From contig NZ_FNCE01000008.1 of the NCBI RefSeq assembly GCF_900100655.1, forward strand, positions 62,001-126,000: a DNA stretch of 64,000 bases, in the 5' to 3' direction. The notes under the pieces are model-generated. The model ran no database searches. It saw only the letters and a program-made list of their open reading frames with translations, and was not told the origin of the DNA. The translations under genes and the position numbers were made by a program. Of this stretch, positions 1 through 64,000 are shown in pieces. Each line of letters starts with the position of its first letter. Within the stretch, counting starts at the first letter, position 1. This stretch comes from Limimonas halophila (GTDB taxonomy: Bacteria; Pseudomonadota; Alphaproteobacteria; Kiloniellales; Rhodovibrionaceae).

Positions 1-158
1 TAGGGATTGCCGTAGTCCGAGGCGACGACGACCTTGCTCGCGCCGTCCCAGCTGTCCAGGCGATCCCAGACCTGCGGCCAGCCGCCCGATGCGGCGAGCG
101 CGGCGCTGGCGGCGAGCGGAAGCGCGACGGCGGCAGTGAGGCACGCGCGGCGAAACAC
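1..158 (-). CDS. N-terminal part of an exported protein of unknown function (runs off window)
   Basis: On the minus strand a GTG at 156-158 follows a strong GGAGGT Shine-Dalgarno six bases upstream. It opens a frame that stays open to the window edge (52 codons). The first ~22 residues read as a signal peptide: two arginines, a hydrophobic Ala/Leu stretch, then ALAAS, a likely signal peptidase I site. The visible mature part begins GGWPQVWDRLDSWDG, which I do not recognise. The reading frame and export are well supported; the function is unknown because most of the protein lies outside the window. Confidence 0.55.
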   Translation of the reverse strand, partial: MFRRACLTAAVALPLAASAALAASGGWPQVWDRLDSWDGASKVVVASDYGNP

Positions 159-272
159 GGGACAACCTCCTCGTAGAAGGACCGGTCTCGGCAACCGGCC
201 GCGTGATCTTCGGGCAAGCGGGCCGGATGGCAGCATACCGCATCCGACGCGGCAAGCGTGCGGCCCGAAACG

Positions 273-307
273 AAAAAAGGGGGAGATTCCGCCCGGAAAT
301 CTCCCCC
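273..307 (-). terminator. Rho-independent terminator of the porin gene
   Basis: A perfect 10-bp stem (GGGGGAGATT at 279-288 with AATCTCCCCC at 298-307) and a 9-base loop are followed, on the minus strand, by a run of six T (273-278). It begins 23 bases past the porin stop codon, so it is correctly placed and oriented. Confidence 0.9.
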
Positions 308-329
308 ACCCGTCAGCCTATTGCGGGAC

Positions 330-1853
330 TTAGAAGGCCCACTTGAGTTCCACCATGCCAAGGCCGGCCGTGTCCTGCTCGCCGCCGAGCGTGTCGTCCA
401 CGCCCTGACCCGGCTCGAAGACCGAAGCGATGGCGCGCGTGGAAACGTACTGGCCCCACTGGTATTTCAGCTGAGCCGTGCCCTGGACGCCGGCAAAGCT
501 GTCCACGTCATTGGCCGAACCAGGCACGGCTTCCAGGCCGCCGGTTGCCTCGTACCACAGAACGTTCACCTGACCGTGGTACGACAGCTTCGGCGTCAGG
601 TTACCCGTGGAACCGACCGTCCCGCGGATCTGACCGGGGTTCAGGCCAGTGCCCGAGTTCTGGATGCCGCCGTAGGTGGCGCCGTTCCCACCGATCGGTG
701 CACCGCTGCTGCGACCGACGCCGAGGATGTCGCTGCTCGCGGGACCGGCGAAGTCGAAGCCGGTGCCGAACAGGCCCGAGCCGAGCGCGGGGTTGACCGG
801 CTGATAGCCGAAGAAGCCGCCGTCGATGCCATCGTGACCGGAGAAGCGGGAGATGTCGGTGATGCCAAGCCAGCCCTCAACGTCGTTGTCGAAGGGATCG
901 TCGTCACCCGAATTGAGGCGGAAGCTGGCGTACGGCTGGAAGGCATCCGTCGCCTTGTACTTCGCACTGAAGTAGGCGGCGTACGCCTGGATATCGTCAT
1001 TCGCCAGCGACTGCTGGTTCAGCTGCGCGTTCGGCGAAGCCACTGTTCCGGCGCCGCTGTCAAACTCACCGAAAGCGCCCATCGCTTCGGCCAAAACGTT
1101 GAGCTTGCCGAAGTTCCCAACATACTCGCCACCGAACCAGGTGTTGTTGTTGTCGTGCTGGTTGTTGCGCGCGTGCGCAATGATCGGCGCAACGCGGCCC
1201 TGCTCGCCAAGATCGAAGTCCACCTTACCGGCGAAGACGCTCATGTCCGCGTCACCATCCGCGATCTCGGGCGCAGTTTGCCGGACGAAGCCCTGATCTG
1301 CATCGTTCGCGTCGGTAATCGGCATCCAGAAGATTTCATACGACGTGCCGCCGCCGAGATCGCCGCTGAAGCCGAACGTCGGCGCATCGTCACCGTACAG
1401 CAAGCCGCCGGTGCCAATATCGAGCGCCTTGAACTCCCAGCCGCCGCCGAGCTTGAAGGCAGGCGAGAACTCGTACGTGAAGTACACACGCTCCAGACCG
1501 AAGCGCTGACCGCGATTGATTCGGTCGACGGTGTTGATGGACGTCGTGAAGTCATTTTCGAGGATAATCTTGCCGGTCCAGTTGTCACCGGCGAACGTCG
1601 CACCGAACCGAATTTCCGAGCGGACGTGCTCATCGTCGGTCTGGATGTTGCCGCCGGCGTCCGTCCGGAAATTGTTGTTCCCCAGCAGGCCCTGCGCACC
1701 GACATACGTGGGCTGGAACTTGCCCTGCGCAACGAAATTGATGTCGATGCCGTCCTGCGTGACCGCCTGGGCGGACGCGCCCGTGGGCGCCGCCGCCGTC
1801 GCGAGCCCGATCGCCGCAAGGGCGGTCGTGCAACGCAAAAACCGCTTAGCCAT
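330..1853 (-). CDS. Outer-membrane beta-barrel porin
   Basis: 507 residues. The N-terminus is a classical signal peptide (MAKRFLRCTT, hydrophobic core, cleavage probably at ASA-QA near residue 29). The mature chain is rich in alternating aromatic/polar strands, Gly, Asn and Asp. It ends in the amphipathic strand MVELKWAF with a C-terminal Phe, the recognition signature for the BAM insertion machinery. This supports an outer-membrane channel for small solutes; substrate specificity cannot be read from sequence. The start is set by a purine-rich GGGGGGAGGG just upstream of ATG 1853. It is a single-gene unit with its own terminator and a long upstream region, as expected for a highly expressed, regulated porin. 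The very acidic composition would suit a salty habitat, but that is inference. Confidence 0.85.
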   Translation of the reverse strand: MAKRFLRCTTALAAIGLATAAAPTGASAQAVTQDGIDINFVAQGKFQPTYVGAQGLLGNNNFRTDAGGNIQTDDEHVRSEIRFGATFAGDNWTGKIILENDFTTSINTVDRINRGQRFGLERVYFTYEFSPAFKLGGGWEFKALDIGTGGLLYGDDAPTFGFSGDLGGGTSYEIFWMPITDANDADQGFVRQTAPEIADGDADMSVFAGKVDFDLGEQGRVAPIIAHARNNQHDNNNTWFGGEYVGNFGKLNVLAEAMGAFGEFDSGAGTVASPNAQLNQQSLANDDIQAYAAYFSAKYKATDAFQPYASFRLNSGDDDPFDNDVEGWLGITDISRFSGHDGIDGGFFGYQPVNPALGSGLFGTGFDFAGPASSDILGVGRSSGAPIGGNGATYGGIQNSGTGLNPGQIRGTVGSTGNLTPKLSYHGQVNVLWYEATGGLEAVPGSANDVDSFAGVQGTAQLKYQWGQYVSTRAIASVFEPGQGVDDTLGGEQDTAGLGMVELKWAF

Positions 1854-3499
<1,646 letters not shown>

Positions 3500-3556
3500 C
3501 CCCGCCGCGCGGCTTGCTTGCGCGCGCCCGGGTCACTGCTATCCTCCCGTGGGGCT

Positions 3557-3573
3557 TCCGCCGTCCCGGCGGA
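3557..3573 (+). other. Hairpin in the mdh-sucC spacer
   Basis: TCCGCCG and CGGCGGA form a perfect 7-bp stem with a 3-base loop, without a T run. It may be an RNA stability or processing element between mdh and sucC, but short GC stems are frequent by chance at this base composition. Confidence 0.3.
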
Positions 3574-3632
3574 GCGAGGGAGAGCACGGCGCCGGGCGCC
3601 ACCATCGTGACACGACACCGGCCGGAGCGGTC

Positions 3633-4828
<1,196 letters not shown>

Positions 4829-4829
<1 letters not shown>

Positions 4830-5704
4830 TGGCGGTCCTGGTGGACGAAAACACGAAGGTCATCTGCCAGGGGTTCACGGGCGCCCAGGGCACCTTCCAC
4901 TCCGAGCAGGCGATCGCGTACGGCACTCGCATGGTGGGCGGCGTCACCCCGAACAAGGGCGGCGACACCCACCTGGACCTGCCCGTCTTCAACACCGTGC
5001 GCGAGGCCAAGGACGAAACGGACGCGGACGCGTCGGTGATCTACGTGCCGCCGCCGTACGCCGCCGACGCCATCCTGGAGGCCGCGGACGCCGGGGTGCC
5101 GCTGGCGGTGTGCATCACCGAGGGCATCCCCGTGACCGACATGGTCAAGGTCAAGCGGGCGCTGCAGGGCTCGAACACGCGCCTGATCGGGCCGAACTGC
5201 CCCGGCATCATCACGCCGGACGCCTGCAAGATCGGCATCATGCCGGGCCACATCCATTCACGCGGCAAGATCGGCATCGTCTCGCGTTCCGGCACGCTCA
5301 CCTACGAGGCGGTGTCGCAGACCACGGCCGCGGGCCTGGGGCAGTCCACCTGCATCGGCATCGGCGGCGACCCGGTGAACGGCACCAGCTTCGTCGACGC
5401 CATCGACCTCTTCCTCAAGGACGACGAGACCGAGGGCATCGTCATGATCGGCGAGATCGGCGGCTCGGCCGAGGAAGAGGCGGCCGAATACCTGCGTGCG
5501 GCCGGCAATCCCAAGCCGGCGACCGCCTTCATCGCCGGCGCCACGGCGCCGCCGGGCCGGCGCATGGGCCACGCCGGGGCGATCATCTCCGGCGGCCAGG
5601 GCGGCGCCGAGGGGAAGAAGCAGGCGCTGCGCGACGCCGGCGTCCACGTGGCGGACTCCCCGTCCGCCATCGGCACCACGATGCGCGACGCGCTGAACGC
5701 GTAA
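4829..5704 (+). CDS. sucD: Succinyl-CoA synthetase, alpha subunit
   Basis: 291 residues, normal length. It contains the CoA-binding Rossmann fold ([35 protein letters not shown]). The phosphohistidine loop reads [18 protein letters not shown]; the His of GHAGA is the phosphorylated intermediate. It starts on the last base of the sucC stop codon. A 75-base GC-rich spacer with possible hairpins separates it from sucA. Confidence 0.97.
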
Positions 5705-5779
5705 CGGCCGGCCCGCCGGCCCCGCCCGGGTGTGGTCCCCGGCGCGGGGCCGGGGTGTCGGGCCGGGAAGGAACAGGTC

Positions 5780-8734
5780 ATGGCAGATCGGACAGAACCC
5801 GCGCTCGATCCCCAGAAGGCGGCCGCGGTCGCCGCGCTCTTCCGGCAATACCGCCAGGATCCCGGCGCGGTGGATGCGAGTTGGAAGCGCTTCTTTGACG
5901 CGCTCGACCCGCAGGCGCGGGAGCTGCTGGAAAGCTTCGACGGCGGGAACGGTGCCGCCGCGCCCACCAGCGGCGGCGCGATCGAGACCGGCGCGGTCAG
6001 CCAGGACGAGGTGCGCGCGGCGGCGCTGGATTCCATCCGCGCGCTCATGCTCATCCGCGCCTATCGCGTGCGCGGCCACCTGCAGGCGGACCTGGACCCG
6101 CTGAAGCAGCGCACGCGCGGGCCGCATCCCGAGCTGGACCCGGCCTCGCAGGGCTTCACCGAGGCCGACTGGGACCGGCCGATCTTCGTCAACCACGTCC
6201 TCGGCTTCGAGACGGCGACGCTGCGCCAAATCGTCGACCGGCTGCAGAAGACCTACTGCGGCAAGATCGGCGTCGAGTACATGCACATCCAGGAGCCGGA
6301 GCAGAAGGCCTGGATCCAGGAGCGCATCGAGAACATCGGCAACCGCACCGAGTTCACCGAGACGGGCAAGCGCCAGATCCTGGAGCGCCTGACGGCCGCC
6401 GAGGTCTTCGAAACCTTCCTCGACAAGAAGTACACCGGCACCAAGCGCTTCGGGATCGACGGCGGCGAGGCCATGATCCCGGCGCTGGAGCAGATCCTCA
6501 AGCGTGGCGGCCAGCTCGGGCTGAAGGAGCTGGTGCTGGGCATGCCCCACCGCGGGCGGCTGAACGTGCTGGCCAACTTCATGGGCAAGTCCTTCACCGC
6601 CATCTTCCACGAGTTCCAGGGCGGCGCGGCGCATCCGGAGGAGATCGGCGGCTCGGGGGACGTGAAGTACCACCTGGGCACCTCCACCGACCGCGAATTC
6701 GACGGCAACACCATCCACCTGTCGCTGACCGCCAACCCCTCGCACCTGGAGGCGGTGGACCCGGTCTGCGTCGGCAAGGCGCGCGCCAAGCAGTACCAGC
6801 ACGGCGACACGACGCAGGACAAGGTGGGCTGCCTGCTGATCCACGGCGACGCCGCCTTCGCCGGGCAGGGCCTGGTGCCCGAGACGCTCGACATGTCCGA
6901 GCTCAAGGGCTACCGCATCGGCGGCACGCTGCACTTCATCATGAACAACCAGATCGGGTTCACGACGAACCCGGTGAACGCGCGCTCGGGGCCGTACTGC
7001 ACCGAGGTCGCGAAGATGATCCAGGCCCCGATCTTCCACGTGAACGCCGACGACCCCGAAGCCGTCGTCCACGTCTGCCGCATCGCCACGGAGTTCCGGC
7101 AGACGTTCAAGAAGGACGTCGTCGTCGACATGTTCTGCTACCGGCGGTTCGGCCACAACGAGGGCGACGAGCCCAAGTTCACCCAGCCGCTGATGTATCA
7201 GGCGATCAAGGACCATCCGCGCGTGCGCAAGCAGTACGCGGAGCAGCTGATCGCCGAGGGCGTGATCGACGAGAAGACCGTCCAGCAGTACCTCAGCGAC
7301 GCCCAGACCACGCTGCAGCAGGCCTACGACAGCGCCAAGGAGTACAAGCCCAACAAGGCCGACTGGCTGGAGGGCGTGTGGTCCGGCTTCCGCGCTCAGC
7401 GCGGCTTCGGCCCCTACCGCGGCGAGACGGGCGTGCCGCTGCAGACCCTGCGTGAGGTCGGCTTCCGGCTGACGCAGGTGCCCGAGGGCTTCTCGGTCAA
7501 CCGCAAAATCCAAAAGTTCCTGGACACGCGCGCCCAGGCCGTCGACAGCGGCGAGGGCATCGACTGGTCCACTGCCGAGGCGCTGGCCTTCGGCACGCTG
7601 GTCATGGAAGGCCACCCCGTCCGCCTTTCCGGCCAGGACAGCGGGCGCGGCACCTTCTCCCAGCGCCACGGGCAAATCATCGACCAGCAGACCGAGGACG
7701 TCTACGTCCCCTTCCAGCATGTCGATCCCGACCAGGCGCGCTTCGAGATCATCAACTCGCCGCTGTCGGAGGCCGGCATCGTCGGCTTCGAGTACGGCTT
7801 CTCGCTCGCCGAACCGCGCGCGTTGACGCTGTGGGAGGCGCAGTTCGGCGACTTCGCCAACGGCGCCCAGGTCATTATCGACCAGTTCATCGCCTCCGGC
7901 GAGGCGAAATGGCTGCGCATGTCCGGGCTGACGCTGCTGCTGCCCCACGGCTACGAAGGCCAGGGGCCGGAACACTCCTCCGCCCGCATCGAGCGTTTCC
8001 TGCAGCTGTGCGCCGAGGACAACCTGCAGGTCGTCAACTGCACGACGCCGGCCAACTTCTTCCACGTGCTGCGCCGGCAGGTGCACCGCGACTTCCGCAA
8101 GCCGCTGGTGGTGTTCACGCCCAAGTCGCTGCTGCGCGACAAGCTCTGCGTCTCCAAGCTCAAGGATTTCGGCGAGGACAGCGCGTTCCACCGCGTGCTC
8201 TACGAGGAGAACCTGCCCGGCGACCCCAAGGACGCCCGCCAGCTCGTCCTGTGCAGCGGCAAGGTGTTCTACGACCTCGTGCGCGAGCGCGAAAACCGCG
8301 CCGTCACCGACATCCACATCCTGCGCGTGGAGCAGCTCTACCCCATCCCGGTGGACGCCCTGATGAAGGAGCTGGCGCCCTACACCCACTGCGAGCTGGT
8401 GTGGTGCCAGGAAGAGCCGCGCAACATGGGGGCTTGGCCGTTCTTCTCCACCTTCCTGGAGGAAATCGCCGCCGAGGTGGGCTTCGACAAGCCGCGCCCG
8501 CGCTACGCCGGCCGCAAGTCTGCGGCCTCGCCGGCCACGGGCATCCCGGATCGCCACCAGCGCGAGCAGGCCGAGCTGCTGGACGACGCGCTCACCGTGG
8601 GCAAGCCGCACCTCACCCGCATCCAGACCCGCAAGGCGCAGGAACTGGCGCGCAGCGGCGAGGACAGCGGCCCGCCCATCGGCGAGGACGTCGCCCGCCA
8701 ACAGGCGCAACAGGCCCAAACCAACTCCCAGTAA
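5780..8734 (+). CDS. sucA: 2-oxoglutarate dehydrogenase E1 component (thiamine-PP dependent)
   Basis: 984 residues, typical for E1o. It decarboxylates 2-oxoglutarate and transfers succinyl to the lipoyl group of E2. The N-terminus has the E1o helix ([22 protein letters not shown]) that binds E2/E3. The TPP core includes [12 protein letters not shown], the Mg-TPP motif GDAAFAGQG...NNQIGFTT, and [13 protein letters not shown]. The C-terminal transketolase half includes [25 protein letters not shown] 5780 has GGAAGGA upstream; the longer upstream frame looks non-coding. It is followed by odhB after 97 bases. Confidence 0.97.
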
Positions 8735-8831
8735 CTTCGGCCGCAGGGGCGCGTCGCGTGCCCGCGCCGGGGTCGCGCCAGGACGAGCCCGTGGCGGCTT
8801 GGCGCCGGATCAGGACGAAACAGGGGAAACG

Positions 8832-10589
<1,758 letters not shown>

Positions 10590-10596
10590 AGCGGGC

Positions 10597-10821
10597 TTAC
10601 GGCGAGCGGCGGTCGCGGCGCGCGCGCCGCCGCCTGTCCCGGCGGTGGCGGACGTAGCCGACGGCGATGACCAGCGCCACCGCCCCGATCGTCATGGGAA
10701 ACAGGATCACCAAGAGCGGCACGGCCGTGACCACGAGCACGATCAGCGCCGCCACTGCGCCCATGACCGCCAGCACGAAGGCGGTGCCCAGCGCGTAGCC
10801 CAGGAATTCGCGCGCGTCCAC
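10597..10821 (-). CDS. Small two-helix membrane protein of unknown function
   Basis: 74 residues from a GTG start. Two hydrophobic segments (about residues 8-32 and 34-56) are followed by a strongly basic Arg-rich tail, suggesting a cytoplasmic C-terminus. No recognisable family motif. It converges on odhB with a 7-base gap. No strong ribosome-binding site is visible, so the gene call itself is only moderately supported. Confidence 0.5.
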   Translation of the reverse strand: MDAREFLGYALGTAFVLAVMGAVAALIVLVVTAVPLLVILFPMTIGAVALVIAVGYVRHRRDRRRRARRDRRSP

Positions 10822-10946
10822 GTCGTCCGTCCCCGTTCGCAGCCACCTCGGCGGCGCAGCATTTCACGCCGCGCCCCACCACACCACCCGGCGCGACCAC
10901 CGTTCACGGGCTGGACGGTGCGCGTCAGTGCGCCATTGTGGGGGCC

Positions 10947-11381
10947 ATGAGCGCGATCCTGTCCTTTGCCACGCTGGCCGCTTTCGCCGCCGCCCTGCTG
11001 GTCGGCGGCATGCTGTTCTTCGCCGCCGTCACCGCGCCCATGGTGTTCACCACGCTGGACACGGCGAGCGCCGGACATTTCATCCGGCGGATCTTTCCCG
11101 TCTACTATCTGGTGATGTTCGCCTTTGCCGCCGTGGCGGCCTTGGCGGCGATCCCGGTGCTGCCCGTCGACGCGGGCGTGCTGGCCCTCGTGGCCATCGC
11201 CTTCCTGGTGGCGCGCCAGGGGCTCATGCCGCGAATCAACGCGCTGCGCGACCGCGAGGTGGCCGGAGATGAAGCCGCCGGCACCCGATTTCAGCGCCTG
11301 CACCGCGTCTCCGTCTGGCTCAACGCGGCGCAGTTTCTGGCCGCCGCCGTGATCCTGGTGCGCCTGATCGCGGTGGCGTGA
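10947..11381 (+). CDS. DUF4149-like (TMEM205-type) membrane protein
   Basis: About 144 residues with four hydrophobic helices. The pattern (first helix with GGMLFFAAVTAPMVF, then F..IFPVYY, and RLHRVSVWLNAAQF before the last helix) resembles DUF4149/TMEM205-type small membrane proteins, whose biochemical role is unknown. A GTG at 10938 is an alternative start three codons earlier. It converges with the AspT-type transporter gene, whose stop lies 16 bases away. Confidence 0.65.
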   Translation: MSAILSFATLAAFAAALLVGGMLFFAAVTAPMVFTTLDTASAGHFIRRIFPVYYLVMFAFAAVAALAAIPVLPVDAGVLALVAIAFLVARQGLMPRINALRDREVAGDEAAGTRFQRLHRVSVWLNAAQFLAAAVILVRLIAVA

Positions 11382-11396
11382 GATGCCCGCGTGCCG

Positions 11397-13022
11397 TCAA
11401 CCGCCCGCCCCCAACGCCACGAGCGCCAGGTTCATGCCCTGAACCACGGCGATGATGAGGATGAGCGCGACCGGATAGACCGAGGAGTAGGCGACCACCG
11501 GGCGCTCGGAGCTGTCCATCTGACGGATCACGTCCAGTCCCGGCGTGAAGGTCATGCCGCCGCAGATCACGCCGAAGCACTCGCTGACGGGGATGCGCAG
11601 CAGATAGTGCCCCGCCAGAAAGCTGCCCGCCATCGGCACCACCGCCAGCAGCACGGCATACGCGGCGTAAAAGATCGCGTCGAAATCGAGGAATTCGACG
11701 AAGCTCTGCCCGGTTTCGAAGCCCAGCTGGGCGAAGAAGAGCGCCAGGCCCAATTCCTTGAGCACCGCCGTGGCGTTGCGCGGGAAGCGGCCGATGAAGT
11801 TGCCGATCTTGCCGAAGTGGCCGAACACGAGCCCGGAAATCAGCGCGCCCCCGGCGATCCCCAGCGAGAAATTCCCCAGCACCGGCATCGGCACCACGAT
11901 CCCGCCGATGGCGAACGCCAGGAACAGCGTCGCGCCCAGCGAGCCGATATCGACCCGCCGCGCGACCGCCTGGTGTTCGTGGCCGAGATACATCTCCAAC
12001 TGATCGAGCTGATACGGCGTGCCCACCGCGACCACCACGTCGCCGAACGCCAACTCCAGGTCGTGGCGGGGAACGAATTCCACGTTGTTGCGCACAACGC
12101 GGGTTACAGCCACGTTGAACAGCAGCCGAAGCCCGAGATCGCTGATCGAGCGATTGAGAACCGAGGTGTTCTCGACCACGATCGATCGGGTGTCGAGTTC
12201 GGAATCTTCGCTCGGAATGTCCTCGACCGCGCTCCCGAGCTTTTCGCCCACCGTTTCGATGTCAGCCTTGCGCCCTTCCAGGCGCACGACGTCACCCTTC
12301 AGCAGCGCCGTGCTGCCGCTGGCGGTGCGCAGCGTGCGCTCGCGCAGAATGCCGGACACCACGACGTTGTGATCGGTGAACAGCTCGATGTCGCGCAGCA
12401 GCACCCCGTCGAAGTCGGGGTTGTCGACCCGGTAGGTCGCCGCGGAAAGCTGGCTGCGCGCGGCCACTTCGGCCTCCATGCGCGGGCGCAGCACCTGCAT
12501 CGCCACCGAGATGAACAGGATCACGCCCATCAGGCCGAAGGGATAGGCGACGCCGTAGCCGAAGATCACCTCGCTCTCGGGCGAAAACTGGAGCGCGCTG
12601 ACGAGCGCGGGGCTGGAGGTGAAGGCGCCGGCGAACAGCCCCAGGCCGATCCCGATGGGCACGCCGCTCAACGCGATGATGGCGACGGTGTTGACGGCGG
12701 CGATGCCCAGGAGGGCGAGCACGTTGGCGATGAATTTGCGCCCGTACTGCTTGAAGGCGCGAAAGAAGGTGGGCCCCGCTTCCAGCCCGACACTGAGCAG
12801 GAAGAGCACGATACCCAGGTTCTGGAGGATGCGAACCGGCTCCGGCGCGAAGACGTAGCCGAACACCATCGCGACGATGAGCACACCGCTGGCGCCGAAG
12901 CCCACGCCCTTGATGCGCAGGTTGCCGAAGCCGATGCCCAGCAGGATCACCAGGAAGGTGATCAGCAAGTCCTGCTTCTGAAAGTAAAAGGTGAGCGGGA
13001 CGAGGTCCGAGGCGTCCGGCAT
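11397..13022 (-). CDS. AspT/YidE-type transporter (aspartate-alanine exchanger family)
   Basis: 541 residues. The layout matches the AAE family. An N-terminal block of about five or six hydrophobic helices (with LGIVLFLLSVGLEAGPTFF) comes first. A soluble middle (about 195-350) follows, with two TrkA-C-like domains (RERTLRTASGSTALLKGDVVRLEGRKADIE; HDLELAFGDVVVAVGT). A second hydrophobic block repeats the same theme (ELGLALFFAQLGFETGQSF...GVICGGMTFTPGLDVI). The family includes Asp/Ala exchange and uncharacterised anion transport, so the substrate is open. It lies downstream of rlmN on the same strand but 151 bases away, probably its own unit. Confidence 0.8.
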   Translation of the reverse strand: MPDASDLVPLTFYFQKQDLLITFLVILLGIGFGNLRIKGVGFGASGVLIVAMVFGYVFAPEPVRILQNLGIVLFLLSVGLEAGPTFFRAFKQYGRKFIANVLALLGIAAVNTVAIIALSGVPIGIGLGLFAGAFTSSPALVSALQFSPESEVIFGYGVAYPFGLMGVILFISVAMQVLRPRMEAEVAARSQLSAATYRVDNPDFDGVLLRDIELFTDHNVVVSGILRERTLRTASGSTALLKGDVVRLEGRKADIETVGEKLGSAVEDIPSEDSELDTRSIVVENTSVLNRSISDLGLRLLFNVAVTRVVRNNVEFVPRHDLELAFGDVVVAVGTPYQLDQLEMYLGHEHQAVARRVDIGSLGATLFLAFAIGGIVVPMPVLGNFSLGIAGGALISGLVFGHFGKIGNFIGRFPRNATAVLKELGLALFFAQLGFETGQSFVEFLDFDAIFYAAYAVLLAVVPMAGSFLAGHYLLRIPVSECFGVICGGMTFTPGLDVIRQMDSSERPVVAYSSVYPVALILIIAVVQGMNLALVALGAGG

Positions 13023-13075
13023 GGTGGGGCTCGTGGCGCCGTGGCGTGGGCTGCGATGGAAACGCTGGGAAGCGT

Positions 13076-13102
13076 GATCCCGCCGCCCGGAACGGCGGGA
13101 TC
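13076..13102 (-). other. Strong hairpin upstream of the AspT-type gene
   Basis: GATCCCGCCG and CGGCGGGATC form a perfect 10-bp stem with a 7-base loop, about 54 bases before the transporter start and 72 bases after the rlmN stop. There is no T run on either strand. It could end rlmN transcription inefficiently or shape the transporter leader RNA. Confidence 0.5.
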
Positions 13103-13173
13103 GTCGGCCCCGTCACGGTAGCCGGTATTGCAAAGCGGTAAACCGATCGACGCGGCGAAAGCGATGCGCCGGC

Positions 13174-14316
13174 TTATGCCTCCGCCGGCGCCGCCTCGCT
13201 CGCTTGGCGCACCGTCTTCTTCTGGCGCTGGGATTCCGAACGCAGCTGGCCGCAGGCGGCCTGGATGTCGCGCCCGCGCGGCGCGCGGATGGGCGCGGAG
13301 AGGTTGGCCTCGTAGAGGATGTCCGAGAAGCGCTCCACCGTTTCGTCCGAGGAGCACTCGAACTCCGTCCCCGGCCAGGGATTGAAGGGGATGAGGTTCA
13401 CCTTGGCCGGGATGCCGTCCAAGAGGCGCACCAGCTCGCGCGCGTCGGCGGGGCTGTCGTTCACGTCCTTGAGCATCACGTACTCGAAGGTGATGCGCCG
13501 CGCATTGTTGATGCCCGGATAGGCGCGGCAGGCCGCCAGCAGCTGGTCCAGCGGGTACTTCTTGTTCAGCGGCACCAGCCAGTCGCGCAGCTCGTCGCGC
13601 ACGGCGTGCAGCGACACGGCCAGGTTAACGCCCAGCTCCTCGCCGCAGCGCTGCATCATGGGCACGACACCGGAGGTGGAGAGCGTGATCCGGCGGCGCG
13701 AGAAGCCCAGGCCCTCGGGGTCCATGGCGATCCGCATGGCCTTCGCGACCTGGTCGTAGTTGTACAGCGGCTCGCCCATGCCCATGAGCACGATGTTGGT
13801 CAGCCGCCGCCCGTCCTTGGGCGTGGGCCACTCGTCCAGGGAATCCCGGGCCAGCATGATCTGCTCCAGGATCTCGCCGGCCGAGAGGTTGCGCACGAGG
13901 CGCTGCGTGCCCGTGTGGCAGAAGCGGCAGGTCAGCGTGCAGCCCACCTGGGAGGAGATGCACAGCGTGCCCCGGTCGGCCTCGGGGATGAAGACGCTCT
14001 CGATCTCTTGCAGGTCGCGCAGGCGCACCAGCCACTTGCGCGTGCCGTCCTGTGAGGTGCGGTCCATCTTCACGGCCGGCCGCGCGACGCTGTGCCGCTC
14101 GCTCAGCTTGGCCCGGAAGCCCTTGGCCAGCGACGACATGCCCTGAAAGTCCGTGGCGCCGTGGTGGTAGATCCAGTGCCACAGCTGCTTGGCGCGGAAC
14201 CTGGGCTCGCCCAGTTCCTGCACGCGCGCCGACAGCTCCTCGCGGTCGAGGCCGACGAGGTGTTCCGCGGTCTGCTTGGGCGGGGCGAAGGCGCGGGCGT
14301 GGGTGTCCTGGGTCAT
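13174..14316 (-). CDS. rlmN: 23S rRNA / tRNA adenine-C2 methyltransferase (radical SAM)
   Basis: 380 residues. RlmN methylates C2 of A2503 in 23S rRNA and A37 of some tRNAs. The radical-SAM cluster motif CTLTCRFC (CX3CX2C) sits in [28 protein letters not shown], the SAM-binding GEP region, follows, along with STSGVVPMM. The N-terminal helical domain includes [22 protein letters not shown]. The gene starts 24 bases after the IalB-family gene on the same strand, suggesting cotranscription. Confidence 0.95.
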
Positions 14317-14340
14317 CCCGGGTCGCGGTCCGTGGGCCGG

Positions 14341-14865
14341 TCAGTTGACGTTGCACGCCTCGTTGATGGCGTTGTGCGCGTCGGTGAAGCCGATGAGGGA
14401 GTAGGTGTCCGTCGTCTCGGTGCCTTTGTCCGAGGTGCCCTCGACCACCATCGTACCACCGGAAACCATCGCCTCCACCAGCGCCGAGTCCGTCTGCGAA
14501 TCCGGCGCCCAGGCGGTGTCCTTGTGGGTGAAGAGGGTGAAGGTCTTCTCGCCGTCGATCGTCACCTTCACGCGGCTGTCCTTCTTGAACGGATAGCCGA
14601 TGACGAAGCTGACCACGTCCTGCGTGCCCTTCGCCGGCCGGTGGGTGACCATGGCGTAGATGTCGCCGCGCTGGTCGTAATCGCCCTCGTCCTTCTGCGG
14701 CTGGCTCGCCTGATAGCACACCTTGTTGCCGTCCTCGGTGTAGGTGTAGGCGCTCCAGTGGTCGAAGGTGCCCAGGCGGCGGATGTCCTGCGCATCAACG
14801 CGGCCGGGAAGAACCGCCGCGCCCAGGAGCAGGCCGGCGACGGCGGCGACGAGCTTCGCTTTCAC
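14341..14865 (-). CDS. Invasion-associated locus B (IalB) family periplasmic protein
   Basis: 174 residues from a GTG start. The signal peptide (VKAKLVAAVAGLLLGAAVLPGRVDA, cleavage near residue 25) precedes a small beta-rich domain. Motifs W..Y......KVCYQASQP and HRP...T.DVVSFVIGYPFKKDS are characteristic of IalB-family proteins. Two cysteines (in KVCYQ and NEACN) could form a disulfide. Despite the name, the family is widespread in free-living alphaproteobacteria and its function there is unknown. The start was chosen at the signal peptide, since the frame upstream runs into the methyltransferase gene region. Confidence 0.8.
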   Translation of the reverse strand: MKAKLVAAVAGLLLGAAVLPGRVDAQDIRRLGTFDHWSAYTYTEDGNKVCYQASQPQKDEGDYDQRGDIYAMVTHRPAKGTQDVVSFVIGYPFKKDSRVKVTIDGEKTFTLFTHKDTAWAPDSQTDSALVEAMVSGGTMVVEGTSDKGTETTDTYSLIGFTDAHNAINEACNVN

Positions 14866-14894
14866 GGCGGGCAACCCCCTCGTGGCGTTGTCGA

Positions 14895-15431
14895 TCACCT
14901 CTCGGGCGCAGCATCGCTCGGCTGCGCCGGGCGGCCCGGCTTGGCGGCCGGGCCCGGTGCGCTTCGTTCGTTGAGCGGCCGCCGGGCGAAGCGGCCGAGA
15001 CTGATGACCCTGTCGTACATGACGATCGCGCCCGCGACCCCGACGTTCACGCAGAACTTTGTCGGGATCTTGACCAGGGCGTCGCAGCGCGCCTGCATCT
15101 CGGGCGACAGGCTGCCGCGTTCCCGGCCCAGAATATAGGCGGCGGCCACGGGGTGATAAAAGGAGGGAAGCTCCGCCGATTCCTCGGTGAATTCCACCCC
15201 GATCAGGCGGCACTTGTGCGGCAGCTGCAGCGCGTCCACCCCGGCGTAGGTGTAGAGCGGCAGGTGCCGCACCGCGTCCGAGGTGTCGGACATGGCCACC
15301 TGCTCCGCGTCGAACGCGGCGTTCACCGTGAAGAAGAAGCTGGCGCCGAAGGCGTTGGCCGACCGCAGCAGGTTGCCCAAGTTCATGGGCTTGCTGATGT
15401 TTTCGACGCCGATCCCGAAATAACCCCGCAT
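14895..15431 (-). CDS. SpoU/TrmH-family RNA 2'-O-methyltransferase
   Basis: 178 residues, a short SPOUT protein without an extra N-terminal RNA-binding domain. Conserved SPOUT blocks are visible: MRGYFGIGVENISKPMNLGNLLRSANAFGASFFF (motif 1), LGRERGSLSPEMQARCDALVKIPT (motif 2) and SLNV-like CVNVGVAGAIVMYDR (motif 3). The knot at the C-terminus binds SAM. The target RNA cannot be deduced; TrmL-like tRNA or rRNA modification are possible. ATG 15431 is where family similarity begins. Confidence 0.88.
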   Translation of the reverse strand: MRGYFGIGVENISKPMNLGNLLRSANAFGASFFFTVNAAFDAEQVAMSDTSDAVRHLPLYTYAGVDALQLPHKCRLIGVEFTEESAELPSFYHPVAAAYILGRERGSLSPEMQARCDALVKIPTKFCVNVGVAGAIVMYDRVISLGRFARRPLNERSAPGPAAKPGRPAQPSDAAPER

Positions 15432-15530
15432 GGCGGCGGAACCTTGCACGCCGCCCCCGGCGCGGGCAAGGTGTTTTCGCTCCCGCAACCGTTCTTGGAT
15501 GCCCGGTCATGCCGGTTCCGGATGGTGGCC

Positions 15531-16529
15531 ATGCCCGCCCCTGAGCGCGATTCCGCAAGCGCCCCCAACCCCGTCTGCGTCGAGGTCACGCGCGGCGCGC
15601 GCGTGGAGAGCCGCCACCGCGCCGCCGTCGCCGTCGTCGACACCGACGGCCGCGTGGTGCTGCGCGCCGGCGCGGTGGAAGCGCCCGTCTACCCCCGCTC
15701 CGCCATCAAGCCCTTGCAGGCTCTGCCGCTGGTGGAATCGGGCGCGGCCGAGGCGCTGGACGTCGGCGACGCCGAGCTGGCGGTCGCCTGCGGCAGCCAC
15801 GCCGGCGCGCGCGAGCACGTGGAAACGGTCGAGGGCTGGCTGCACCGGCTCGGCCTCGGCGGCGGCGATCTGGTCTGCAACGCGGCCGCGCCGCCCCTGG
15901 AGCGGCTGCGCGACAACTGCTCGGGCAAGCACGCCGGCTTCCTGGCGCTCGCCCGGCACCTGGGCGCGCCGACCGCGGGCTACGCGGCCTTCGAGCACCC
16001 GGTGCAGCAGCGCGTCCTGGGCGTGCTGGAGCAGATGACGGGGCTGGGCGACCTGACGGCCCACGCCCGCGCCACCGACGGCTGCGGCGTGCCCACGATC
16101 GCCTTCCCGCTCGGCAACCTGGCGCTGGCGATGGCGCGCCTGGGCGACCCCGACGACCAGCCCGACCGGCGCATCGCCGCCTGCGCCCGCATCCGGCGGG
16201 CCATGGCGGCGCACCCGGCGATGGTCGCGGGCCGGGGACGCGCGGTGACGCGCGTGCTCGACCGGCTGGGCGAGGGCGCGATCGTCAAGGGCGGCGCCGA
16301 GGGCGTGATGGCCGGCTGTTGCCCCGACCTGGGCCTGGGCTTCGCGGTCAAGGTGGACGACGGCGCGGCGCGGGCGGCGAACGCGATCGCGCTCGCCCTG
16401 CTGGACCGGCTTCAGCGCCTCACCGACGCGGACCGCGAAGCGCTGACGGACCTGCTGGAACCGCCGGTCACCACCCGCGCGGGCGAGCGCGTCGGCACGA
16501 TCCGCTGCACCGCGCCGTGGGACGGGTGA
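15531..16529 (+). CDS. L-asparaginase of the Rhizobium etli (Asparaginase_II) type
   Basis: 332 residues. It hydrolyses L-asparagine to aspartate and ammonia. The family is structurally unrelated to E. coli AnsA/AnsB and uses a Ser-Lys pair: SAIKP places Ser57 and Lys60. The zinc-site residues known in R. etli ReAV have counterparts here: Cys130 and Lys133 in NCSGKHAG, and Cys185 in DGCGVPT. VKGGAEGVMAG near the end is also family-typical. An in-frame ATG at 15522 is an alternative start. It diverges from the methyltransferase gene and converges on the acetoacetyl-CoA synthetase gene. Confidence 0.9.
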   Translation: MPAPERDSASAPNPVCVEVTRGARVESRHRAAVAVVDTDGRVVLRAGAVEAPVYPRSAIKPLQALPLVESGAAEALDVGDAELAVACGSHAGAREHVETVEGWLHRLGLGGGDLVCNAAAPPLERLRDNCSGKHAGFLALARHLGAPTAGYAAFEHPVQQRVLGVLEQMTGLGDLTAHARATDGCGVPTIAFPLGNLALAMARLGDPDDQPDRRIAACARIRRAMAAHPAMVAGRGRAVTRVLDRLGEGAIVKGGAEGVMAGCCPDLGLGFAVKVDDGAARAANAIALALLDRLQRLTDADREALTDLLEPPVTTRAGERVGTIRCTAPWDG

Positions 16530-16576
16530 CAACCGCCCCACGGCGCGACTGAAGGAGGCGCGATTTCAAGGCCGGA

Positions 16577-18529
<1,953 letters not shown>

Positions 18530-18667
18530 GCCGGACCTCCCTGCTTGTCCGCGCTCTCCGCTGCGCCGCCCCGTGCTTCGCTGGTGTTCCCAGCCGACCG
18601 GGGCCGTTTATGTGCGCCGCACACTAGCGATGCGCCGCCCCGCGAACAATGCCCGACACGCCGGGAC

Positions 18668-19159
18668 TTAACCGATGACAGCCACCCGGACGGCCGCCGC
18701 CGCGAGGCACAGCAGCACCACCACCGTCAGCGGCCGGCGCAGGCGGCGGTACCACGCCGGAACCCGCCCCAGGCGCACGGCGCGCAGATCGGCGAAGAAG
18801 GCGGCCGTGAAGCCGATCACCTGGAGCACCAGCCCGCCCAGCGGCACCAGCACCAGCGACACCCAGGCGAGCAGCGCCGGCGTCACCGACCAACCCAGCC
18901 GCCGCCAGCCGGCATCCGCGCGTGCGCCGCCCGGGTCGGCCAGCGCCAGCCCCCAGTGCACCGCGCCCAGGAAGCTCAGGATCACGGCCCCGTAGCCCAG
19001 CAGCACGTCGAGCGCGAAGTTCGCCCAGCCGGGCGGCAGCACCCAAACCAGGACGGTGCACGCGACGAAGGGAATCAGCCCGGCGCCGCCGTAGACGGCC
19101 GCCGGCCGCGGCACGTCCGCGCCGGCCGCCGCGCCGCCGGATACCGCCCGATCGCTCAC
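18668..19159 (-). CDS. DUF3429 membrane protein
   Basis: 163 residues from a GTG start that overlaps the upstream stop codon (GTGA), so it is coupled to the DUF1232-like gene. Five hydrophobic helices are visible. Family-type motifs are YGGAGLIPF near the start, GYGAVILSFLGAVHWGLAL in the middle, and W.SVTPALLAWV. The function of DUF3429 proteins is not known. Confidence 0.8.
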   Translation of the reverse strand: MSDRAVSGGAAAGADVPRPAAVYGGAGLIPFVACTVLVWVLPPGWANFALDVLLGYGAVILSFLGAVHWGLALADPGGARADAGWRRLGWSVTPALLAWVSLVLVPLGGLVLQVIGFTAAFFADLRAVRLGRVPAWYRRLRRPLTVVVLLCLAAAAVRVAVIG

Positions 19160-19554
19160 GACGGCTCCTCGGACGATGACTCCTTGGACGATGACGCCCG
19201 GAGCCGGGCCAACGCGGCCCGCGCGCGCTCGCGGTGCTCGTCGCGCACGTGCGCCCGCGCCGCCGCCAGCGCCTTGGCGAAGAGCGCGCTCGCGTTCAGC
19301 CCGGCCAGCGAGCCGAGCACACGCACCGGCCCGCGCGCCGGGGTGACGAAGGCCGCCAACGCCGCCATCAGCAGGGCTTTCACTTTCAGCGGGGTGCGCG
19401 GATCGACGGCGCAGTAGTACAGCGTCACGCCGTCTTCCAGGCGCGCCGTGCCGCCCAGGTGCTCGCGCACGCGCGCCCAAAAGCCGTGCTCGACGGTTTC
19501 GGCGTCGCGCGCGTAGCGCTCCCGGTCCACGCTCCAGTCCGGCAGGCGGAACAT
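19156..19554 (-). CDS. Divergent DUF1232 (YkvA-like) protein
   Basis: 132 residues. It resembles alphaproteobacterial DUF1232 proteins in TPLKVKALLMAALAAFVTP and the C-terminal H-V-R-D-E-H-R-E-R-A-R-AAL helix. The usual core after the proline (an acidic D-x-I-P-D stretch and an Asp-Asp pair) is replaced here by ARGPVRVLGSLAGLNASALF. The C-terminus is Ser/Glu-rich (SSSKESSSEEPS). Family assignment is moderate and the function unknown. It forms an overlapping pair with the DUF3429 gene. Confidence 0.65.
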   Translation of the reverse strand: MFRLPDWSVDRERYARDAETVEHGFWARVREHLGGTARLEDGVTLYYCAVDPRTPLKVKALLMAALAAFVTPARGPVRVLGSLAGLNASALFAKALAAARAHVRDEHRERARAALARLRASSSKESSSEEPS

Positions 19555-19625
19555 GCGGCAAGTGTGCGGGCACCACCGTCGGGCCCGCAAGCCCCGCCCG
19601 CCTCGCGCCCGCAAGAACCCGCTAC

Positions 19626-19925
19626 TCAGCCGAAACTGGCCGCGAAGCGCTCCGCCTTCTTCGCCAGATCGACGTCGCGCTGGCTCACGCCGCCGACGTC
19701 GTGGCTCGAAAGCGTGATGTCCACGCGGTTGTAAACGTTGAACCACTCCGGGTGGTGGTCCATCTTTTCCGCAGCGAGCGCCACGCGGGTCATGAACGCG
19801 AAGGCTTGGTTGAAGGTCTTGAACGTGTAGGACTTGTGGATCGCGTCGCGCCCCTCGACGGCTGTCCAGCCGTCCAGCTCGGCGAGCGCGCTGTCGCGTT
19901 CGGCCTGGCTGAGAACACCGGCCAT
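19626..19925 (-). CDS. phhB: 4a-hydroxytetrahydrobiopterin dehydratase (pterin carbinolamine dehydratase)
   Basis: 99 residues. It dehydrates the 4a-carbinolamine pterin formed by aromatic amino-acid hydroxylases; homologues also act in molybdopterin-related chemistry. The signature [EK][27 protein letters not shown] is fully present, including the catalytic histidines. GGAGG lies about 8 bases before ATG 19925. No phenylalanine hydroxylase gene is nearby. Confidence 0.93.
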
Positions 19926-20000
19926 GACCTGCCTCCTCTGGTTTCATTGCCGGTGCAGAGCTGAGCCAACACCCTTCGGTGGTCAAGTGCCCCGAAGACG

Positions 20001-20444
20001 ATGAACGGACCCCTGACGCCCATGGCACGATTCCACGACGTCGACCGCTTCACCACGCCGCCCGATCTGGCCGACCTCGAAGCCCTCGCGCGCGAGGCCA
20101 CGGCCCTGATCCCCGAGGAGCTGCGGCGCTGGGTGGAGAACGTCACCGTGCGTGTGGAGGACTTCCCCGACGACGACACCATGGAGGAGTTGGGCCTGGA
20201 GACGCCCTTCGACATCCTCGGCCTCTACCGCGGCGTCAACCTGCTGCGCAAATCCACGCAGGACTCGCCGCAGGACCTCGACACGATCTACCTCTTCCGC
20301 CGCCCCATCCTCGACTACTGGTGCGAAAGCGGCGAAGACCTGCGCGAACTCGTGCGCCACGTCCTCATCCACGAGGTGGGCCACCACTTCGGCTTCTCCG
20401 ACGAGGACATGGAGCGCATCGAACAGCAGCCGTCGTCGCGGTAA
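20001..20444 (+). CDS. Putative zinc metallopeptidase (minimal zincin family, PF06262)
   Basis: 147 residues. The zinc-binding HEVGHHFG (HExxH) sits in RHVLIHEVGHHFGFSDEDMERIE, with the downstream Asp acting as the likely third ligand. Upstream are VEDFPDDDTMEELGLETPFDILGLYRG and the segment ending TIYLFRRPILDYW, both typical of this small family. No proteolytic substrate is known. An in-frame ATG at 20022 is a possible alternative start. Confidence 0.88.
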   Translation: MNGPLTPMARFHDVDRFTTPPDLADLEALAREATALIPEELRRWVENVTVRVEDFPDDDTMEELGLETPFDILGLYRGVNLLRKSTQDSPQDLDTIYLFRRPILDYWCESGEDLRELVRHVLIHEVGHHFGFSDEDMERIEQQPSSR

Positions 20445-20478
20445 AACAGCGCTCGTCCCAGTAAAACGCGGGCCAGTT

Positions 20479-20805
20479 TCAGAACGCATTGGGCAGATGC
20501 TGCGGCCACCGCCCCGGCACCACGAGAACGGCGTCGAAGCGCAGGTCATGGCCGTGCAGCTCGGGCCGGCGCTGGAGGTAGGCTTCGGCGGCGCGCGCGA
20601 TGCGCCGGCGCTGGCGCGGCGCGATGGCGTGGCGCGCGGTCGCGGAGTCGGGGCGTGCCTTGACCTCGACGAAGGCGAGGCAGCGCCCACGCCGGGCGAT
20701 CAGGTCGATCTCGCCGACGGGCGTGGCGTGGCGCCGGGCGAGGATGCGGTAGCCCTTCAGCCGCAGCCACCACGCCGCCAGCGTCTCCGCGCGCCAGCCC
20801 TTCAT
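20479..20805 (-). CDS. YraN/UPF0102 family endonuclease-like protein
   Basis: 108 residues. It has the UPF0102 fold signature: RAETLAAWWLRLKGYRILARRHATPVGEIDLIARRGRCLAFVEVKAR, a restriction-endonuclease-like core (E-I-D-L ... E-V-K). RFDAVLV stands near the C-terminus. Its start codon overlaps the rsmI stop (ATGA), a gene pairing seen in many proteobacteria. The family's cellular role is not established; Holliday-junction or DNA-processing functions have been suggested from the fold. Confidence 0.9.
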   Translation of the reverse strand: MKGWRAETLAAWWLRLKGYRILARRHATPVGEIDLIARRGRCLAFVEVKARPDSATARHAIAPRQRRRIARAAEAYLQRRPELHGHDLRFDAVLVVPGRWPQHLPNAF

Positions 20806-21725
20806 CCATCTTCGTCCTTGATCGTCAGCGCGCGCTTGTAGACCTGCTTGCGCGGCAGCCCGGTTTCCCGCGTCACCTCGCTCACGGCGTCGCGCACGCT
20901 CTGCCCGGCCAGGGCGGCGCGCAGGCGCGCGTCCAGCTCGGCCTCGCCGGGCGGCTCGGCGGGCACGGGCGGCGCGACGACGACGACGATCTCGCCCTTT
21001 GCCGTCGTTTCGCCATAGTGCGCGGCCAGCTCGGGAAGGGTGGCGCGGCGCGTTTCCTCGAAGCGCTTGGTGAGCTCGCGCACCACGGCGGCCTCGCGCG
21101 CGCCCAGCACGGCGGCCATGTCGGCGAGGCTGGCGCCCAGGCGCTGCGGCGATTCGTAGACCACGAGGCTCGCCGGCACGGCCGCCAGCTCGGCCAGGGT
21201 GTCGCGGCGCGCCTTGGTCTTGTGCGGCAGGAAGCCCTGGAAGAAAAAGCGGTCGGTGGGCAGCCCGGCGACGGCCAGCGCCGCCACGGCCGCCGAGGCG
21301 CCCGGCACCGAACGCACGGGGATGCCCGCGTCCTGCGCCGCGCGCACCAGCTTGTAGCCGGGATCGGAGATCAGCGGCGTGCCGGCGTCGGACACCAAGG
21401 CCAGGGTTTCCCCGGCGTCCAGGCGCGCGAGCAACTCGGGCCGGCGCCGCTCGGCGTTGTGCTCGTGGTAGGACACCAGGGGGCACTGAAGCCCGTGCGC
21501 GGCCAGCAGCTTGCCGGTGACGCGGGTGTCCTCGCAGACCACGGCGTCGGTCTGGCGCAGGATGTCGAGCGCGCGCAGGCTGATGTCCTGCAGGTTGCCG
21601 ATGGGGGTGGCGACGACGTGAAGAACCCCCTCGGCTTGCCGGGGGATATCGGCACCGCTAGCCTCCGCGGCGGGAGACGCCGCCTGCGAGGGATCGGAAG
21701 GGCGCGATGGCTGGGACGGCGACAT
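20802..21725 (-). CDS. rsmI: 16S rRNA (cytidine1402-2'-O)-methyltransferase
   Basis: 307 residues. It adds the 2'-O-methyl of m4Cm1402 in the ribosomal P site. A tetrapyrrole-methylase fold starts at VLHVVATPIGNLQDISLRALDIL, with CEDTRVTGKLL, VSYHEHN, LVSDAGTPLISDPGYKLV and GFLPHKT. ATG 21725 gives a ~40-residue Ser/Pro-rich N-terminal tail, longer than usual. No good internal start exists, because the codons before the conserved block are not ATG or GTG. Its 5' end overlaps the divergent lipoprotein gene by 19 bases. Confidence 0.93.
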   Translation of the reverse strand: MSPSQPSRPSDPSQAASPAAEASGADIPRQAEGVLHVVATPIGNLQDISLRALDILRQTDAVVCEDTRVTGKLLAAHGLQCPLVSYHEHNAERRRPELLARLDAGETLALVSDAGTPLISDPGYKLVRAAQDAGIPVRSVPGASAAVAALAVAGLPTDRFFFQGFLPHKTKARRDTLAELAAVPASLVVYESPQRLGASLADMAAVLGAREAAVVRELTKRFEETRRATLPELAAHYGETTAKGEIVVVVAPPVPAEPPGEAELDARLRAALAGQSVRDAVSEVTRETGLPRKQVYKRALTIKDEDG

Positions 21726-23146
21726 GGCTCGGATACCGGCTGGCGCGGCTGGCGGCGGGTGCGGCGCTGGCCGTGCTTGCGGCGGCCTGCTCCACGACGG
21801 CGGACCGGGAGCGTGCCGCCGCCGAGGCCGAGGCACAACCCGAACCGCAGCGCCCGGCGGTCGAGCCGCGCGAGGTGCCGCTGGTCGGCGAGCAGCTGCG
21901 CGACCGGGACACCGAGCCGCCGCAGCTGGACGTCGAGCCGCAGCGTGCCGCGCCGCCCGACATCGAGTTGCAGCCGCCCGACACCGGCCCGGACCGCCAG
22001 CGCGTGGCGCTGCTGCTGCCGCTCAGCGGCGACAACGCGGGCCTCGGCCGCGCCATGCAGCGGGCGGCGCAGCTCGCGCTCTTCGACATCGCGGACAAGC
22101 AGTTCGAGCTGATCGTCCGCGACACCGAGGGCACGGCGGACGGCGCCAAGACCGCCGCGCGCGCGGCCGTGGACGCCGGCGCGAACCTCATCCTGGGGCC
22201 GGTGTTCTCCAGCTCCGTGCGCGCCGTAACCCCCGTGGCGCGCGGCGCCCGGGTCCCGGTGCTGGCCTTTTCCAACAACCGCCGCGTGGCACAGGCGGGC
22301 GTCTACGTCATGGGCCACATGCCCGGCCCGCAGGTGCAGCGCGTCGTGGGCTTCGCCAGCAGCCGCGGGCTGTCGCGCTTCGCCGCCCTGGTGCCGGACA
22401 ACGGCTACGGCGAGATCGTCACGAGCGCCCTGCGCGAGGCGGCCCGGCGGACCGGCGGCGAGCTGGCGGCGCACGAGCGCTTCGAACCCGGCAGCCGCGA
22501 CGTCTCCGGCCCGGTCAAGCGGCTGAGCGATTACGGCGAGCGCAAACAGGCGCTGAAAGAGCGCATCGCCGAGGTGAAGCAGCGCAACGGCGACGGCGCG
22601 GACGCCACCCTGGACAAGCTCAAGACGATGGACGCGCTCGGGCAGGCCCCCTTCGACGCCGTGCTCGTGCCCGTGGGTGGCAAGCGGTTGAAGGCCGTTG
22701 CGCCCATGCTGTCCTATTACGATGTCGACCCCTCGGAGGTGCAGTTCCTCGGCACCTCCACCTGGGCGGACCCGAGCCTGGGCACCGAGCCGGCGCTCGT
22801 GGGCGGCTGGTTCGCCGCGCCCTCGCCCAAGGGCTGGAAGCGCTTCGCCGGGCAGTACCAGGACGCCTACGGCGAGGCGCCGCCGCGCCTCGCCTCGCTG
22901 GCTTACGACGCCACCGCGCTGGCCGCCGTGCTGGCGCGGCAGGCGCCCGAGGGCGAGCGCACGGGGCCGTCGGTCTACGCCGCCGACCGCCTTACCCAGC
23001 GCAGCGGCTTCGCCGGGGTGGACGGGCTGTTCCGCCTCTCCCCCGACGGCATGGTGGAGCGCCGCTATGCCGTGATGGAGATGCAGCGCAACGAACTGAA
23101 GGTGTTGGACCCGGCGCCCGATTCCTTCCGCGCGGTGACGAACTAG
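21707..23146 (+). CDS. LppC-like lipoprotein, putative penicillin-binding protein activator
   Basis: 479 residues. The N-terminal signal ends in a lipobox-like LAAAC (Cys about residue 28), predicting a lipoprotein. A Pro/Glu/Gln-rich linker (to ~residue 95) precedes a type-1 periplasmic-binding-protein fold: RVALLLPLSGDNAGLGRAMQRAAQLALFD, then GANLILGPVFSSSVRAVTPVA and VPVLAFSNN. LpoA/LppC homologues activate PBP1A in E. coli; direct proof for alphaproteobacteria is lacking, so the role is inferred. GGAAGGG precedes ATG 21707. A class A PBP is encoded at 35001-37004. Confidence 0.85.
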   Translation: MAGTATWLGYRLARLAAGAALAVLAAACSTTADRERAAAEAEAQPEPQRPAVEPREVPLVGEQLRDRDTEPPQLDVEPQRAAPPDIELQPPDTGPDRQRVALLLPLSGDNAGLGRAMQRAAQLALFDIADKQFELIVRDTEGTADGAKTAARAAVDAGANLILGPVFSSSVRAVTPVARGARVPVLAFSNNRRVAQAGVYVMGHMPGPQVQRVVGFASSRGLSRFAALVPDNGYGEIVTSALREAARRTGGELAAHERFEPGSRDVSGPVKRLSDYGERKQALKERIAEVKQRNGDGADATLDKLKTMDALGQAPFDAVLVPVGGKRLKAVAPMLSYYDVDPSEVQFLGTSTWADPSLGTEPALVGGWFAAPSPKGWKRFAGQYQDAYGEAPPRLASLAYDATALAAVLARQAPEGERTGPSVYAADRLTQRSGFAGVDGLFRLSPDGMVERRYAVMEMQRNELKVLDPAPDSFRAVTN

Positions 23147-23179
23147 CCGCCCCGCGACGGGCTCCGCGAGGACACGGCG

Positions 23180-23770
23180 ATGCCGACGAAACTGGCCGGA
23201 CAACGCGCCAAGTTCAGCCGCGCGCGGTCCCAGTATTTCACGGCGCTGGACGAAGCCGAGCAACACCGGGCGGCGGAAAAGATGGCCGAGGTGCTGGCGG
23301 ACGCCTCCGCCAACGGCTTTAGCGAACCCGACGTCACCCAGGGCGAAGACGTCCCCGCCCAGGCCCGCGACCTCGTCCGGCATGTCGAACCGGGCGAGGA
23401 AGAAACCGACGAAGAAGCCATCCAAGCGGCGGAAGCGGCGGTGGACCGCTCCGGCTGCAAGACAATCGGCACAGGGCCGGAATGCGTCTATGCGTACGGC
23501 TACGCGTGCGCGCAGGACCGGTTGAAGGTTGGAAGCAGCACCGGCGACGTCATCTCCCGTGTCGCCAGCCAGATCCACACCTCCACGCCGGACCGGCCGC
23601 ATCTCGTCTTGATGATCCAGACCCATGACGCGCGGGCGCTGGAACGGTCCATCCACGGAATCCTTCGCCTGCACGGCAGAAAGGTTCCGGGCGCGGGCGC
23701 GGAGTGGTTCTTCGTGTCGCCACGCGAGCTTGAGGCGATCTACGAACGCATCGCGGACGCGCTTTCCTGA
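23180..23770 (+). CDS. GIY-YIG-like (T5orf172/MUG113-type) protein
   Basis: 196 residues. The N-terminal half (about 1-95) is acidic and helical with no recognisable family. The C-terminal ~95 residues fit the T5orf172 branch of GIY-YIG folds: CVYAYGYACAQDRLKVGSSTGDVISRVASQI (Y-x-Y/Y-G-Y strand, then K-V-G-S-S with Arg in the following helix). A-R-A-L-E-R-S-I-H-G-I-L and EWFFVSPRELEAI follow. Such domains occur in phage and mobile-element proteins and may cleave DNA. Base composition is only slightly lower than the neighbours. Function is unknown; the domain call is reasonably firm. Confidence 0.7.
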   Translation: MPTKLAGQRAKFSRARSQYFTALDEAEQHRAAEKMAEVLADASANGFSEPDVTQGEDVPAQARDLVRHVEPGEEETDEEAIQAAEAAVDRSGCKTIGTGPECVYAYGYACAQDRLKVGSSTGDVISRVASQIHTSTPDRPHLVLMIQTHDARALERSIHGILRLHGRKVPGAGAEWFFVSPRELEAIYERIADALS

Positions 23771-23864
23771 GTCCGGCCCGGCCAGCCCCGCCGCCCGGGG
23801 CGTGAAGCGCACCCTTCCCCTGATCCCGTGCAACCCACCGCGACCGGCACGTCACGCGCATGTC

Positions 23865-23876
23865 GCACACGTGTGC
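23865..23876. promoter_or_regulatory. Perfect 12-bp palindrome (possible operator)
   Basis: GCACAC-GTGTGC is an uninterrupted palindrome, 25 bases upstream of the CRP-type site and about 118 bases before the membrane-protein gene at 23995. No regulator can be assigned. Confidence 0.4.
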
Positions 23877-23900
23877 TGCCTTTGCCCTGCGCGGCCAAGC

Positions 23901-23918
23901 CTGTGAGACCGATCACAG
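23901..23918. promoter_or_regulatory. CRP/FNR-superfamily binding site
   Basis: CTGTGA-N6-TCACAG is a perfect dyad containing the classical CRP core TGTGA-N6-TCACA. It lies 76 bases upstream of the start codon at 23995, a position compatible with class I/II activation. The match is to the E. coli consensus; that a CRP-like protein of this organism binds it is inference. Confidence 0.65.
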
Positions 23919-23994
23919 CGGGTCGCGTGCACCTTGGGCATGTCCTGGGGCAAGGCCAGCGTGAAACGCGCACAGCATCACAAAGGGGGTCACG

Positions 23995-24459
23995 ATGAAT
24001 CTCGCACTCACCGCGCGCGGCGACATCCTGCGCGCCGTCCTGGTCGGCCTGCTGGTCGCGGTCGGCACGGGCGTCGTCACGGTTCCGCTGTTCAAGCTGG
24101 GCATCGCGCCCATGCCCGAGGCACCCAGCCTCGCCTTCGCGAAGACGCTCTTCGGCCCGGTGCCGGACCCAGTCGGGCTGCTGTTCCACGTGCTCTACGT
24201 CACCGGCGTGACGGCCGCGGTGCTGGCGCTGCTGACCGGCGCACGCCCGAGCGGCAAGACGATCGCGCTCGTCTCGCTCGCGCTCTACCTCGTCGCGGTC
24301 GCGCTCTTCTTCCCCATTGTCGGCTGGGGCTTCGCCGGCATGGCGGTGACACCGAAGATCGCCGTCGCCGCGATCGGGCCGCACGTGCTCTACGGGCTGG
24401 TGTTCTGGGGCGCGAACCGCCTCGTCTTCCGCCAGCGCCGCGAGCCGGGCCTGGCGTAA
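23995..24459 (+). CDS. Four-helix integral membrane protein of unknown function
   Basis: 154 residues with four hydrophobic segments (about 12-34, 56-80, 87-107 and 117-141) and a basic C-terminus (RLVFRQRREPGLA). A-R-G-D-I-L-R-A-V-L-V-G-L at the start and FHVLYVTGVTAAVLALL are notable, but I do not recognise the family with confidence. GGGGGT lies just upstream of ATG 23995. It is monocistronic: a CRP-type site lies upstream and a strong terminator follows. Confidence 0.8.
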   Translation: MNLALTARGDILRAVLVGLLVAVGTGVVTVPLFKLGIAPMPEAPSLAFAKTLFGPVPDPVGLLFHVLYVTGVTAAVLALLTGARPSGKTIALVSLALYLVAVALFFPIVGWGFAGMAVTPKIAVAAIGPHVLYGLVFWGANRLVFRQRREPGLA

Positions 24460-24483
24460 CGGTCACAAGCTAACCCCCACACG

Positions 24484-24511
24484 AAGGCCGGCCCCATCGG
24501 GCCGGCCTTTT
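24484..24511 (+). terminator. Rho-independent terminator
   Basis: A perfect 11-bp stem (AAGGCCGGCCC / GGGCCGGCCTT) with a 4-base loop (CATC) runs into TTTT on the plus strand, 24 bases after the stop of the membrane-protein gene. It also lies just beyond the hemW stop on the opposite strand, where it could act weakly. Confidence 0.9.
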
Positions 24512-24524
24512 ACACGTCCGCACC

Positions 24525-25703
24525 CTACGCCAGCAGGTAGCCGAGCACGGCATCCAACCGCTGGCGGCCCTCCGCCGTGGCGCGGAGGCCGTCATCGTCC
24601 AGCGTGACGTAGCCTTCCTCGCGCAGCGCCGCGAGGCGGTCCGCATCCAGGCAGGCCTCCGGCGCCGCGCCCAGTTCGCGGTGGAAGGCATCCCGCGCGA
24701 TGCCCTCGCTGAGGCGCAGGCCCATCATCACCAGCTCGTCCAGGCGGTCCGACCGGGCGAGCGGTGTCCGGGTCCGCGTGGCGTGGCCCTGCGCCTGCAC
24801 CTGCCGCAGCCACACCTCGGGCGCGGCGTGCTGGCGCGTGGCGAGCTTCTCGCCGCCGACCGTCAGCCGGCCGTGCGCGCCGGGGCCGACGCCGAGGTAA
24901 TCCCCGTAGCGCCAGTAGGTCAGGTTGTGGCGGCATGCCGCACCGGGCCGGGCGTGGTTGGAGATCTCGTAGGCCGGCAGGCCGTGCGCGGTCAGGCGGT
25001 CCTGCGTCAGCTCGAAGACGGCGCTCGCCGTCTCCTCGTCGGGCATGACCAGCTCGCCGCGCCGCCAGGACGCGTGGAAGGCCGTCCCCGGCTCAATCGT
25101 GAGCTGGTAGATCGAAATGTGGTCGGGGCCCTCCGCCAGCGCGCGGTCCAGCTCCGCCGCCCAGGCGTCCGGCGTCTGCCCGGGGCGCGCGGTCATCAGG
25201 TCGAAGGAGATGCGCGGGGCGTGTTTGCGCGCCAGGGCCACCGCGTCCAGCGCTTCGGCGGCCGAGTGCTGGCGCCCCAGGAAGGTGAGCGTGCGGTCGT
25301 CCAGCGCCTGCACGCCCAGCGAGATGCGGTTCACCCCCGCCGCGCGGAAACCTTCGAAGCGCGCCGCCTCCGCCGAGGTGGGGTTGGCCTCCAGGGTGAT
25401 CTCGGCCTCGGGGTCGAGGTCGAAGCGCTCGCCCACGCGCCGGATGACGGCCTCCACGCTCGCCGGATCCATCAGTGAGGGCGTGCCGCCGCCGAAGAAG
25501 ATGGAGGTGACGCGCCGGCCTTCCGTTTCGCGCGCGGAATAGTCCAGCTCGGCGCACAGCGCTGCCCGCCACGCGCCGTGGTCGACCTCGGGACGGACGT
25601 GGCTGTTGAAGTCGCAGTACGGGCACTTGGCCTTGCAGAAGGGCCAGTGCACATAAACGCCGAAACCGGGGTCGCGGTCCCCGACCGCGTTACGCCCCGT
25701 CAT
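24525..25703 (-). CDS. hemW: HemW-like radical SAM heme chaperone (coproporphyrinogen III oxidase-like)
   Basis: 392 residues. The radical-SAM motif CKAKCPYC sits in [55 protein letters not shown] and GPGAHGRL follow. This length and the presence of a HemN-C-like tail fit HemW, which inserts heme into respiratory enzymes, rather than a true HemN oxidase, which has an N-terminal extension. The start overlaps the rdgB stop by 14 bases. It is the last gene of an rph-rdgB-hemW operon. Confidence 0.92.
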
Positions 25704-26301
25704 CGCCGAAGAGGTCCGCGACCAGCTTGTTGAAGGCCCGCGCGCGGTGGCTGATGGCGTGCTTGGCCTGCGGCTCCATCTCCCCGAAGGTGATGTCGTG
25801 GCCGTCGGCCTTGAAGATGGGGTCGTAGCCGAAACCCTTGTCGCCGCGCGGCGGCCACACGATCGTGCCGGTCACGCGCCCCTCGTAGACGCGCTGCGCG
25901 CCGTCGGGCCAGGCCACGCAGAGGGCGCACACGAAGGCCGCCGACCAGTCGCCGGCGTCCGCGAGTTCGCGGTGCACGCGCTCCATGGCGGCGGCGAAGT
26001 CCTTGTCCGGCCCCGCCCAGCGCGCGGAGTGGATGCCCGGCCGGCCGCCGAGCGCGTCCACCGTCAGCCCGGAATCGTCGGCGAGCGCGGGCACGCCCGC
26101 CTGCCGCGCCGCGTTCCGCGCCTTGAGCGCGGCGTTCTCGGCGAAGCTCGCGCCGGTTTCCTCGGGCTCGTCGATCCCGGCCTCGCCGGCGCTTTCCACG
26201 AGGATGCCGCGCGGCTCCACCAGCTCGGCGATCTCCCGGACCTTGCCGGGGTTGTGGCTGGCGATGACGAGGCGGTCGCTGCCCAGCCCGATGGCGCTCA
26301 T
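25690..26301 (-). CDS. rdgB: Non-canonical purine NTP pyrophosphatase (dITP/XTP)
   Basis: 203 residues. It hydrolyses (d)ITP and XTP to monophosphates to keep deaminated purines out of nucleic acids. Ham1/RdgB motifs are [14 protein letters not shown] at the start, [43 protein letters not shown], and [14 protein letters not shown] with HAISHRARA. It starts one base after the rph stop codon and overlaps hemW. Confidence 0.96.
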
Positions 26302-26302
26302 C

Positions 26303-27022
26303 TCAGCCGATCCCGACCGCCTGGAGCTGGCGCGTGCACAGCTTGGCGACGCCGCCCTCGGCGAGCGTGAGCAGGCTGTCGAAGGTGGCGCGGTCGAAGG
26401 GCTGATCCTCCGCCGTCGCCTGGATCTCCACGATCTGCCCGCGCCCGGTGAGCACGAAGTTGGCGTCGGCGGCGGCCGTGGAATCCTCGTCGTAGTCCAG
26501 GTCCAGCACGGGCGTGCCGTTGTAGAGGCCGCAGGACACCGCGGCGACCTGATCCGTCAGCGGGATGGTCTCGATCACCTTGGCCTGGCGCATGAAGTCG
26601 AAGGCCAGGTAGAGCGCCACGTAGCTGCCCGTGATGGCGGCCGTGCGCGTGCCGCCGTCGGCCTGGATGACGTCGCAGTCGATCTGGACGCTGCGCTCGC
26701 CGAAGCCGGTCGGGTCGGTCACCGCGCGCAGCGAGCGCCCGATCAGGCGCTGGATCTCCAGCGTGCGCCCGCCCTGCTTGCCGCGCGCGGCCTCGCGGGC
26801 GCCGCGCGTGTGGGTGGCGCGCGGGAGCATGCCGTACTCGGCCGTCACCCAGCCCTGGCCGCTGCCGCGCATGAAGCCGGGCACCTTGTCCTCGATCGAC
26901 GCGGTGCAGAGCACGTGGGTGTCGCCGAACTTGGCCATGCACGAGCCTTCGGCGTGCTTGCTCACGTTCGGTTCGAGCCGGACTTCGCGCAGGGCGTCGG
27001 ACGCGCGGCCGGAGGGACGCAT
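26303..27022 (-). CDS. rph: Ribonuclease PH
   Basis: 239 residues, normal length. It is a phosphorolytic 3'-5' exoribonuclease that trims tRNA 3' ends. Visible blocks are [85 protein letters not shown] and [17 protein letters not shown], with the phosphate-binding arginines. The Shine-Dalgarno AAGGAGG is near perfect. It heads rph-rdgB-hemW and diverges from hrcA. Confidence 0.97.
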
Positions 27023-27151
27023 GCGGCCTCCTTCGGGTGGGATTTGGGTGAACGCGCGGACGCTACACCCCGCCTTCCCGAGCGTCCAGGGGCGCGTTGA
27101 CGCCCGCGCGGGGCGTGCTTACATGCCGGAACCAGAAGATCCGGGATCCCC

Positions 27152-28225
27152 ATGACACAGCCAGTGAACGCCGAGGCGAAGCGATCCGCGCTGTCCTCGC
27201 TGACCGAGCGCAGCCGGGAAATCCTTCGCCGGGTCGTCGATGCCTACGTCACCACGGGCGCCCCGGTCGGCTCGCGCACGCTGTCGCGCTCGCAGGGCAT
27301 GGAACTCTCGCCCGCGACCGTGCGCAACGTCATGGCCGACCTGGAGGACGCCGGGCTGCTCTACGCGCCCCACACCTCCGCGGGCCGCCTGCCCACGGAG
27401 ATGGGGCTGCGCCTGTTCGTCGACGGCCTGCTGGAATACGGCAACATCTCCGAGAACGACCGCAAGGAGATCGAGGCGCACTGCTCCGCCAGCGGGCGCA
27501 GCCTCTCCCAGGTGCTCGAAGACGCCAGCGAGATGCTGTCCGAGCTGACGGGCTCGGCGGGGCTGGTGGTGGCGCCCAAGCTCCAGGGCGAGCGCCTCAA
27601 GCACATCGAGTTCGTCAACCTCGGCCCCGGCCGCGCGCTGGTGGTGCTGGTCACGCAGTCGGGCGCGGTGGAGAACCGCGTGATCGACGTGCCGCGCGGC
27701 CTGCCCGCCGCCTCGCTGGTGGAGGCCAGCAACTACCTCTCCGAGCGGCTGGTCGGGCGCACCCTGGGCGAGGTGCAGCAACTCGTGCACCAGGAGCTGG
27801 ACCAGCAACGCGCCGAGCTGAACGAGCTGACCACCAAGCTGGTGGAAGCCGGCATCGCCGACTGGTCGGGCAGCGACCACAACGCGCTGATCGTGCGCGG
27901 GCACTCGCAGCTGCTGGAAGACGTTAGCGCGATCGAGGATCTGGAGCGCATCCGCTCCCTCTTCTCCGCGCTGGAAACGAAGGAATCCTTCCTCAAGCTG
28001 CTCGACCTGACGGAAAATGCCGAGGGCGTGCAGATCTTCATCGGCGCCGAGAACGAGTTGTTCGGCATGTCCGGGTGCTCCATGGTGGTCGCGCCCTACG
28101 GCAACGCGCAGCAGCAGCAGTTCGTCGGCGCCATCGGGGTCATCGGCCCGACGCGCATCGACTACGCGCGCATCATCCCGATGGTGGATTACACGGCCAA
28201 GGTGATCGGCAGCCTGGTGGGCTGA
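27152..28225 (+). CDS. hrcA: Heat-inducible transcription repressor HrcA
   Basis: 357 residues. It represses groESL/dnaK-type chaperone genes by binding CIRCE. The N-terminal winged helix contains GAPVGSRTLSRSQGMELSPATVRNVMADLEDAGLLYAPHTSAGRLPTEMGLRLFVDGLLE; the GAF-like C-terminal domain follows. No CIRCE inverted repeat (TTAGCACTC-N9-GAGTGCTAA) is visible upstream, so no autoregulation through a canonical site is apparent. grpE follows 85 bases downstream, the usual alphaproteobacterial pairing. Confidence 0.95.
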   Translation: MTQPVNAEAKRSALSSLTERSREILRRVVDAYVTTGAPVGSRTLSRSQGMELSPATVRNVMADLEDAGLLYAPHTSAGRLPTEMGLRLFVDGLLEYGNISENDRKEIEAHCSASGRSLSQVLEDASEMLSELTGSAGLVVAPKLQGERLKHIEFVNLGPGRALVVLVTQSGAVENRVIDVPRGLPAASLVEASNYLSERLVGRTLGEVQQLVHQELDQQRAELNELTTKLVEAGIADWSGSDHNALIVRGHSQLLEDVSAIEDLERIRSLFSALETKESFLKLLDLTENAEGVQIFIGAENELFGMSGCSMVVAPYGNAQQQQFVGAIGVIGPTRIDYARIIPMVDYTAKVIGSLVG

Positions 28226-28310
28226 CCCCCGAAGGCCACACGGGACATTCCGCGACACGGACACGACTCTCGACACGGACACGACGGCACAGGAAAGGAC
28301 GGCGCAGCCC

Positions 28311-29021
28311 ATGACCGCGAAGAAGCAGCGCGCGAACGAAAACGACCAGCCCTCGCAGCCCGACAGCGAGGCCGCGCGGGCCGAGGCCAACGCCAAGGCG
28401 GCGGCCGAGGAAGCCGCGCGCATGGCCGAGGAAGCCGCGAACGCCGAGGGCGCGGCCGAGGAGGCCGATTCCCTCGACTTTGGCGACGCGGGCGGCGAGG
28501 CCACTTCGGACGAGAGCCTTCAGGCCGAGATCGAGGACCTGCGCGAGCGCCTGCAGCGCGCCATGGCGGAGACGGAGAACGTGCGCCGCCGCGCCGACCG
28601 CGAGCGCCAGGAGACGCAGAAGTACGCCGCCACCGGGTTCGCCAAGGACCTGCTGGGCGTGGCCGACAACCTGCGCCGGGCGATCGACGCCGTCTCGCAC
28701 GAGGAGGCCGAGAGCAACCAGACGCTGCGCACCCTGCTCGAAGGCGTGCAGATGACGGAGCGCGAGCTGCACGAGGCCTTCGAGAAGCACCACATCAAGC
28801 CCATCCAGGCGGTGCCGGGCCAGAAGTTCGACCCGCACTACCACGAGGCCATGTTCGAGGTGCCCACGAACGAGCAGAACCCGGGCACGATCGTCCACAT
28901 CCTGCAGACCGGCTACATGCTGCACGACCGCCTGCTGCGGCCGACGCGCGTGGGCGTCGCCAAGGCCGGCGACGGCAACGGCGCGGGCGGCAACGGCCAG
29001 AGCGTCGACCAGTCCGCCTGA
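28311..29021 (+). CDS. grpE: GrpE nucleotide exchange factor of DnaK
   Basis: 236 residues. An acidic, Ala/Glu-rich N-terminal region (about 1-70) precedes the long coiled coil (LRERLQRAMAETENVRRRADRERQETQKYA). The dimer/beta-wing domain follows, with VPGQKFDPHYHEAMFEVPT, PGTIVHILQTGYMLHDRLLRPTRVGVAK. The Gly-rich tail (GDGNGAGGNGQS) is unremarkable. GGAAAGGA lies upstream of ATG 28311. A strong terminator follows the gene. Confidence 0.96.
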   Translation: MTAKKQRANENDQPSQPDSEAARAEANAKAAAEEAARMAEEAANAEGAAEEADSLDFGDAGGEATSDESLQAEIEDLRERLQRAMAETENVRRRADRERQETQKYAATGFAKDLLGVADNLRRAIDAVSHEEAESNQTLRTLLEGVQMTERELHEAFEKHHIKPIQAVPGQKFDPHYHEAMFEVPTNEQNPGTIVHILQTGYMLHDRLLRPTRVGVAKAGDGNGAGGNGQSVDQSA

Positions 29022-29054
29022 GGCGACCGGCGCGGCGACAACGCGGCCGGCTTC

Positions 29055-29084
29055 ATCCCCCTGGCGCCCGCCAGGGGGATTTTT
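29055..29084 (+). terminator. Rho-independent terminator after grpE
   Basis: An 11-bp perfect stem (ATCCCCCTGGC / GCCAGGGGGAT) with a 4-base loop is followed by TTTT, 33 bases past the grpE stop codon. Confidence 0.92.
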
Positions 29085-29208
29085 CGTGCGCGGTTATCGG
29101 GGTGTGGCGCCTGTCCGGGGTGTGACGGGGCGCACAGCGCATCGGGGGCGGAGCGTCCACCTTCCAGGGTGTGAAGCGACAGGACACCCCCCGACGAAAG
29201 GATCCCCG

Positions 29209-29511
29209 ATGAACCGCACGACACGCGTCTCCCTCAGCGCCCTGGCCGGCGCCGGCCTCGGCCTCGCCCTGGTTTCCACGGTCGCCGCGGAGCCACCCCG
29301 CGAGATCATCCAGCAGCAGCGCGCCGCGCAGGCCCCGGCGTCCCAGGTCGCCGGCCCCGGCACCGGCCCGACCCAGGCGGGCAAGGACACGATCGTTCAC
29401 GCCGGGAACGCGGTGAGCCCGGGCGCGCTCACCCGGGCCGTGGACGGCAACACCGAGAGCCGGCCGCAGCTGGCCGCGGACACGACCCGGCGCCCCGACC
29501 CGGGCCGGTAA
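29209..29511 (+). CDS. Small exported protein of unknown function
   Basis: 100 residues. The signal peptide (MNRTTRVSLSALAGAGLGLALVSTVAA, cleavage near residue 27) precedes a Pro/Ala/Gln-rich, probably disordered mature peptide of about 73 residues. AAAGGA lies 7 bases before the ATG. The gene is flanked by two strong terminators, so it is an independent transcription unit. I recognise no family. The upstream promoter must lie within 29085-29208. Confidence 0.65.
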   Translation: MNRTTRVSLSALAGAGLGLALVSTVAAEPPREIIQQQRAAQAPASQVAGPGTGPTQAGKDTIVHAGNAVSPGALTRAVDGNTESRPQLAADTTRRPDPGR

Positions 29512-29562
29512 GCCGACCCGGCATCCCGTCGAAGCCTCCCTTTCCGTTCACTCCCGCCTTCA

Positions 29563-29591
29563 CCCCCGGCCCACCGGCCGGGGGCTTTTTT
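29563..29591 (+). terminator. Rho-independent terminator
   Basis: A 9-bp perfect stem (CCCCCGGCC / GGCCGGGGG) with a 4-base loop is followed by C and six T, 51 bases after the small exported protein gene. Confidence 0.9.
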
Positions 29592-29685
29592 GTGCCGCCG
29601 GTACGGGCGCGGCGGGGCTTGGACACGGCGCAACCGCCCTGCTATGCGCCGGGTAGCAGTGGTCCGGGCAGCGAGGGCAGGAGAG

Positions 29686-30495
29686 ATGACCAGCTACCGC
29701 ATCGGCGTCGCGGGGTGCCGCGGGCGCATGGGCCGCATGATCGCGCAGGCGGTCGCCGAGCATCCCGAGGTCGCGCTCGCCGGCGGCACGGAGCAGGCCG
29801 GCAGCGAGGCCGTGGGCGCGGACCTGGGCGAACTGCTGGGCATGGGCCGGCTGAACGCCCCCATCACCGACGACCCGCCGACGCTGTTCGCCAACGCCGA
29901 CGCCGTCATCGACTTCACGCTGCCCGAATTGACCGCGCGCCACGCCGGGCTGGCGGCGCAGGCGGAGACGGTGCTGGTGATCGGCACCACGGGCCTGGAC
30001 GCCGAGCAGCAGGCCGCGATCGAGCGCGCGGCCCGGCACACGCGCATCGTCCAGGCGCCCAACATGTCGCTGGGGGTGAACCTGCTGCTCGACCTGGTGA
30101 AGCAGGTGGCACAGGCGCTCGACCCCGCCTTCGACATCGAGATCACCGAGATGCACCACCGCCACAAGAAGGACGCGCCCTCGGGCACGGCGCTGGCGCT
30201 GGGCCGGGCCGCCGCCGCGGGACGCGGCGTGGACCTGGACGATGTGGCGGACCGCGGGCGCGACGGCCTCACCGGCCCGCGGCGCGAGGGCGACATCGGC
30301 TTCGCGGCGCTGCGCGGCGGCGAGGTCGCGGGCGAGCACACCGTCTGCTTCGCCGGGGCCAACGAGCGCATCGAGCTGACCCACAAGGCGGACAGCCGCG
30401 GCATCTTCGCCCAAGGCGCCATCACGGCGGCGCAGTGGGCGCGCCGTCAGGACCCGGGGCTGTATGCCATGAAGGACGTGCTCGGCCTGGGCTGA
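29686..30495 (+). CDS. dapB: 4-hydroxy-tetrahydrodipicolinate reductase
   Basis: 269 residues. It reduces the DapA product with NAD(P)H in the lysine/diaminopimelate pathway. The Rossmann motif GVAGCRGRMGRMI is followed by VIDFTLPELTARH, VIGTTGLDAEQQ, APNMSLGVNLLLDL and the catalytic EMHHRHKKDAPSGTALALG (His and Lys). ATG 29686 has GGAG close upstream and begins the conserved region; the in-frame extension to 29590 covers the terminator tail and is not coding. Confidence 0.96.
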   Translation: MTSYRIGVAGCRGRMGRMIAQAVAEHPEVALAGGTEQAGSEAVGADLGELLGMGRLNAPITDDPPTLFANADAVIDFTLPELTARHAGLAAQAETVLVIGTTGLDAEQQAAIERAARHTRIVQAPNMSLGVNLLLDLVKQVAQALDPAFDIEITEMHHRHKKDAPSGTALALGRAAAAGRGVDLDDVADRGRDGLTGPRREGDIGFAALRGGEVAGEHTVCFAGANERIELTHKADSRGIFAQGAITAAQWARRQDPGLYAMKDVLGLG

Positions 30496-30512
30496 CCCGA
30501 CAGGCCGAGCAC
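30478..30512. terminator. 12-bp hairpin over the end of dapB
   Basis: GTGCTCGGCCTG (30478-30489) and CAGGCCGAGCAC (30501-30512) pair perfectly. The dapB stop codon lies in the 11-base loop. There is no T run, so intrinsic termination is uncertain. The position between convergent genes suggests 3'-end protection or bidirectional termination. Confidence 0.5.
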
Positions 30513-30529
30513 ACGGATCACGCGGCCAG

Positions 30530-30739
30530 TCAGTCGTCCTCGTTGGGCGATCCGGCGGTATCGGGCGGGGTGCGGCGGACGGCGGGAGCGGGCGTGGCGC
30601 GCAGGCGGTCCAGCAGGCCGGCCACGCGCTCGCGCATGCACGACGCGGAGACGCCGTCCACCGCCGCAATCTCGTCGAGCGACTGACCGTGCAGAAGGCG
30701 CTGGGCCAGTTCGCAGTCTTTCAACGGAAGTCCGCTCAT
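30530..30739 (-). CDS. Small helix-turn-helix protein (LuxR-type HTH-like)
   Basis: 69 residues. Residues ~7-47 (KDCELAQRLLHGQSLDEIAAVDGVSASCMRERVAGLLDRL) follow the spacing of the LuxR/GerE tetrahelical HTH: E-L-x-R-L-L-x-G-x-S-x-x-E-I-A, then G-V-S, then V-x-x-L-L-x-x-L. No effector domain is present. It could be a stand-alone DNA-binding or antirepressor protein. The tail is Pro/Asp-rich. A promoter-like sequence lies about 170 bases upstream in an AT-rich patch. Confidence 0.6.
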   Translation of the reverse strand: MSGLPLKDCELAQRLLHGQSLDEIAAVDGVSASCMRERVAGLLDRLRATPAPAVRRTPPDTAGSPNEDD

Positions 30740-31083
30740 ATCTCGGGCTCATGCGCAGCCCCGCCCAGTCTCGTGCGCACAAGCCCTCTTGGCCACGGTG
30801 CACGGCCGGCGGCGGGGCGGTTCAACCAACCCGCCGCTTCCTGGCAGGCCCTTACCTTTTGAGGCACAACGGGAGACTAGCCGAACGGGGGATTTGGAAC
30901 AAGGAATATCTAATACAAAACTTTTGCGCCGCAGCAACGACTTAGCCGGGTTTCGCCATCGAATTTCAGCCGTGTGCCGTAGCCCGCATGGCCGGCCGGG
31001 CGTCCGACCGGACGCGACGCGGACCCGGCCGGACGGCGCGCGCCCCCGAGCCGCCCCGCCCGCCGGCGGGGCCTGGCGGGCGG
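30740..31083. other. 344-base intergenic region
   Basis: This is the spacer between the response regulator gene and the small HTH gene, both on the minus strand. It contains the AT-rich segment 30890-30930 with the nine-base word AAACTTTTG (30918-30926), also found upstream of the PAS_5 gene. The part 30980-31083 is extremely GC-rich. No gene seen. Confidence 0.6.
30910..30937 (-). promoter_or_regulatory. Possible promoter for the small HTH gene
   Basis: On the minus strand TTGCTG (30932-30937) and TATTAG (30910-30915) are separated by 16 bases, inside the only AT-rich patch of this spacer. It would give a leader of about 160 bases. Confidence 0.35.
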
Positions 31084-31803
31084 TCATGCGGCGGACGCCG
31101 GCACGGGCGCGGAGTCGACCGCCAGGCGGTAGCCGCCGCCCGCCGTTTCAATGCGCACGCGACCGTCCGCCGCCGCCGCGAGCTTCTGGCGCAGCCGGTA
31201 GACGTGCGTTTCCACGGTGTGCGTCTCCACGGCCGGGTGCGCGTGCCACACCGCGTCCAGCAGGTCGCGCCGGGTCACGGCCGTCTGCCCGGCCCGGAAG
31301 AGGATCCGCAGCAGCCCCATCTCCTTTTCCGTGAGCTGCACGCGGCGCCCGGTTTCCACGTTCACCAGCAGGCGCGGCCAGGGCCGCAGCTGCACCGGGC
31401 CCACGGTCACGGGGGCGTCGCTGCGCCGGTCGTGGGCGCGCAGGTGGGCGCGCAGGCGCGCGACCAGGACCGGCACACCCGTTGCCGCGCGGTCGACGCA
31501 GTCCAGGGCGCCGGCATCCAGCGCCGCTTCGACCGTCTCCGGGGCGGGCACGTCCGCGAGCGCCACGATCACGGCGTCCAGCCCGCCGCGGCGCAGCACG
31601 GCCACGCCGTCGGCCGGCGCGGCGTCCCCGGCGTCGAGCAGCACGGCGTCGAACGGGTGCCCGGCCGCCAGGGCCTCGGCCTCGGCGAGGTCGCCGGCCT
31701 CGGTGACGGCAAACTCCTCGTGCAGGCGCAGCGTGGCGGCCAGGGCCGAGCGGCGGCCGGCGTCCGGGTCGACGAGCAGCAGCGTGCGGGGCGTGGTCGC
31801 CAT
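31084..31803 (-). CDS. OmpR-family response regulator with a degenerate receiver
   Basis: 239 residues. The receiver (about 5-120) keeps the acidic pair (VDPD, Asp12/Asp14) and the phosphorylatable Asp57 (AVLLDAG). The switch Thr/Ser is Ala83 (IVALADVP), and the conserved Lys is replaced (DCVDRAA, Asp104-Arg105). The C-terminal winged helix (about 133-227: LTEKEMGLLRILFRAGQTAVTRRDLLDAVW...HTVETHVYRLRQKL) is intact. DNA binding is therefore expected, but phospho-signalling is doubtful. No kinase gene is adjacent. GGAGG lies 5 bases before ATG 31803, which settles the start. Confidence 0.85.
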   Translation of the reverse strand: MATTPRTLLLVDPDAGRRSALAATLRLHEEFAVTEAGDLAEAEALAAGHPFDAVLLDAGDAAPADGVAVLRRGGLDAVIVALADVPAPETVEAALDAGALDCVDRAATGVPVLVARLRAHLRAHDRRSDAPVTVGPVQLRPWPRLLVNVETGRRVQLTEKEMGLLRILFRAGQTAVTRRDLLDAVWHAHPAVETHTVETHVYRLRQKLAAAADGRVRIETAGGGYRLAVDSAPVPASAA

Positions 31804-32011
31804 GGCATCCTCCGGGCTTCGGGCTGAGTGACTGGGGCCACAGTTTTCCCAACCAGTCCGGCCCGCGCTGTGCGCGCGCTCACACCCCGAACACGCGCAT
31901 CCCGCAGGGGCCGCGCCCGGCGCCCATTGATCCGGCCGCGGGTTTGGGCGACGGTGGCCTTTGAACCGAAAAGGCCGCCGCACGGCGCCCCACCGAACGG
32001 ATTCGACCTTC

Positions 32012-34078
32012 ATGAAGCGCTTCCTGATCCTGCTGGCGATCGTCGTGGTCGCCGTGATCGCGGTGCTCGCGATCGCCCCCTTCGTCATCCCCGTCGACAC
32101 CTACAAGAATCAGATCGCCAAGCGCGTCGAGGCTGCGACCGGGCGGCAGCTGACGATCGCCGGGGACATCGGCCTTTCCCTGCTGCCGCGCACGCAGCTG
32201 ACGGTCGGCGGGGTGAGCTTTGCCAACGCGGCCTGGGCCGAGCGCGACACCATGGCGGAGCTGCAATCGCTCAAGGTGCGGGTGAACCCATGGTCGCTGC
32301 TGCAGGGCGCGCTCGACGTCGAGCAGTTCGTGCTGGAGAAGCCGGTGATCCATCTGGCCGTGAGCCCCGAGGGCGAGCCCAACTGGGCCTTCGGCGAGGC
32401 CGCGCCCGCCGACACGGGCGCCGGCGGCGAGCAGGCGCCGGCCGACGAGGGCGGCGCGCCCATGGGCGACCTCAGCCTGCGGGACGTGCGCCTCGTCGAC
32501 GGCACGGTGACCTACACCGACATGGCGGCGGGCACCACGCAGACGCTCGAGAAGGTCAACCTCGCGCTGGACCTGAAGACCCTGGACGCCCCGTTCAGCG
32601 CCGACGGCGCGCTCACCTGGCGCGGCGAACCCGTCGAGCTGACGCTGGAAACCGGCGCGCCGCGCGGGCTGATGACCGGCGAGCCGACCGACGTGGCGCT
32701 GGACGTGGACTCCAAGCACATCACGCTGGCCTACGACGGCACGGTCACGAACGCGCAACCGCGCAAGATCGCCGGGGACGTCGATCTGAAGATCCCCTCG
32801 GTGAAGGCGCTGGCGGCCTGGACGGGCAACCCCGTGCCCGCGCGCGAGGACGCGCTGGAAACCTTCCGCCTCGCCGGCACGGTGGACGCGACGGGCCAGC
32901 AGTACGCCTTCACGGCCAAGGAGCTGCGCCTGGACGCGATGCAGGGCGACGGCTCCGTGGGCGTGGACCTCAGCGGCGCCAAGCCCTTCCTGACGGGCAA
33001 CCTCGCCTTCGCCGAACTGGACGTCACGCCCTACATGCCGCCGCCGACGAAGGACGGCGAGCAGCAGGCCGACGGCGCCGACGACGGCGGCGCGCCGGCC
33101 GATTGGTCCGACGAGCCCATCGATTTCTCGGCCCTGTCGACGCTGAACGCCGACGTCGAGGTGAGCGCCGAGGCGCTGAAGGCGCGCGACATCCAGGTCG
33201 GCCGCAGCGCGCTGGCGCTGGGCGTGCGCGACAGCCGCCTGCAGCTCGATCTCAAGCAGCTCGAACTCTACGACGGCTCGGGCAGCGGGCAGGTCGTGGT
33301 CAACGCGCGCACCGACGTGCCGAGCTTCGCCAGCAGCATGGCGATGAAGGGCGTCGCGGCGCGGCCCCTGCTGAAGGACTCCGCGGGCTTCGACCGCCTG
33401 GAGGGCACGGGCACGATCTCCTACGACGTGCAGGCCGAGGGCCGCTCGCAGAAGGCGATGATCGCCAACCTCGACGGCAAGGGCGCGATCGCGTTCGAAA
33501 ACGGCGCCATCCGGGGCATCAACCTCGCGCAGATGGTGCGCAACGTGAAGACCGCCTTCACCGGCGGCGGGGGAACGCAGAAGACGGACTTCGCCGAGCT
33601 GGCCGGCACCTTCACGATCACCGACGGCGTGCTGAAGAACGACGACCTCCTGCTGCTCAACCCGCTGCTGCGGGTGCGCGGCGAGGGCACCTCGAACATC
33701 CTCAAGCGCACCGTGGACTACCGCATCACGCCCAAGGCGGTCGCCTCCACGAAAGGCCAGGGCGGCGAGACGGACAGGTCCGGCATCGCCGTGCCCGTCG
33801 TCGTCTCCGGCCCCTGGCACGACCTGAGCTACAAGCCGGACCTGGAAAGCGCCATCAAGTCGGCCGTGCAGGACCCCGGCAAGGTCAAGCAGCAGGCCGA
33901 AGAGACGCTCAAGCGCATGCGCTCCGGCGGCGGCGTCGGCGAGGCGCTCAAGGGCCTCACCGGCGGCGGGGACACCGGCGGCGACGACACGGAGGACGGG
34001 GAGCAGCAGCAGAACGGCGGCTCCAGTTCGCCCGCTGACAAGGCCAAAGACGCCATCGACAAGCTCTTCGGCAACTGA
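32012..34078 (+). CDS. AsmA family protein
   Basis: 688 residues. An N-terminal membrane anchor (MKRFLILLAIVVVAVIAVLAIAPFVIP) is followed by the AsmA repeat start VDTYKNQIAKRVEAATGRQLTIAGDIGLSLLPRTQLTVGGVSFAN. Long beta-rich segments come next. The C-terminal AsmA region (GTGTISYDVQAEGRSQKAMIANLDGKGAIAFENGAIRGINLAQMVRN) ends in a Gly/Asp/Gln-rich tail. AsmA-like proteins form periplasmic beta-groove bridges implicated in lipid transport to the outer membrane. Stand-alone gene; the start is placed at the membrane anchor. Confidence 0.92.
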   Translation: MKRFLILLAIVVVAVIAVLAIAPFVIPVDTYKNQIAKRVEAATGRQLTIAGDIGLSLLPRTQLTVGGVSFANAAWAERDTMAELQSLKVRVNPWSLLQGALDVEQFVLEKPVIHLAVSPEGEPNWAFGEAAPADTGAGGEQAPADEGGAPMGDLSLRDVRLVDGTVTYTDMAAGTTQTLEKVNLALDLKTLDAPFSADGALTWRGEPVELTLETGAPRGLMTGEPTDVALDVDSKHITLAYDGTVTNAQPRKIAGDVDLKIPSVKALAAWTGNPVPAREDALETFRLAGTVDATGQQYAFTAKELRLDAMQGDGSVGVDLSGAKPFLTGNLAFAELDVTPYMPPPTKDGEQQADGADDGGAPADWSDEPIDFSALSTLNADVEVSAEALKARDIQVGRSALALGVRDSRLQLDLKQLELYDGSGSGQVVVNARTDVPSFASSMAMKGVAARPLLKDSAGFDRLEGTGTISYDVQAEGRSQKAMIANLDGKGAIAFENGAIRGINLAQMVRNVKTAFTGGGGTQKTDFAELAGTFTITDGVLKNDDLLLLNPLLRVRGEGTSNILKRTVDYRITPKAVASTKGQGGETDRSGIAVPVVVSGPWHDLSYKPDLESAIKSAVQDPGKVKQQAEETLKRMRSGGGVGEALKGLTGGGDTGGDDTEDGEQQQNGGSSSPADKAKDAIDKLFGN

Positions 34079-34229
34079 TCCCAGCCGCCGGCCGGGACGG
34101 CCCCGGGTGGCATCGCCCGCCCGGGATCGGCCGTCCGGGGAATGGCGACACAAAACATCCATCATTAAACTTTTGGACATCGCAAGCGACGTCTGATAGC
34201 CGTCCACGCCACGCAATCAGGGCGCGCTG

Positions 34230-34775
34230 ATGCCGATGTTCACCACACATCCGTGCCAAGCGTTTCTGGATCACTGGTCGGCGTGCCGCACCGCGGGCTG
34301 CCGCGTGGCCGCCCGCAGCCGGCTGGACCCCGTGGACATGCCGCGGCTGCTGCCGCAGATGATCGTCTACGATGTCGGCGATACGGCCGAGGATGTTGCG
34401 TTCCGGCTGGTGGGCACGGGCATCACGCGGCGCTGGGGCTTCGATCCCACGGGGCGCGCGTGCGCCCGCGTGCTCGGCGGGGAGGACGGACGCGACTTCG
34501 CCGCGGCGATCCTGCGCGCGGCGCGCGATTCCGCGGGCCTGCGCATGGTCCGGCGCCACGAACGCGCCAGCGGCGCCGTCGACGAGATCGAGGTCTGTGC
34601 CCTGCCCGTCTGGCACGAGGTTCGCGGGGTGGCGCAGGTGATGTCCGTCTCCGCGCCCGTCCGCCTGGACCGGCGGCACACGGATGCCGCCAACGACCCC
34701 ATTCGCCGCCGCGCGCCGGTGGCGCAAAGCTTCTTTTCCCTGGACCCGAAGCCGGACGCTGCCGCCCTCGCGTAA
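34230..34775 (+). CDS. PAS_5 domain protein
   Basis: 181 residues. It fits the alphaproteobacterial PAS_5 family: FLDHWSACRTAGCRVAARSRLDPVDMPRLLPQMIVYDV, then VAFRLVGTGITRRWGFDPTGR, and a central R-x-x-R-x-E-R-A segment with VCALPVWH. No output domain is attached. These are probably cytoplasmic sensor modules of unknown ligand. An AT-rich upstream patch with TTGGAC and TGATAG-like elements may be its promoter. ATG 34236 is an alternative start. Confidence 0.8.
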   Translation: MPMFTTHPCQAFLDHWSACRTAGCRVAARSRLDPVDMPRLLPQMIVYDVGDTAEDVAFRLVGTGITRRWGFDPTGRACARVLGGEDGRDFAAAILRAARDSAGLRMVRRHERASGAVDEIEVCALPVWHEVRGVAQVMSVSAPVRLDRRHTDAANDPIRRRAPVAQSFFSLDPKPDAAALA

Positions 34776-34875
34776 CCGCGTCCCGCCCCGACGTCACCGC
34801 GTCCCCACTTGTGAAGATCGCGGCGTAGCGCGCTGGCGCGTGTGAATGATAAACCGCATGCTCGGTCAAATCCGC

Positions 34876-34895
34876 CCGAGGTGGCACCACCTTGG
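34876..34895. promoter_or_regulatory. 20-bp near-perfect palindrome upstream of the class A PBP gene
   Basis: CCGAGGTGG and CCACCTTGG, separated by CA, form a dyad with a single G/T deviation, 106 bases before the PBP start codon. It looks like an operator; no regulator can be named. Confidence 0.4.
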
Positions 34896-35000
34896 CCGTG
34901 AAATTGACCCGTCCAACACAGAGACGGGGCGCTTTCGGCAGGTTTTGTTCGCAAACCCGAACTGGAAGCGATCCGGGCACGCGGGGGCTGCTCACGGGCA

Positions 35001-37004
35001 ATGGCGCGCCGCAGGAGGAAGCAAGAGGACCGCGCGACGACCGGGTCCGGCCCGCACAAACGCCGGCCGCTGCTGCGCCTGGCGAAGTGGGCGTTCGTGC
35101 TCGGGGTCTGGGGGCTGGTCGCACTGGCCGCGCTGGTCGCCTACTACGCCCACGACCTGCCCGACGTCGAGCGCGCCATGGCGGAGACGCGCGAGCCCAC
35201 CGTCACCTTCCGCGCGCGCGACGGCAGCGTGCTGGCGACCTACGGCAACGCCTACGGCGGGCGCGTGGAGCTGGACGCCCTGCCGCCAAGCCTGCCGCGC
35301 GCCGTCATGGCGGTGGAGGACCGGCGCTTCTACGACCACCACGGCGTCGACCCGCTGGGCCTGCTGCGGGCAAGCTGGGTCAATCTGCGCGCCTGGGACG
35401 TCGTCCAGGGCGGCTCCACGATCACGCAGCAGCTCGCCAAGAACCTCTTCCTCTCCCCGGCGCAGACGCTGAAGCGCAAGGTGCAGGAGCTGATCCTGGC
35501 GGTCTGGCTGGAGCGCACCTTCTCCAAGGACGAGATCCTGGAACTGTACTTGAACCGCGTGTATCTGGGCGCGGGCGTCTACGGCGTGGACGCGGCGGCG
35601 CAGCGCTACTTCGGCAAATCCGCGCGCGAGCTCACCCTCTACGAGTCCGCCATGCTGGCGGGGATGCTCAAGGCGCCCTCGGACCTCAACCCGCGCCACC
35701 ATCCCGACGCCGCGCACGCGCGCACCGAAACCGTGCTGAACGACATGGTCGCCGCCGGGTTCATTTCCGACGCGCGGGCCGAGCGCGCGGCGCGCGAACG
35801 CCGGCGCGGCCACGCCGCGGTCAGCACCAGCGGGCGCTATTTCACCGACTGGGCCATGAAGCGCGTGCGCGGGCGCATCGGCACGCCGCGCCGGGACATC
35901 ACCGTACACACCACGCTGGACCCGGACCTCCAGCGCGTCACTCAGCGCACGCTCTCGGACACCTTGGCCGAAGAGGGCCGCGCGGCCGACGCGGGCCAGG
36001 GCGCGGTGGTCAGCATGACGCCGGACGGGGCCGTGCGCGCGTTGGTGGGCGGCAGCGGCTACGCGGAAACCCCCTACAACCGCGCCACGCAGGCGCGGCG
36101 GCAGCCGGCCTCCACCTTCAAGCCCTTCGTCTACCTCGCCGCGGTCGAGGACGGGATGACGCCCGACACGAGGATGGTCGACGAACCCGTCACCGTGAAC
36201 GGCTGGTCGCCGGAGAACTACGACGACACCTACCGCGGCGAGGTGACGCTGCGCGAAGCCTTCGCGCGCTCCATCAATTCCGTGGCCGCAAAACTGATCG
36301 CGCGGGTCGGCGCCGAGACGGTGGTGCGCGCGGCCCACCGCCTGGGCATCACCAGCGAGCTGCAGCCGCATCCGAGCCTCGCGCTCGGCACCTCGGAGGT
36401 GTCGCTGCTCCACCTGACCGGTGCCTACGCCGTTTTCGCCAACCGGGGCCGCGACGCACAGCCCTACGGCGTTCAGCGCATCACCGCCGACGACGGCGAG
36501 GTGCTCTACGAGCACCCCGACCGCCCGGGAAGCCGCCTCGTGGCCGAACCGCACGTGCGCCGCATGACGGACCTGCTGCGCGCCGACATCGTCTGGGGGA
36601 CTGGGACGGGCGCCGATCCGGGCCGCCCCGCCGGCGGCAAGACTGGCACGAGCCAGAACGCGCGCGACGCCTGGTTCGTCGGTTTCACCGCGGAACTGGT
36701 CACCGGCGTGTGGCTGGGCAACGACGACGGCCGGCCCATGGACGGCGTCACCGGCAGCGGCCTGCCCGCCGCGATCTGGCGCCAGGTGACGCGGCAGGCC
36801 CTGCGCGGCGTCCCCGAAAAGCCCCTGCCCGGCCGCACGCCCCGTGTCGCGGACAAGCCCGAGGGCGAGAGCACGCGCGCGGAAACCGGGAGCGGCGGCG
36901 ACGGTGTGATCTCACGGATCATCGACTCGCTCGACGGCGGCAGCTCCCGGGCGCGGACGCCTCAGGAGGGCCCGGAGTCCCACGAGTTGAACCGGGGACG
37001 CTGA
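35001..37004 (+). CDS. Class A penicillin-binding protein (PBP1-type transglycosylase/transpeptidase)
   Basis: 667 residues. A cytoplasmic basic head (RRRRKQEDR) is followed by one transmembrane helix (about 28-50). The GT51 domain has EDRRFYDHHGVDPLG (catalytic Glu), QGGSTITQQLAKN, RTFSKDEILELYLNRVYLG and AMLAGMLKAPSDLNP. The transpeptidase domain has S371-T-F-K, S424-I-N and K547-T-G-T. It polymerises and cross-links peptidoglycan at the inner membrane. The disordered C-terminal tail is unremarkable. No strong Shine-Dalgarno is visible. Confidence 0.93.
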   Translation: MARRRRKQEDRATTGSGPHKRRPLLRLAKWAFVLGVWGLVALAALVAYYAHDLPDVERAMAETREPTVTFRARDGSVLATYGNAYGGRVELDALPPSLPRAVMAVEDRRFYDHHGVDPLGLLRASWVNLRAWDVVQGGSTITQQLAKNLFLSPAQTLKRKVQELILAVWLERTFSKDEILELYLNRVYLGAGVYGVDAAAQRYFGKSARELTLYESAMLAGMLKAPSDLNPRHHPDAAHARTETVLNDMVAAGFISDARAERAARERRRGHAAVSTSGRYFTDWAMKRVRGRIGTPRRDITVHTTLDPDLQRVTQRTLSDTLAEEGRAADAGQGAVVSMTPDGAVRALVGGSGYAETPYNRATQARRQPASTFKPFVYLAAVEDGMTPDTRMVDEPVTVNGWSPENYDDTYRGEVTLREAFARSINSVAAKLIARVGAETVVRAAHRLGITSELQPHPSLALGTSEVSLLHLTGAYAVFANRGRDAQPYGVQRITADDGEVLYEHPDRPGSRLVAEPHVRRMTDLLRADIVWGTGTGADPGRPAGGKTGTSQNARDAWFVGFTAELVTGVWLGNDDGRPMDGVTGSGLPAAIWRQVTRQALRGVPEKPLPGRTPRVADKPEGESTRAETGSGGDGVISRIIDSLDGGSSRARTPQEGPESHELNRGR

Positions 37005-37196
37005 CGCGCCGCAAACCCGCGAGCGTGCGTGCCCGCCCCGGCGGCAATTCGCTTTCCGATGAGCGGCGCGCGCCCGGCAGGCTGCGGCTGGATCGTCGCA
37101 CCGGCAAGGCCGCCCACCCGAACAGCGACGCATGCCGGAATCCGAAAATTTCAAGCCCGTTGGTGGGGACCTGTTGGACGGAGCGGAAAGAAACAG

Positions 37197-37272
<76 letters not shown>

Positions 37273-37323
37273 ACCGGCGCGCCGTCGAATGCGCGGCAAA
37301 CCTAATGTCCGCCCGCCACAGCG

Positions 37324-38742
37324 TCAACGCTCGACGGCGCTTTCCTCGGCATTTGCACCCGCGTCGCCGTCGCCGCCGCGCCCCGCCTGCACGGCGAGGC
37401 GCGCGCGCTCGTCCGGGGCGCCGGTCTCGATCGCCTGAACCGGGCCGGCGTGGATTTCCGGCGGACTCTGCCAAGCGAAGCTGTCGAAGGTGTCGCACTG
37501 CGGGCACTGCCCGTACCACTGGTGCGCAACGGTGCCGCAGTGGGTGCACACCCAGGCCGGGTCGGCGGGCGCGTCGGCGGCGCGGCGCAGCCACTGGCGC
37601 GCGGCCTCGCGGTCGTCGTGCTGACGCTCCTCCAGCTCCGCCATCAGGCGGCAGATGCCCTCGCTGGCGCGCTCGCCGGCCGCGCGGCCCAGATGGGTGC
37701 GCGCCTTGTCCCAGAGCCCGGCTTCCAGCGCCAGCCTGCCCAGCGCCAGTTCGCTTTCGCGGTGGCCCGCGTTGCGGTCGGCCAGCCGGCGCACCGTCTG
37801 GTAGCGCTGCTGCGCGTCCTGGCTCGGCTTCGCCTCCAGGTAGAGATCGACCAGATCCGGATGCGGATGCTCGGCCCAGGCGCGCTCGATCGTCTTGGCG
37901 GCGCCGCGCGGGTCGTCGCCGTCCAGTTGCACCCGCGCCCGGATCGCGGCGGCGGGCGGCAGCTCCGGCGCCTCCTTCACGGCCTCGCGCGACTCGTGGT
38001 CCGCCGCCTCGCGGTTGCCCTCGGCCAGATGCCGGCGGGCGCGCTCGGTGAGCACCACGCCGCGCCGGCGCGAGGTTTCGGCGCGGGTGAGCTGGTCGTG
38101 CCGGTGCAGATCGCGCAGCGCATCCAGGGCGGTGTCGGTTTCACCCAGCTTGAAGGCCAGATCGAACAGCGCCCACAGGACCCACGGCGTTTCCGGGCGG
38201 ATGTCGTAGGCTTGGCGCGCGTACTGCAGCGCCGCCTGCCAGTTGCCCTCGTGCTGCGCCTGCCGCAGCAGCCCGCGCAACCCCAGGAAGCGCGTCTCCG
38301 GGTCCTCCAGCATGGCGGTGAAGTAGCGCGCCGCGGCTTCCTCGTCGCCGTTGAGTTGCGCCGCCTGCGCGGAGAGCAGCATCGTCAGCGGCGGATCGTC
38401 CAAGAGGTCGTCCGCCTTGCGGGCGAAGCGCCGCGCCTCCTGCGGCTCCCCGGCGGCGACGGCGACCATGCCCTGGGTGAGCGCGCGGTAGCCGTGCTGG
38501 CGGCGCCGGTTGCGCCAGAACTGCCCGATGTTGCCGGGCACGCGCAGCAGCCCGCCCCAGAAGCGGTAGGTCAGCGCCGCGATCACCGCGACGGCGGCGA
38601 CGATCAGCAGCAGGATGCCGAACGAGGTTTCCAGCCGGTAGCCCTGCCAGGTGACGACCGCCTCGCCCGGCTGGTCCGCCAGCCAGACGGCGACCGCGAC
38701 CAGGACGGCGAGTTTGAGGAAGAAGATCAGCCCGCGGATCAT
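37324..38742 (-). CDS. hemY: HemY-type TPR membrane protein with C-terminal zinc ribbon
   Basis: 472 residues. Two N-terminal membrane helices (about 5-22 and 40-64) carry the HemY_N signature (F..RR...G..A...G..A...G....A...A). TPR-like helices then run to about residue 380. The C-terminal WVCTHCGTVAHQWYGQCPQCDTFDSFAWQSPP has two CxxC pairs forming a rubredoxin-like ribbon, as also seen in LapB. HemY is linked to heme synthesis by operon position, but its molecular role is undefined. It starts 3 bases after the mitofilin stop; operon hemC-hemD-mitofilin-hemY. Confidence 0.88.
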   Translation of the reverse strand: MIRGLIFFLKLAVLVAVAVWLADQPGEAVVTWQGYRLETSFGILLLIVAAVAVIAALTYRFWGGLLRVPGNIGQFWRNRRRQHGYRALTQGMVAVAAGEPQEARRFARKADDLLDDPPLTMLLSAQAAQLNGDEEAAARYFTAMLEDPETRFLGLRGLLRQAQHEGNWQAALQYARQAYDIRPETPWVLWALFDLAFKLGETDTALDALRDLHRHDQLTRAETSRRRGVVLTERARRHLAEGNREAADHESREAVKEAPELPPAAAIRARVQLDGDDPRGAAKTIERAWAEHPHPDLVDLYLEAKPSQDAQQRYQTVRRLADRNAGHRESELALGRLALEAGLWDKARTHLGRAAGERASEGICRLMAELEERQHDDREAARQWLRRAADAPADPAWVCTHCGTVAHQWYGQCPQCDTFDSFAWQSPPEIHAGPVQAIETGAPDERARLAVQAGRGGDGDAGANAEESAVER

Positions 38743-38745
38743 GGT

Positions 38746-40476
38746 TTAGCCGCCGCTCCCCTGGCCGTCCGCCTGTTTGGCGCTCGTGGCCTGCTGGAGG
38801 GCGCGGGCGTTCGTCTGCAACCAGCCGCCGAGCGCGGCCACGGCCTCGTTGGCGGCCACGCGCGCCCGGGCATCGGCCAGCCACGGCGCCATCGCCTCGG
38901 CGGGCTTGCCCGAGAGTTTTTCCAGCGCCGTCACGGCGCCCTCGAGGTCTCCGGCTTCGAGCTGCGCCTGCGCCCGCGCCAGGATGCCCGTGGGGCCGCT
39001 GCCGCCCGCGTCGGGCTCGACCGGGCGCACGCTGATGACGTTGTTCAGCCGCCGCAGCACACCGCCGAGCAGCCCCCCGTCCTCGCCGGAGGCCGCGGCG
39101 CCGACGGCGTCGCGTGCGGCGTCGTTGTAGCGCGCCGCCAGCTGCTCCCGCGTGGGGATGCCCTCACCGGCCCGGTCGGCCAGCTTTTCCAGCTGCGCCT
39201 GCGCCGGAGCATCGGCGGGCAGGACGTCGCGCGCCGCCTGCAACTCGGCCTCGAAGGGCGCCTTGAAGCGCAGGGCGTCGCGCAGCTCGGTGACGACCAT
39301 GATACGGGCCACCTGCGACGCCGCGGCCGTGCGCGCAACCTCCTCGACGTTGGCGCGGTTCTCCATGCGCTGGCGCAGCGTTTCCATCCCGGCCAGCTGC
39401 TCGTCCACGGCCGCGACGCGGCTGCTCAGCTTCTGCACGGATTCGGTGTCCGCGGCCTGGTTTTCCACCGTCTGGACCCGCCCGGAGAGGGTGTCGACGC
39501 GCTCGGCGAGGGAATCGATGCGCCCAACGGCCGTTTCCAGGCGCGTGGTGGCGTTGTCCAGGCGGCTCGCCAGTTCGCCCGCCTCGTCGGTGGCGCTTTC
39601 GACGCGCTGGCTCAGCTCCTCGACGCGCGACGGCGAAACCACCTCGCGCCCGGCCAGGTCCTGAACCTGCTGGTCGAGCTTGCCGACGCGCTCCTGCACC
39701 TGCTGCTGGAGGTCCGTGAACTCCCCGCGCAGGCCCTCGGCCCGGTCGATGACGGTGTCGACGCGGTCCACGCGCTGCTGCAGCTCGGCGAGCTGCTTGG
39801 CCGCGCCCGAGGGCGCCGCGTCGCCCTGGCCCGTGACCAGCGGCAGCCAGGTGTCGCGCAGCACGATCGTGCCGCCGGCGACCACAATGACGATGGCCGC
39901 GCCCAGCAGCATGCCGGGCACCCAGCCGACGGGGCGCGGTTGCGGCGGTGGCGGCGCGGGGGTCGCCGGGCCGGCCTCCTCGCCGTCCGGAATCTCGGCG
40001 GCGCTGGCGGCGGCGGCAGCCGCGGCGGAGCGCACCGCCTGCAGCTCTTCCTCGGTCTCGGGCTGGCCGGTTTCCGGGTCGATGAACTCGTCCGGGTGCG
40101 CGGCCGCCGGCTCGGGCTCGGTTTCGGCGGTGGGACCGAAGCTGGGCGTGGGCTCGGGCTCCGCGCTCTCTGCCTCGGCGTGCTCCGCGGCGGTGTCCCG
40201 GCTGGCTTCCAGCAGCTCGGGATCCAGCTCGATGCCGTGGTGCGCAGCGGCGTCCAGGATCTCGTCGTGGCGGGACAGCGGGATGGCGCCGCGGTTCTTC
40301 CAGCCCTGCACCGTGGACACCGCGACGCCGAGCTTGGTCGCCATGGGGCGGATGCCGCCGAAGCGGGCGATGACCGTCTGGGCGGCGTTGGCGCCGTCGT
40401 CGTGCCCGCCGTGGGACTCGTGATCGCCGTCCCCCGGCTGCGGCGGGTCCTGACTGGGATCCCGGTCCTGGGTCAT
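38746..40476 (-). CDS. Mitofilin (Mic60-like) inner-membrane protein with N-terminal HTH domain
   Basis: 576 residues. Residues ~33-88 form a helix-turn-helix-like module (IARFGGIRPMATKLGVAVSTVQGWKNRGAIPLSR, then ILDAAAHHGIEL). An acidic/Pro-rich linker (90-185), one transmembrane helix (~187-206) and a long periplasmic coiled coil (~225-400, heptads of Leu/Val with Gln/Arg) follow. The C-terminal mitofilin-like domain starts near VTELRDALRFKAPFEAELQAARDVLP. Alphaproteobacterial Mic60 shapes intracytoplasmic or inner membranes and contacts the outer membrane. Its ATG overlaps the hemD stop (ATGA). The HTH addition is the odd part. Confidence 0.85.
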   Translation of the reverse strand: MTQDRDPSQDPPQPGDGDHESHGGHDDGANAAQTVIARFGGIRPMATKLGVAVSTVQGWKNRGAIPLSRHDEILDAAAHHGIELDPELLEASRDTAAEHAEAESAEPEPTPSFGPTAETEPEPAAAHPDEFIDPETGQPETEEELQAVRSAAAAAAASAAEIPDGEEAGPATPAPPPPQPRPVGWVPGMLLGAAIVIVVAGGTIVLRDTWLPLVTGQGDAAPSGAAKQLAELQQRVDRVDTVIDRAEGLRGEFTDLQQQVQERVGKLDQQVQDLAGREVVSPSRVEELSQRVESATDEAGELASRLDNATTRLETAVGRIDSLAERVDTLSGRVQTVENQAADTESVQKLSSRVAAVDEQLAGMETLRQRMENRANVEEVARTAAASQVARIMVVTELRDALRFKAPFEAELQAARDVLPADAPAQAQLEKLADRAGEGIPTREQLAARYNDAARDAVGAAASGEDGGLLGGVLRRLNNVISVRPVEPDAGGSGPTGILARAQAQLEAGDLEGAVTALEKLSGKPAEAMAPWLADARARVAANEAVAALGGWLQTNARALQQATSAKQADGQGSGG

Positions 40477-41228
40477 GCGTGTCGGTCCGCCTCCCTGGAT
40501 GGGGCCGCGGCCTCTCCATCGCCAAGGCCGGAGAGGACGGCCAGCAGTGCGGTGCGTTCCGGCCGGGCGGCGAGGTGCACGCCGGCCCAGGTCAGGGCCC
40601 GAACACGCTCCGCCACCGCGGGCGACAGGCACACGGCGTGCAGGCGCCGGCAGGCCGCGCCAAGGTCCGCCGACCGCACGACGCTAACAAAGGTGTCCGC
40701 CGTACGGGGAGAGAAAAACAGCACCCCGTCGAGCGTGCCGTTCGCCAGCGCGGCGTGTGCGTCCGCGGGCAGGTCCGTCACCGGCACACAATCGTAGAGG
40801 GCTTCGCGGTGCACCGTGAAACCGGCGTCGCGCAGGGTTTCCGCCAGCGCCCCGCGCGTCACCGTGCCGGCGGCATGATACAGCGCCCCCTCCGCCGGGG
40901 TCAGGCGTGCGCGCACGTGCGCGGCCAAGGAGGCTGCATCGCCGCCCGCCGCCTCGACATGCTGAAACCCGCGCCCCCGCGCCGCCTCGGCCGTGGCTTT
41001 CCCCACCGCGAAAACGGGCAGATCGCGCCGGTCCGAAACGCTGGTGAACGCGCGCACGCCATTGGCGGAGGTGAAGAGCAGCGCCTGCACGCCGCGCACA
41101 TCCGGGGCCGTGCGCGCGGTTACGTGGACCTCCAGCATGGGCGCGAGGACGGCCGTATGGCCGTGCGCGTGCAGATCGGTGAGCAGGTCCTCGGCGTCCG
41201 CTTGCGGGCGCGTGACCAGCACATGCAT
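40473..41228 (-). CDS. hemD: Uroporphyrinogen-III synthase
   Basis: 251 residues. It cyclises hydroxymethylbilane with inversion of ring D. HemD is poorly conserved, but the frame has its hallmarks: MHVLVTRPQADAEDLLTDLHAHGHTAVLAPMLEV, ALLFTSANGVRAF, VFAVGKATAEAARGRGF and GVLFFSPRTADTFV, with the two-lobed layout. It begins 3 bases after the hemC stop and overlaps the mitofilin start, supporting operonic heme synthesis. Confidence 0.92.
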   Translation of the reverse strand: MHVLVTRPQADAEDLLTDLHAHGHTAVLAPMLEVHVTARTAPDVRGVQALLFTSANGVRAFTSVSDRRDLPVFAVGKATAEAARGRGFQHVEAAGGDAASLAAHVRARLTPAEGALYHAAGTVTRGALAETLRDAGFTVHREALYDCVPVTDLPADAHAALANGTLDGVLFFSPRTADTFVSVVRSADLGAACRRLHAVCLSPAVAERVRALTWAGVHLAARPERTALLAVLSGLGDGEAAAPSREADRHA

Positions 41229-41231
41229 GGG

Positions 41232-42185
41232 TCAGATCATCTCCGCCAGCCGGGCGAAGAAGTCGTCCCCGGCGCGCCGGCGCAGCTCGTGCCCGGCGTC
41301 GCGGGCGAGCGCCCCGGCGTCCGCGACCGGCCCCGTACGCTCGGTGGCCCAGCACTCGCTGCCGTCCGGCCAGGCAACCAGGGCGCGCACATACACCCGC
41401 TCGCCCGCAAGCGGTTCGACCAGCACGCCGATGGGCGTCTGGCAGGAGCCGTCCAGCACGTCCAGGCAGGCGCGTTCGGCGTGGACGCAGCGGGCCACGG
41501 CGGGATCGTCGATCGCGGACACCATCTCGCGCGTTCGCGTGTCGGCGGCGCGCGTTTCCAGCGCCAGCGCACCCTGGGCGACGCCCGGCAGCATTTCGGC
41601 GGGGTCGAGCACCGCCGTCGCCCGGTCCGCCATGTCCATGCGCGCCAGCCCGGCGTGGGCGAGCAGCGTGGCGTCGGCCTCGCCGTCGGCCAGCTTGCGC
41701 AGGCGGGTCTGAAGGTTGCCGCGGAAGGTGACGACGCGGACGTCCGGGCGCAGCGCCAGGATCTGGGCCTGGCGGCGCAGGCTGGCGGTGCCCACGCGCG
41801 CGCCCTCCGGCAACCCGGCGATCGTGGCGCTTTTCGGCGAGAACCAGGCATCGCGCGGGTCGGCGCGCTCGGGCACGGCGGCGAGGCTCAAGCCGTCCGG
41901 CAGCCAGGTCGGAACGTCCTTCAGCGAATGGACGGCGGCGTCGATGCGCCCGTCCAGCAGGGCGTCCTCCAGCTCCTTGGTGAAGAGGCCCTTGCCGCCG
42001 ATCTCGGCGAGGCGTCGCTTGGTCTCCACGTCGCCCGTGGTCTTGACGGGGACGATCTCGACGGCGTCGGGCGCCGCGAGCGCCGGGTTGGCGGCTTGCA
42101 GGCGCGCGCGCACGATCTCCGCCTGCCGCAGCGCCAGGGGACTGCCGCGGCTGCCCAGGCGGAGCGGGGGTGTGGCCGCTGTCAT
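41232..42185 (-). CDS. hemC: Hydroxymethylbilane synthase (porphobilinogen deaminase)
   Basis: 317 residues. It polymerises four porphobilinogen units. [15 protein letters not shown] opens the protein. [33 protein letters not shown] and RRQAQIL follow. The dipyrromethane cofactor cysteine is in [14 protein letters not shown] 42185 lies directly before the conserved start. It diverges from tsaD with a 56-base spacer that must contain both promoters. Confidence 0.96.
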
Positions 42186-42241
42186 GTGCGTGGTGTAGAA
42201 CCGGCGCGGAGCGAGAGCAAGCCACCGCACGGATCGCCGGG

Positions 42242-43303
42242 ATGCGCGTCCTCGGGATCGAGACCTCCTGCGACGAAACCGCCGCCGCCGTCGTCGACGG
42301 CGAGCGCCGGCTGTTGAGCAACCTGGTGGTGTCGCAGCTCGACGAGCACCGGCCGTTCGGCGGCGTCGTGCCCGAGGTCGCGGCGCGCGCCCACCTGGAA
42401 TACCTGGATTCGCTGATCGCGCGCGCCATGGACGATGCGGGCCTCGGCTACGGCGAGCTGGACGGCGTCGCCGCCACCGCCGGCCCCGGCCTCATCGGCG
42501 GGCTGTTCGTGGGGCTGATGACGGGCAAGGCCATCGCCGCCGCGCGCGATCTGCCGCTGATGGCGGTGAACCACCTGGAGGCGCACGCGCTGACGGCGCG
42601 GCTGACGGACGACCTGCCCTTCCCCTACCTCCTGTTGCTGGTTTCCGGCGGGCACTGCCAGCTCGTCGCCGTCGGCGGCGTGGGCCGCTACACCGTCTAC
42701 GGCGGCACGGTGGACGACGCCGTGGGCGAAGCCTTCGACAAGACGGCCAAGCTGCTCGGCCTGGGCTACCCCGGCGGCCCGGCGCTGGAGCGCGCAGCGG
42801 TGGACGGCGATCCGGCGCGCTTCCCGCTGCCGCGGCCGATGCTGGGGCGCGAGGGCTGCCGCATGTCGTTTTCCGGGCTGAAGACGGCGGTGCGCCACAC
42901 CGTCGAGCGCCTGGACACCCTGGACGAACGCACGGTCGGCGACCTCGCCGCCGCCTTCCAGGCGGCGGTGGCGGACGTGCTTGCGGACCGCTGCGCCAAC
43001 GCGCTGGACGCCTTCGCCCGCGACCACGGCGTGCCGGGGCCGCTGGTGGTCGCCGGCGGTGTGGCGGCCAACGCGGCGCTGCGCGCGCGCCTCGAAGATC
43101 TGGCGGGCGCGCGCGGAACGCGGCTGGTGGCGCCGCCGCTGGGCCTGTGTTCCGACAACGCCGCCATGATCGGCTGGGCGGGCGTGGAGCGCCTGCGCCT
43201 GGGCTGCACCGACGGCCTGGACGCGCGCGCCCGCCCGCGCTGGCCGTTAACGGAGATGAGTCCCGCGGACGTCGAAAAGGGAGCCGCGGCATGGAGCGCG
43301 TGA
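42242..43303 (+). CDS. tsaD: tRNA N6-threonylcarbamoyladenosine transferase TsaD
   Basis: 353 residues. It transfers threonylcarbamoyl to A37 of ANN-decoding tRNAs. [20 protein letters not shown] is the family start. The metal-binding histidines are in NHLEAHAL. The ATP-binding ASKHA blocks include [55 protein letters not shown] and [12 protein letters not shown]. Its stop lies inside gpsA (13-base overlap). Confidence 0.97.
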
Positions 43304-44286
43304 GCATCATCGGCGCCGGCGCCTGGGGCACGGCACTGGCGCAGGCGGCGCGCCGGGCGGGCTGCGAGGTCACGCTCTGGGCGCACAATCCCGAGGTGGC
43401 GGAGACACTGGCGGTGCATCAGGAAAACCGCCACTACCTGCCGGGCATCCCGCTGGACCCGGCGATCCGGCCCACCGCCGACCTCACCCACGCCGCCGAG
43501 GCGGGCGACGTGCTGGTGCTCGCCACCCCGGCGCAGCACCTGCGCACGATCGCCGAGCGGCTGCATCCCGTGACGGGCGCGGAGGTGCCGGCGGTGATCG
43601 CGGCCAAGGGCCTGGAACGCGGCAGCAGCGCGCTGATGAGCGCCGTGCTCGCCGAGGCGCTGCCCGGCCGGCCGGCGGCCGTGCTCTCCGGCCCCACCTT
43701 CGCGGGCGAGGTCGCGCGCGGGCTGCCCGCCGCCGCCACGCTCGCCGCCGAGGACACCGAGGGCGCGGCGGCGCTGGTGGAGACGCTGGGCAGCCGCGCC
43801 TTCCGGCTCTACGCCAGCACGGACGTGGTTGGCGCCCAGATCGGCGGCGCGGTGAAGAACGTCGTCGCCATCGCGGCGGGCATCGTCGCCGGACGCGGGC
43901 TGGGCGAGAACGCACGCGCCGCGCTCATCACGCGCGGGCTGGCGGAGATCGGCCGCCTGGCGGTGGCCCGGGGCGCGCACGCGGAAACGCTGAGCGGGCT
44001 GTCGGGCCTGGGCGACCTGACGCTGACCTGCACCGGCATCGCCTCGCGCAACTACACGCTCGGGGTCGCGCTGGGCGAAGGGCACGCGCTGGCGGACGTG
44101 CTGGCGGCGCGGCGCAGCGTCACCGAGGGCATCCACACCGCCAAGGCCGTTACGGCGCTGGCCGAGCGCGCGGGCGTGGACATGCCCATCGCCGCGGGCG
44201 TGGACGCGGTGGTCAACCACGACGCGGCGCTCGACGACACGATCGACGCCCTGCTGGCGCGGCCCTTCCGGTCGGAGAGCCGATAA
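43291..44286 (+). CDS. gpsA: Glycerol-3-phosphate dehydrogenase (NAD(P)+)
   Basis: 331 residues. It makes sn-glycerol-3-phosphate for phospholipids. The nucleotide-binding [13 protein letters not shown] is followed by LWAHNPEVA and [24 protein letters not shown] precedes the catalytic Lys in [13 protein letters not shown], and [11 protein letters not shown] comes later. It is translationally coupled to tsaD by a 13-base overlap, a common alphaproteobacterial order. Confidence 0.97.
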
Positions 44287-44337
44287 GGGCGTCACCGCCC
44301 CTGGTCATGGGAACCCGCCGACGCTAGGTAGAGGGCC

Positions 44338-44529
44338 ATGAACACGCTGGTCACCATCCTGCTCGTGCTCGCCCTCCTGATCACGGTGGGCGTGCTCTTC
44401 TCGGGCCTCATCGTCATGGCGCGCGGCGGTGAGGTGAACCGCAAGTACGGCAACAAGCTCATGCGCTACCGCGTCGTCTGCCAGGGCGTCGCGCTGGGGC
44501 TGCTGGCGATCGCCTTCATGATCGGCTAA
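44338..44529 (+). CDS. HIG1-like twin-transmembrane protein
   Basis: 63 residues with two transmembrane helices (about 4-27 and 45-62). The connecting loop GGEVNRKYGNKLMRYRVVCQG matches the small HIG1/hypoxia-induced family found beside gpsA in alphaproteobacteria. Mitochondrial relatives associate with cytochrome oxidase complexes; the bacterial role is not proven. It sits 51 bases after gpsA and is the last high-GC gene before the AT-rich island. Confidence 0.8.
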   Translation: MNTLVTILLVLALLITVGVLFSGLIVMARGGEVNRKYGNKLMRYRVVCQGVALGLLAIAFMIG

Positions 44530-46248
44530 CAGTTGCAATCAAACAATTGCGCAGCGCATACAAGGAACCGGCTTACTATTCAAGCAATCTAAGACAAACC
44601 ATGCGAAAATTCGTAATAGTCCAATAAGGCCAATGTCTTGCGAATTTCTGACTTCGCATCGCTATAATAACTCTCGTACACATTATGAACCAGCGAAAGG
44701 CAGTAAGGAAAATCTACTTCATCTGGGTTCAGGCTTTGCAGGGCATGTAAAAGCTGTCGCGCCTTGGCTAAACTTCCTAAATCTATTTCATCTTTATTTA
44801 TAATTTTGTCGCGGATCGGCTTAATTTTCTCGGATATTTTGTACGTCTTTGGCATCTCCGTGTTTTTTAATATTTGAACTTTCTTGTTTCGAGCAGACGA
44901 GAAACTTGTGTCTGTGCTCTCTAAAAATGAAACGGCTTGCTTCCGCGTCATTCCAGATAAATATACGTAGTAATACAGAGGTCCCCACCAGGAGGGCACT
45001 TGAGATAGTGCCTTTAAATAAGCTTTTGGGGTTTTGATATTTGACTGCTTCATGAACGCTTCTAAAATATCTGTCTCAAGAATGACATCCTTTTGTATTT
45101 CTACCTTACCAGTGTCTGACAAAACCGTTGTTACTGGCTCTACTTCACCTACTATCCGAAGTGTCGGCGCTCCCTCTGTTTCTGATAATCTACCGTGCCT
45201 AATGAAATTTATTTCTCCAAGCAAAGATTCATCAATATATAAAGAGCCGCCTGGACCCTCGACCATCCCATCAACTGTATTTAGTATACCGACATTTTCT
45301 GCACCAATCTTACCTACACGCTGAATTAGGTCATGCCAGCGTTGTTCGATTTGTCTATCGCGTTCTTGCAATATATTTTGCAGATCTGCAATACGTATAA
45401 GATTATTCTCACCACTATATCTATAATATATCTGACCTTCGGAAATTTTTTGTCCGTCTTTTTTTATCATAACTGGTTTTATAGGTGCTTCCTGTACATA
45501 CAGAACTGCCAAATCCTCCCCACCCCTATTAATCTTTAGACGCTTCCAATACACAGATGGCGAAACCCTACTATTTATTGCATTATTTATCTTCTTTGTG
45601 TCTTCTTTCCAAAATTTTTTGTCCTTTAGACCTACAATTTTCCAATCATTGTCCTGCACTCCGAAAACGATATACCCACCTTTATTATTTGCCATTCCGC
45701 AAATCGTTCTAGAGTATTCGTCAAACGCGTTCAACTGAAAACTCTTCTTACATTCAATTATATCGCTTTCATCAATATTTAAATAGTGATTGTCATTCTC
45801 GTCCTCCGGAAGAATTCGGAATAGCTCTTCTTTCGATTCTGGATGAAACTTATATCTACCAGAGTTATTGTAATTATCAAGAAAATTTTTTAAATCTTGG
45901 TACGTCGCCGGAGAAACATCGTGATATATTTTTCCATCTTGAATTTGACTTATTCTTCCTTGATTTACGGTTCTTTCGGGGTAGCTGAAGAATGACAATA
46001 TCTCTTGATTGTTAAAATATCCGGTATTTATCATCGCCTTAATTAAAGATACTTCCTGTCTGGTCAACTTATTTTTCTTCGCCATCGCTTACACCTACTT
46101 TAGAATTTATAACAAGGTTGTAGGCATATACATTAACAACAAATGGATGAAGCTCGTCAAGGTTGATCTCGATGGATTGCACTAGATGCGCGATTGCAAT
46201 ATCTCTGTATTCGAACATTTATCTGAAGCAAAAGGTTAAATGTGAAAG
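44530..46248. mobile_element. AT-rich genomic island carrying one gene
   Basis: About 1.7 kb of roughly 35-40% G+C by eye, within ~70% G+C DNA. The edges are sharp: right after the HIG1-like stop at 44529 and at the bestrophin stop at 46249. It contains the AlbA_2 gene and AT-rich flanks. TTGCAATC at 44533-44540 recurs inverted as GATTGCAA at 46192-46199, near both ends, but eight bases could be chance. No integrase, transposase or clear direct repeat is visible. Horizontal acquisition is inferred from composition alone. Confidence 0.65.
44589..46085 (-). CDS. HTH plus Schlafen/AlbA_2 domain protein, horizontally acquired
   Basis: 498 residues. The N-terminus (8-50) is HTH-like: RQEVSLIKAMINTGYFNNQEILSFF, then RTVNQGRISQI. 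Residues ~100-235 are an AlbA_2/Schlafen core: E106-SDII-E111-C-K113, ICGMANNKGGYIVFGVQD (Asp145), and YYRYSGEN. The acidic residues and lysine are arranged as in nucleolytic Schlafen cores, so nuclease activity is conceivable. Residues 240-498 are unrecognised, helical and Lys/Asn/Ile-rich. Codon usage is strongly A/T-ending, unlike every neighbour. Relatives occur as solitary regulators or putative defence genes; no partner gene is present here. Only a weak AGGTG ribosome-binding site precedes ATG 46085. Confidence 0.8.
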   Translation of the reverse strand: MAKKNKLTRQEVSLIKAMINTGYFNNQEILSFFSYPERTVNQGRISQIQDGKIYHDVSPATYQDLKNFLDNYNNSGRYKFHPESKEELFRILPEDENDNHYLNIDESDIIECKKSFQLNAFDEYSRTICGMANNKGGYIVFGVQDNDWKIVGLKDKKFWKEDTKKINNAINSRVSPSVYWKRLKINRGGEDLAVLYVQEAPIKPVMIKKDGQKISEGQIYYRYSGENNLIRIADLQNILQERDRQIEQRWHDLIQRVGKIGAENVGILNTVDGMVEGPGGSLYIDESLLGEINFIRHGRLSETEGAPTLRIVGEVEPVTTVLSDTGKVEIQKDVILETDILEAFMKQSNIKTPKAYLKALSQVPSWWGPLYYYVYLSGMTRKQAVSFLESTDTSFSSARNKKVQILKNTEMPKTYKISEKIKPIRDKIINKDEIDLGSLAKARQLLHALQSLNPDEVDFPYCLSLVHNVYESYYSDAKSEIRKTLALLDYYEFSHGLS

Positions 46249-47175
46249 TCAGGGCAGGTAGTAGCCCGCCGGCCGGACGGGGTCGGGCAGGTCTTCCTCC
46301 CCCAGTGCCTCGCGCAGGTTGATTTCGATCGTGCGGCTCATCGTCTTGAGCGCCAGGTCGTGCTGCGAGGTGCCGAAGGGGTTTTCCAGCTCCTCGCTGA
46401 GCGCGTCCAGCCCGAAGAAGGTGTAGGCGACGATCGCCGCCACGAGGGGCGTGAGCAGCCCAAGCGTGTCCACCAGCCCGAACGGCAGCAGCAGGCAGTA
46501 CATATAGGCCGTGCGGTGGAGCAGCAGGGTGTAGGCGAAGGGCAGCGGCGTGTTCAGGATGCGCTCGCACGCGCCCTGCACGCCCGCCAAGGCCGTAATC
46601 CGCTCCTCCAGCACGCGCCCCAGGATGTCCGTGGTCAGGCCGCGGCGCAGGCTGTTGCTGAGTTCCCCGCCAAGATGGCGCAGGATGGCGTCGGGGAGGT
46701 TGCGGCTGGCGCGCAGGGCGGGCACGTCGTCGCGGTCCAGAAAGGGCGCGATCTCGGCCCACGGGTCGCTGCCGCGCAGGTGGTGGCGCAGGGCGTGGGT
46801 GAAGGCGATGGTCAGCCGCGTCATGCGTTCCTGGGCCGCGCGGCCGGCGTCGCCGCTGGTGTCGAGCAGCGTGCCCGCCTCGCGCGCGAGCGAGCGCGTG
46901 TCGATGACGAGCTGGCCCCACTGCTTGCGGGCCTCCCACCAACGGTCGTAGCAGGCGTTGTTGCGGAAGCCGAGGAAGATGGACAGCGCCAGCCCGATCA
47001 GGCCGAAGGGCGCGGCGCTGAACGTCAGGAAGTGTTCGGGATACCGCGCGTGCAGCGCCGTCACGACCGCGCCGAGCGCGAAGATCGCCACGATCTGCGG
47101 CGCGATCTGGGGCACGATCGAGCCGCGCATGACGAAGAAGAGGCTGAGAATGCTCGGGCGGTCGCGCACGATCAT
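46249..47175 (-). CDS. Bestrophin-like membrane channel (UPF0187)
   Basis: 308 residues. It matches bacterial bestrophin homologues: FFVMRGSIVPQIAPQIVAIFALGAVVTA, LIGLALSIFLGFRNNACYDRWWEARKQWGQLVIDTRSLAR, and PLPFAYTLLLHRTAYMYCLLLPFGLVDTLG. The C-terminal ELENPFGTSQHDLAL has the typical E-x-E-x-PFG motif. Hydrophobic helices lie at about 20-45, 50-72, 205-230 and 235-258. Bacterial relatives conduct cations or anions; selectivity is not readable here. Confidence 0.9.
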   Translation of the reverse strand: MIVRDRPSILSLFFVMRGSIVPQIAPQIVAIFALGAVVTALHARYPEHFLTFSAAPFGLIGLALSIFLGFRNNACYDRWWEARKQWGQLVIDTRSLAREAGTLLDTSGDAGRAAQERMTRLTIAFTHALRHHLRGSDPWAEIAPFLDRDDVPALRASRNLPDAILRHLGGELSNSLRRGLTTDILGRVLEERITALAGVQGACERILNTPLPFAYTLLLHRTAYMYCLLLPFGLVDTLGLLTPLVAAIVAYTFFGLDALSEELENPFGTSQHDLALKTMSRTIEINLREALGEEDLPDPVRPAGYYLP

Positions 47176-47294
47176 GGGCGGGCGCTCGGCGTGTGCGGTC
47201 TTGGCGGGCGGCGGCGTGATCTAAACGCCGGTTAAACCTCCCGCGTGCGCGTGGGCGACGGACACGCGGCGATTTCCGCCGCCCACCCGGCCGT

Positions 47295-48464
47295 CTAGCG
47301 CGTGTGCTCGCCGCTCCGGTCGGCCCAGGTGACGGCGCGCTGATCGCCCTCGCTCCCCGCCGGGACCTCGCTCGGGCGATGGCGCAACAGCACCGCGGGC
47401 AGGATGGCGCTGGTCAGCACGGCCAGCACGATGGCGGCGTAGTCGCCCTGGGTGAGCACGCCCGCTTCCAGCCCCGTGCCGGCGGCGACGATCCCGAAGC
47501 TCAGGCGGTAGTTGAAGATCAGCCCGGCCATGCGGGCGTTGATGCCCATGAGCTTGCGTGCCGGGTAGGCCGTGCCCACGAACTTCAGCGCCGTCGCCAC
47601 CGCCAGCAGCGCCGCCGCCGCGACCAGGACCTCCGGCGTGATGGCGCGCACGTCGAGCTGCGTGCCCGCGTGCAGGAAGAACACGGGCGCGAACAGCCCG
47701 AACACCAGCCCCTTGAGCTTCTGCTCCACGGCCTCGTGCTCGACCACCACGCGCGACATCGCCACGCCCACCGCGAAGGCCACGGTCGCGGGGTGGATGC
47801 CGCCGACGTTCTCCACGGTGAAACCCAGCCCGATCAGCACGACCAGCAGGAAGCGCAGCTCCGGCTCGGCGACCGACCCCTTGTAGCGCTTGAACACCCA
47901 CTCCCCGGCGCGCGGCAGGCCGAAGAAGGTGCCCACGAGCACCAGCACGATGATGGCGGTGCCCCACCCGGCGTCGCCGAGCAGCGCGGCCAGCGTGACC
48001 ATGCTGATGACGTCGACCACCGTGGCCGAGGCGAGGATGCCCTGCCCCTGCGCCGTGGGCAGCATCCCGCGCTCCTTCAGCGCCGGGTAGACGAGCGCCA
48101 GCGAGGTCGTGGACATGGCCACGCCCACCAGCGCCGCGGGCAGCGGGGCCAGCCCCGCGACCCAGTAGGCCAGCGCGAACACACCCACGAAGGGCGCGAC
48201 GAAGGACGAGACGCCCACGCCGACGCAGCCGCGCCACATCCAGCGCAGGCGGCGCATGTCCACCTCGAACCCGGCGGTGAACATCAGCGCGATCATGCCC
48301 AGGTCGGCCAGCAGCTCCAGCCAGGTGACCTCGTGCAGGTCGACGACCAGCGCACCCAGGACGATGCCCGCGATGATCTCCAGGAAGGCGCTGGACACAC
48401 GCAGCTCCAGCGCCACCGCGGCGGCCACCACCAGCGCCACGGCCATCAGTAGGGATGCGTCCAC
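47295..48464 (-). CDS. CPA2-type cation/proton antiporter
   Basis: 389 residues from a GTG start with GGAGG 8 bases upstream. About eleven to twelve hydrophobic helices with Na_H_Exchanger features: VSSAFLEIIAGIVLGAL, ADLGMIALMFTAGFEVDMRRLR, STTSLALVYPALKERG, GQGILASATVVDVISMVTLAALLG (Asp in the transport core) and APVFFLHAGTQLD. There is no C-terminal TrkA-N domain, unlike KefC. It probably exchanges Na+ or K+ for H+ at the inner membrane. An in-frame start at 48536 would add a poorly supported extension. Confidence 0.88.
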   Translation of the reverse strand: MDASLLMAVALVVAAAVALELRVSSAFLEIIAGIVLGALVVDLHEVTWLELLADLGMIALMFTAGFEVDMRRLRWMWRGCVGVGVSSFVAPFVGVFALAYWVAGLAPLPAALVGVAMSTTSLALVYPALKERGMLPTAQGQGILASATVVDVISMVTLAALLGDAGWGTAIIVLVLVGTFFGLPRAGEWVFKRYKGSVAEPELRFLLVVLIGLGFTVENVGGIHPATVAFAVGVAMSRVVVEHEAVEQKLKGLVFGLFAPVFFLHAGTQLDVRAITPEVLVAAAALLAVATALKFVGTAYPARKLMGINARMAGLIFNYRLSFGIVAAGTGLEAGVLTQGDYAAIVLAVLTSAILPAVLLRHRPSEVPAGSEGDQRAVTWADRSGEHTR

Positions 48465-48574
48465 GGCCGCGCCCTCCCTGTCGCCCGGGTTTTCGGAAAA
48501 GACGGTTCGCACCCCTAAACCGGGCGCGCGGCGCACACAATGAAAAGGTATGTGTCAGAGACGCGGGAGGGCGA

Positions 48575-49909
48575 TCAGCCGTTCTCGCGCAGCACGGACC
48601 CGGCCAGATAGAGCGAGCCGCAGACCAGCACGCGCGCCCGCTCGCCCCCGCTGGCGGCCAGACGGTCCAGCGCCGCGCGCACCGAATCGGCGGCGGTCAC
48701 GGTCCCCGCCCCCGCCTCGCGCGCCCGCTCGGCCAGGGTGGCGGCGTCGAAGCTGTTGGGCTCGTCCGGCACGGGAACGGCCGTGACGCTGGCCGCGCGG
48801 TCGGCGAAGGGCGCCATGAAGGCCGCCGGGTCCTTGGAGGTGATCATGCCCACGACGACGTGGATGGGCGTCTCGGGCTCGCCCGTGCGCCAGCGGTCCA
48901 GCGCGGCGGCGAGCGCGCGCCCGGCGGCGGGGTTGTGCCCGCCGTCCAGCCACAGCTCCCAGTTTTCCGGGAGGCGTTCGGCGAGCGCGCCCTCGGTCAG
49001 GCGCTGCATGCGGCCCGGCCAGGTGGCGCTCGCCAGCCCCTCGCGGATGGCGGCGTCGGGGAGCGTGTAGCGGTCCAGCCGGTCGGTGCAGGCAACGGCG
49101 TGGGCCGCGTTGTCGAGCTGATAGGGGCCGAGGAGGCGCGGGGCGGGATAGCGGCGCGCGCTGCCGTCGCGGCCGGTATGGGTGAACGCCGTGCCGTCGG
49201 AAGCCGGCTCGGCGTGCCAGTCCCGGCCGCCGAGGTCGAGCGGCGCGCCCACGGCCTCGGCGCGTGCGCGCAGGACAGCCGCGGCCTCGTCCGGCTGGGG
49301 CGCGGCGACACAGGGCACGCCCGGCTTCATGATCCCGGCCTTCTCGCCCGCGATCGTGGCCAGATCGCCGCCCAGGAAGTCCATGTGGTCCAGGCCGATG
49401 GGCGTGATCGCGGTGAGCTCGGGCCGCTCGATCACGTTCGTGGCGTCCAGCCGCCCGCCCAGGCCGGTTTCCAGCAGCAGCACGTCGGCCGGCGTGCGCG
49501 CGAAGGCCAGGAAGGCGGCGCAGGTCGTGATCTCGAAGAAGGTGATGGGCTCGCCGCCGTTGGCGCGCTCGGCCTCCTCCAGCAGCGCCAGCAGGTCCGG
49601 CTCGCCGATGGGCTGGCCGGCGAGCTGGATGCGCTCGTGGAACCACACGAGGTGCGGCGAGGTGGCGACGTGGACGCGGTAGCCCGCCGCCGAGAGCATC
49701 GCCCGCAGGAAGGCGATCAGCGAGCCCTTGCCGTTCGTGCCGGCGACGTGGATCACCGGCGGCAGCGCGCGCTCGGGATGGCCCAGGCGCGCCAGCAGGG
49801 TGTGCACGCGCTTCAGCGAGAGGTCGATCAGCTTGGGGTGCAGCGCCATCAGGCGCTGTAGCACGCGGTCGCTGCCGGTGCCGGCCGCCGGGGTGTCCTG
49901 GGGCGCCAT
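48575..49909 (-). CDS. folC: Folylpolyglutamate / dihydrofolate synthase
   Basis: 444 residues. It adds dihydropteroate to glutamate and extends folate glutamate tails. VIHVAGTNGKGSLIAFLRAML is the ATP loop. TSPHLVWFHERIQL, TFFEITTCAAFLAFA, LLETGLGGRLDATNVI, GLDHMDFLGGDLATIAGEKAGIMKPG and WLDGGHNPAAG follow. It is the last gene of the trpB-trpA-accD-folC run, 44 bases after accD. Confidence 0.96.
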   Translation of the reverse strand: MAPQDTPAAGTGSDRVLQRLMALHPKLIDLSLKRVHTLLARLGHPERALPPVIHVAGTNGKGSLIAFLRAMLSAAGYRVHVATSPHLVWFHERIQLAGQPIGEPDLLALLEEAERANGGEPITFFEITTCAAFLAFARTPADVLLLETGLGGRLDATNVIERPELTAITPIGLDHMDFLGGDLATIAGEKAGIMKPGVPCVAAPQPDEAAAVLRARAEAVGAPLDLGGRDWHAEPASDGTAFTHTGRDGSARRYPAPRLLGPYQLDNAAHAVACTDRLDRYTLPDAAIREGLASATWPGRMQRLTEGALAERLPENWELWLDGGHNPAAGRALAAALDRWRTGEPETPIHVVVGMITSKDPAAFMAPFADRAASVTAVPVPDEPNSFDAATLAERAREAGAGTVTAADSVRAALDRLAASGGERARVLVCGSLYLAGSVLRENG

Positions 49910-49953
49910 CGCGGCGTCTCCGGGTTGTCGGGGGTGCGGAACGCGGGGGCCGA

Positions 49954-50910
49954 TTATTCCGCGGCCTGGCGTTCCTCGCCGGCGGCCGCCGTCTCGTCCA
50001 GGCTCGGGTTCTCGGGAAGGGCATCCGCCGCCTCCGCCAGCGGGATGACCGTGCTTCGCGGCTCGCGGCGCTGGAAGAGGTCGATGAGCTGGCCGAGCGT
50101 CGCGCCCATCTCGCGCCGGTCCACCACCATGTCCACCATGCCGTGGTCGCGCAGATACTCGGCGCGCTGGAAGCCGTCCGGCAGCTTCTGGCGGATGGTT
50201 TCCTCGATCACGCGCGCCCCGGCGAAGCCGATCGTGGCGCCGGGCTCGGCGAGGTTGATGTCGCCCAGCATGGCGAAGGAGGCGGTGACGCCGCCCGTGG
50301 TGGGATCGGTGAGCAGCACGAGGTAAGGCAGGCCGGCTTCCTTCACCATGTCCACCGCGATGGTCGTCCTGGGCATCTGCATGAGGGAGAGGATGCCCTC
50401 CTGCATGCGCGCGCCGCCGGAGGCCGGGATGGCGAGCAGCGGCGCGCCCTTGTCCACCGCCAGGCGCGCGGCCATGACCAGGGACTCGCCCACGGCCACG
50501 CCCATCGAGCCGCCCATGAAGGCGAAGTTGAAGGCCGCCACCACCAGCGGATAGCCGTTCACCGTCCCGTGGGCGACGATGATGGCCTCGCTTTCCTCCG
50601 TCTTGTTGCGCGATTCGCGCAGGCGCTCCGAGTAGCGCTTGCGGTCGCGGAAGCGCAGCGGGTCCGTCACCGTCTCCGGCAGCGGCTCGGCCACGTACTC
50701 GCCGTCGTCGAACAGCAGCTCCAGGCGCTTGCGCGCGCCGATGCGCATGTGGTGGCCGCAGTGCGTGCACACGCGCAGATTGTTGGCGAGATCGCGGTGG
50801 AAGATCATCTGCCCGCACGAATCGCACTTCTCCCAGAGGTTCTCCGGGATGTCCGAGCGCGTGACGAGGGCGCGGAACTTCGGGCGGACGTAGTTGGAGA
50901 TCCAGCTCAT
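49954..50910 (-). CDS. accD: Acetyl-CoA carboxylase carboxyltransferase, beta subunit
   Basis: 318 residues. It transfers the carboxyl group from biotin to acetyl-CoA with AccA. The N-terminal zinc finger has two CxxC pairs (CDSCG...CTHCG). The crotonase-fold core includes [58 protein letters not shown] and [26 protein letters not shown]. The start overlaps the trpA stop (ATGA), so it is coupled. The acidic Ala/Glu tail is typical. Confidence 0.97.
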
Positions 50911-51821
50911 GCCGCTCCTCCGCTGCGGGCGCCGCGCACGCCGGCGGCCAGCTCGCGCACGCGCGCGAGCACGGCCCCGCTGCAGCCGGCGGTGGCGCGG
51001 CCCTGCGCGTCCAGGTTGTCCTCCACGGTCTTGACCAGCGCCGAGCCCACGACCGCGGCGTCGGCGCGCGCGGCCACGCTTGCGGCCTGATCGGGCGTCT
51101 TGATGCCGAAGCCGACGGCGATGGGCAAGGCCGTGTGGCGGCGCAGCCGGTCGAGAGCCGAAGCGATGTCCGCGTCGCCGGCCGAGCGCGTGCCCGTGAT
51201 GCCCGCGATCGAGACGTAGTAGAGGAAGCCGCCGCTGTTGGTCAGCACGGCCGGCAGACGGCGCTCGTCCGTCGTCGGCGTCGCCATGCGGATGAAGTTG
51301 ACGCCGGTCCGAAGCGCGGGACCGCACAGCTCGTCGTCGGTTTCCGGCGGCAGGTCCACGACGATCAGCCCGTCCACCCCGGCGGCCTTGGCGTCGTCCA
51401 GAAAGCGCTGCGGGCCGTAGCTGTAGATGGGGTTGAAGTAGCCCATCAGCACCAGCGGCGTCTCGGCGTCCCTGGCGCGGAAGCGGCGCACCTGCTCCAG
51501 CGTCTTCGCCAGCGTCATGCCCGCGCGCAGGGCGCGCTGCCCGGCTTCCTGAATGGCCGGGCCGTCCGCCATGGGATCGGAGAAGGGCATGCCCAGCTCG
51601 ATCAGGTCGGCGCCCGCCTCGGGCAAGCCAGCCAGGATCTCCGCGCCCGTCTCCGGGTCGGGGTCGCCGGCCATCGTGAAGGTGACCAGGCCGCCGCGTC
51701 CTTCGCGCTGGAGCGCCTCGAAGCGCGCGCGGATGCGCCCGGAGTCCGGCGCGCGCTCGTCGGCCGGAACCTCGCGGCGGCGGGCGTCGATGTCGGCGGC
51801 GGTGGTGGGCGTGGATGTCAC
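50907..51821 (-). CDS. trpA: Tryptophan synthase alpha chain
   Basis: 304 residues, about 30 longer than usual because of an N-terminal leader (to ~residue 30) and an Ala-rich tail. It cleaves indole-3-glycerol phosphate and channels indole to Trp[14 protein letters not shown], the catalytic Glu in [17 protein letters not shown] (with the catalytic Asp), [25 protein letters not shown] and [11 protein letters not shown] are present. The GTG start overlaps the trpB stop (GTGA). Confidence 0.96.
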
Positions 51822-53038
51822 AGATCAAACCCCAGCTGCTTGGCGACCGTGGTGATGTCCTTGTCGCCGCGGCCGCACAGGTTCATCACCATCACGTGCT
51901 CGCGCGGCAGCGTCGGCGCCAGCTCGCGCACCTTGGCGAGCGCGTGCGCCGGTTCCAGGGCCGGAATGATCCCCTCCAGCCGGCTGCACAGCTGGAAGGC
52001 GTCCAGCGCTTCCCGGTCCGTGGCGGAGAGGTATTCCACGCGCCCCGTGTCGTTCAGCCAGGCGTGCTCCGGCCCGATGCCCGGATAGTCCAGCCCCGCG
52101 GAGATGGAGTAGGCGTCCAGGATCTGGCCGTCGTCGGTCTGCAACAGGTAGGTGCGGTTGCCGTGCAGCACGCCGGGGCGGCCGCCGTTGAGGCTGGCGG
52201 CGTGCTCGCCCGTCTCGATGCCGTGGCCCGCGGCCTCGACGCCGAAGAGGCGCACGTCTCCCTCGTCCAGGAAGGGGTGAAAGAGCCCCAGCGCGTTGGA
52301 GCCGCCGCCGATGCAGGCGCACAGGCTGTCTGGCAGCTTGCCCTCGCGTTCCTTCACCTGCTCGCGCACCTCTTCCCCGATGACGCTCTGGAAGTCGCGC
52401 ACCAGCGCGGGATAGGGGTGCGGCCCGGCGACCGTGCCGATGATGTAGAAGGTGTCCTCGACGTTCGCGACCCAGTCGCGCAGGGCCTCGTTCATCGCGT
52501 CCTTGAGCGTGCCCGTGCCGCCGTGGACGGGGCGCACCTCCGCGCCCAGCAGGCGCATGCGCACCACGTTCGCGGCCTGGCGCTCCATGTCGTGCGCGCC
52601 CATGTAGACCACGCACGGCAGGTTGAAGCGCGCGCACACCGTCGCCGTCGCCACGCCGTGCTGGCCCGCGCCCGTCTCCGCGATGATGCGGGTCTTGCCC
52701 ATGCGCTTGGCGAGCAGGATCTGCCCCAGGGTGTTGTTGATCTTGTGCGCGCCCGTGTGGTTCAGCTCGTCGCGCTTGAAGTAGATCTTCGCGCCGCCGA
52801 GCTCCTCGGTCAGCCGCTCGGCGAAGTAGAGCGGGCTGGGCCGGCCGACGAAATCGCGGCCGTGCTGTTCCAGCTCTTCGCGGAATGCCGGATCGGCCTT
52901 GGCGTCGAGGTAGGCGCGCTCGACCTCCAGGATCAGCGGCATCAGCGTCTCGGCGACGAAGCGCCCGCCGTAGATGCCGAAATGGCCGAAGGGGTCGGGG
53001 CCGCCTCGGTAGGTGTTGGGTCGCTCGACCTGGGTCAT
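51818..53038 (-). CDS. trpB: Tryptophan synthase beta chain
   Basis: 406 residues. PLP enzyme joining indole and serine. [15 protein letters not shown] opens it. The PLP lysine is in [57 protein letters not shown] and ICSR-like [21 protein letters not shown] follow. ATG 53038 has GGAG 5 bases upstream and is preferred to ATG 53050. The gene is separated from trpF by a 234-base structured spacer. Confidence 0.97.
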
Positions 53039-53059
53039 GGATCTCCACATCCGCGATCC

Positions 53060-53214
53060 AGAGCGCGATGCGAGGACGTGGACTCAGTGTACGAGCCCCA
53101 TCGCGCTCTATCTCTTTCGTTTGCGGGCATGAGTCAGCGCCCGGATCGTTTCGCGCGCCTGCGGCGTGCGAGCTGACGTGTCGCGCGCCGCTGGCGCGCT
53201 AGGCCTTCCGGCCT
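53060..53214 (-). repeat. Multi-hairpin non-coding element between trpF and trpB
   Basis: Four inverted repeats lie in 155 bases. AGAGCGCGATG/CATCGCGCTCT (53060-53070, 53099-53109) is a perfect 11-bp pair. GTCAGC/GCTGAC is at 53133-53138 and 53172-53177. GCGCGCC/GGCGCGC (53183-53199) has a 3-base loop. AGGCC-TTCC-GGCCT is at 53201-53214. No T run follows. It could be a REP-like repeat, a structured leader controlling trpB-trpA, or a small RNA. A leader peptide with Trp codons is not seen. Confidence 0.55.
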
Positions 53215-53272
53215 GGACGATCCGACCGCATCATGCCCTGGACGGCCCGCGAGCCTGCCGCACGCGGGGCGT

Positions 53273-53920
53273 TTAGGCAACGTTGTCCCGAACGGCGGCG
53301 CAGAATTCCCGGATCTTCGCCGGGTCCTTCACCCCCGGCTCGGACTCCACGCCGCTGGACACGTCCACGCCCGGCGCGTGCGCGGTGGCGATGGCCTCGC
53401 CCACGGTGTCCGCGTTCAGCCCGCCCGAGAGCAGCCACGGCTTCGCCCACGAGCGCCCGCCGAGCAGCTTCCAGTCGAAGCTGCGCGCGTTGCCGCCGGG
53501 CAGCCCGCCCGGCTGCGGCTTCGCATCGAACAGCAGGCGGTCGGCCACCTCGGCGTAGCCGTCGGCGCGCGCCAGGTCGGCCTCGCCGCCGATGGAAACC
53601 GCCTTCATCACCGGCAAGCCGAAGCGCGCGCGCACGTCGGCCACGCGCTCGGGCGGTTCCTCGCCGTGGAGCTGCAGCAGCGGCGGCGCCAGCGTGTCCA
53701 CGATCCCGGCCAGCGTTTCGTCGTCGGCGTCCACCACCACGGCCACCGACAGCGGCGCGATCGCGCCCGCCTCCGCCATCAGTTCGCGGGCGCGCGCCGG
53801 GCTCACGTTGCGCGGCGAGGGCGGGTAGAAGACGAAGCCCACGAACATCGCGCCCGCATCGCGCGCGGCGGCGACGGCCTCGGGCGTCGTGCAGCCGCAG
53901 ATCTTCACGTCGACCGTCAT
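53273..53920 (-). CDS. trpF: Phosphoribosylanthranilate isomerase
   Basis: 215 residues. It performs the Amadori rearrangement in tryptophan synthesis. KICGCTTPEAVAAARDAGAMFVGFVFYPPSPRNVSP carries the catalytic Cys. LLQLHGEEPPE follows, and the catalytic Asp is in LLFDAKPQ. WLLSGGLNADTV and VDVSSGVESEPGVKDPAKI complete the family pattern. AAGGA lies 7 bases before ATG 53920. It follows two membrane-protein genes by 13 bases. Confidence 0.96.
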   Translation of the reverse strand: MTVDVKICGCTTPEAVAAARDAGAMFVGFVFYPPSPRNVSPARARELMAEAGAIAPLSVAVVVDADDETLAGIVDTLAPPLLQLHGEEPPERVADVRARFGLPVMKAVSIGGEADLARADGYAEVADRLLFDAKPQPGGLPGGNARSFDWKLLGGRSWAKPWLLSGGLNADTVGEAIATAHAPGVDVSSGVESEPGVKDPAKIREFCAAVRDNVA

Positions 53921-53933
53921 CGGGGTGTCCTTT

Positions 53934-54695
53934 TCAGCCGGGCCAGCTCGCGCTCGACGGCTTGGCCGAGCGCAGCGCCCGGAACATCAGGCTGATCGCC
54001 GTCACGGGCAGCAGCAGCGTCAGCGGCACCAGCGCCGCGCCCACCAGCGTCGCCGCCAGATGCACCGGAACCGGCGCCCCGAACGGCGCGATCAGCAGCC
54101 CCGCACCGGCGAGCAGCACGGCCGTTGCCGGCACGACCCCGAGCCACACCAGCGCCGCGTTGCCGAAGTGGGCCGGCCGCGTCTGCCAGGCGCGCGCGGG
54201 CACGCTCTGGCCCGTGGCGTGGCTCGGCAGCTTGAGCGTCAGCGGCGTGAAGAGCGTGACCGTGAACCACAGCGTCACCAGCAGCCCCACCAGGCGGGAG
54301 GTGGTGTCCATCGGCATCCCGGCAACGGCCACCACGAGCACGCCGTAGAGCAGGAAATGGATCCCGGCGACACCGAGCGCAACACCGAGATAGCGCGTGT
54401 GCCGCCCGCGCCACCGCACGGCGGGCGCACGCACCGCCTTCGGCCCGAGCAGGATCAGGCGGTGCCAGGCCACGGCCAGCAGCACCAGCAGCGGCACCGT
54501 CAGCACCCACACGGCCGTGCCGGCAAGCCCCGGCAGCGCGTAGACGTGGACGAGCGCCGCCGCGAACGCGGCCAGCGCCGGCAGCCCCAGCAGCCGCGGC
54601 AGCCAGCGCCAGTTCGCCATCAGCACCCGGACCGTTCCCACCAGAACCGGTCCGGCTTGCAAGCGCAGGGGCGGCATTTCCTCCTGTGCGCTCAC
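53934..54695 (-). CDS. Six-helix membrane protein, paralogue of its upstream neighbour
   Basis: 253 residues from a GTG start that overlaps the upstream stop (GTGA). About six hydrophobic helices. AVAWHRLILLGPKAVRAPAVRWRGRHTRYLGVALGVAG closely parallels LVDWLRLVLLGPEQ...VGGRDARMLASG in the neighbour, showing the pair is paralogous. The sixth helix region and short basic tail are unremarkable. No recognised family. Tight spacing with pyrF and trpF suggests operon membership without indicating a role in either pathway. Confidence 0.75.
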   Translation of the reverse strand: MSAQEEMPPLRLQAGPVLVGTVRVLMANWRWLPRLLGLPALAAFAAALVHVYALPGLAGTAVWVLTVPLLVLLAVAWHRLILLGPKAVRAPAVRWRGRHTRYLGVALGVAGIHFLLYGVLVVAVAGMPMDTTSRLVGLLVTLWFTVTLFTPLTLKLPSHATGQSVPARAWQTRPAHFGNAALVWLGVVPATAVLLAGAGLLIAPFGAPVPVHLAATLVGAALVPLTLLLPVTAISLMFRALRSAKPSSASWPG

Positions 54696-55483
54696 GCCGC
54701 CTCCGCGCGCGTGGGATCGCCCAACAGCCGCTGGTGCAGCGCCGCGAGCAGGCTGCCCAGCAGCGCCAACTCCACGAACTCCAGCACCAGGGTCAGCACC
54801 ATCACCGGCACCACCGGGCCATCGCCGGAGAGCATGACGGCGTAGGCGACGCCGCTGGAACTCACCAGCAGGTGCACCGGCAGCAGCGTCAGCGCCACGA
54901 TGCCCGCGATCTTCACCAGCACGGGCCGCGCCGCCGACCAGGCCGCGCCCATGCCCAGCGAGCGGTCCACCGCCACCGCCGGCAGGACGAGGCCGAAGCT
55001 CACCGCCGCGGTCAGCGCCAGCAGCAGCGTCACAAGCGCCGCCACCACGCCCGCGACCGGGCTGCCGCCCGCCAGCATGCCGAGCACGATGCCCGGGATG
55101 CTCGCCAGCAGCGCCAGCACCGCGACCAGAATGCCCGAGGCGAGCATGCGCGCGTCGCGCCCGCCCACGGACAGCCGCGGCCCCGTGCCGGCCTGCTCGG
55201 GCCCGAGCAGCACCAGCCGCAGCCAGTCCACGAGGAAAGCGGCGTAGGCGAAGACCACAACCGGGATCGCCGCCAGCACGGCGATCGCCGCCAGCGGCGA
55301 GCTCTGCCCGTCGTCGCCGCCACCGCCCCGGAGGAGCATGAGCCCGCCCTGGACGAGGAAGAGCACCAGGAAGGGGGTGAGCGCGACCTGCGGCAGGTGG
55401 CGCAGGCGGGCCATGAAGCCGCCCACGACCTCGCGCGCGGTGGTCCGGACGGGCAACGCGCCGTGCGCCGGCACCTCCGCCAC
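54692..55483 (-). CDS. Six-helix membrane protein, first of a paralogous pair
   Basis: 263 residues from a GTG two bases after the pyrF stop codon; another GTG at 55474 is possible. Six hydrophobic segments. FAYAAFLVDWLRLVLLGPEQAGTGPRLSVGGRDARML is the motif shared with the downstream gene. MGAAWSAARPVLVKIAGIVALTLLPVHLL precedes the last helices. Function unknown; topology and the repeated W-x-R-L-x-L-L-G-P motif suggest an alphaproteobacterial membrane family, not a known transporter. Confidence 0.75.
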   Translation of the reverse strand: MAEVPAHGALPVRTTAREVVGGFMARLRHLPQVALTPFLVLFLVQGGLMLLRGGGGDDGQSSPLAAIAVLAAIPVVVFAYAAFLVDWLRLVLLGPEQAGTGPRLSVGGRDARMLASGILVAVLALLASIPGIVLGMLAGGSPVAGVVAALVTLLLALTAAVSFGLVLPAVAVDRSLGMGAAWSAARPVLVKIAGIVALTLLPVHLLVSSSGVAYAVMLSGDGPVVPVMVLTLVLEFVELALLGSLLAALHQRLLGDPTRAEAA

Positions 55484-55485
55484 GG

Positions 55486-56172
55486 CTACCCCGCCTCGGC
55501 CGCGATCGCCCGGGCGGCCGCCCCCGGATCGGCCGCCCGCGTCACGGGGCGGCCCACCACGAGGATGTCGGCGCCGGCCGCGACCGCATCCGCCGGGGTG
55601 GCCGCGCGCTTCTGGTCGCCGGCGTCGCTCCCGGCCGGACGGATGCCCGGCACGACCAGCGTGAGGTCCGGCCCGACCTCGGCCCGTACCACCTCGATCT
55701 CGCGCGGCGAGCATACCAGCCCGTCGACGCCGGCTTCGGCCGCCAGCGCGGCCAGGCGGCGCACCTGGTCCAGCGAGGGCGTGGCCTGGCCCAGGCGCGA
55801 GAGGTCGCCGTCGTCCAGGCTGGTGAGCACGGTCACCGCCAGCACACCCACGGGCGGCTCGCCCCGGTGCGCGGCCTGAACCGCCGCGGCCATCATCTCG
55901 CGCCCGCCACTGGCGTGGACCGTCAGCCAGCACGGCTGCATGGGCGCGGCCGCGCGCACGGCGCCGGCGACGGTGTTGGGAATGTCGTGGAATTTCAGGT
56001 CGAGGAACACGGGCGCGTCACCCGCGACGGCGCGCACGCCCTCGGGGCCGTGGGCGGTGAAGAACTCGCTGCCGAGCTTGAGCCCGGCATAACCGTGCAC
56101 GGCGGCCGCGAGCCGCTCGGCGTGCGCGCGGTCCGCGGTGTCGACGGCGATGTAGAGACGCGGCGGGATCAT
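55486..56172 (-). CDS. pyrF: Orotidine-5'-phosphate decarboxylase
   Basis: 228 residues. It makes UMP from OMP. RLYIAVDTADRAHAERLAAAV opens it. The catalytic Asp-Lys-x-x-Asp tetrad is in VFLDLKFHDIPNTVAGAV. LTVHASGGREMM and VVPGIRPAGSDAGDQKRAATPADAVAAGADILVVGRPVTRA follow. ATG 56172 begins the conserved part. It starts 37 bases after the LapA-like gene and runs into the membrane pair. Confidence 0.96.
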   Translation of the reverse strand: MIPPRLYIAVDTADRAHAERLAAAVHGYAGLKLGSEFFTAHGPEGVRAVAGDAPVFLDLKFHDIPNTVAGAVRAAAPMQPCWLTVHASGGREMMAAAVQAAHRGEPPVGVLAVTVLTSLDDGDLSRLGQATPSLDQVRRLAALAAEAGVDGLVCSPREIEVVRAEVGPDLTLVVPGIRPAGSDAGDQKRAATPADAVAAGADILVVGRPVTRAADPGAAARAIAAEAG

Positions 56173-56209
56173 CTCGGGGCTGCCGGATCGCGGGTGGTGG
56201 CCGGGGGCC

Positions 56210-56596
56210 TCAGCGGCGCAGCGCGGGCAGGGACGGGGCGGTCGGCGGGCGCAGGCGCATGCGTCCCCGCGTCTCGGGCGAGCCCATGCGGCCCGCACCC
56301 GGGCCCTCGTACTGGTCCAGGCGGCGCTGCAGGGCCTCGACGTCGCGCGCCAGCTCGCGGGCGCGCTGGCGTTCCTCGCGCATGCGTTTGCGCACGCGGT
56401 GCTGCGACAGCCACATCACCGCGCCGCCGATGAGGAAGCCGACGAACACGGCCAGCAGCACGATCAGGTAGAGTGGCGCTTCGAGCTGGACCGGCAGCGG
56501 CCACAGGTCGAGCGTCACCACGCCGCGGTGATTGACCGCGAAGATGACCGCCACGGCAAGCAGCGGGACGGTGACGATCCAGGACAGGTGCTTCAC
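56210..56596 (-). CDS. LapA (DUF1049) domain membrane protein
   Basis: 128 residues from a GTG start. Two transmembrane helices (about 4-24 and 40-66) surround FAVNHRGVVTLDLWPLPVQLEAPLYL, the LapA-domain hallmark. A basic coiled-coil segment (RVRKRMREERQRARELARDVEALQRRLDQYE) and a basic tail follow. In enterobacteria LapA acts with LapB in LPS biogenesis; in alphaproteobacteria it commonly follows ihfB, as here, with function unproven. Confidence 0.82.
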   Translation of the reverse strand: MKHLSWIVTVPLLAVAVIFAVNHRGVVTLDLWPLPVQLEAPLYLIVLLAVFVGFLIGGAVMWLSQHRVRKRMREERQRARELARDVEALQRRLDQYEGPGAGRMGSPETRGRMRLRPPTAPSLPALRR

Positions 56597-56715
56597 GATA
56601 GCGCCGCCTCGCGGGAAGCGCCGGCCGATGCGCCGGCGGTTGGGTCTTTGTGCCCCGCTATGGTGCGCGGGCGGGCGGCCCGTCTCAAGCCTCGAAGGCG
56701 GCGCGGCCGGACCGC

Positions 56716-57015
56716 TCAGGCGTCGGCTTCGGCCTCGTCGCCGTTCAGGCGCTCGCGCAGCTGCTTGCCCGTCTTGAAGAAGGGCACGCGCTTGGCATCC
56801 ACGTGGACCGTCTCGCCGGTGCGCGGGTTGCGCCCCTCGCGCGGCTCGCGGTCCTTCACGGAGAACGCGCCGAAGCCGCGCAGCTCCACGCGCCGCCCCT
56901 CGGCCAGCGCCTCTGTGATCTCGTCGAAGATCGTGGCCACCACGCGCTCGCTGTCGCGCTGGGTCAGGTGCGGGTTCGCTTCCGCGATCCGCTGGATGAG
57001 TTCGGACTTGGTCAT
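56716..57015 (-). CDS. ihfB: Integration host factor subunit beta
   Basis: 99 residues. DNA-bending HU/IHF family. [84 protein letters not shown] covers the dimer core and beta-arm (Arg/Pro tip in GRNPRTGE). The Asp/Glu-rich tail after [11 protein letters not shown] is typical of the beta subunit. A terminator upstream separates it from rpsA, so it has its own promoter in 57016-57147. Confidence 0.96.
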
Positions 57016-57147
57016 CGCCGACGCCCCCGTTGCTCGACCGCCACAAATCCCCCCGGACGGCCGTGTGGCGCGGAGTGTCGCCACGCGCGCGAGGCACCGT
57101 CAACCGCGCGTGACTCGCGGACATCGCGGTGTTGCACGTATGCACAC

Positions 57148-57184
57148 AAAAAACGCCCGGCCCGCGTGAACCGCGGACCGGGCG
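57148..57184 (-). terminator. Rho-independent terminator after rpsA
   Basis: On the minus strand a 13-bp stem with one G-U pair (57154-57166 with 57072+100 to 57184) and a 5-base loop is followed by six T (57148-57153). It lies about 32 bases past the rpsA stop codon. Confidence 0.9.
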
Positions 57185-57216
57185 CCGACGTTGTCACCGG
57201 GTTGCCCCGGTGGGGA

Positions 57217-58944
57217 TCAGCTCTTGTCGCTGTCCTCGCCGCCCTGCATGGCGTCGCGCAGCTTGGTGCCGAGGATGTCGCCGAGGCTGGCGCCGGTTTC
57301 GGCGGAGCCGTACTCGGCCATGGCCTCCTTTTCCTCCTCCAGCTCGCGCTGCTTGATCGACGCCGAGATGCGGCGGTTCTTGCGGTCCACCTGGGTGATC
57401 TTGGCGTCGACCTTTTCGCCCGGGGCGAAGCGGTCGGGGCGCTGCTCGCTGCGCTCGCGGCCCAGCTCGGAACGGCGAATCGTGGCGATGGCGTTCTCGT
57501 CGCCGCGCACCTTCACGTCGATGCCGTTCTCGTGGACCTCGTGGACGGTGCAGGTCACGACCTCGCCCTTCTGCAGGCCGGCGACGGCGGCCTCGAAGGG
57601 ATCGGACTCGAGCTGCTTCACGCCCAGCGAGATGCGCTCCTTCTCGACGTCCACGTCCAGCACCTTCACCTGGATGACGTCACCCTTCTTGTAGTTCTTG
57701 ATCGCCTCTTCGCCGCTCTCGGTCCAGGAGAGGTCGGAGAGGTGGACCATGCCGTCGATGTCGCCCGGCAGGCCGACGAACAGCCCGAACTCGGTGATGT
57801 TCTTGATCTCGCCCTCGAGCGTCGAGCCCACGGGGTGCTTCTCGGCGAACTCCGCCCAGGGGTTCGGCACGCACTGCTTGAGGCCGAGCGAGATGCGGCG
57901 CTTCTGCTCGTCCACGTCCAGCACCATCACCTCGATCTCCTGCGAGGTGGAGACGATCTTGCCCGGGTGCACGTTCTTCTTCACCCAGCTCATCTCGGAG
58001 ACGTGGACGAGGCCCTCGATGCCGGGCTCCAGCTCCACGAAGGCGCCGTAGTCGGTGATGTTGGTCACGCGGCCGGTGAACTTGGCGCCCACGGGGTACT
58101 TCTGGCTGGCGCCCTCCCACGGATCGGCCTCCAGCTGCTTCATGCCCAGGGAGATGCGCTGCGTCTCCGGGTTGAAGCGGATGACCTGGACGTTGATGTT
58201 CTGGCCGATGGACAGGACGTCGCTGGGGTGGTTGACCCGCTTCCACGAGATGTCGGTCACGTGCAGCAGGCCGTCGACGCCGCCCAGGTCGACGAAGGCG
58301 CCGTAGTCGGTGATGTTCTTCACCGTGCCCGGCAGCACCTGGCCTTCCTTCAGCGAGGCGACCAGTTCGTTGCGCTGCTCGGCGCGCGTCTCCTCCAGCA
58401 CGGCGCGGCGGGAGACGACGATGTTCCCGCGCGAGCGGTCCATCTTCAGGATCTGGAAGGGCTGCGGCGTGCCCATCAGCGGCGTGACGTCGCGCACCGG
58501 GCGGATGTCCACCTGGCTGCCGGGCAGGAACGCCGTGGCGCCGTTGAGGTCGACCGTGAAGCCGCCCTTCACGCGGCCGTAGATCTGGCCGGTCACGCGC
58601 TCGCCGTTGTTGTAGGCCTTCTCCAGCTGGTTCCAGGCTTCCTCACGCCGCGCCTTGTCGCGCGAGAGGACGGCCTGGCCCTCCTTGTCCTCGAAGCGCT
58701 CCAGGAAGACCTCGACGGTGTCGCCGATCTTCAGGTCCTCGGCCTCGCCCGCCTTGGTGAACTCCTTGAGCGCGACCCGGCCCTCGGACTTCAGGCCGAC
58801 GTCGACGACCACGTCGTCGCCGTCGAAGTCGATGACCGTGCCCTTGAGGACGGTGCCTTCGAGGCGGCCCTCGTTGCCCAGCTGCTCTTCCAGCAGCGCC
58901 TCGAAGCTCTCGTTGGTCTCGTGCGTCGTGGCTGCCTCAGCCAT
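57217..58944 (-). CDS. rpsA: 30S ribosomal protein S1
   Basis: 575 residues. Six S1 RNA-binding repeats are visible, with the recurring pattern G-x-V-x-x-I-T-D-Y-G-A-F-V-x-L-x-G-x-x-G-L-x-H-V-S/T-D. Examples are VKNITDYGAFVDLGGVDGLLHVTDISW and VTNITDYGAFVELEPGIEGLVHVSEMSW, followed by IKNITEFGLFVGLPGDIDGMVHLSDLSW. The N-terminal two repeats bind the ribosome and the rest bind mRNA. GGAGG lies 11 bases before ATG 58944, a rather long spacing. It follows cmk by 180 bases, the usual proteobacterial order. Confidence 0.97.
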   Translation of the reverse strand: MAEAATTHETNESFEALLEEQLGNEGRLEGTVLKGTVIDFDGDDVVVDVGLKSEGRVALKEFTKAGEAEDLKIGDTVEVFLERFEDKEGQAVLSRDKARREEAWNQLEKAYNNGERVTGQIYGRVKGGFTVDLNGATAFLPGSQVDIRPVRDVTPLMGTPQPFQILKMDRSRGNIVVSRRAVLEETRAEQRNELVASLKEGQVLPGTVKNITDYGAFVDLGGVDGLLHVTDISWKRVNHPSDVLSIGQNINVQVIRFNPETQRISLGMKQLEADPWEGASQKYPVGAKFTGRVTNITDYGAFVELEPGIEGLVHVSEMSWVKKNVHPGKIVSTSQEIEVMVLDVDEQKRRISLGLKQCVPNPWAEFAEKHPVGSTLEGEIKNITEFGLFVGLPGDIDGMVHLSDLSWTESGEEAIKNYKKGDVIQVKVLDVDVEKERISLGVKQLESDPFEAAVAGLQKGEVVTCTVHEVHENGIDVKVRGDENAIATIRRSELGRERSEQRPDRFAPGEKVDAKITQVDRKNRRISASIKQRELEEEKEAMAEYGSAETGASLGDILGTKLRDAMQGGEDSDKS

Positions 58945-59124
58945 CGTGTGGTGGTCCTCCACGTGGTGGTCGTTGCTATTCCGGCCAGCCGGTTGGCTCC
59001 GGCGGTCTTCCCGGTGCGTCCAGCCATCCGGGCGGATGAACCGCTGCTGTCGGGCGCGTCCGGCCGTTTTTGACTGGTCGGGCGGCGAGCGTTTCAACGC
59101 CGGCGGCTGCTGGGCCGGCGGCGG

Positions 59125-59814
59125 CTACTGGTCCCGCCCGTCCGGATCGGTGTCGTCCAGCACGCAGCGACTCCGCACCACCCAAAGGGCGGTCCGGAGG
59201 GCCGAATCGACATCCATGTTGGAGGTGTCGAGGACGTGGGCGTCCTCGGCGGACCGAAGCGGCGCCGCCGCCCGGGCGGCGTCTCGGGCGTCGCGCGCCT
59301 CCATTTCACGCAACACGGCCTCGAATGTAGGCGCCTCGCCGCGCGCACGCAATTCTTCGTGGCGCCGGCGGGCGCGTTCCTCCGTGGTGGCGGTGACGAA
59401 GAGCTTGGCGCACGCTTCGGGGCAGACGACCGTGCCGATGTCGCGCCCGTCCAGCACCGCGCCGCGCAGCCCGTTGGGCGGACTGTGCGCGAAGTGGCGC
59501 TGGAACGCCAGCAGCGCCTCGCGCACTGCGCGGATCGCGGACACGCGCGAGGCGGCGTCCGCCACCCCTTCGCCGCGCAGGCCGGGGCGCGCGAGGTCGT
59601 CCACCGTCAGCGTCTTGCTGGCAGACACGGCGGCGTCCGCGTCATCCGGGTCCTGGCCGGCCTCCAGCACCTTCAGCCCCACCGCGCGGTAGAGGCTGCC
59701 GGTATCCAGGTAGGCCAGCCCGAGCGCGTCGGCCACGCGCCGGGCGAGGGTACCCTTCCCGGCCGCCGCCGGCCCGTCGATGGCCACGATGATGGGACGT
59801 TCGCCGCCCGCCAT
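59125..59814 (-). CDS. cmk: Cytidylate kinase
   Basis: 229 residues. It phosphorylates CMP and dCMP. The P-loop is IDGPAAAGKGTLARRVAD. LAYLDTGSLYRAVG, LDGRDIGTVVCPEACAKLFVTATTEERARRRHEEL and VLDTSNMDVDSAL follow. The usual alphaproteobacterial neighbour aroA is not found upstream in this window; an unknown gene lies there instead. Confidence 0.96.
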   Translation of the reverse strand: MAGGERPIIVAIDGPAAAGKGTLARRVADALGLAYLDTGSLYRAVGLKVLEAGQDPDDADAAVSASKTLTVDDLARPGLRGEGVADAASRVSAIRAVREALLAFQRHFAHSPPNGLRGAVLDGRDIGTVVCPEACAKLFVTATTEERARRRHEELRARGEAPTFEAVLREMEARDARDAARAAAPLRSAEDAHVLDTSNMDVDSALRTALWVVRSRCVLDDTDPDGRDQ

Positions 59815-59940
59815 GATCCCCGCGTCCGACGTGGTGAAAACCGCGTGTCGTCACGCAACACGCTGCAATCTTGAGCGTCGAAAAAAGATCTCCGCTCGGG
59901 GGTGTGATAAAACCCCGCCCGCGCGGGGGCAAGCGCCGGC

Positions 59941-60321
59941 TCAGCCGGTGGAGAGACCGTGGCGCTCCACCACCGCCGGCTGGATCACCCCGGCGTGCAG
60001 GGTCAGGAGCACCACGCGCGCGTCCAGGCTGTCGCCCGCCTCGGCGGCGGCGCGCACGCGCGCTTCGGCGGCGTCGGTGCGCGCGGGCCCGTTGGCGTCG
60101 AGGAAACCGTCGCGGCCGAGCATGCAGTACGCCGCCAGCTCGACGGCCTCAGCCGCGGCCGCGTCGTCGGGCTTGCGGCCGTGCGCCTCGCGCAGCAGCC
60201 GCACCAGAGTCAGCTTCACCGAATCCGGAACGGCCGCCCGCGGCAGCCCCGCCGCCGCGAAGGCGTGGTCCAGGCGCTGGATCTCGTCGGCGCGGCCGAA
60301 CATGCGCAGAAAACCGAGCAT
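59941..60321 (-). CDS. Conserved-looking cytoplasmic protein of unknown function
   Basis: 126 residues, helical, no signal or membrane segment. MLGFLRMFGRADEIQRLDHAFAAAGLPRAAVPDSVKLTLVRLLREAHG starts it; a second Ala/Asp-rich half follows with DARVVLLTLHAGVIQPAVVERHGLS. I recognise no domain. ATG 60321 is chosen because upstream codons look like non-coding Arg/Pro runs. It diverges from fliL across 142 bases. Confidence 0.6.
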   Translation of the reverse strand: MLGFLRMFGRADEIQRLDHAFAAAGLPRAAVPDSVKLTLVRLLREAHGRKPDDAAAAEAVELAAYCMLGRDGFLDANGPARTDAAEARVRAAAEAGDSLDARVVLLTLHAGVIQPAVVERHGLSTG

Positions 60322-60463
60322 GGGCGCAGGATACGCGGCGCGGGCGCGGAAGGGAATCGGGCACCGTCCCGTTCTTGCGTTCACACTGTTTCAACCCAAA
60401 TCCGCTATACGAGACACTCGATGGCCGGCCGAGCCGGTCACAGCATGGGGGACGAGGGCGGCG

Positions 60464-60943
60464 ATGGCGGACGAGAGCGCGAGCGACGGCGGAAAACAGA
60501 GCCGCAAAGGGCTGGTGACGGTCCTCGTGGCGGTGGTGGGCCTGGCGCTGGCCGCGGCGGGCGGCGCGGCGTTCCTGGTGCTCACCGACGGCAAGACCGG
60601 CGAGGCGAAGGCCGACAAGAAACCGGCGTCGCTCTCGGCGGACCAGGTCTACTACCAGCCGGTGCCGCAGATGATCGTCGGGCTCGACGGGCCGGGCCAC
60701 GACCGCGTCCAGCTTCACGTCAGCCTGGAGGTGGCGAGCCAGGCCGCCAAAAGCGAAGTCAAGCGTATGAGCCCGCGCATCATGGACGCCTTCCGCCAGC
60801 ACCTCAGTGACCTGACCCCCGGCGAGATGGACGGGGAAGCCGGCACGAAGAAGCTGCGGCAGGCCCTGCTCAAGCGCGCCCGGGCGGCCACGCAGGAGGC
60901 CGAGGTCCACGGCCTGCTCTTCCGCAAGCTCGTCGTCCACTGA
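60464..60943 (+). CDS. fliL: FliL family flagellar basal body-associated protein
   Basis: 159 residues. One N-terminal transmembrane helix (about 17-38) precedes a periplasmic stomatin-like FliL domain: VYYQPVPQMIVGLDGPGHDRVQLHVSLEVASQ, then SPRIMDAFRQHLSDLTPGEMDGEAGTKKLRQALLKRA. FliL rings surround the stator units and support motor torque. No other flagellar gene is in the window, which is unusual because fliL normally sits with fliM/fliN. Confidence 0.85.
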   Translation: MADESASDGGKQSRKGLVTVLVAVVGLALAAAGGAAFLVLTDGKTGEAKADKKPASLSADQVYYQPVPQMIVGLDGPGHDRVQLHVSLEVASQAAKSEVKRMSPRIMDAFRQHLSDLTPGEMDGEAGTKKLRQALLKRARAATQEAEVHGLLFRKLVVH

Positions 60944-61009
60944 GCGGGCGGCCGACCCAAGCGGTCCGGCATCAGCGCCATCAGCGCCGGGCGCGTCCGC
61001 GACCCGTCA

Positions 61010-62515
61010 TCAGTCCCGCCCGCGGCGAACCCCGCGAATCACCCGCTTGGCGGGCAGGATCAGGCGCACCGTGGTCCCCGCGTCCGGCTCGGTGTCGATC
61101 GCCATGTCGCCGCCGTGCGCGCGCAGCAGGCCGCGCGTCATCGCCAGGCCGATCGTCTTGAGCGTCAGGTTCGGATGGCCCTGCCGGCCGGTTTCGGGCG
61201 TCATGATGTGCGACAGCTTGTCCGCCGGGATGCCGGGACCGCGGTCGGTTACGGCGATCACCGCTTCGCCGCCGGCGTCGATACGCACCTCGACCGCGAT
61301 CGAAGCGTCCGCAGGCGACACCTGAAGCGCATTGCTGATGACCGTCATCACGCTGCGCTGCATCGCGACGCGTTCCGCTTCCACCTTCAGGTGCTCGGGC
61401 GCGTCCACCTCGATCCGGTCCGTGCCGCTGCCGGCGGCCGCAGCGGCAAGGCGCCGCGCCAGCTCGATCTCCGCCACGAGGTCGAGGGGTTCGGCCGCGA
61501 CGGGCGCGTTTTCCAGATCCACGGCGTCCAACGCCAGGATGTCGTCCACCAGCCGGCGCAGGTAGCTGGCGGCGGTGGAAATGTCGCCGGCCGCCCGCGC
61601 GACGTGGCCATCGTGCTCGGCCAGCTCGGCGGCGCTGGGCAACCGGGCGGCCAGCCCCGAAATGGCGTCGACGGCCAACCGCATGTCGCCGCTGACCTTC
61701 TGAACGTGCGTGCTCTTGGCGCGGCTGGTTGCGGCGGCGGCGTCGCGCGCTTCCAGCAAGCCCTGCTCCATGGTCTTCCACTGCGAGATGTCGCGCAGGT
61801 AGGCGACGACGAGGTGGCGGTCGTTCACGGTCGTCGGCTGGCCCGCGACCTCGACGGCGACGCTGCGGCCGTCGGCGCGTTGCACCGCCGCTTCCGGCAC
61901 GTACCGGCGCTCGCCGCGCGCGAACGCGGCCATCGCCGCGGCGCCCGCGGCGCTTTCCGCCGAGGGTTGCAGATCCGCCAGGCGGCAGCCGAGCAGCTCC
62001 TCGATGCCGCAGCCGAACAGCGTTTCGGCCTGGGCGCTGGCCTCGACGACACGCTGCGTTTCGGTTTCGAGCAGAAGGATGGTGTCGGGGCTGGCGTCCA
62101 GGACGGCGCGCTGCTTGGCTTCGGCGGCGGCGAGCTGGGCCTCCCAGGCGTGTTCGTCGGTGATGTCGCGGACAATGGCGGTGGCGCGGGTTTCCTGGTC
62201 GCTGCTGGCGTGCTTCACGACCGAAGCGCGCGCGGGGAAGACGCCGCCGTCCTTGCGTTTTCCCTCGATGTGCCGGCGCGAGGCCATGTCGCGGCCGGTT
62301 TCGGGCCCGGCCAGAAGCGCGGCCACGTCGTGGCCGTGCTGGTTGCGGTACCGCTCTGGAATCAGGATGTCGAGCTGCTGGCCGTACAGCTCGGCCGCCG
62401 AGTAGCCGAACATGCGCTCCGCGCCGCGATTGATGAAAACGATGCGCTGCTCGCGGTCGATCGTCACCACCGCGTCGGGGATGTAGTCGAGGAAGGTGAG
62501 GAGGGTGTCGTGCAT
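61010..62515 (-). CDS. PAS-domain sensor kinase lacking the phospho-acceptor histidine
   Basis: 501 residues, no membrane segment, so cytoplasmic. Two PAS domains are seen: about 5-120 (FLDYIPDAVVTIDREQRIVFINRGAERMFGYSAAEL, ending IVRDITDE) and about 135-245. The dimerisation helix SRAKSTHVQKVSGDMRLAVDAISGL aligns with the HisKA H-box, but the phospho-acceptor His is Gly276. The ATPase domain is intact: N-box ISNAL (Asn395), G1 DRGPGIP (424-430), G2 GLLRAHGGDMAIDTEPDAGTTVRLILP. It may act as an ATP sensor or through a partner kinase. No response regulator gene is adjacent. Confidence 0.85.
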   Translation of the reverse strand: MHDTLLTFLDYIPDAVVTIDREQRIVFINRGAERMFGYSAAELYGQQLDILIPERYRNQHGHDVAALLAGPETGRDMASRRHIEGKRKDGGVFPARASVVKHASSDQETRATAIVRDITDEHAWEAQLAAAEAKQRAVLDASPDTILLLETETQRVVEASAQAETLFGCGIEELLGCRLADLQPSAESAAGAAAMAAFARGERRYVPEAAVQRADGRSVAVEVAGQPTTVNDRHLVVAYLRDISQWKTMEQGLLEARDAAAATSRAKSTHVQKVSGDMRLAVDAISGLAARLPSAAELAEHDGHVARAAGDISTAASYLRRLVDDILALDAVDLENAPVAAEPLDLVAEIELARRLAAAAAGSGTDRIEVDAPEHLKVEAERVAMQRSVMTVISNALQVSPADASIAVEVRIDAGGEAVIAVTDRGPGIPADKLSHIMTPETGRQGHPNLTLKTIGLAMTRGLLRAHGGDMAIDTEPDAGTTVRLILPAKRVIRGVRRGRD

Positions 62516-62884
62516 TGGCTCATGTCCGTCGCGGGCCTTGGTCGCGCGGCCGCTGCCGCCACACCGGGGCGTTCCAGTCCCGGGTTCAGTGGTCAGTGGG
62601 ACAGACCTCTTGGTAAGCGGGTATGAGATGGATCAAATCGCGTGGCCCGTGCCGCGCGGTCACGGTGCACCGCCCCGGCAAGGAACCCGCGATCCGGGGA
62701 CGAGTCGGTTTCGTGCGAAAATGAACACTCCATCCCGACCGCCCCGCCGCGTGGAACGACAAAACCCTAATTCAGCATTTTCGGCATGCCAAACCGTTTG
62801 TTGTCACGTTGTTCCATGTTTAGGGATGGCCGGGACTGACCGCGCAACACCGCCGCACGGCACGGCATTTTGGGGGATCGGACG
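62516..62884. other. 369-base intergenic region
   Basis: Divergent spacer between the sensor kinase and the oxidoreductase gene; promoters for both must lie here. An AT-richer patch covers about 62700-62830. ATGAG-N4-ATCAA at 62623-62636 matches eight of ten positions of an FNR-type dyad, too weak to claim. No gene seen. Confidence 0.55.
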
Positions 62885-64000
62885 ATGGCCGATGTCACGC
62901 GTTTCCCGGCGCTCGACGGTGTTTCCGGCTGGGACGCGCTGGCCGGCGACACGCTGGCGACGACGCCGCTGAGTGGTTGGCAGCGCGCCCGGTTTGCCGT
63001 CATCGGCGGCGGCTTCACCGGGTTGGCGGCGGCGCGCGGCTTGGCCGAGCGCTTTCCCGACGCCGAGGTCGTGCTGCTCGACGCGCTGCGGATCGGCCAG
63101 GGCACCTCCGGCCGCAACGCGGGCTTCATCATCGACGTGCCGCACAACCTGGATTCCGACGAAGCCGACCCGGTTCAGGACCGCCAGGTCACGCGGCTGA
63201 ACCGCTGGGCGGTGGAGATGCTGCGCGAACAGGTCACGGCGAACGGCATCGCCTGCGACTGGGACGACGCCGGCAAATACCTCTTGGCCGCCGAAGCGCG
63301 GCACATCGACTCCCTGAAGGGCTTCACCGACACGCTGGACGGGCTGGGCGAGCCCCACACCTGGCTGGAGGGGCCGGACCTGAGCGCCCGCATCGGCACG
63401 GACTACTACCGCGCCGGCGTCTACACGCCCGGCAACGTCCTGATGAACCCGGCCGCGCTGGTGCGCGGGCTGGCCCGGTCGCTGCCCGCCAACGTCACGC
63501 TTCACGAGCTGTCGCCGGTGGTCACAACCACCTACGGCGAGCCGCACCGCCTGGAAACGCCGACGGGCGTTCTCGAAGCCGACCACATCGTCTGCGCCAC
63601 CAATTCCTTCACTGGGGAGTTCGGCTTCGGCGACCGCTACGTGCCGGTGTTCAGCTACGCCAGCCTGACGCGCCCACTCACGCCCGAGGAAGACGCCGCG
63701 ATCGGCGCGGTGCGGCCATGGGGCGCGACCGCCGCCCATCCGGCGGGGACCACGCTGCGCGTCACCCCCGACCGCCGCGTGTTCGTGCGCAACATGCTGC
63801 GCTGGCGCGCCGAGCTGTGCAGCGGCCCGCCCGATCTGGCCGCGGCGGCGCGCACGCACCAGCAGGCGCTGCGGGCGCGTTTCCCGACGCTGGCGGACGT
63901 GCCCTTCGAGCACACCTGGGGCGGCATGCTGTGCATGACGCGCAACTTCCAGCCCTGCTTCGGGACGGTGCGGCCGGGCGTGCACGTCGCCGCCGGGATG
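62885..64000 (+). CDS. FAD-dependent amine/amino-acid oxidoreductase (DAO family), partial
   Basis: 372 codons, still open at the window end. After an N-terminal lead (SGWDALAGDTLATTPLSGWQ) comes the FAD-binding FAVIGGGFTGLAAARGLAERFPDAEVVLLDALRIGQGTSGRNAGFI (GxGxxG dinucleotide fold). VYTPGNVLMNPAALVRGLARSL and VCATNSFTGEFG follow, and HTWGGMLCMTRNFQPCFG near the end resembles the glycine-oxidase/PuuB-like C-terminal pattern. It probably oxidises an amine or amino acid; the substrate is unknown. GGGGGAT lies just upstream of ATG 62885. Confidence 0.88.
   Translation, partial: MADVTRFPALDGVSGWDALAGDTLATTPLSGWQRARFAVIGGGFTGLAAARGLAERFPDAEVVLLDALRIGQGTSGRNAGFIIDVPHNLDSDEADPVQDRQVTRLNRWAVEMLREQVTANGIACDWDDAGKYLLAAEARHIDSLKGFTDTLDGLGEPHTWLEGPDLSARIGTDYYRAGVYTPGNVLMNPAALVRGLARSLPANVTLHELSPVVTTTYGEPHRLETPTGVLEADHIVCATNSFTGEFGFGDRYVPVFSYASLTRPLTPEEDAAIGAVRPWGATAAHPAGTTLRVTPDRRVFVRNMLRWRAELCSGPPDLAAAARTHQQALRARFPTLADVPFEHTWGGMLCMTRNFQPCFGTVRPGVHVAAGM

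Follow-up and report, generated by a model that had tools for sequence, protein, structure and literature searches.

A solitary Schlafen-type gene in an AT-rich island carries an N-terminal module shared with unrelated candidate effectors

A 64 kb stretch of alphaproteobacterial DNA (hereafter the window) contains a sharply AT-rich island occupied by a single gene. We consider it probable that this gene was acquired horizontally and that its 498 aa product, termed P0001, is a one-gene sensor-effector in which an HTH module, a single AlbA_2/Schlafen RNase lobe and a helical C-terminus act together against phages by cutting tRNA or rRNA. An anti-phage sensor-effector is the best reading because a solitary, foreign, AT-rich gene combines a Schlafen-type site with a module that is present on two other defence-type effectors. 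The foreign composition, the intact gene, the predicted fold, the catalytic residues, the shared N-terminal module and the mobile contexts of relatives were all computed. The catalytic part is ordinary, and Schlafen defence in bacteria is already known in kind; the combination is new as far as we searched, and the new element is the shared module. The features of the locus are these:

44338..44529, + strand: left neighbour, HIG1-domain protein (PF04588, E 1.1e-10)
44515..46251, no strand: AT-rich island (maximum-likelihood two-state segmentation of 43000-48000; G+C profile)
44589..46085, - strand: HTH-AlbA_2 (Schlafen-type) gene, P0001, 498 aa (intact ORF; PF04326, E 3.1e-20)
45861..46085, - strand: predicted N-terminal HTH module, residues 1-75 (alignments A2 and A9; BLASTP; profile; model)
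45402..45770, - strand: AlbA_2/Schlafen core, residues 106-228, with E106, E111, K113 and D145 (Pfam, SLFN13 alignment, fold, conservation)
45087..45401, - strand: linker/extension, residues 229-333 (alignment A1; AlphaFold2 model)
44592..45086, - strand: predicted C-terminal all-helical domain, residues 334-498 (AlphaFold2)
46069..46218, - strand: 49 aa upstream ORF overlapping the gene start (read from the sequence)
46249..47175, - strand: right neighbour, bestrophin (PF25539, E 2.7e-113)

The segment from 44530 to 46248 has a G+C content of 37.9%, compared with 70.2% across the whole window, in good agreement with the values of about 35-40% and 70% estimated in an earlier, sequence-only reading of this DNA. 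Segmentation of positions 43000-48000 likewise gives 37.9% within the island and 73.1% beyond it, and the lowest 1.5 kb G+C values of the window (mean 70.3%, sd 5.3%) fall in the island. That reading had also placed the boundaries at two stop codons. Specifically, the left edge is the TAA of the HIG1 gene (44527-44529, + strand) and the right edge is the stop codon of the bestrophin gene (46249-46251, - strand), such that the island lies between two convergent genes. No repeat joining the two edges was found. The four immediate neighbours scanned (gpsA, HIG1, bestrophin and a Na/H antiporter gene) are neither defence nor mobile-element genes. Neither HIG1 nor bestrophin could be detected (tblastn, E up to 1) at the gpsA loci of G001, G002, G004, G005, G011 and G018, which were compared over 3.6-11 kb each, with the G001 contig ending ~575 bases past gpsA. 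Among nine relatives searched for bestrophin, only G005 has one, located elsewhere in its genome. Neither an empty HIG1/bestrophin site nor a G+C-rich copy of the gene at this junction was seen in the relatives compared. The genus of the window organism and that of G355 are each represented by a single genome among those compared.

The gene begins with ATG and runs as a single unbroken frame (GC1/2/3 = 0.45/0.31/0.36). It provides the only AlbA_2 match in the genome (3.04 Mb, 26 contigs), so the island does hold one solitary and intact Schlafen/AlbA_2 gene, as had been proposed. No close relative of P0001 was found, and neither P0001 nor its relative L041 has a match in the GenBank phage collection.

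The foreign origin suggested by the sequence-only reading gains support from the distribution of relatives, which occur on plasmids and phage-like contigs. Within the same order, a full-length homologue is present in 0 of 60 other genomes, and only partial matches to the family profile were recovered, in 7 of the 60. A class-wide draw revealed the N-terminal module in at least 13 of 385 genomes, one copy each, where it is attached to three Schlafen proteins, seven DUF3644 proteins (in L098 within a shorter protein), one metallo-β-lactamase (MBL)-like protein and two weakly matching short ORFs. In a phylum-wide draw the module was found in at least 5 of 398 genomes, the window genome included. 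The other four belong to the same class and comprise one Schlafen (L049), one truncated DUF3644 protein (L050) and two short or unclear cases.

Module-bearing genes are also poorer in G+C than their flanks in 22 of 24 instances (mean difference -0.10, sign test p 3.6e-5; flanks shorter than 5 kb a side at several loci), the two exceptions being L002 and L102. For DUF3644 module genes the count is 14 of 15. By comparison, in 11 of these loci most ORFs that reach 300 aa or more slightly exceed their surroundings in G+C (median +0.03). The 24-gene count leaves out L008 (frameshifted), L050, L098 and L101 (truncated or short) and some plasmid DUF3644 hits. A further genome contig hit (L007) was dropped because, judged by eye, the reading frame under the match does not encode an AlbA_2 protein.

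Several relatives reside in mobile contexts, which for phage surroundings is expected of IMG/VR, a viral collection, and for plasmid hits likewise of the plasmid collection from which they came. The L041 contig carries terminase and head-tail adaptor genes and is phage-like. L046 (IMGVR_UViG_3300005588_000650) is preceded by genes for a type III restriction enzyme and for an ATPase resembling LmuB, and followed by genes for a resolvase and for a phage terminase. L047 adjoins an integrase gene, and L054 lies ~3.3 kb from one. Two further loci, L059 (1914-2990) and L060 (1823-2911), are single HTH-less AlbA_2 genes that lie moron-like between phage genes of the other orientation. A tail terminator gene flanks L059 (the one of the pair scanned for this), the other side of both genes is occupied by PHROG families of unknown function, and the pair has a dN/dS of 0.10. 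Other relatives are plasmid-borne.

The core of P0001 (residues 106-228) matches AlbA_2 with 73.3 bits against a Pfam cut-off of 25.3 (PF04326, E 3.1e-20), and E106, E111, K113 and D145 are arranged as originally described. When the family profile is compared with PDB sequences, E106, E111 and D145 align with E205, E210 and D248 of SLFN13, numbers inferred on the assumption that positions in the PDB chain run 13 too high throughout. According to the accessible part of PMC5862951, the E205A and E210A variants of SLFN13 are inactive, mutating E205, E210 or D248 lowers RNase activity, and the triad is required for full tRNA cleavage. E106, E111 and K113 are invariant in all 14 family members, P0001 counted, and D145 is kept in 12 of these, with substitutions in L047 and L011. 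Acidic residues of the E106/E111/D145 type also occur, by eye, in AlbA_2 proteins of different architecture (e.g. L025), and so these residues are not specific to RNases.

Structural comparison leads to a similar assignment. The AlphaFold2 model of the whole protein was built from 9 sequences and has a mean pLDDT of 72.8 and a pTM of 0.39, with pLDDT values of ~70-84 over most of the core. This model matches SLFN13 (Foldseek E 2e-5; VIA Z 9.0, 120 residues, 3.5 Å), the rSAMD9 tRNase domain (VIA Z 10.3, 153 residues, 4.1 Å) and also the structures of SLFN5, SLFN11 and SLFN14. The Schlafen matches span approximately residues 78-245 (two begin at 36) and cover one core only; neither these matches nor Pfam revealed a second AlbA_2-like lobe in P0001. 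The top structural match is DIP2311 (3lmm, Z 13.1), an uncharacterized Corynebacterium protein that is no Schlafen. A PHROGs family that matches P0001 is labelled 'DNA helicase' (E 2.5e-10), and the PADLOC candidate PDC-S50 matches in part (E 2.3e-10, model positions 42-148 of 387). Taken as sequence and model evidence, the partial PADLOC candidate match, the aligned SLFN13 triad and the Schlafen/SAMD9 tRNase folds favour the defence-type effector that was initially suspected.

The ~260 C-terminal residues that the sequence-only reading could not place do not form one block, but split into a poorly modelled extension (residues 229-333) and a helical domain (residues 334-498). The extension is predicted to begin with a long helix (232-260) that is followed by low-confidence strands (pLDDT below 50 over residues 278-332). 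It is partly common to HTH-less relatives, and G305 is kept in those of alignment A1. Residues 334-498 modelled alone yield a pLDDT of 92.7 and a pTM of 0.89 (AlphaFold2, 4 sequences). Structure searches with this domain gave no convincing match (the lowest Foldseek E values were 1.2 for PDB and 0.81 for BFVD, and the highest VIA Z was 4.5), and no housekeeping regulator was seen among the matches of the C-terminal part. The earlier idea of a possible new domain in the C-terminal half fits residues 334-498 as modelled, a lack of match being no proof of a new fold. In two Schlafens with short C-termini (L011 and L046), this end of the protein weakly matches the C-terminal part of PDC-S19 models (E 0.0016 and 0.0028), a sequence likeness hinting at a second shared module.

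The N-terminal HTH noted earlier is predicted at residues 1-75 and, beyond what had been noted, also fronts unrelated effectors. In the P0001 model these residues form three helices that resemble HTH domain structures with Z scores of 4.6-4.8 over 48-51 residues (VIA). No named HTH family in Pfam, NCBIfam or PADLOC matches them (P0001, E up to 1), and the family profile finds no PDB sequence match for the module (E up to 10). Searches with the whole protein returned homologues plus proteins that match only approximately residues 3-76. These proved to be DUF3644 proteins, and in a BLASTP alignment the module is 42% identical to that of a DUF3644 protein over 74 columns. DUF3644 is a HEPN family (PMC3710099, accessible part). 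All 15 counted DUF3644 partners either exceed the Pfam cut-off (12 proteins: L010, L016, L022, L024, L002, L003, L004, L006, L017, L019, L104 and L105) or score as PADLOC PDC-S19 (three: L018, L042 and L043). PDC-S19 also matches L010 and L016 (E 1.1e-110 and 2.4e-115, PADLOC). The HEPN domain bears an RHEIEH-like motif, and neither the Pfam nor the PADLOC match extends over the module. P0001 itself matches neither DUF3644 (Pfam) nor PDC-S19 (PADLOC), and has only the N-terminal module in common with these proteins. L050, at 27.5 bits against a Pfam cut-off of 27.6, looks like a truncated DUF3644 protein.

On the Schlafen side, six intact genes carry the module (P0001, L013, L014, L041, L047 and L049, the last being identical to L054). 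Two others are L008, which is frameshifted in the module, and L046, whose module is a variant with an insert. HTH-less AlbA_2 relatives are represented by L009, L011, L012, L015, L059 and L060.

The third partner is an MBL-like protein encoded on the Tistrella mobilis plasmid pTM2. A full-length relative, 53% identical, is encoded on Rhizobium phaseoli pBS3d, and R. leguminosarum has a truncated version. The module of the pTM2 protein matches a profile built without it (probability 98.9). The MBL part shows a partial match to LmuA (PADLOC; E 3.7e-9, 56 of 345 model positions) and a weaker one to Avs1a. Lactamase_B scores fall below the Pfam cut-off of 22.7 bits (L023, 18.4; L102, 17.4), ComEC_Rec2 matches also remain below cut-off, and inspection by eye shows an HxDxDH-type motif in these MBL-like proteins. 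Judged from sequence, the Schlafen and DUF3644 assignments are more secure than the MBL one. On pTM2 (L103, 3112-6557), the HTH-MBL-like gene immediately follows an LA2681-family HEPN gene, and its G+C is 0.44 compared with 0.64 in the flanks.

Repeated swapping of the module between effectors was considered and rejected. A tree of 16 modules (6 SLFN, 10 HEPN, the MBL modules left out) is explained by a single partner change, which has support of 87/94 and occurs in 90% of bootstrap trees, with strong support on only 1 of 13 inner branches. The sequences indicate that the module is common to different effectors, and we make no claim of repeated shuffling. A more tentative proposal, which we take seriously without favouring it, is that residues 1-75 may be the swappable targeting or trigger module of an alphaproteobacterial one-gene polymorphic defence family whose members end in a Schlafen, HEPN or MBL effector. 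A single signal would then set off three killing reactions of different chemistry, with the Schlafen version adding an orphan helical domain. The shared module would link three candidate defence gene lists that are now kept apart. Its presence on Schlafen, HEPN and MBL-like proteins, and the unmatched helical C-terminus, are the points worth following.

Some small ORFs of ~80-100 aa (L051, L086, L099 and L100) encode a similar HTH of weak likeness with a motif like RQHDIAAWFGVNGGRIAEI. The ORF of L086 is the end of a longer frame, and L051 weakly resembles KorA/TrfB (E 0.022).

We propose that P0001 would be held quiet until infection. The HTH module (envisaged as DNA-binding), the C-terminal domain or both would then pick up a phage signal. 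This signal would assemble or free a homodimer of AlbA_2 lobes to create an RNA-clamping groove, and the E106/E111/D145 site would cut tRNA or rRNA. Translation would stop, and the infected cell would abort phage production. Dimerization, the RNA substrate, the trigger and protection from phage are steps that we infer. Points that speak against the proposal are the presence of the acidic residues in AlbA_2 proteins of different architecture, the substitution of D145 in L047 and L011, the non-Schlafen DIP2311 as top structural match, the 'DNA helicase' label, the single AlbA_2 lobe and the lack of defence genes among the four neighbours scanned.

A different role for the module is the alternative that fares best, although we regard it as doubtful. 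The shared HTH might only be an autoregulator that represses its own promoter and keeps a toxic RNase low, leaving the C-terminal domain alone to sense infection. Effector genes are often autoregulated, the modelled fold of the module is HTH-like, and HTH-less AlbA_2 relatives exist, indicating that the module is dispensable for the core. However, a shuffle test of 16 upstream regions (13 module-bearing genes and three HTH-less relatives) found an inverted-repeat operator no more often than by chance in 15 of them, and the P0001 upstream region was no better than its shuffles (55 of 60 as good). The inverted repeat upstream of L031 stands out, with 2 of 60 shuffles as good before correction for 16 tests. 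L053/L047 lies outside this test, as its locus starts at the gene.

We judge it unlikely that P0001 instead regulates transcription or binds nucleic acids without acting as a nuclease. Such binding is a property of Alba-type folds, P0001 has an N-terminal HTH, AlbA_2 proteins often carry annotations of this kind, and relatives are labelled 'RNA-binding' or 'ATP-binding'; the top fold match is, moreover, an uncharacterized bacterial protein. Against this view, the catalytic triad is kept, the gene family is patchily present in mobile DNA, and the same HTH module appears on HEPN and MBL-like proteins, which would be unexpected for a metabolic regulator.

A gene of recent arrival that is inert and decaying would agree with the unameliorated foreign composition and with the frameshift in the module of L008, but we consider this improbable given an unbroken ORF of 498 codons that retains its conserved residues. 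Least probable of all is a toxin-antitoxin pair that mainly stabilized a lost mobile element, with the 49 aa upstream ORF as antitoxin: this ORF (46069-46218) does overlap the start codon, but it lacks a Pfam match (E up to 0.1) and a plasmid match (tblastn, E up to 1), is probably a remnant or chance frame, and by eye has no similar counterpart in the 300 bases that precede L031, L032, L044 or L054, upstream ORFs at other loci being listed only from 60 aa.

The proposed anti-phage sensor-effector can be compared with several known systems. Bacterial Schlafens that mediate anti-phage defence are described in a preprint (Taboada et al., 2025) cited in the accessible part of PMC12839542. P0001 is like these in its AlbA_2 core with the Schlafen triad and in the mobile or defence-type contexts of its relatives, and is distinguished by the HTH module and the orphan helical C-terminus; the architectures of Taboada et al. 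(2025) may include that of P0001. Among PDB sequences, the family profile best matches CbCash (PDB 9ylu, 9ylv, 9ylx; E 1.2e-10 over the AlbA_2 core), which is likened by core sequence alone and has a chain of 297 aa, compared with 498 aa for P0001. The cores of SLFN13, SLFN11 and SLFN14 and the SAMD9 tRNase domain match the predicted fold of P0001, with the three acidic residues as in SLFN13. In contrast to the two-lobed pseudo-dimer of SLFN13 (PMC5862951, accessible part), P0001 has one AlbA_2 lobe.

PDC-S19 proteins have the same N-terminal module and a DUF3644 HEPN effector unrelated to AlbA_2, whereas in the MBL-like proteins of pTM2 and pBS3d the module precedes a putative metallo-β-lactamase-like fold. 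Schlafen RNases also occur among BREX-associated effectors, together with a minimal histidine kinase and a wHTH (PMC12839542, accessible part). The Schlafen RNase core is common to these and P0001, but the HTH of P0001 is N-terminal and no HATPase match is present (Pfam, E up to 1). The concept of one N-terminal domain on several effectors is known from AbiJ-NTD domains, which are ~100-160 aa, helical or alpha+beta, and common to different Abi effectors (PMC3710099, accessible part); here the likeness is by description only. In the literature searched on Schlafen, HEPN, MBL and Lamassu proteins, some of it accessible only in part and with bioRxiv and most subscription papers outside its range, we found no description of the module; among the papers listed in a search for PDC-S19 and PDC-S50, none mentions either.

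At the viral locus L046 (313-8138), the HTH-Schlafen gene begins at the last base of the LmuB-like ATPase gene (E 1.4e-21). By its sequence, this locus may be an operon of the Lamassu type in which the effector is a Schlafen.
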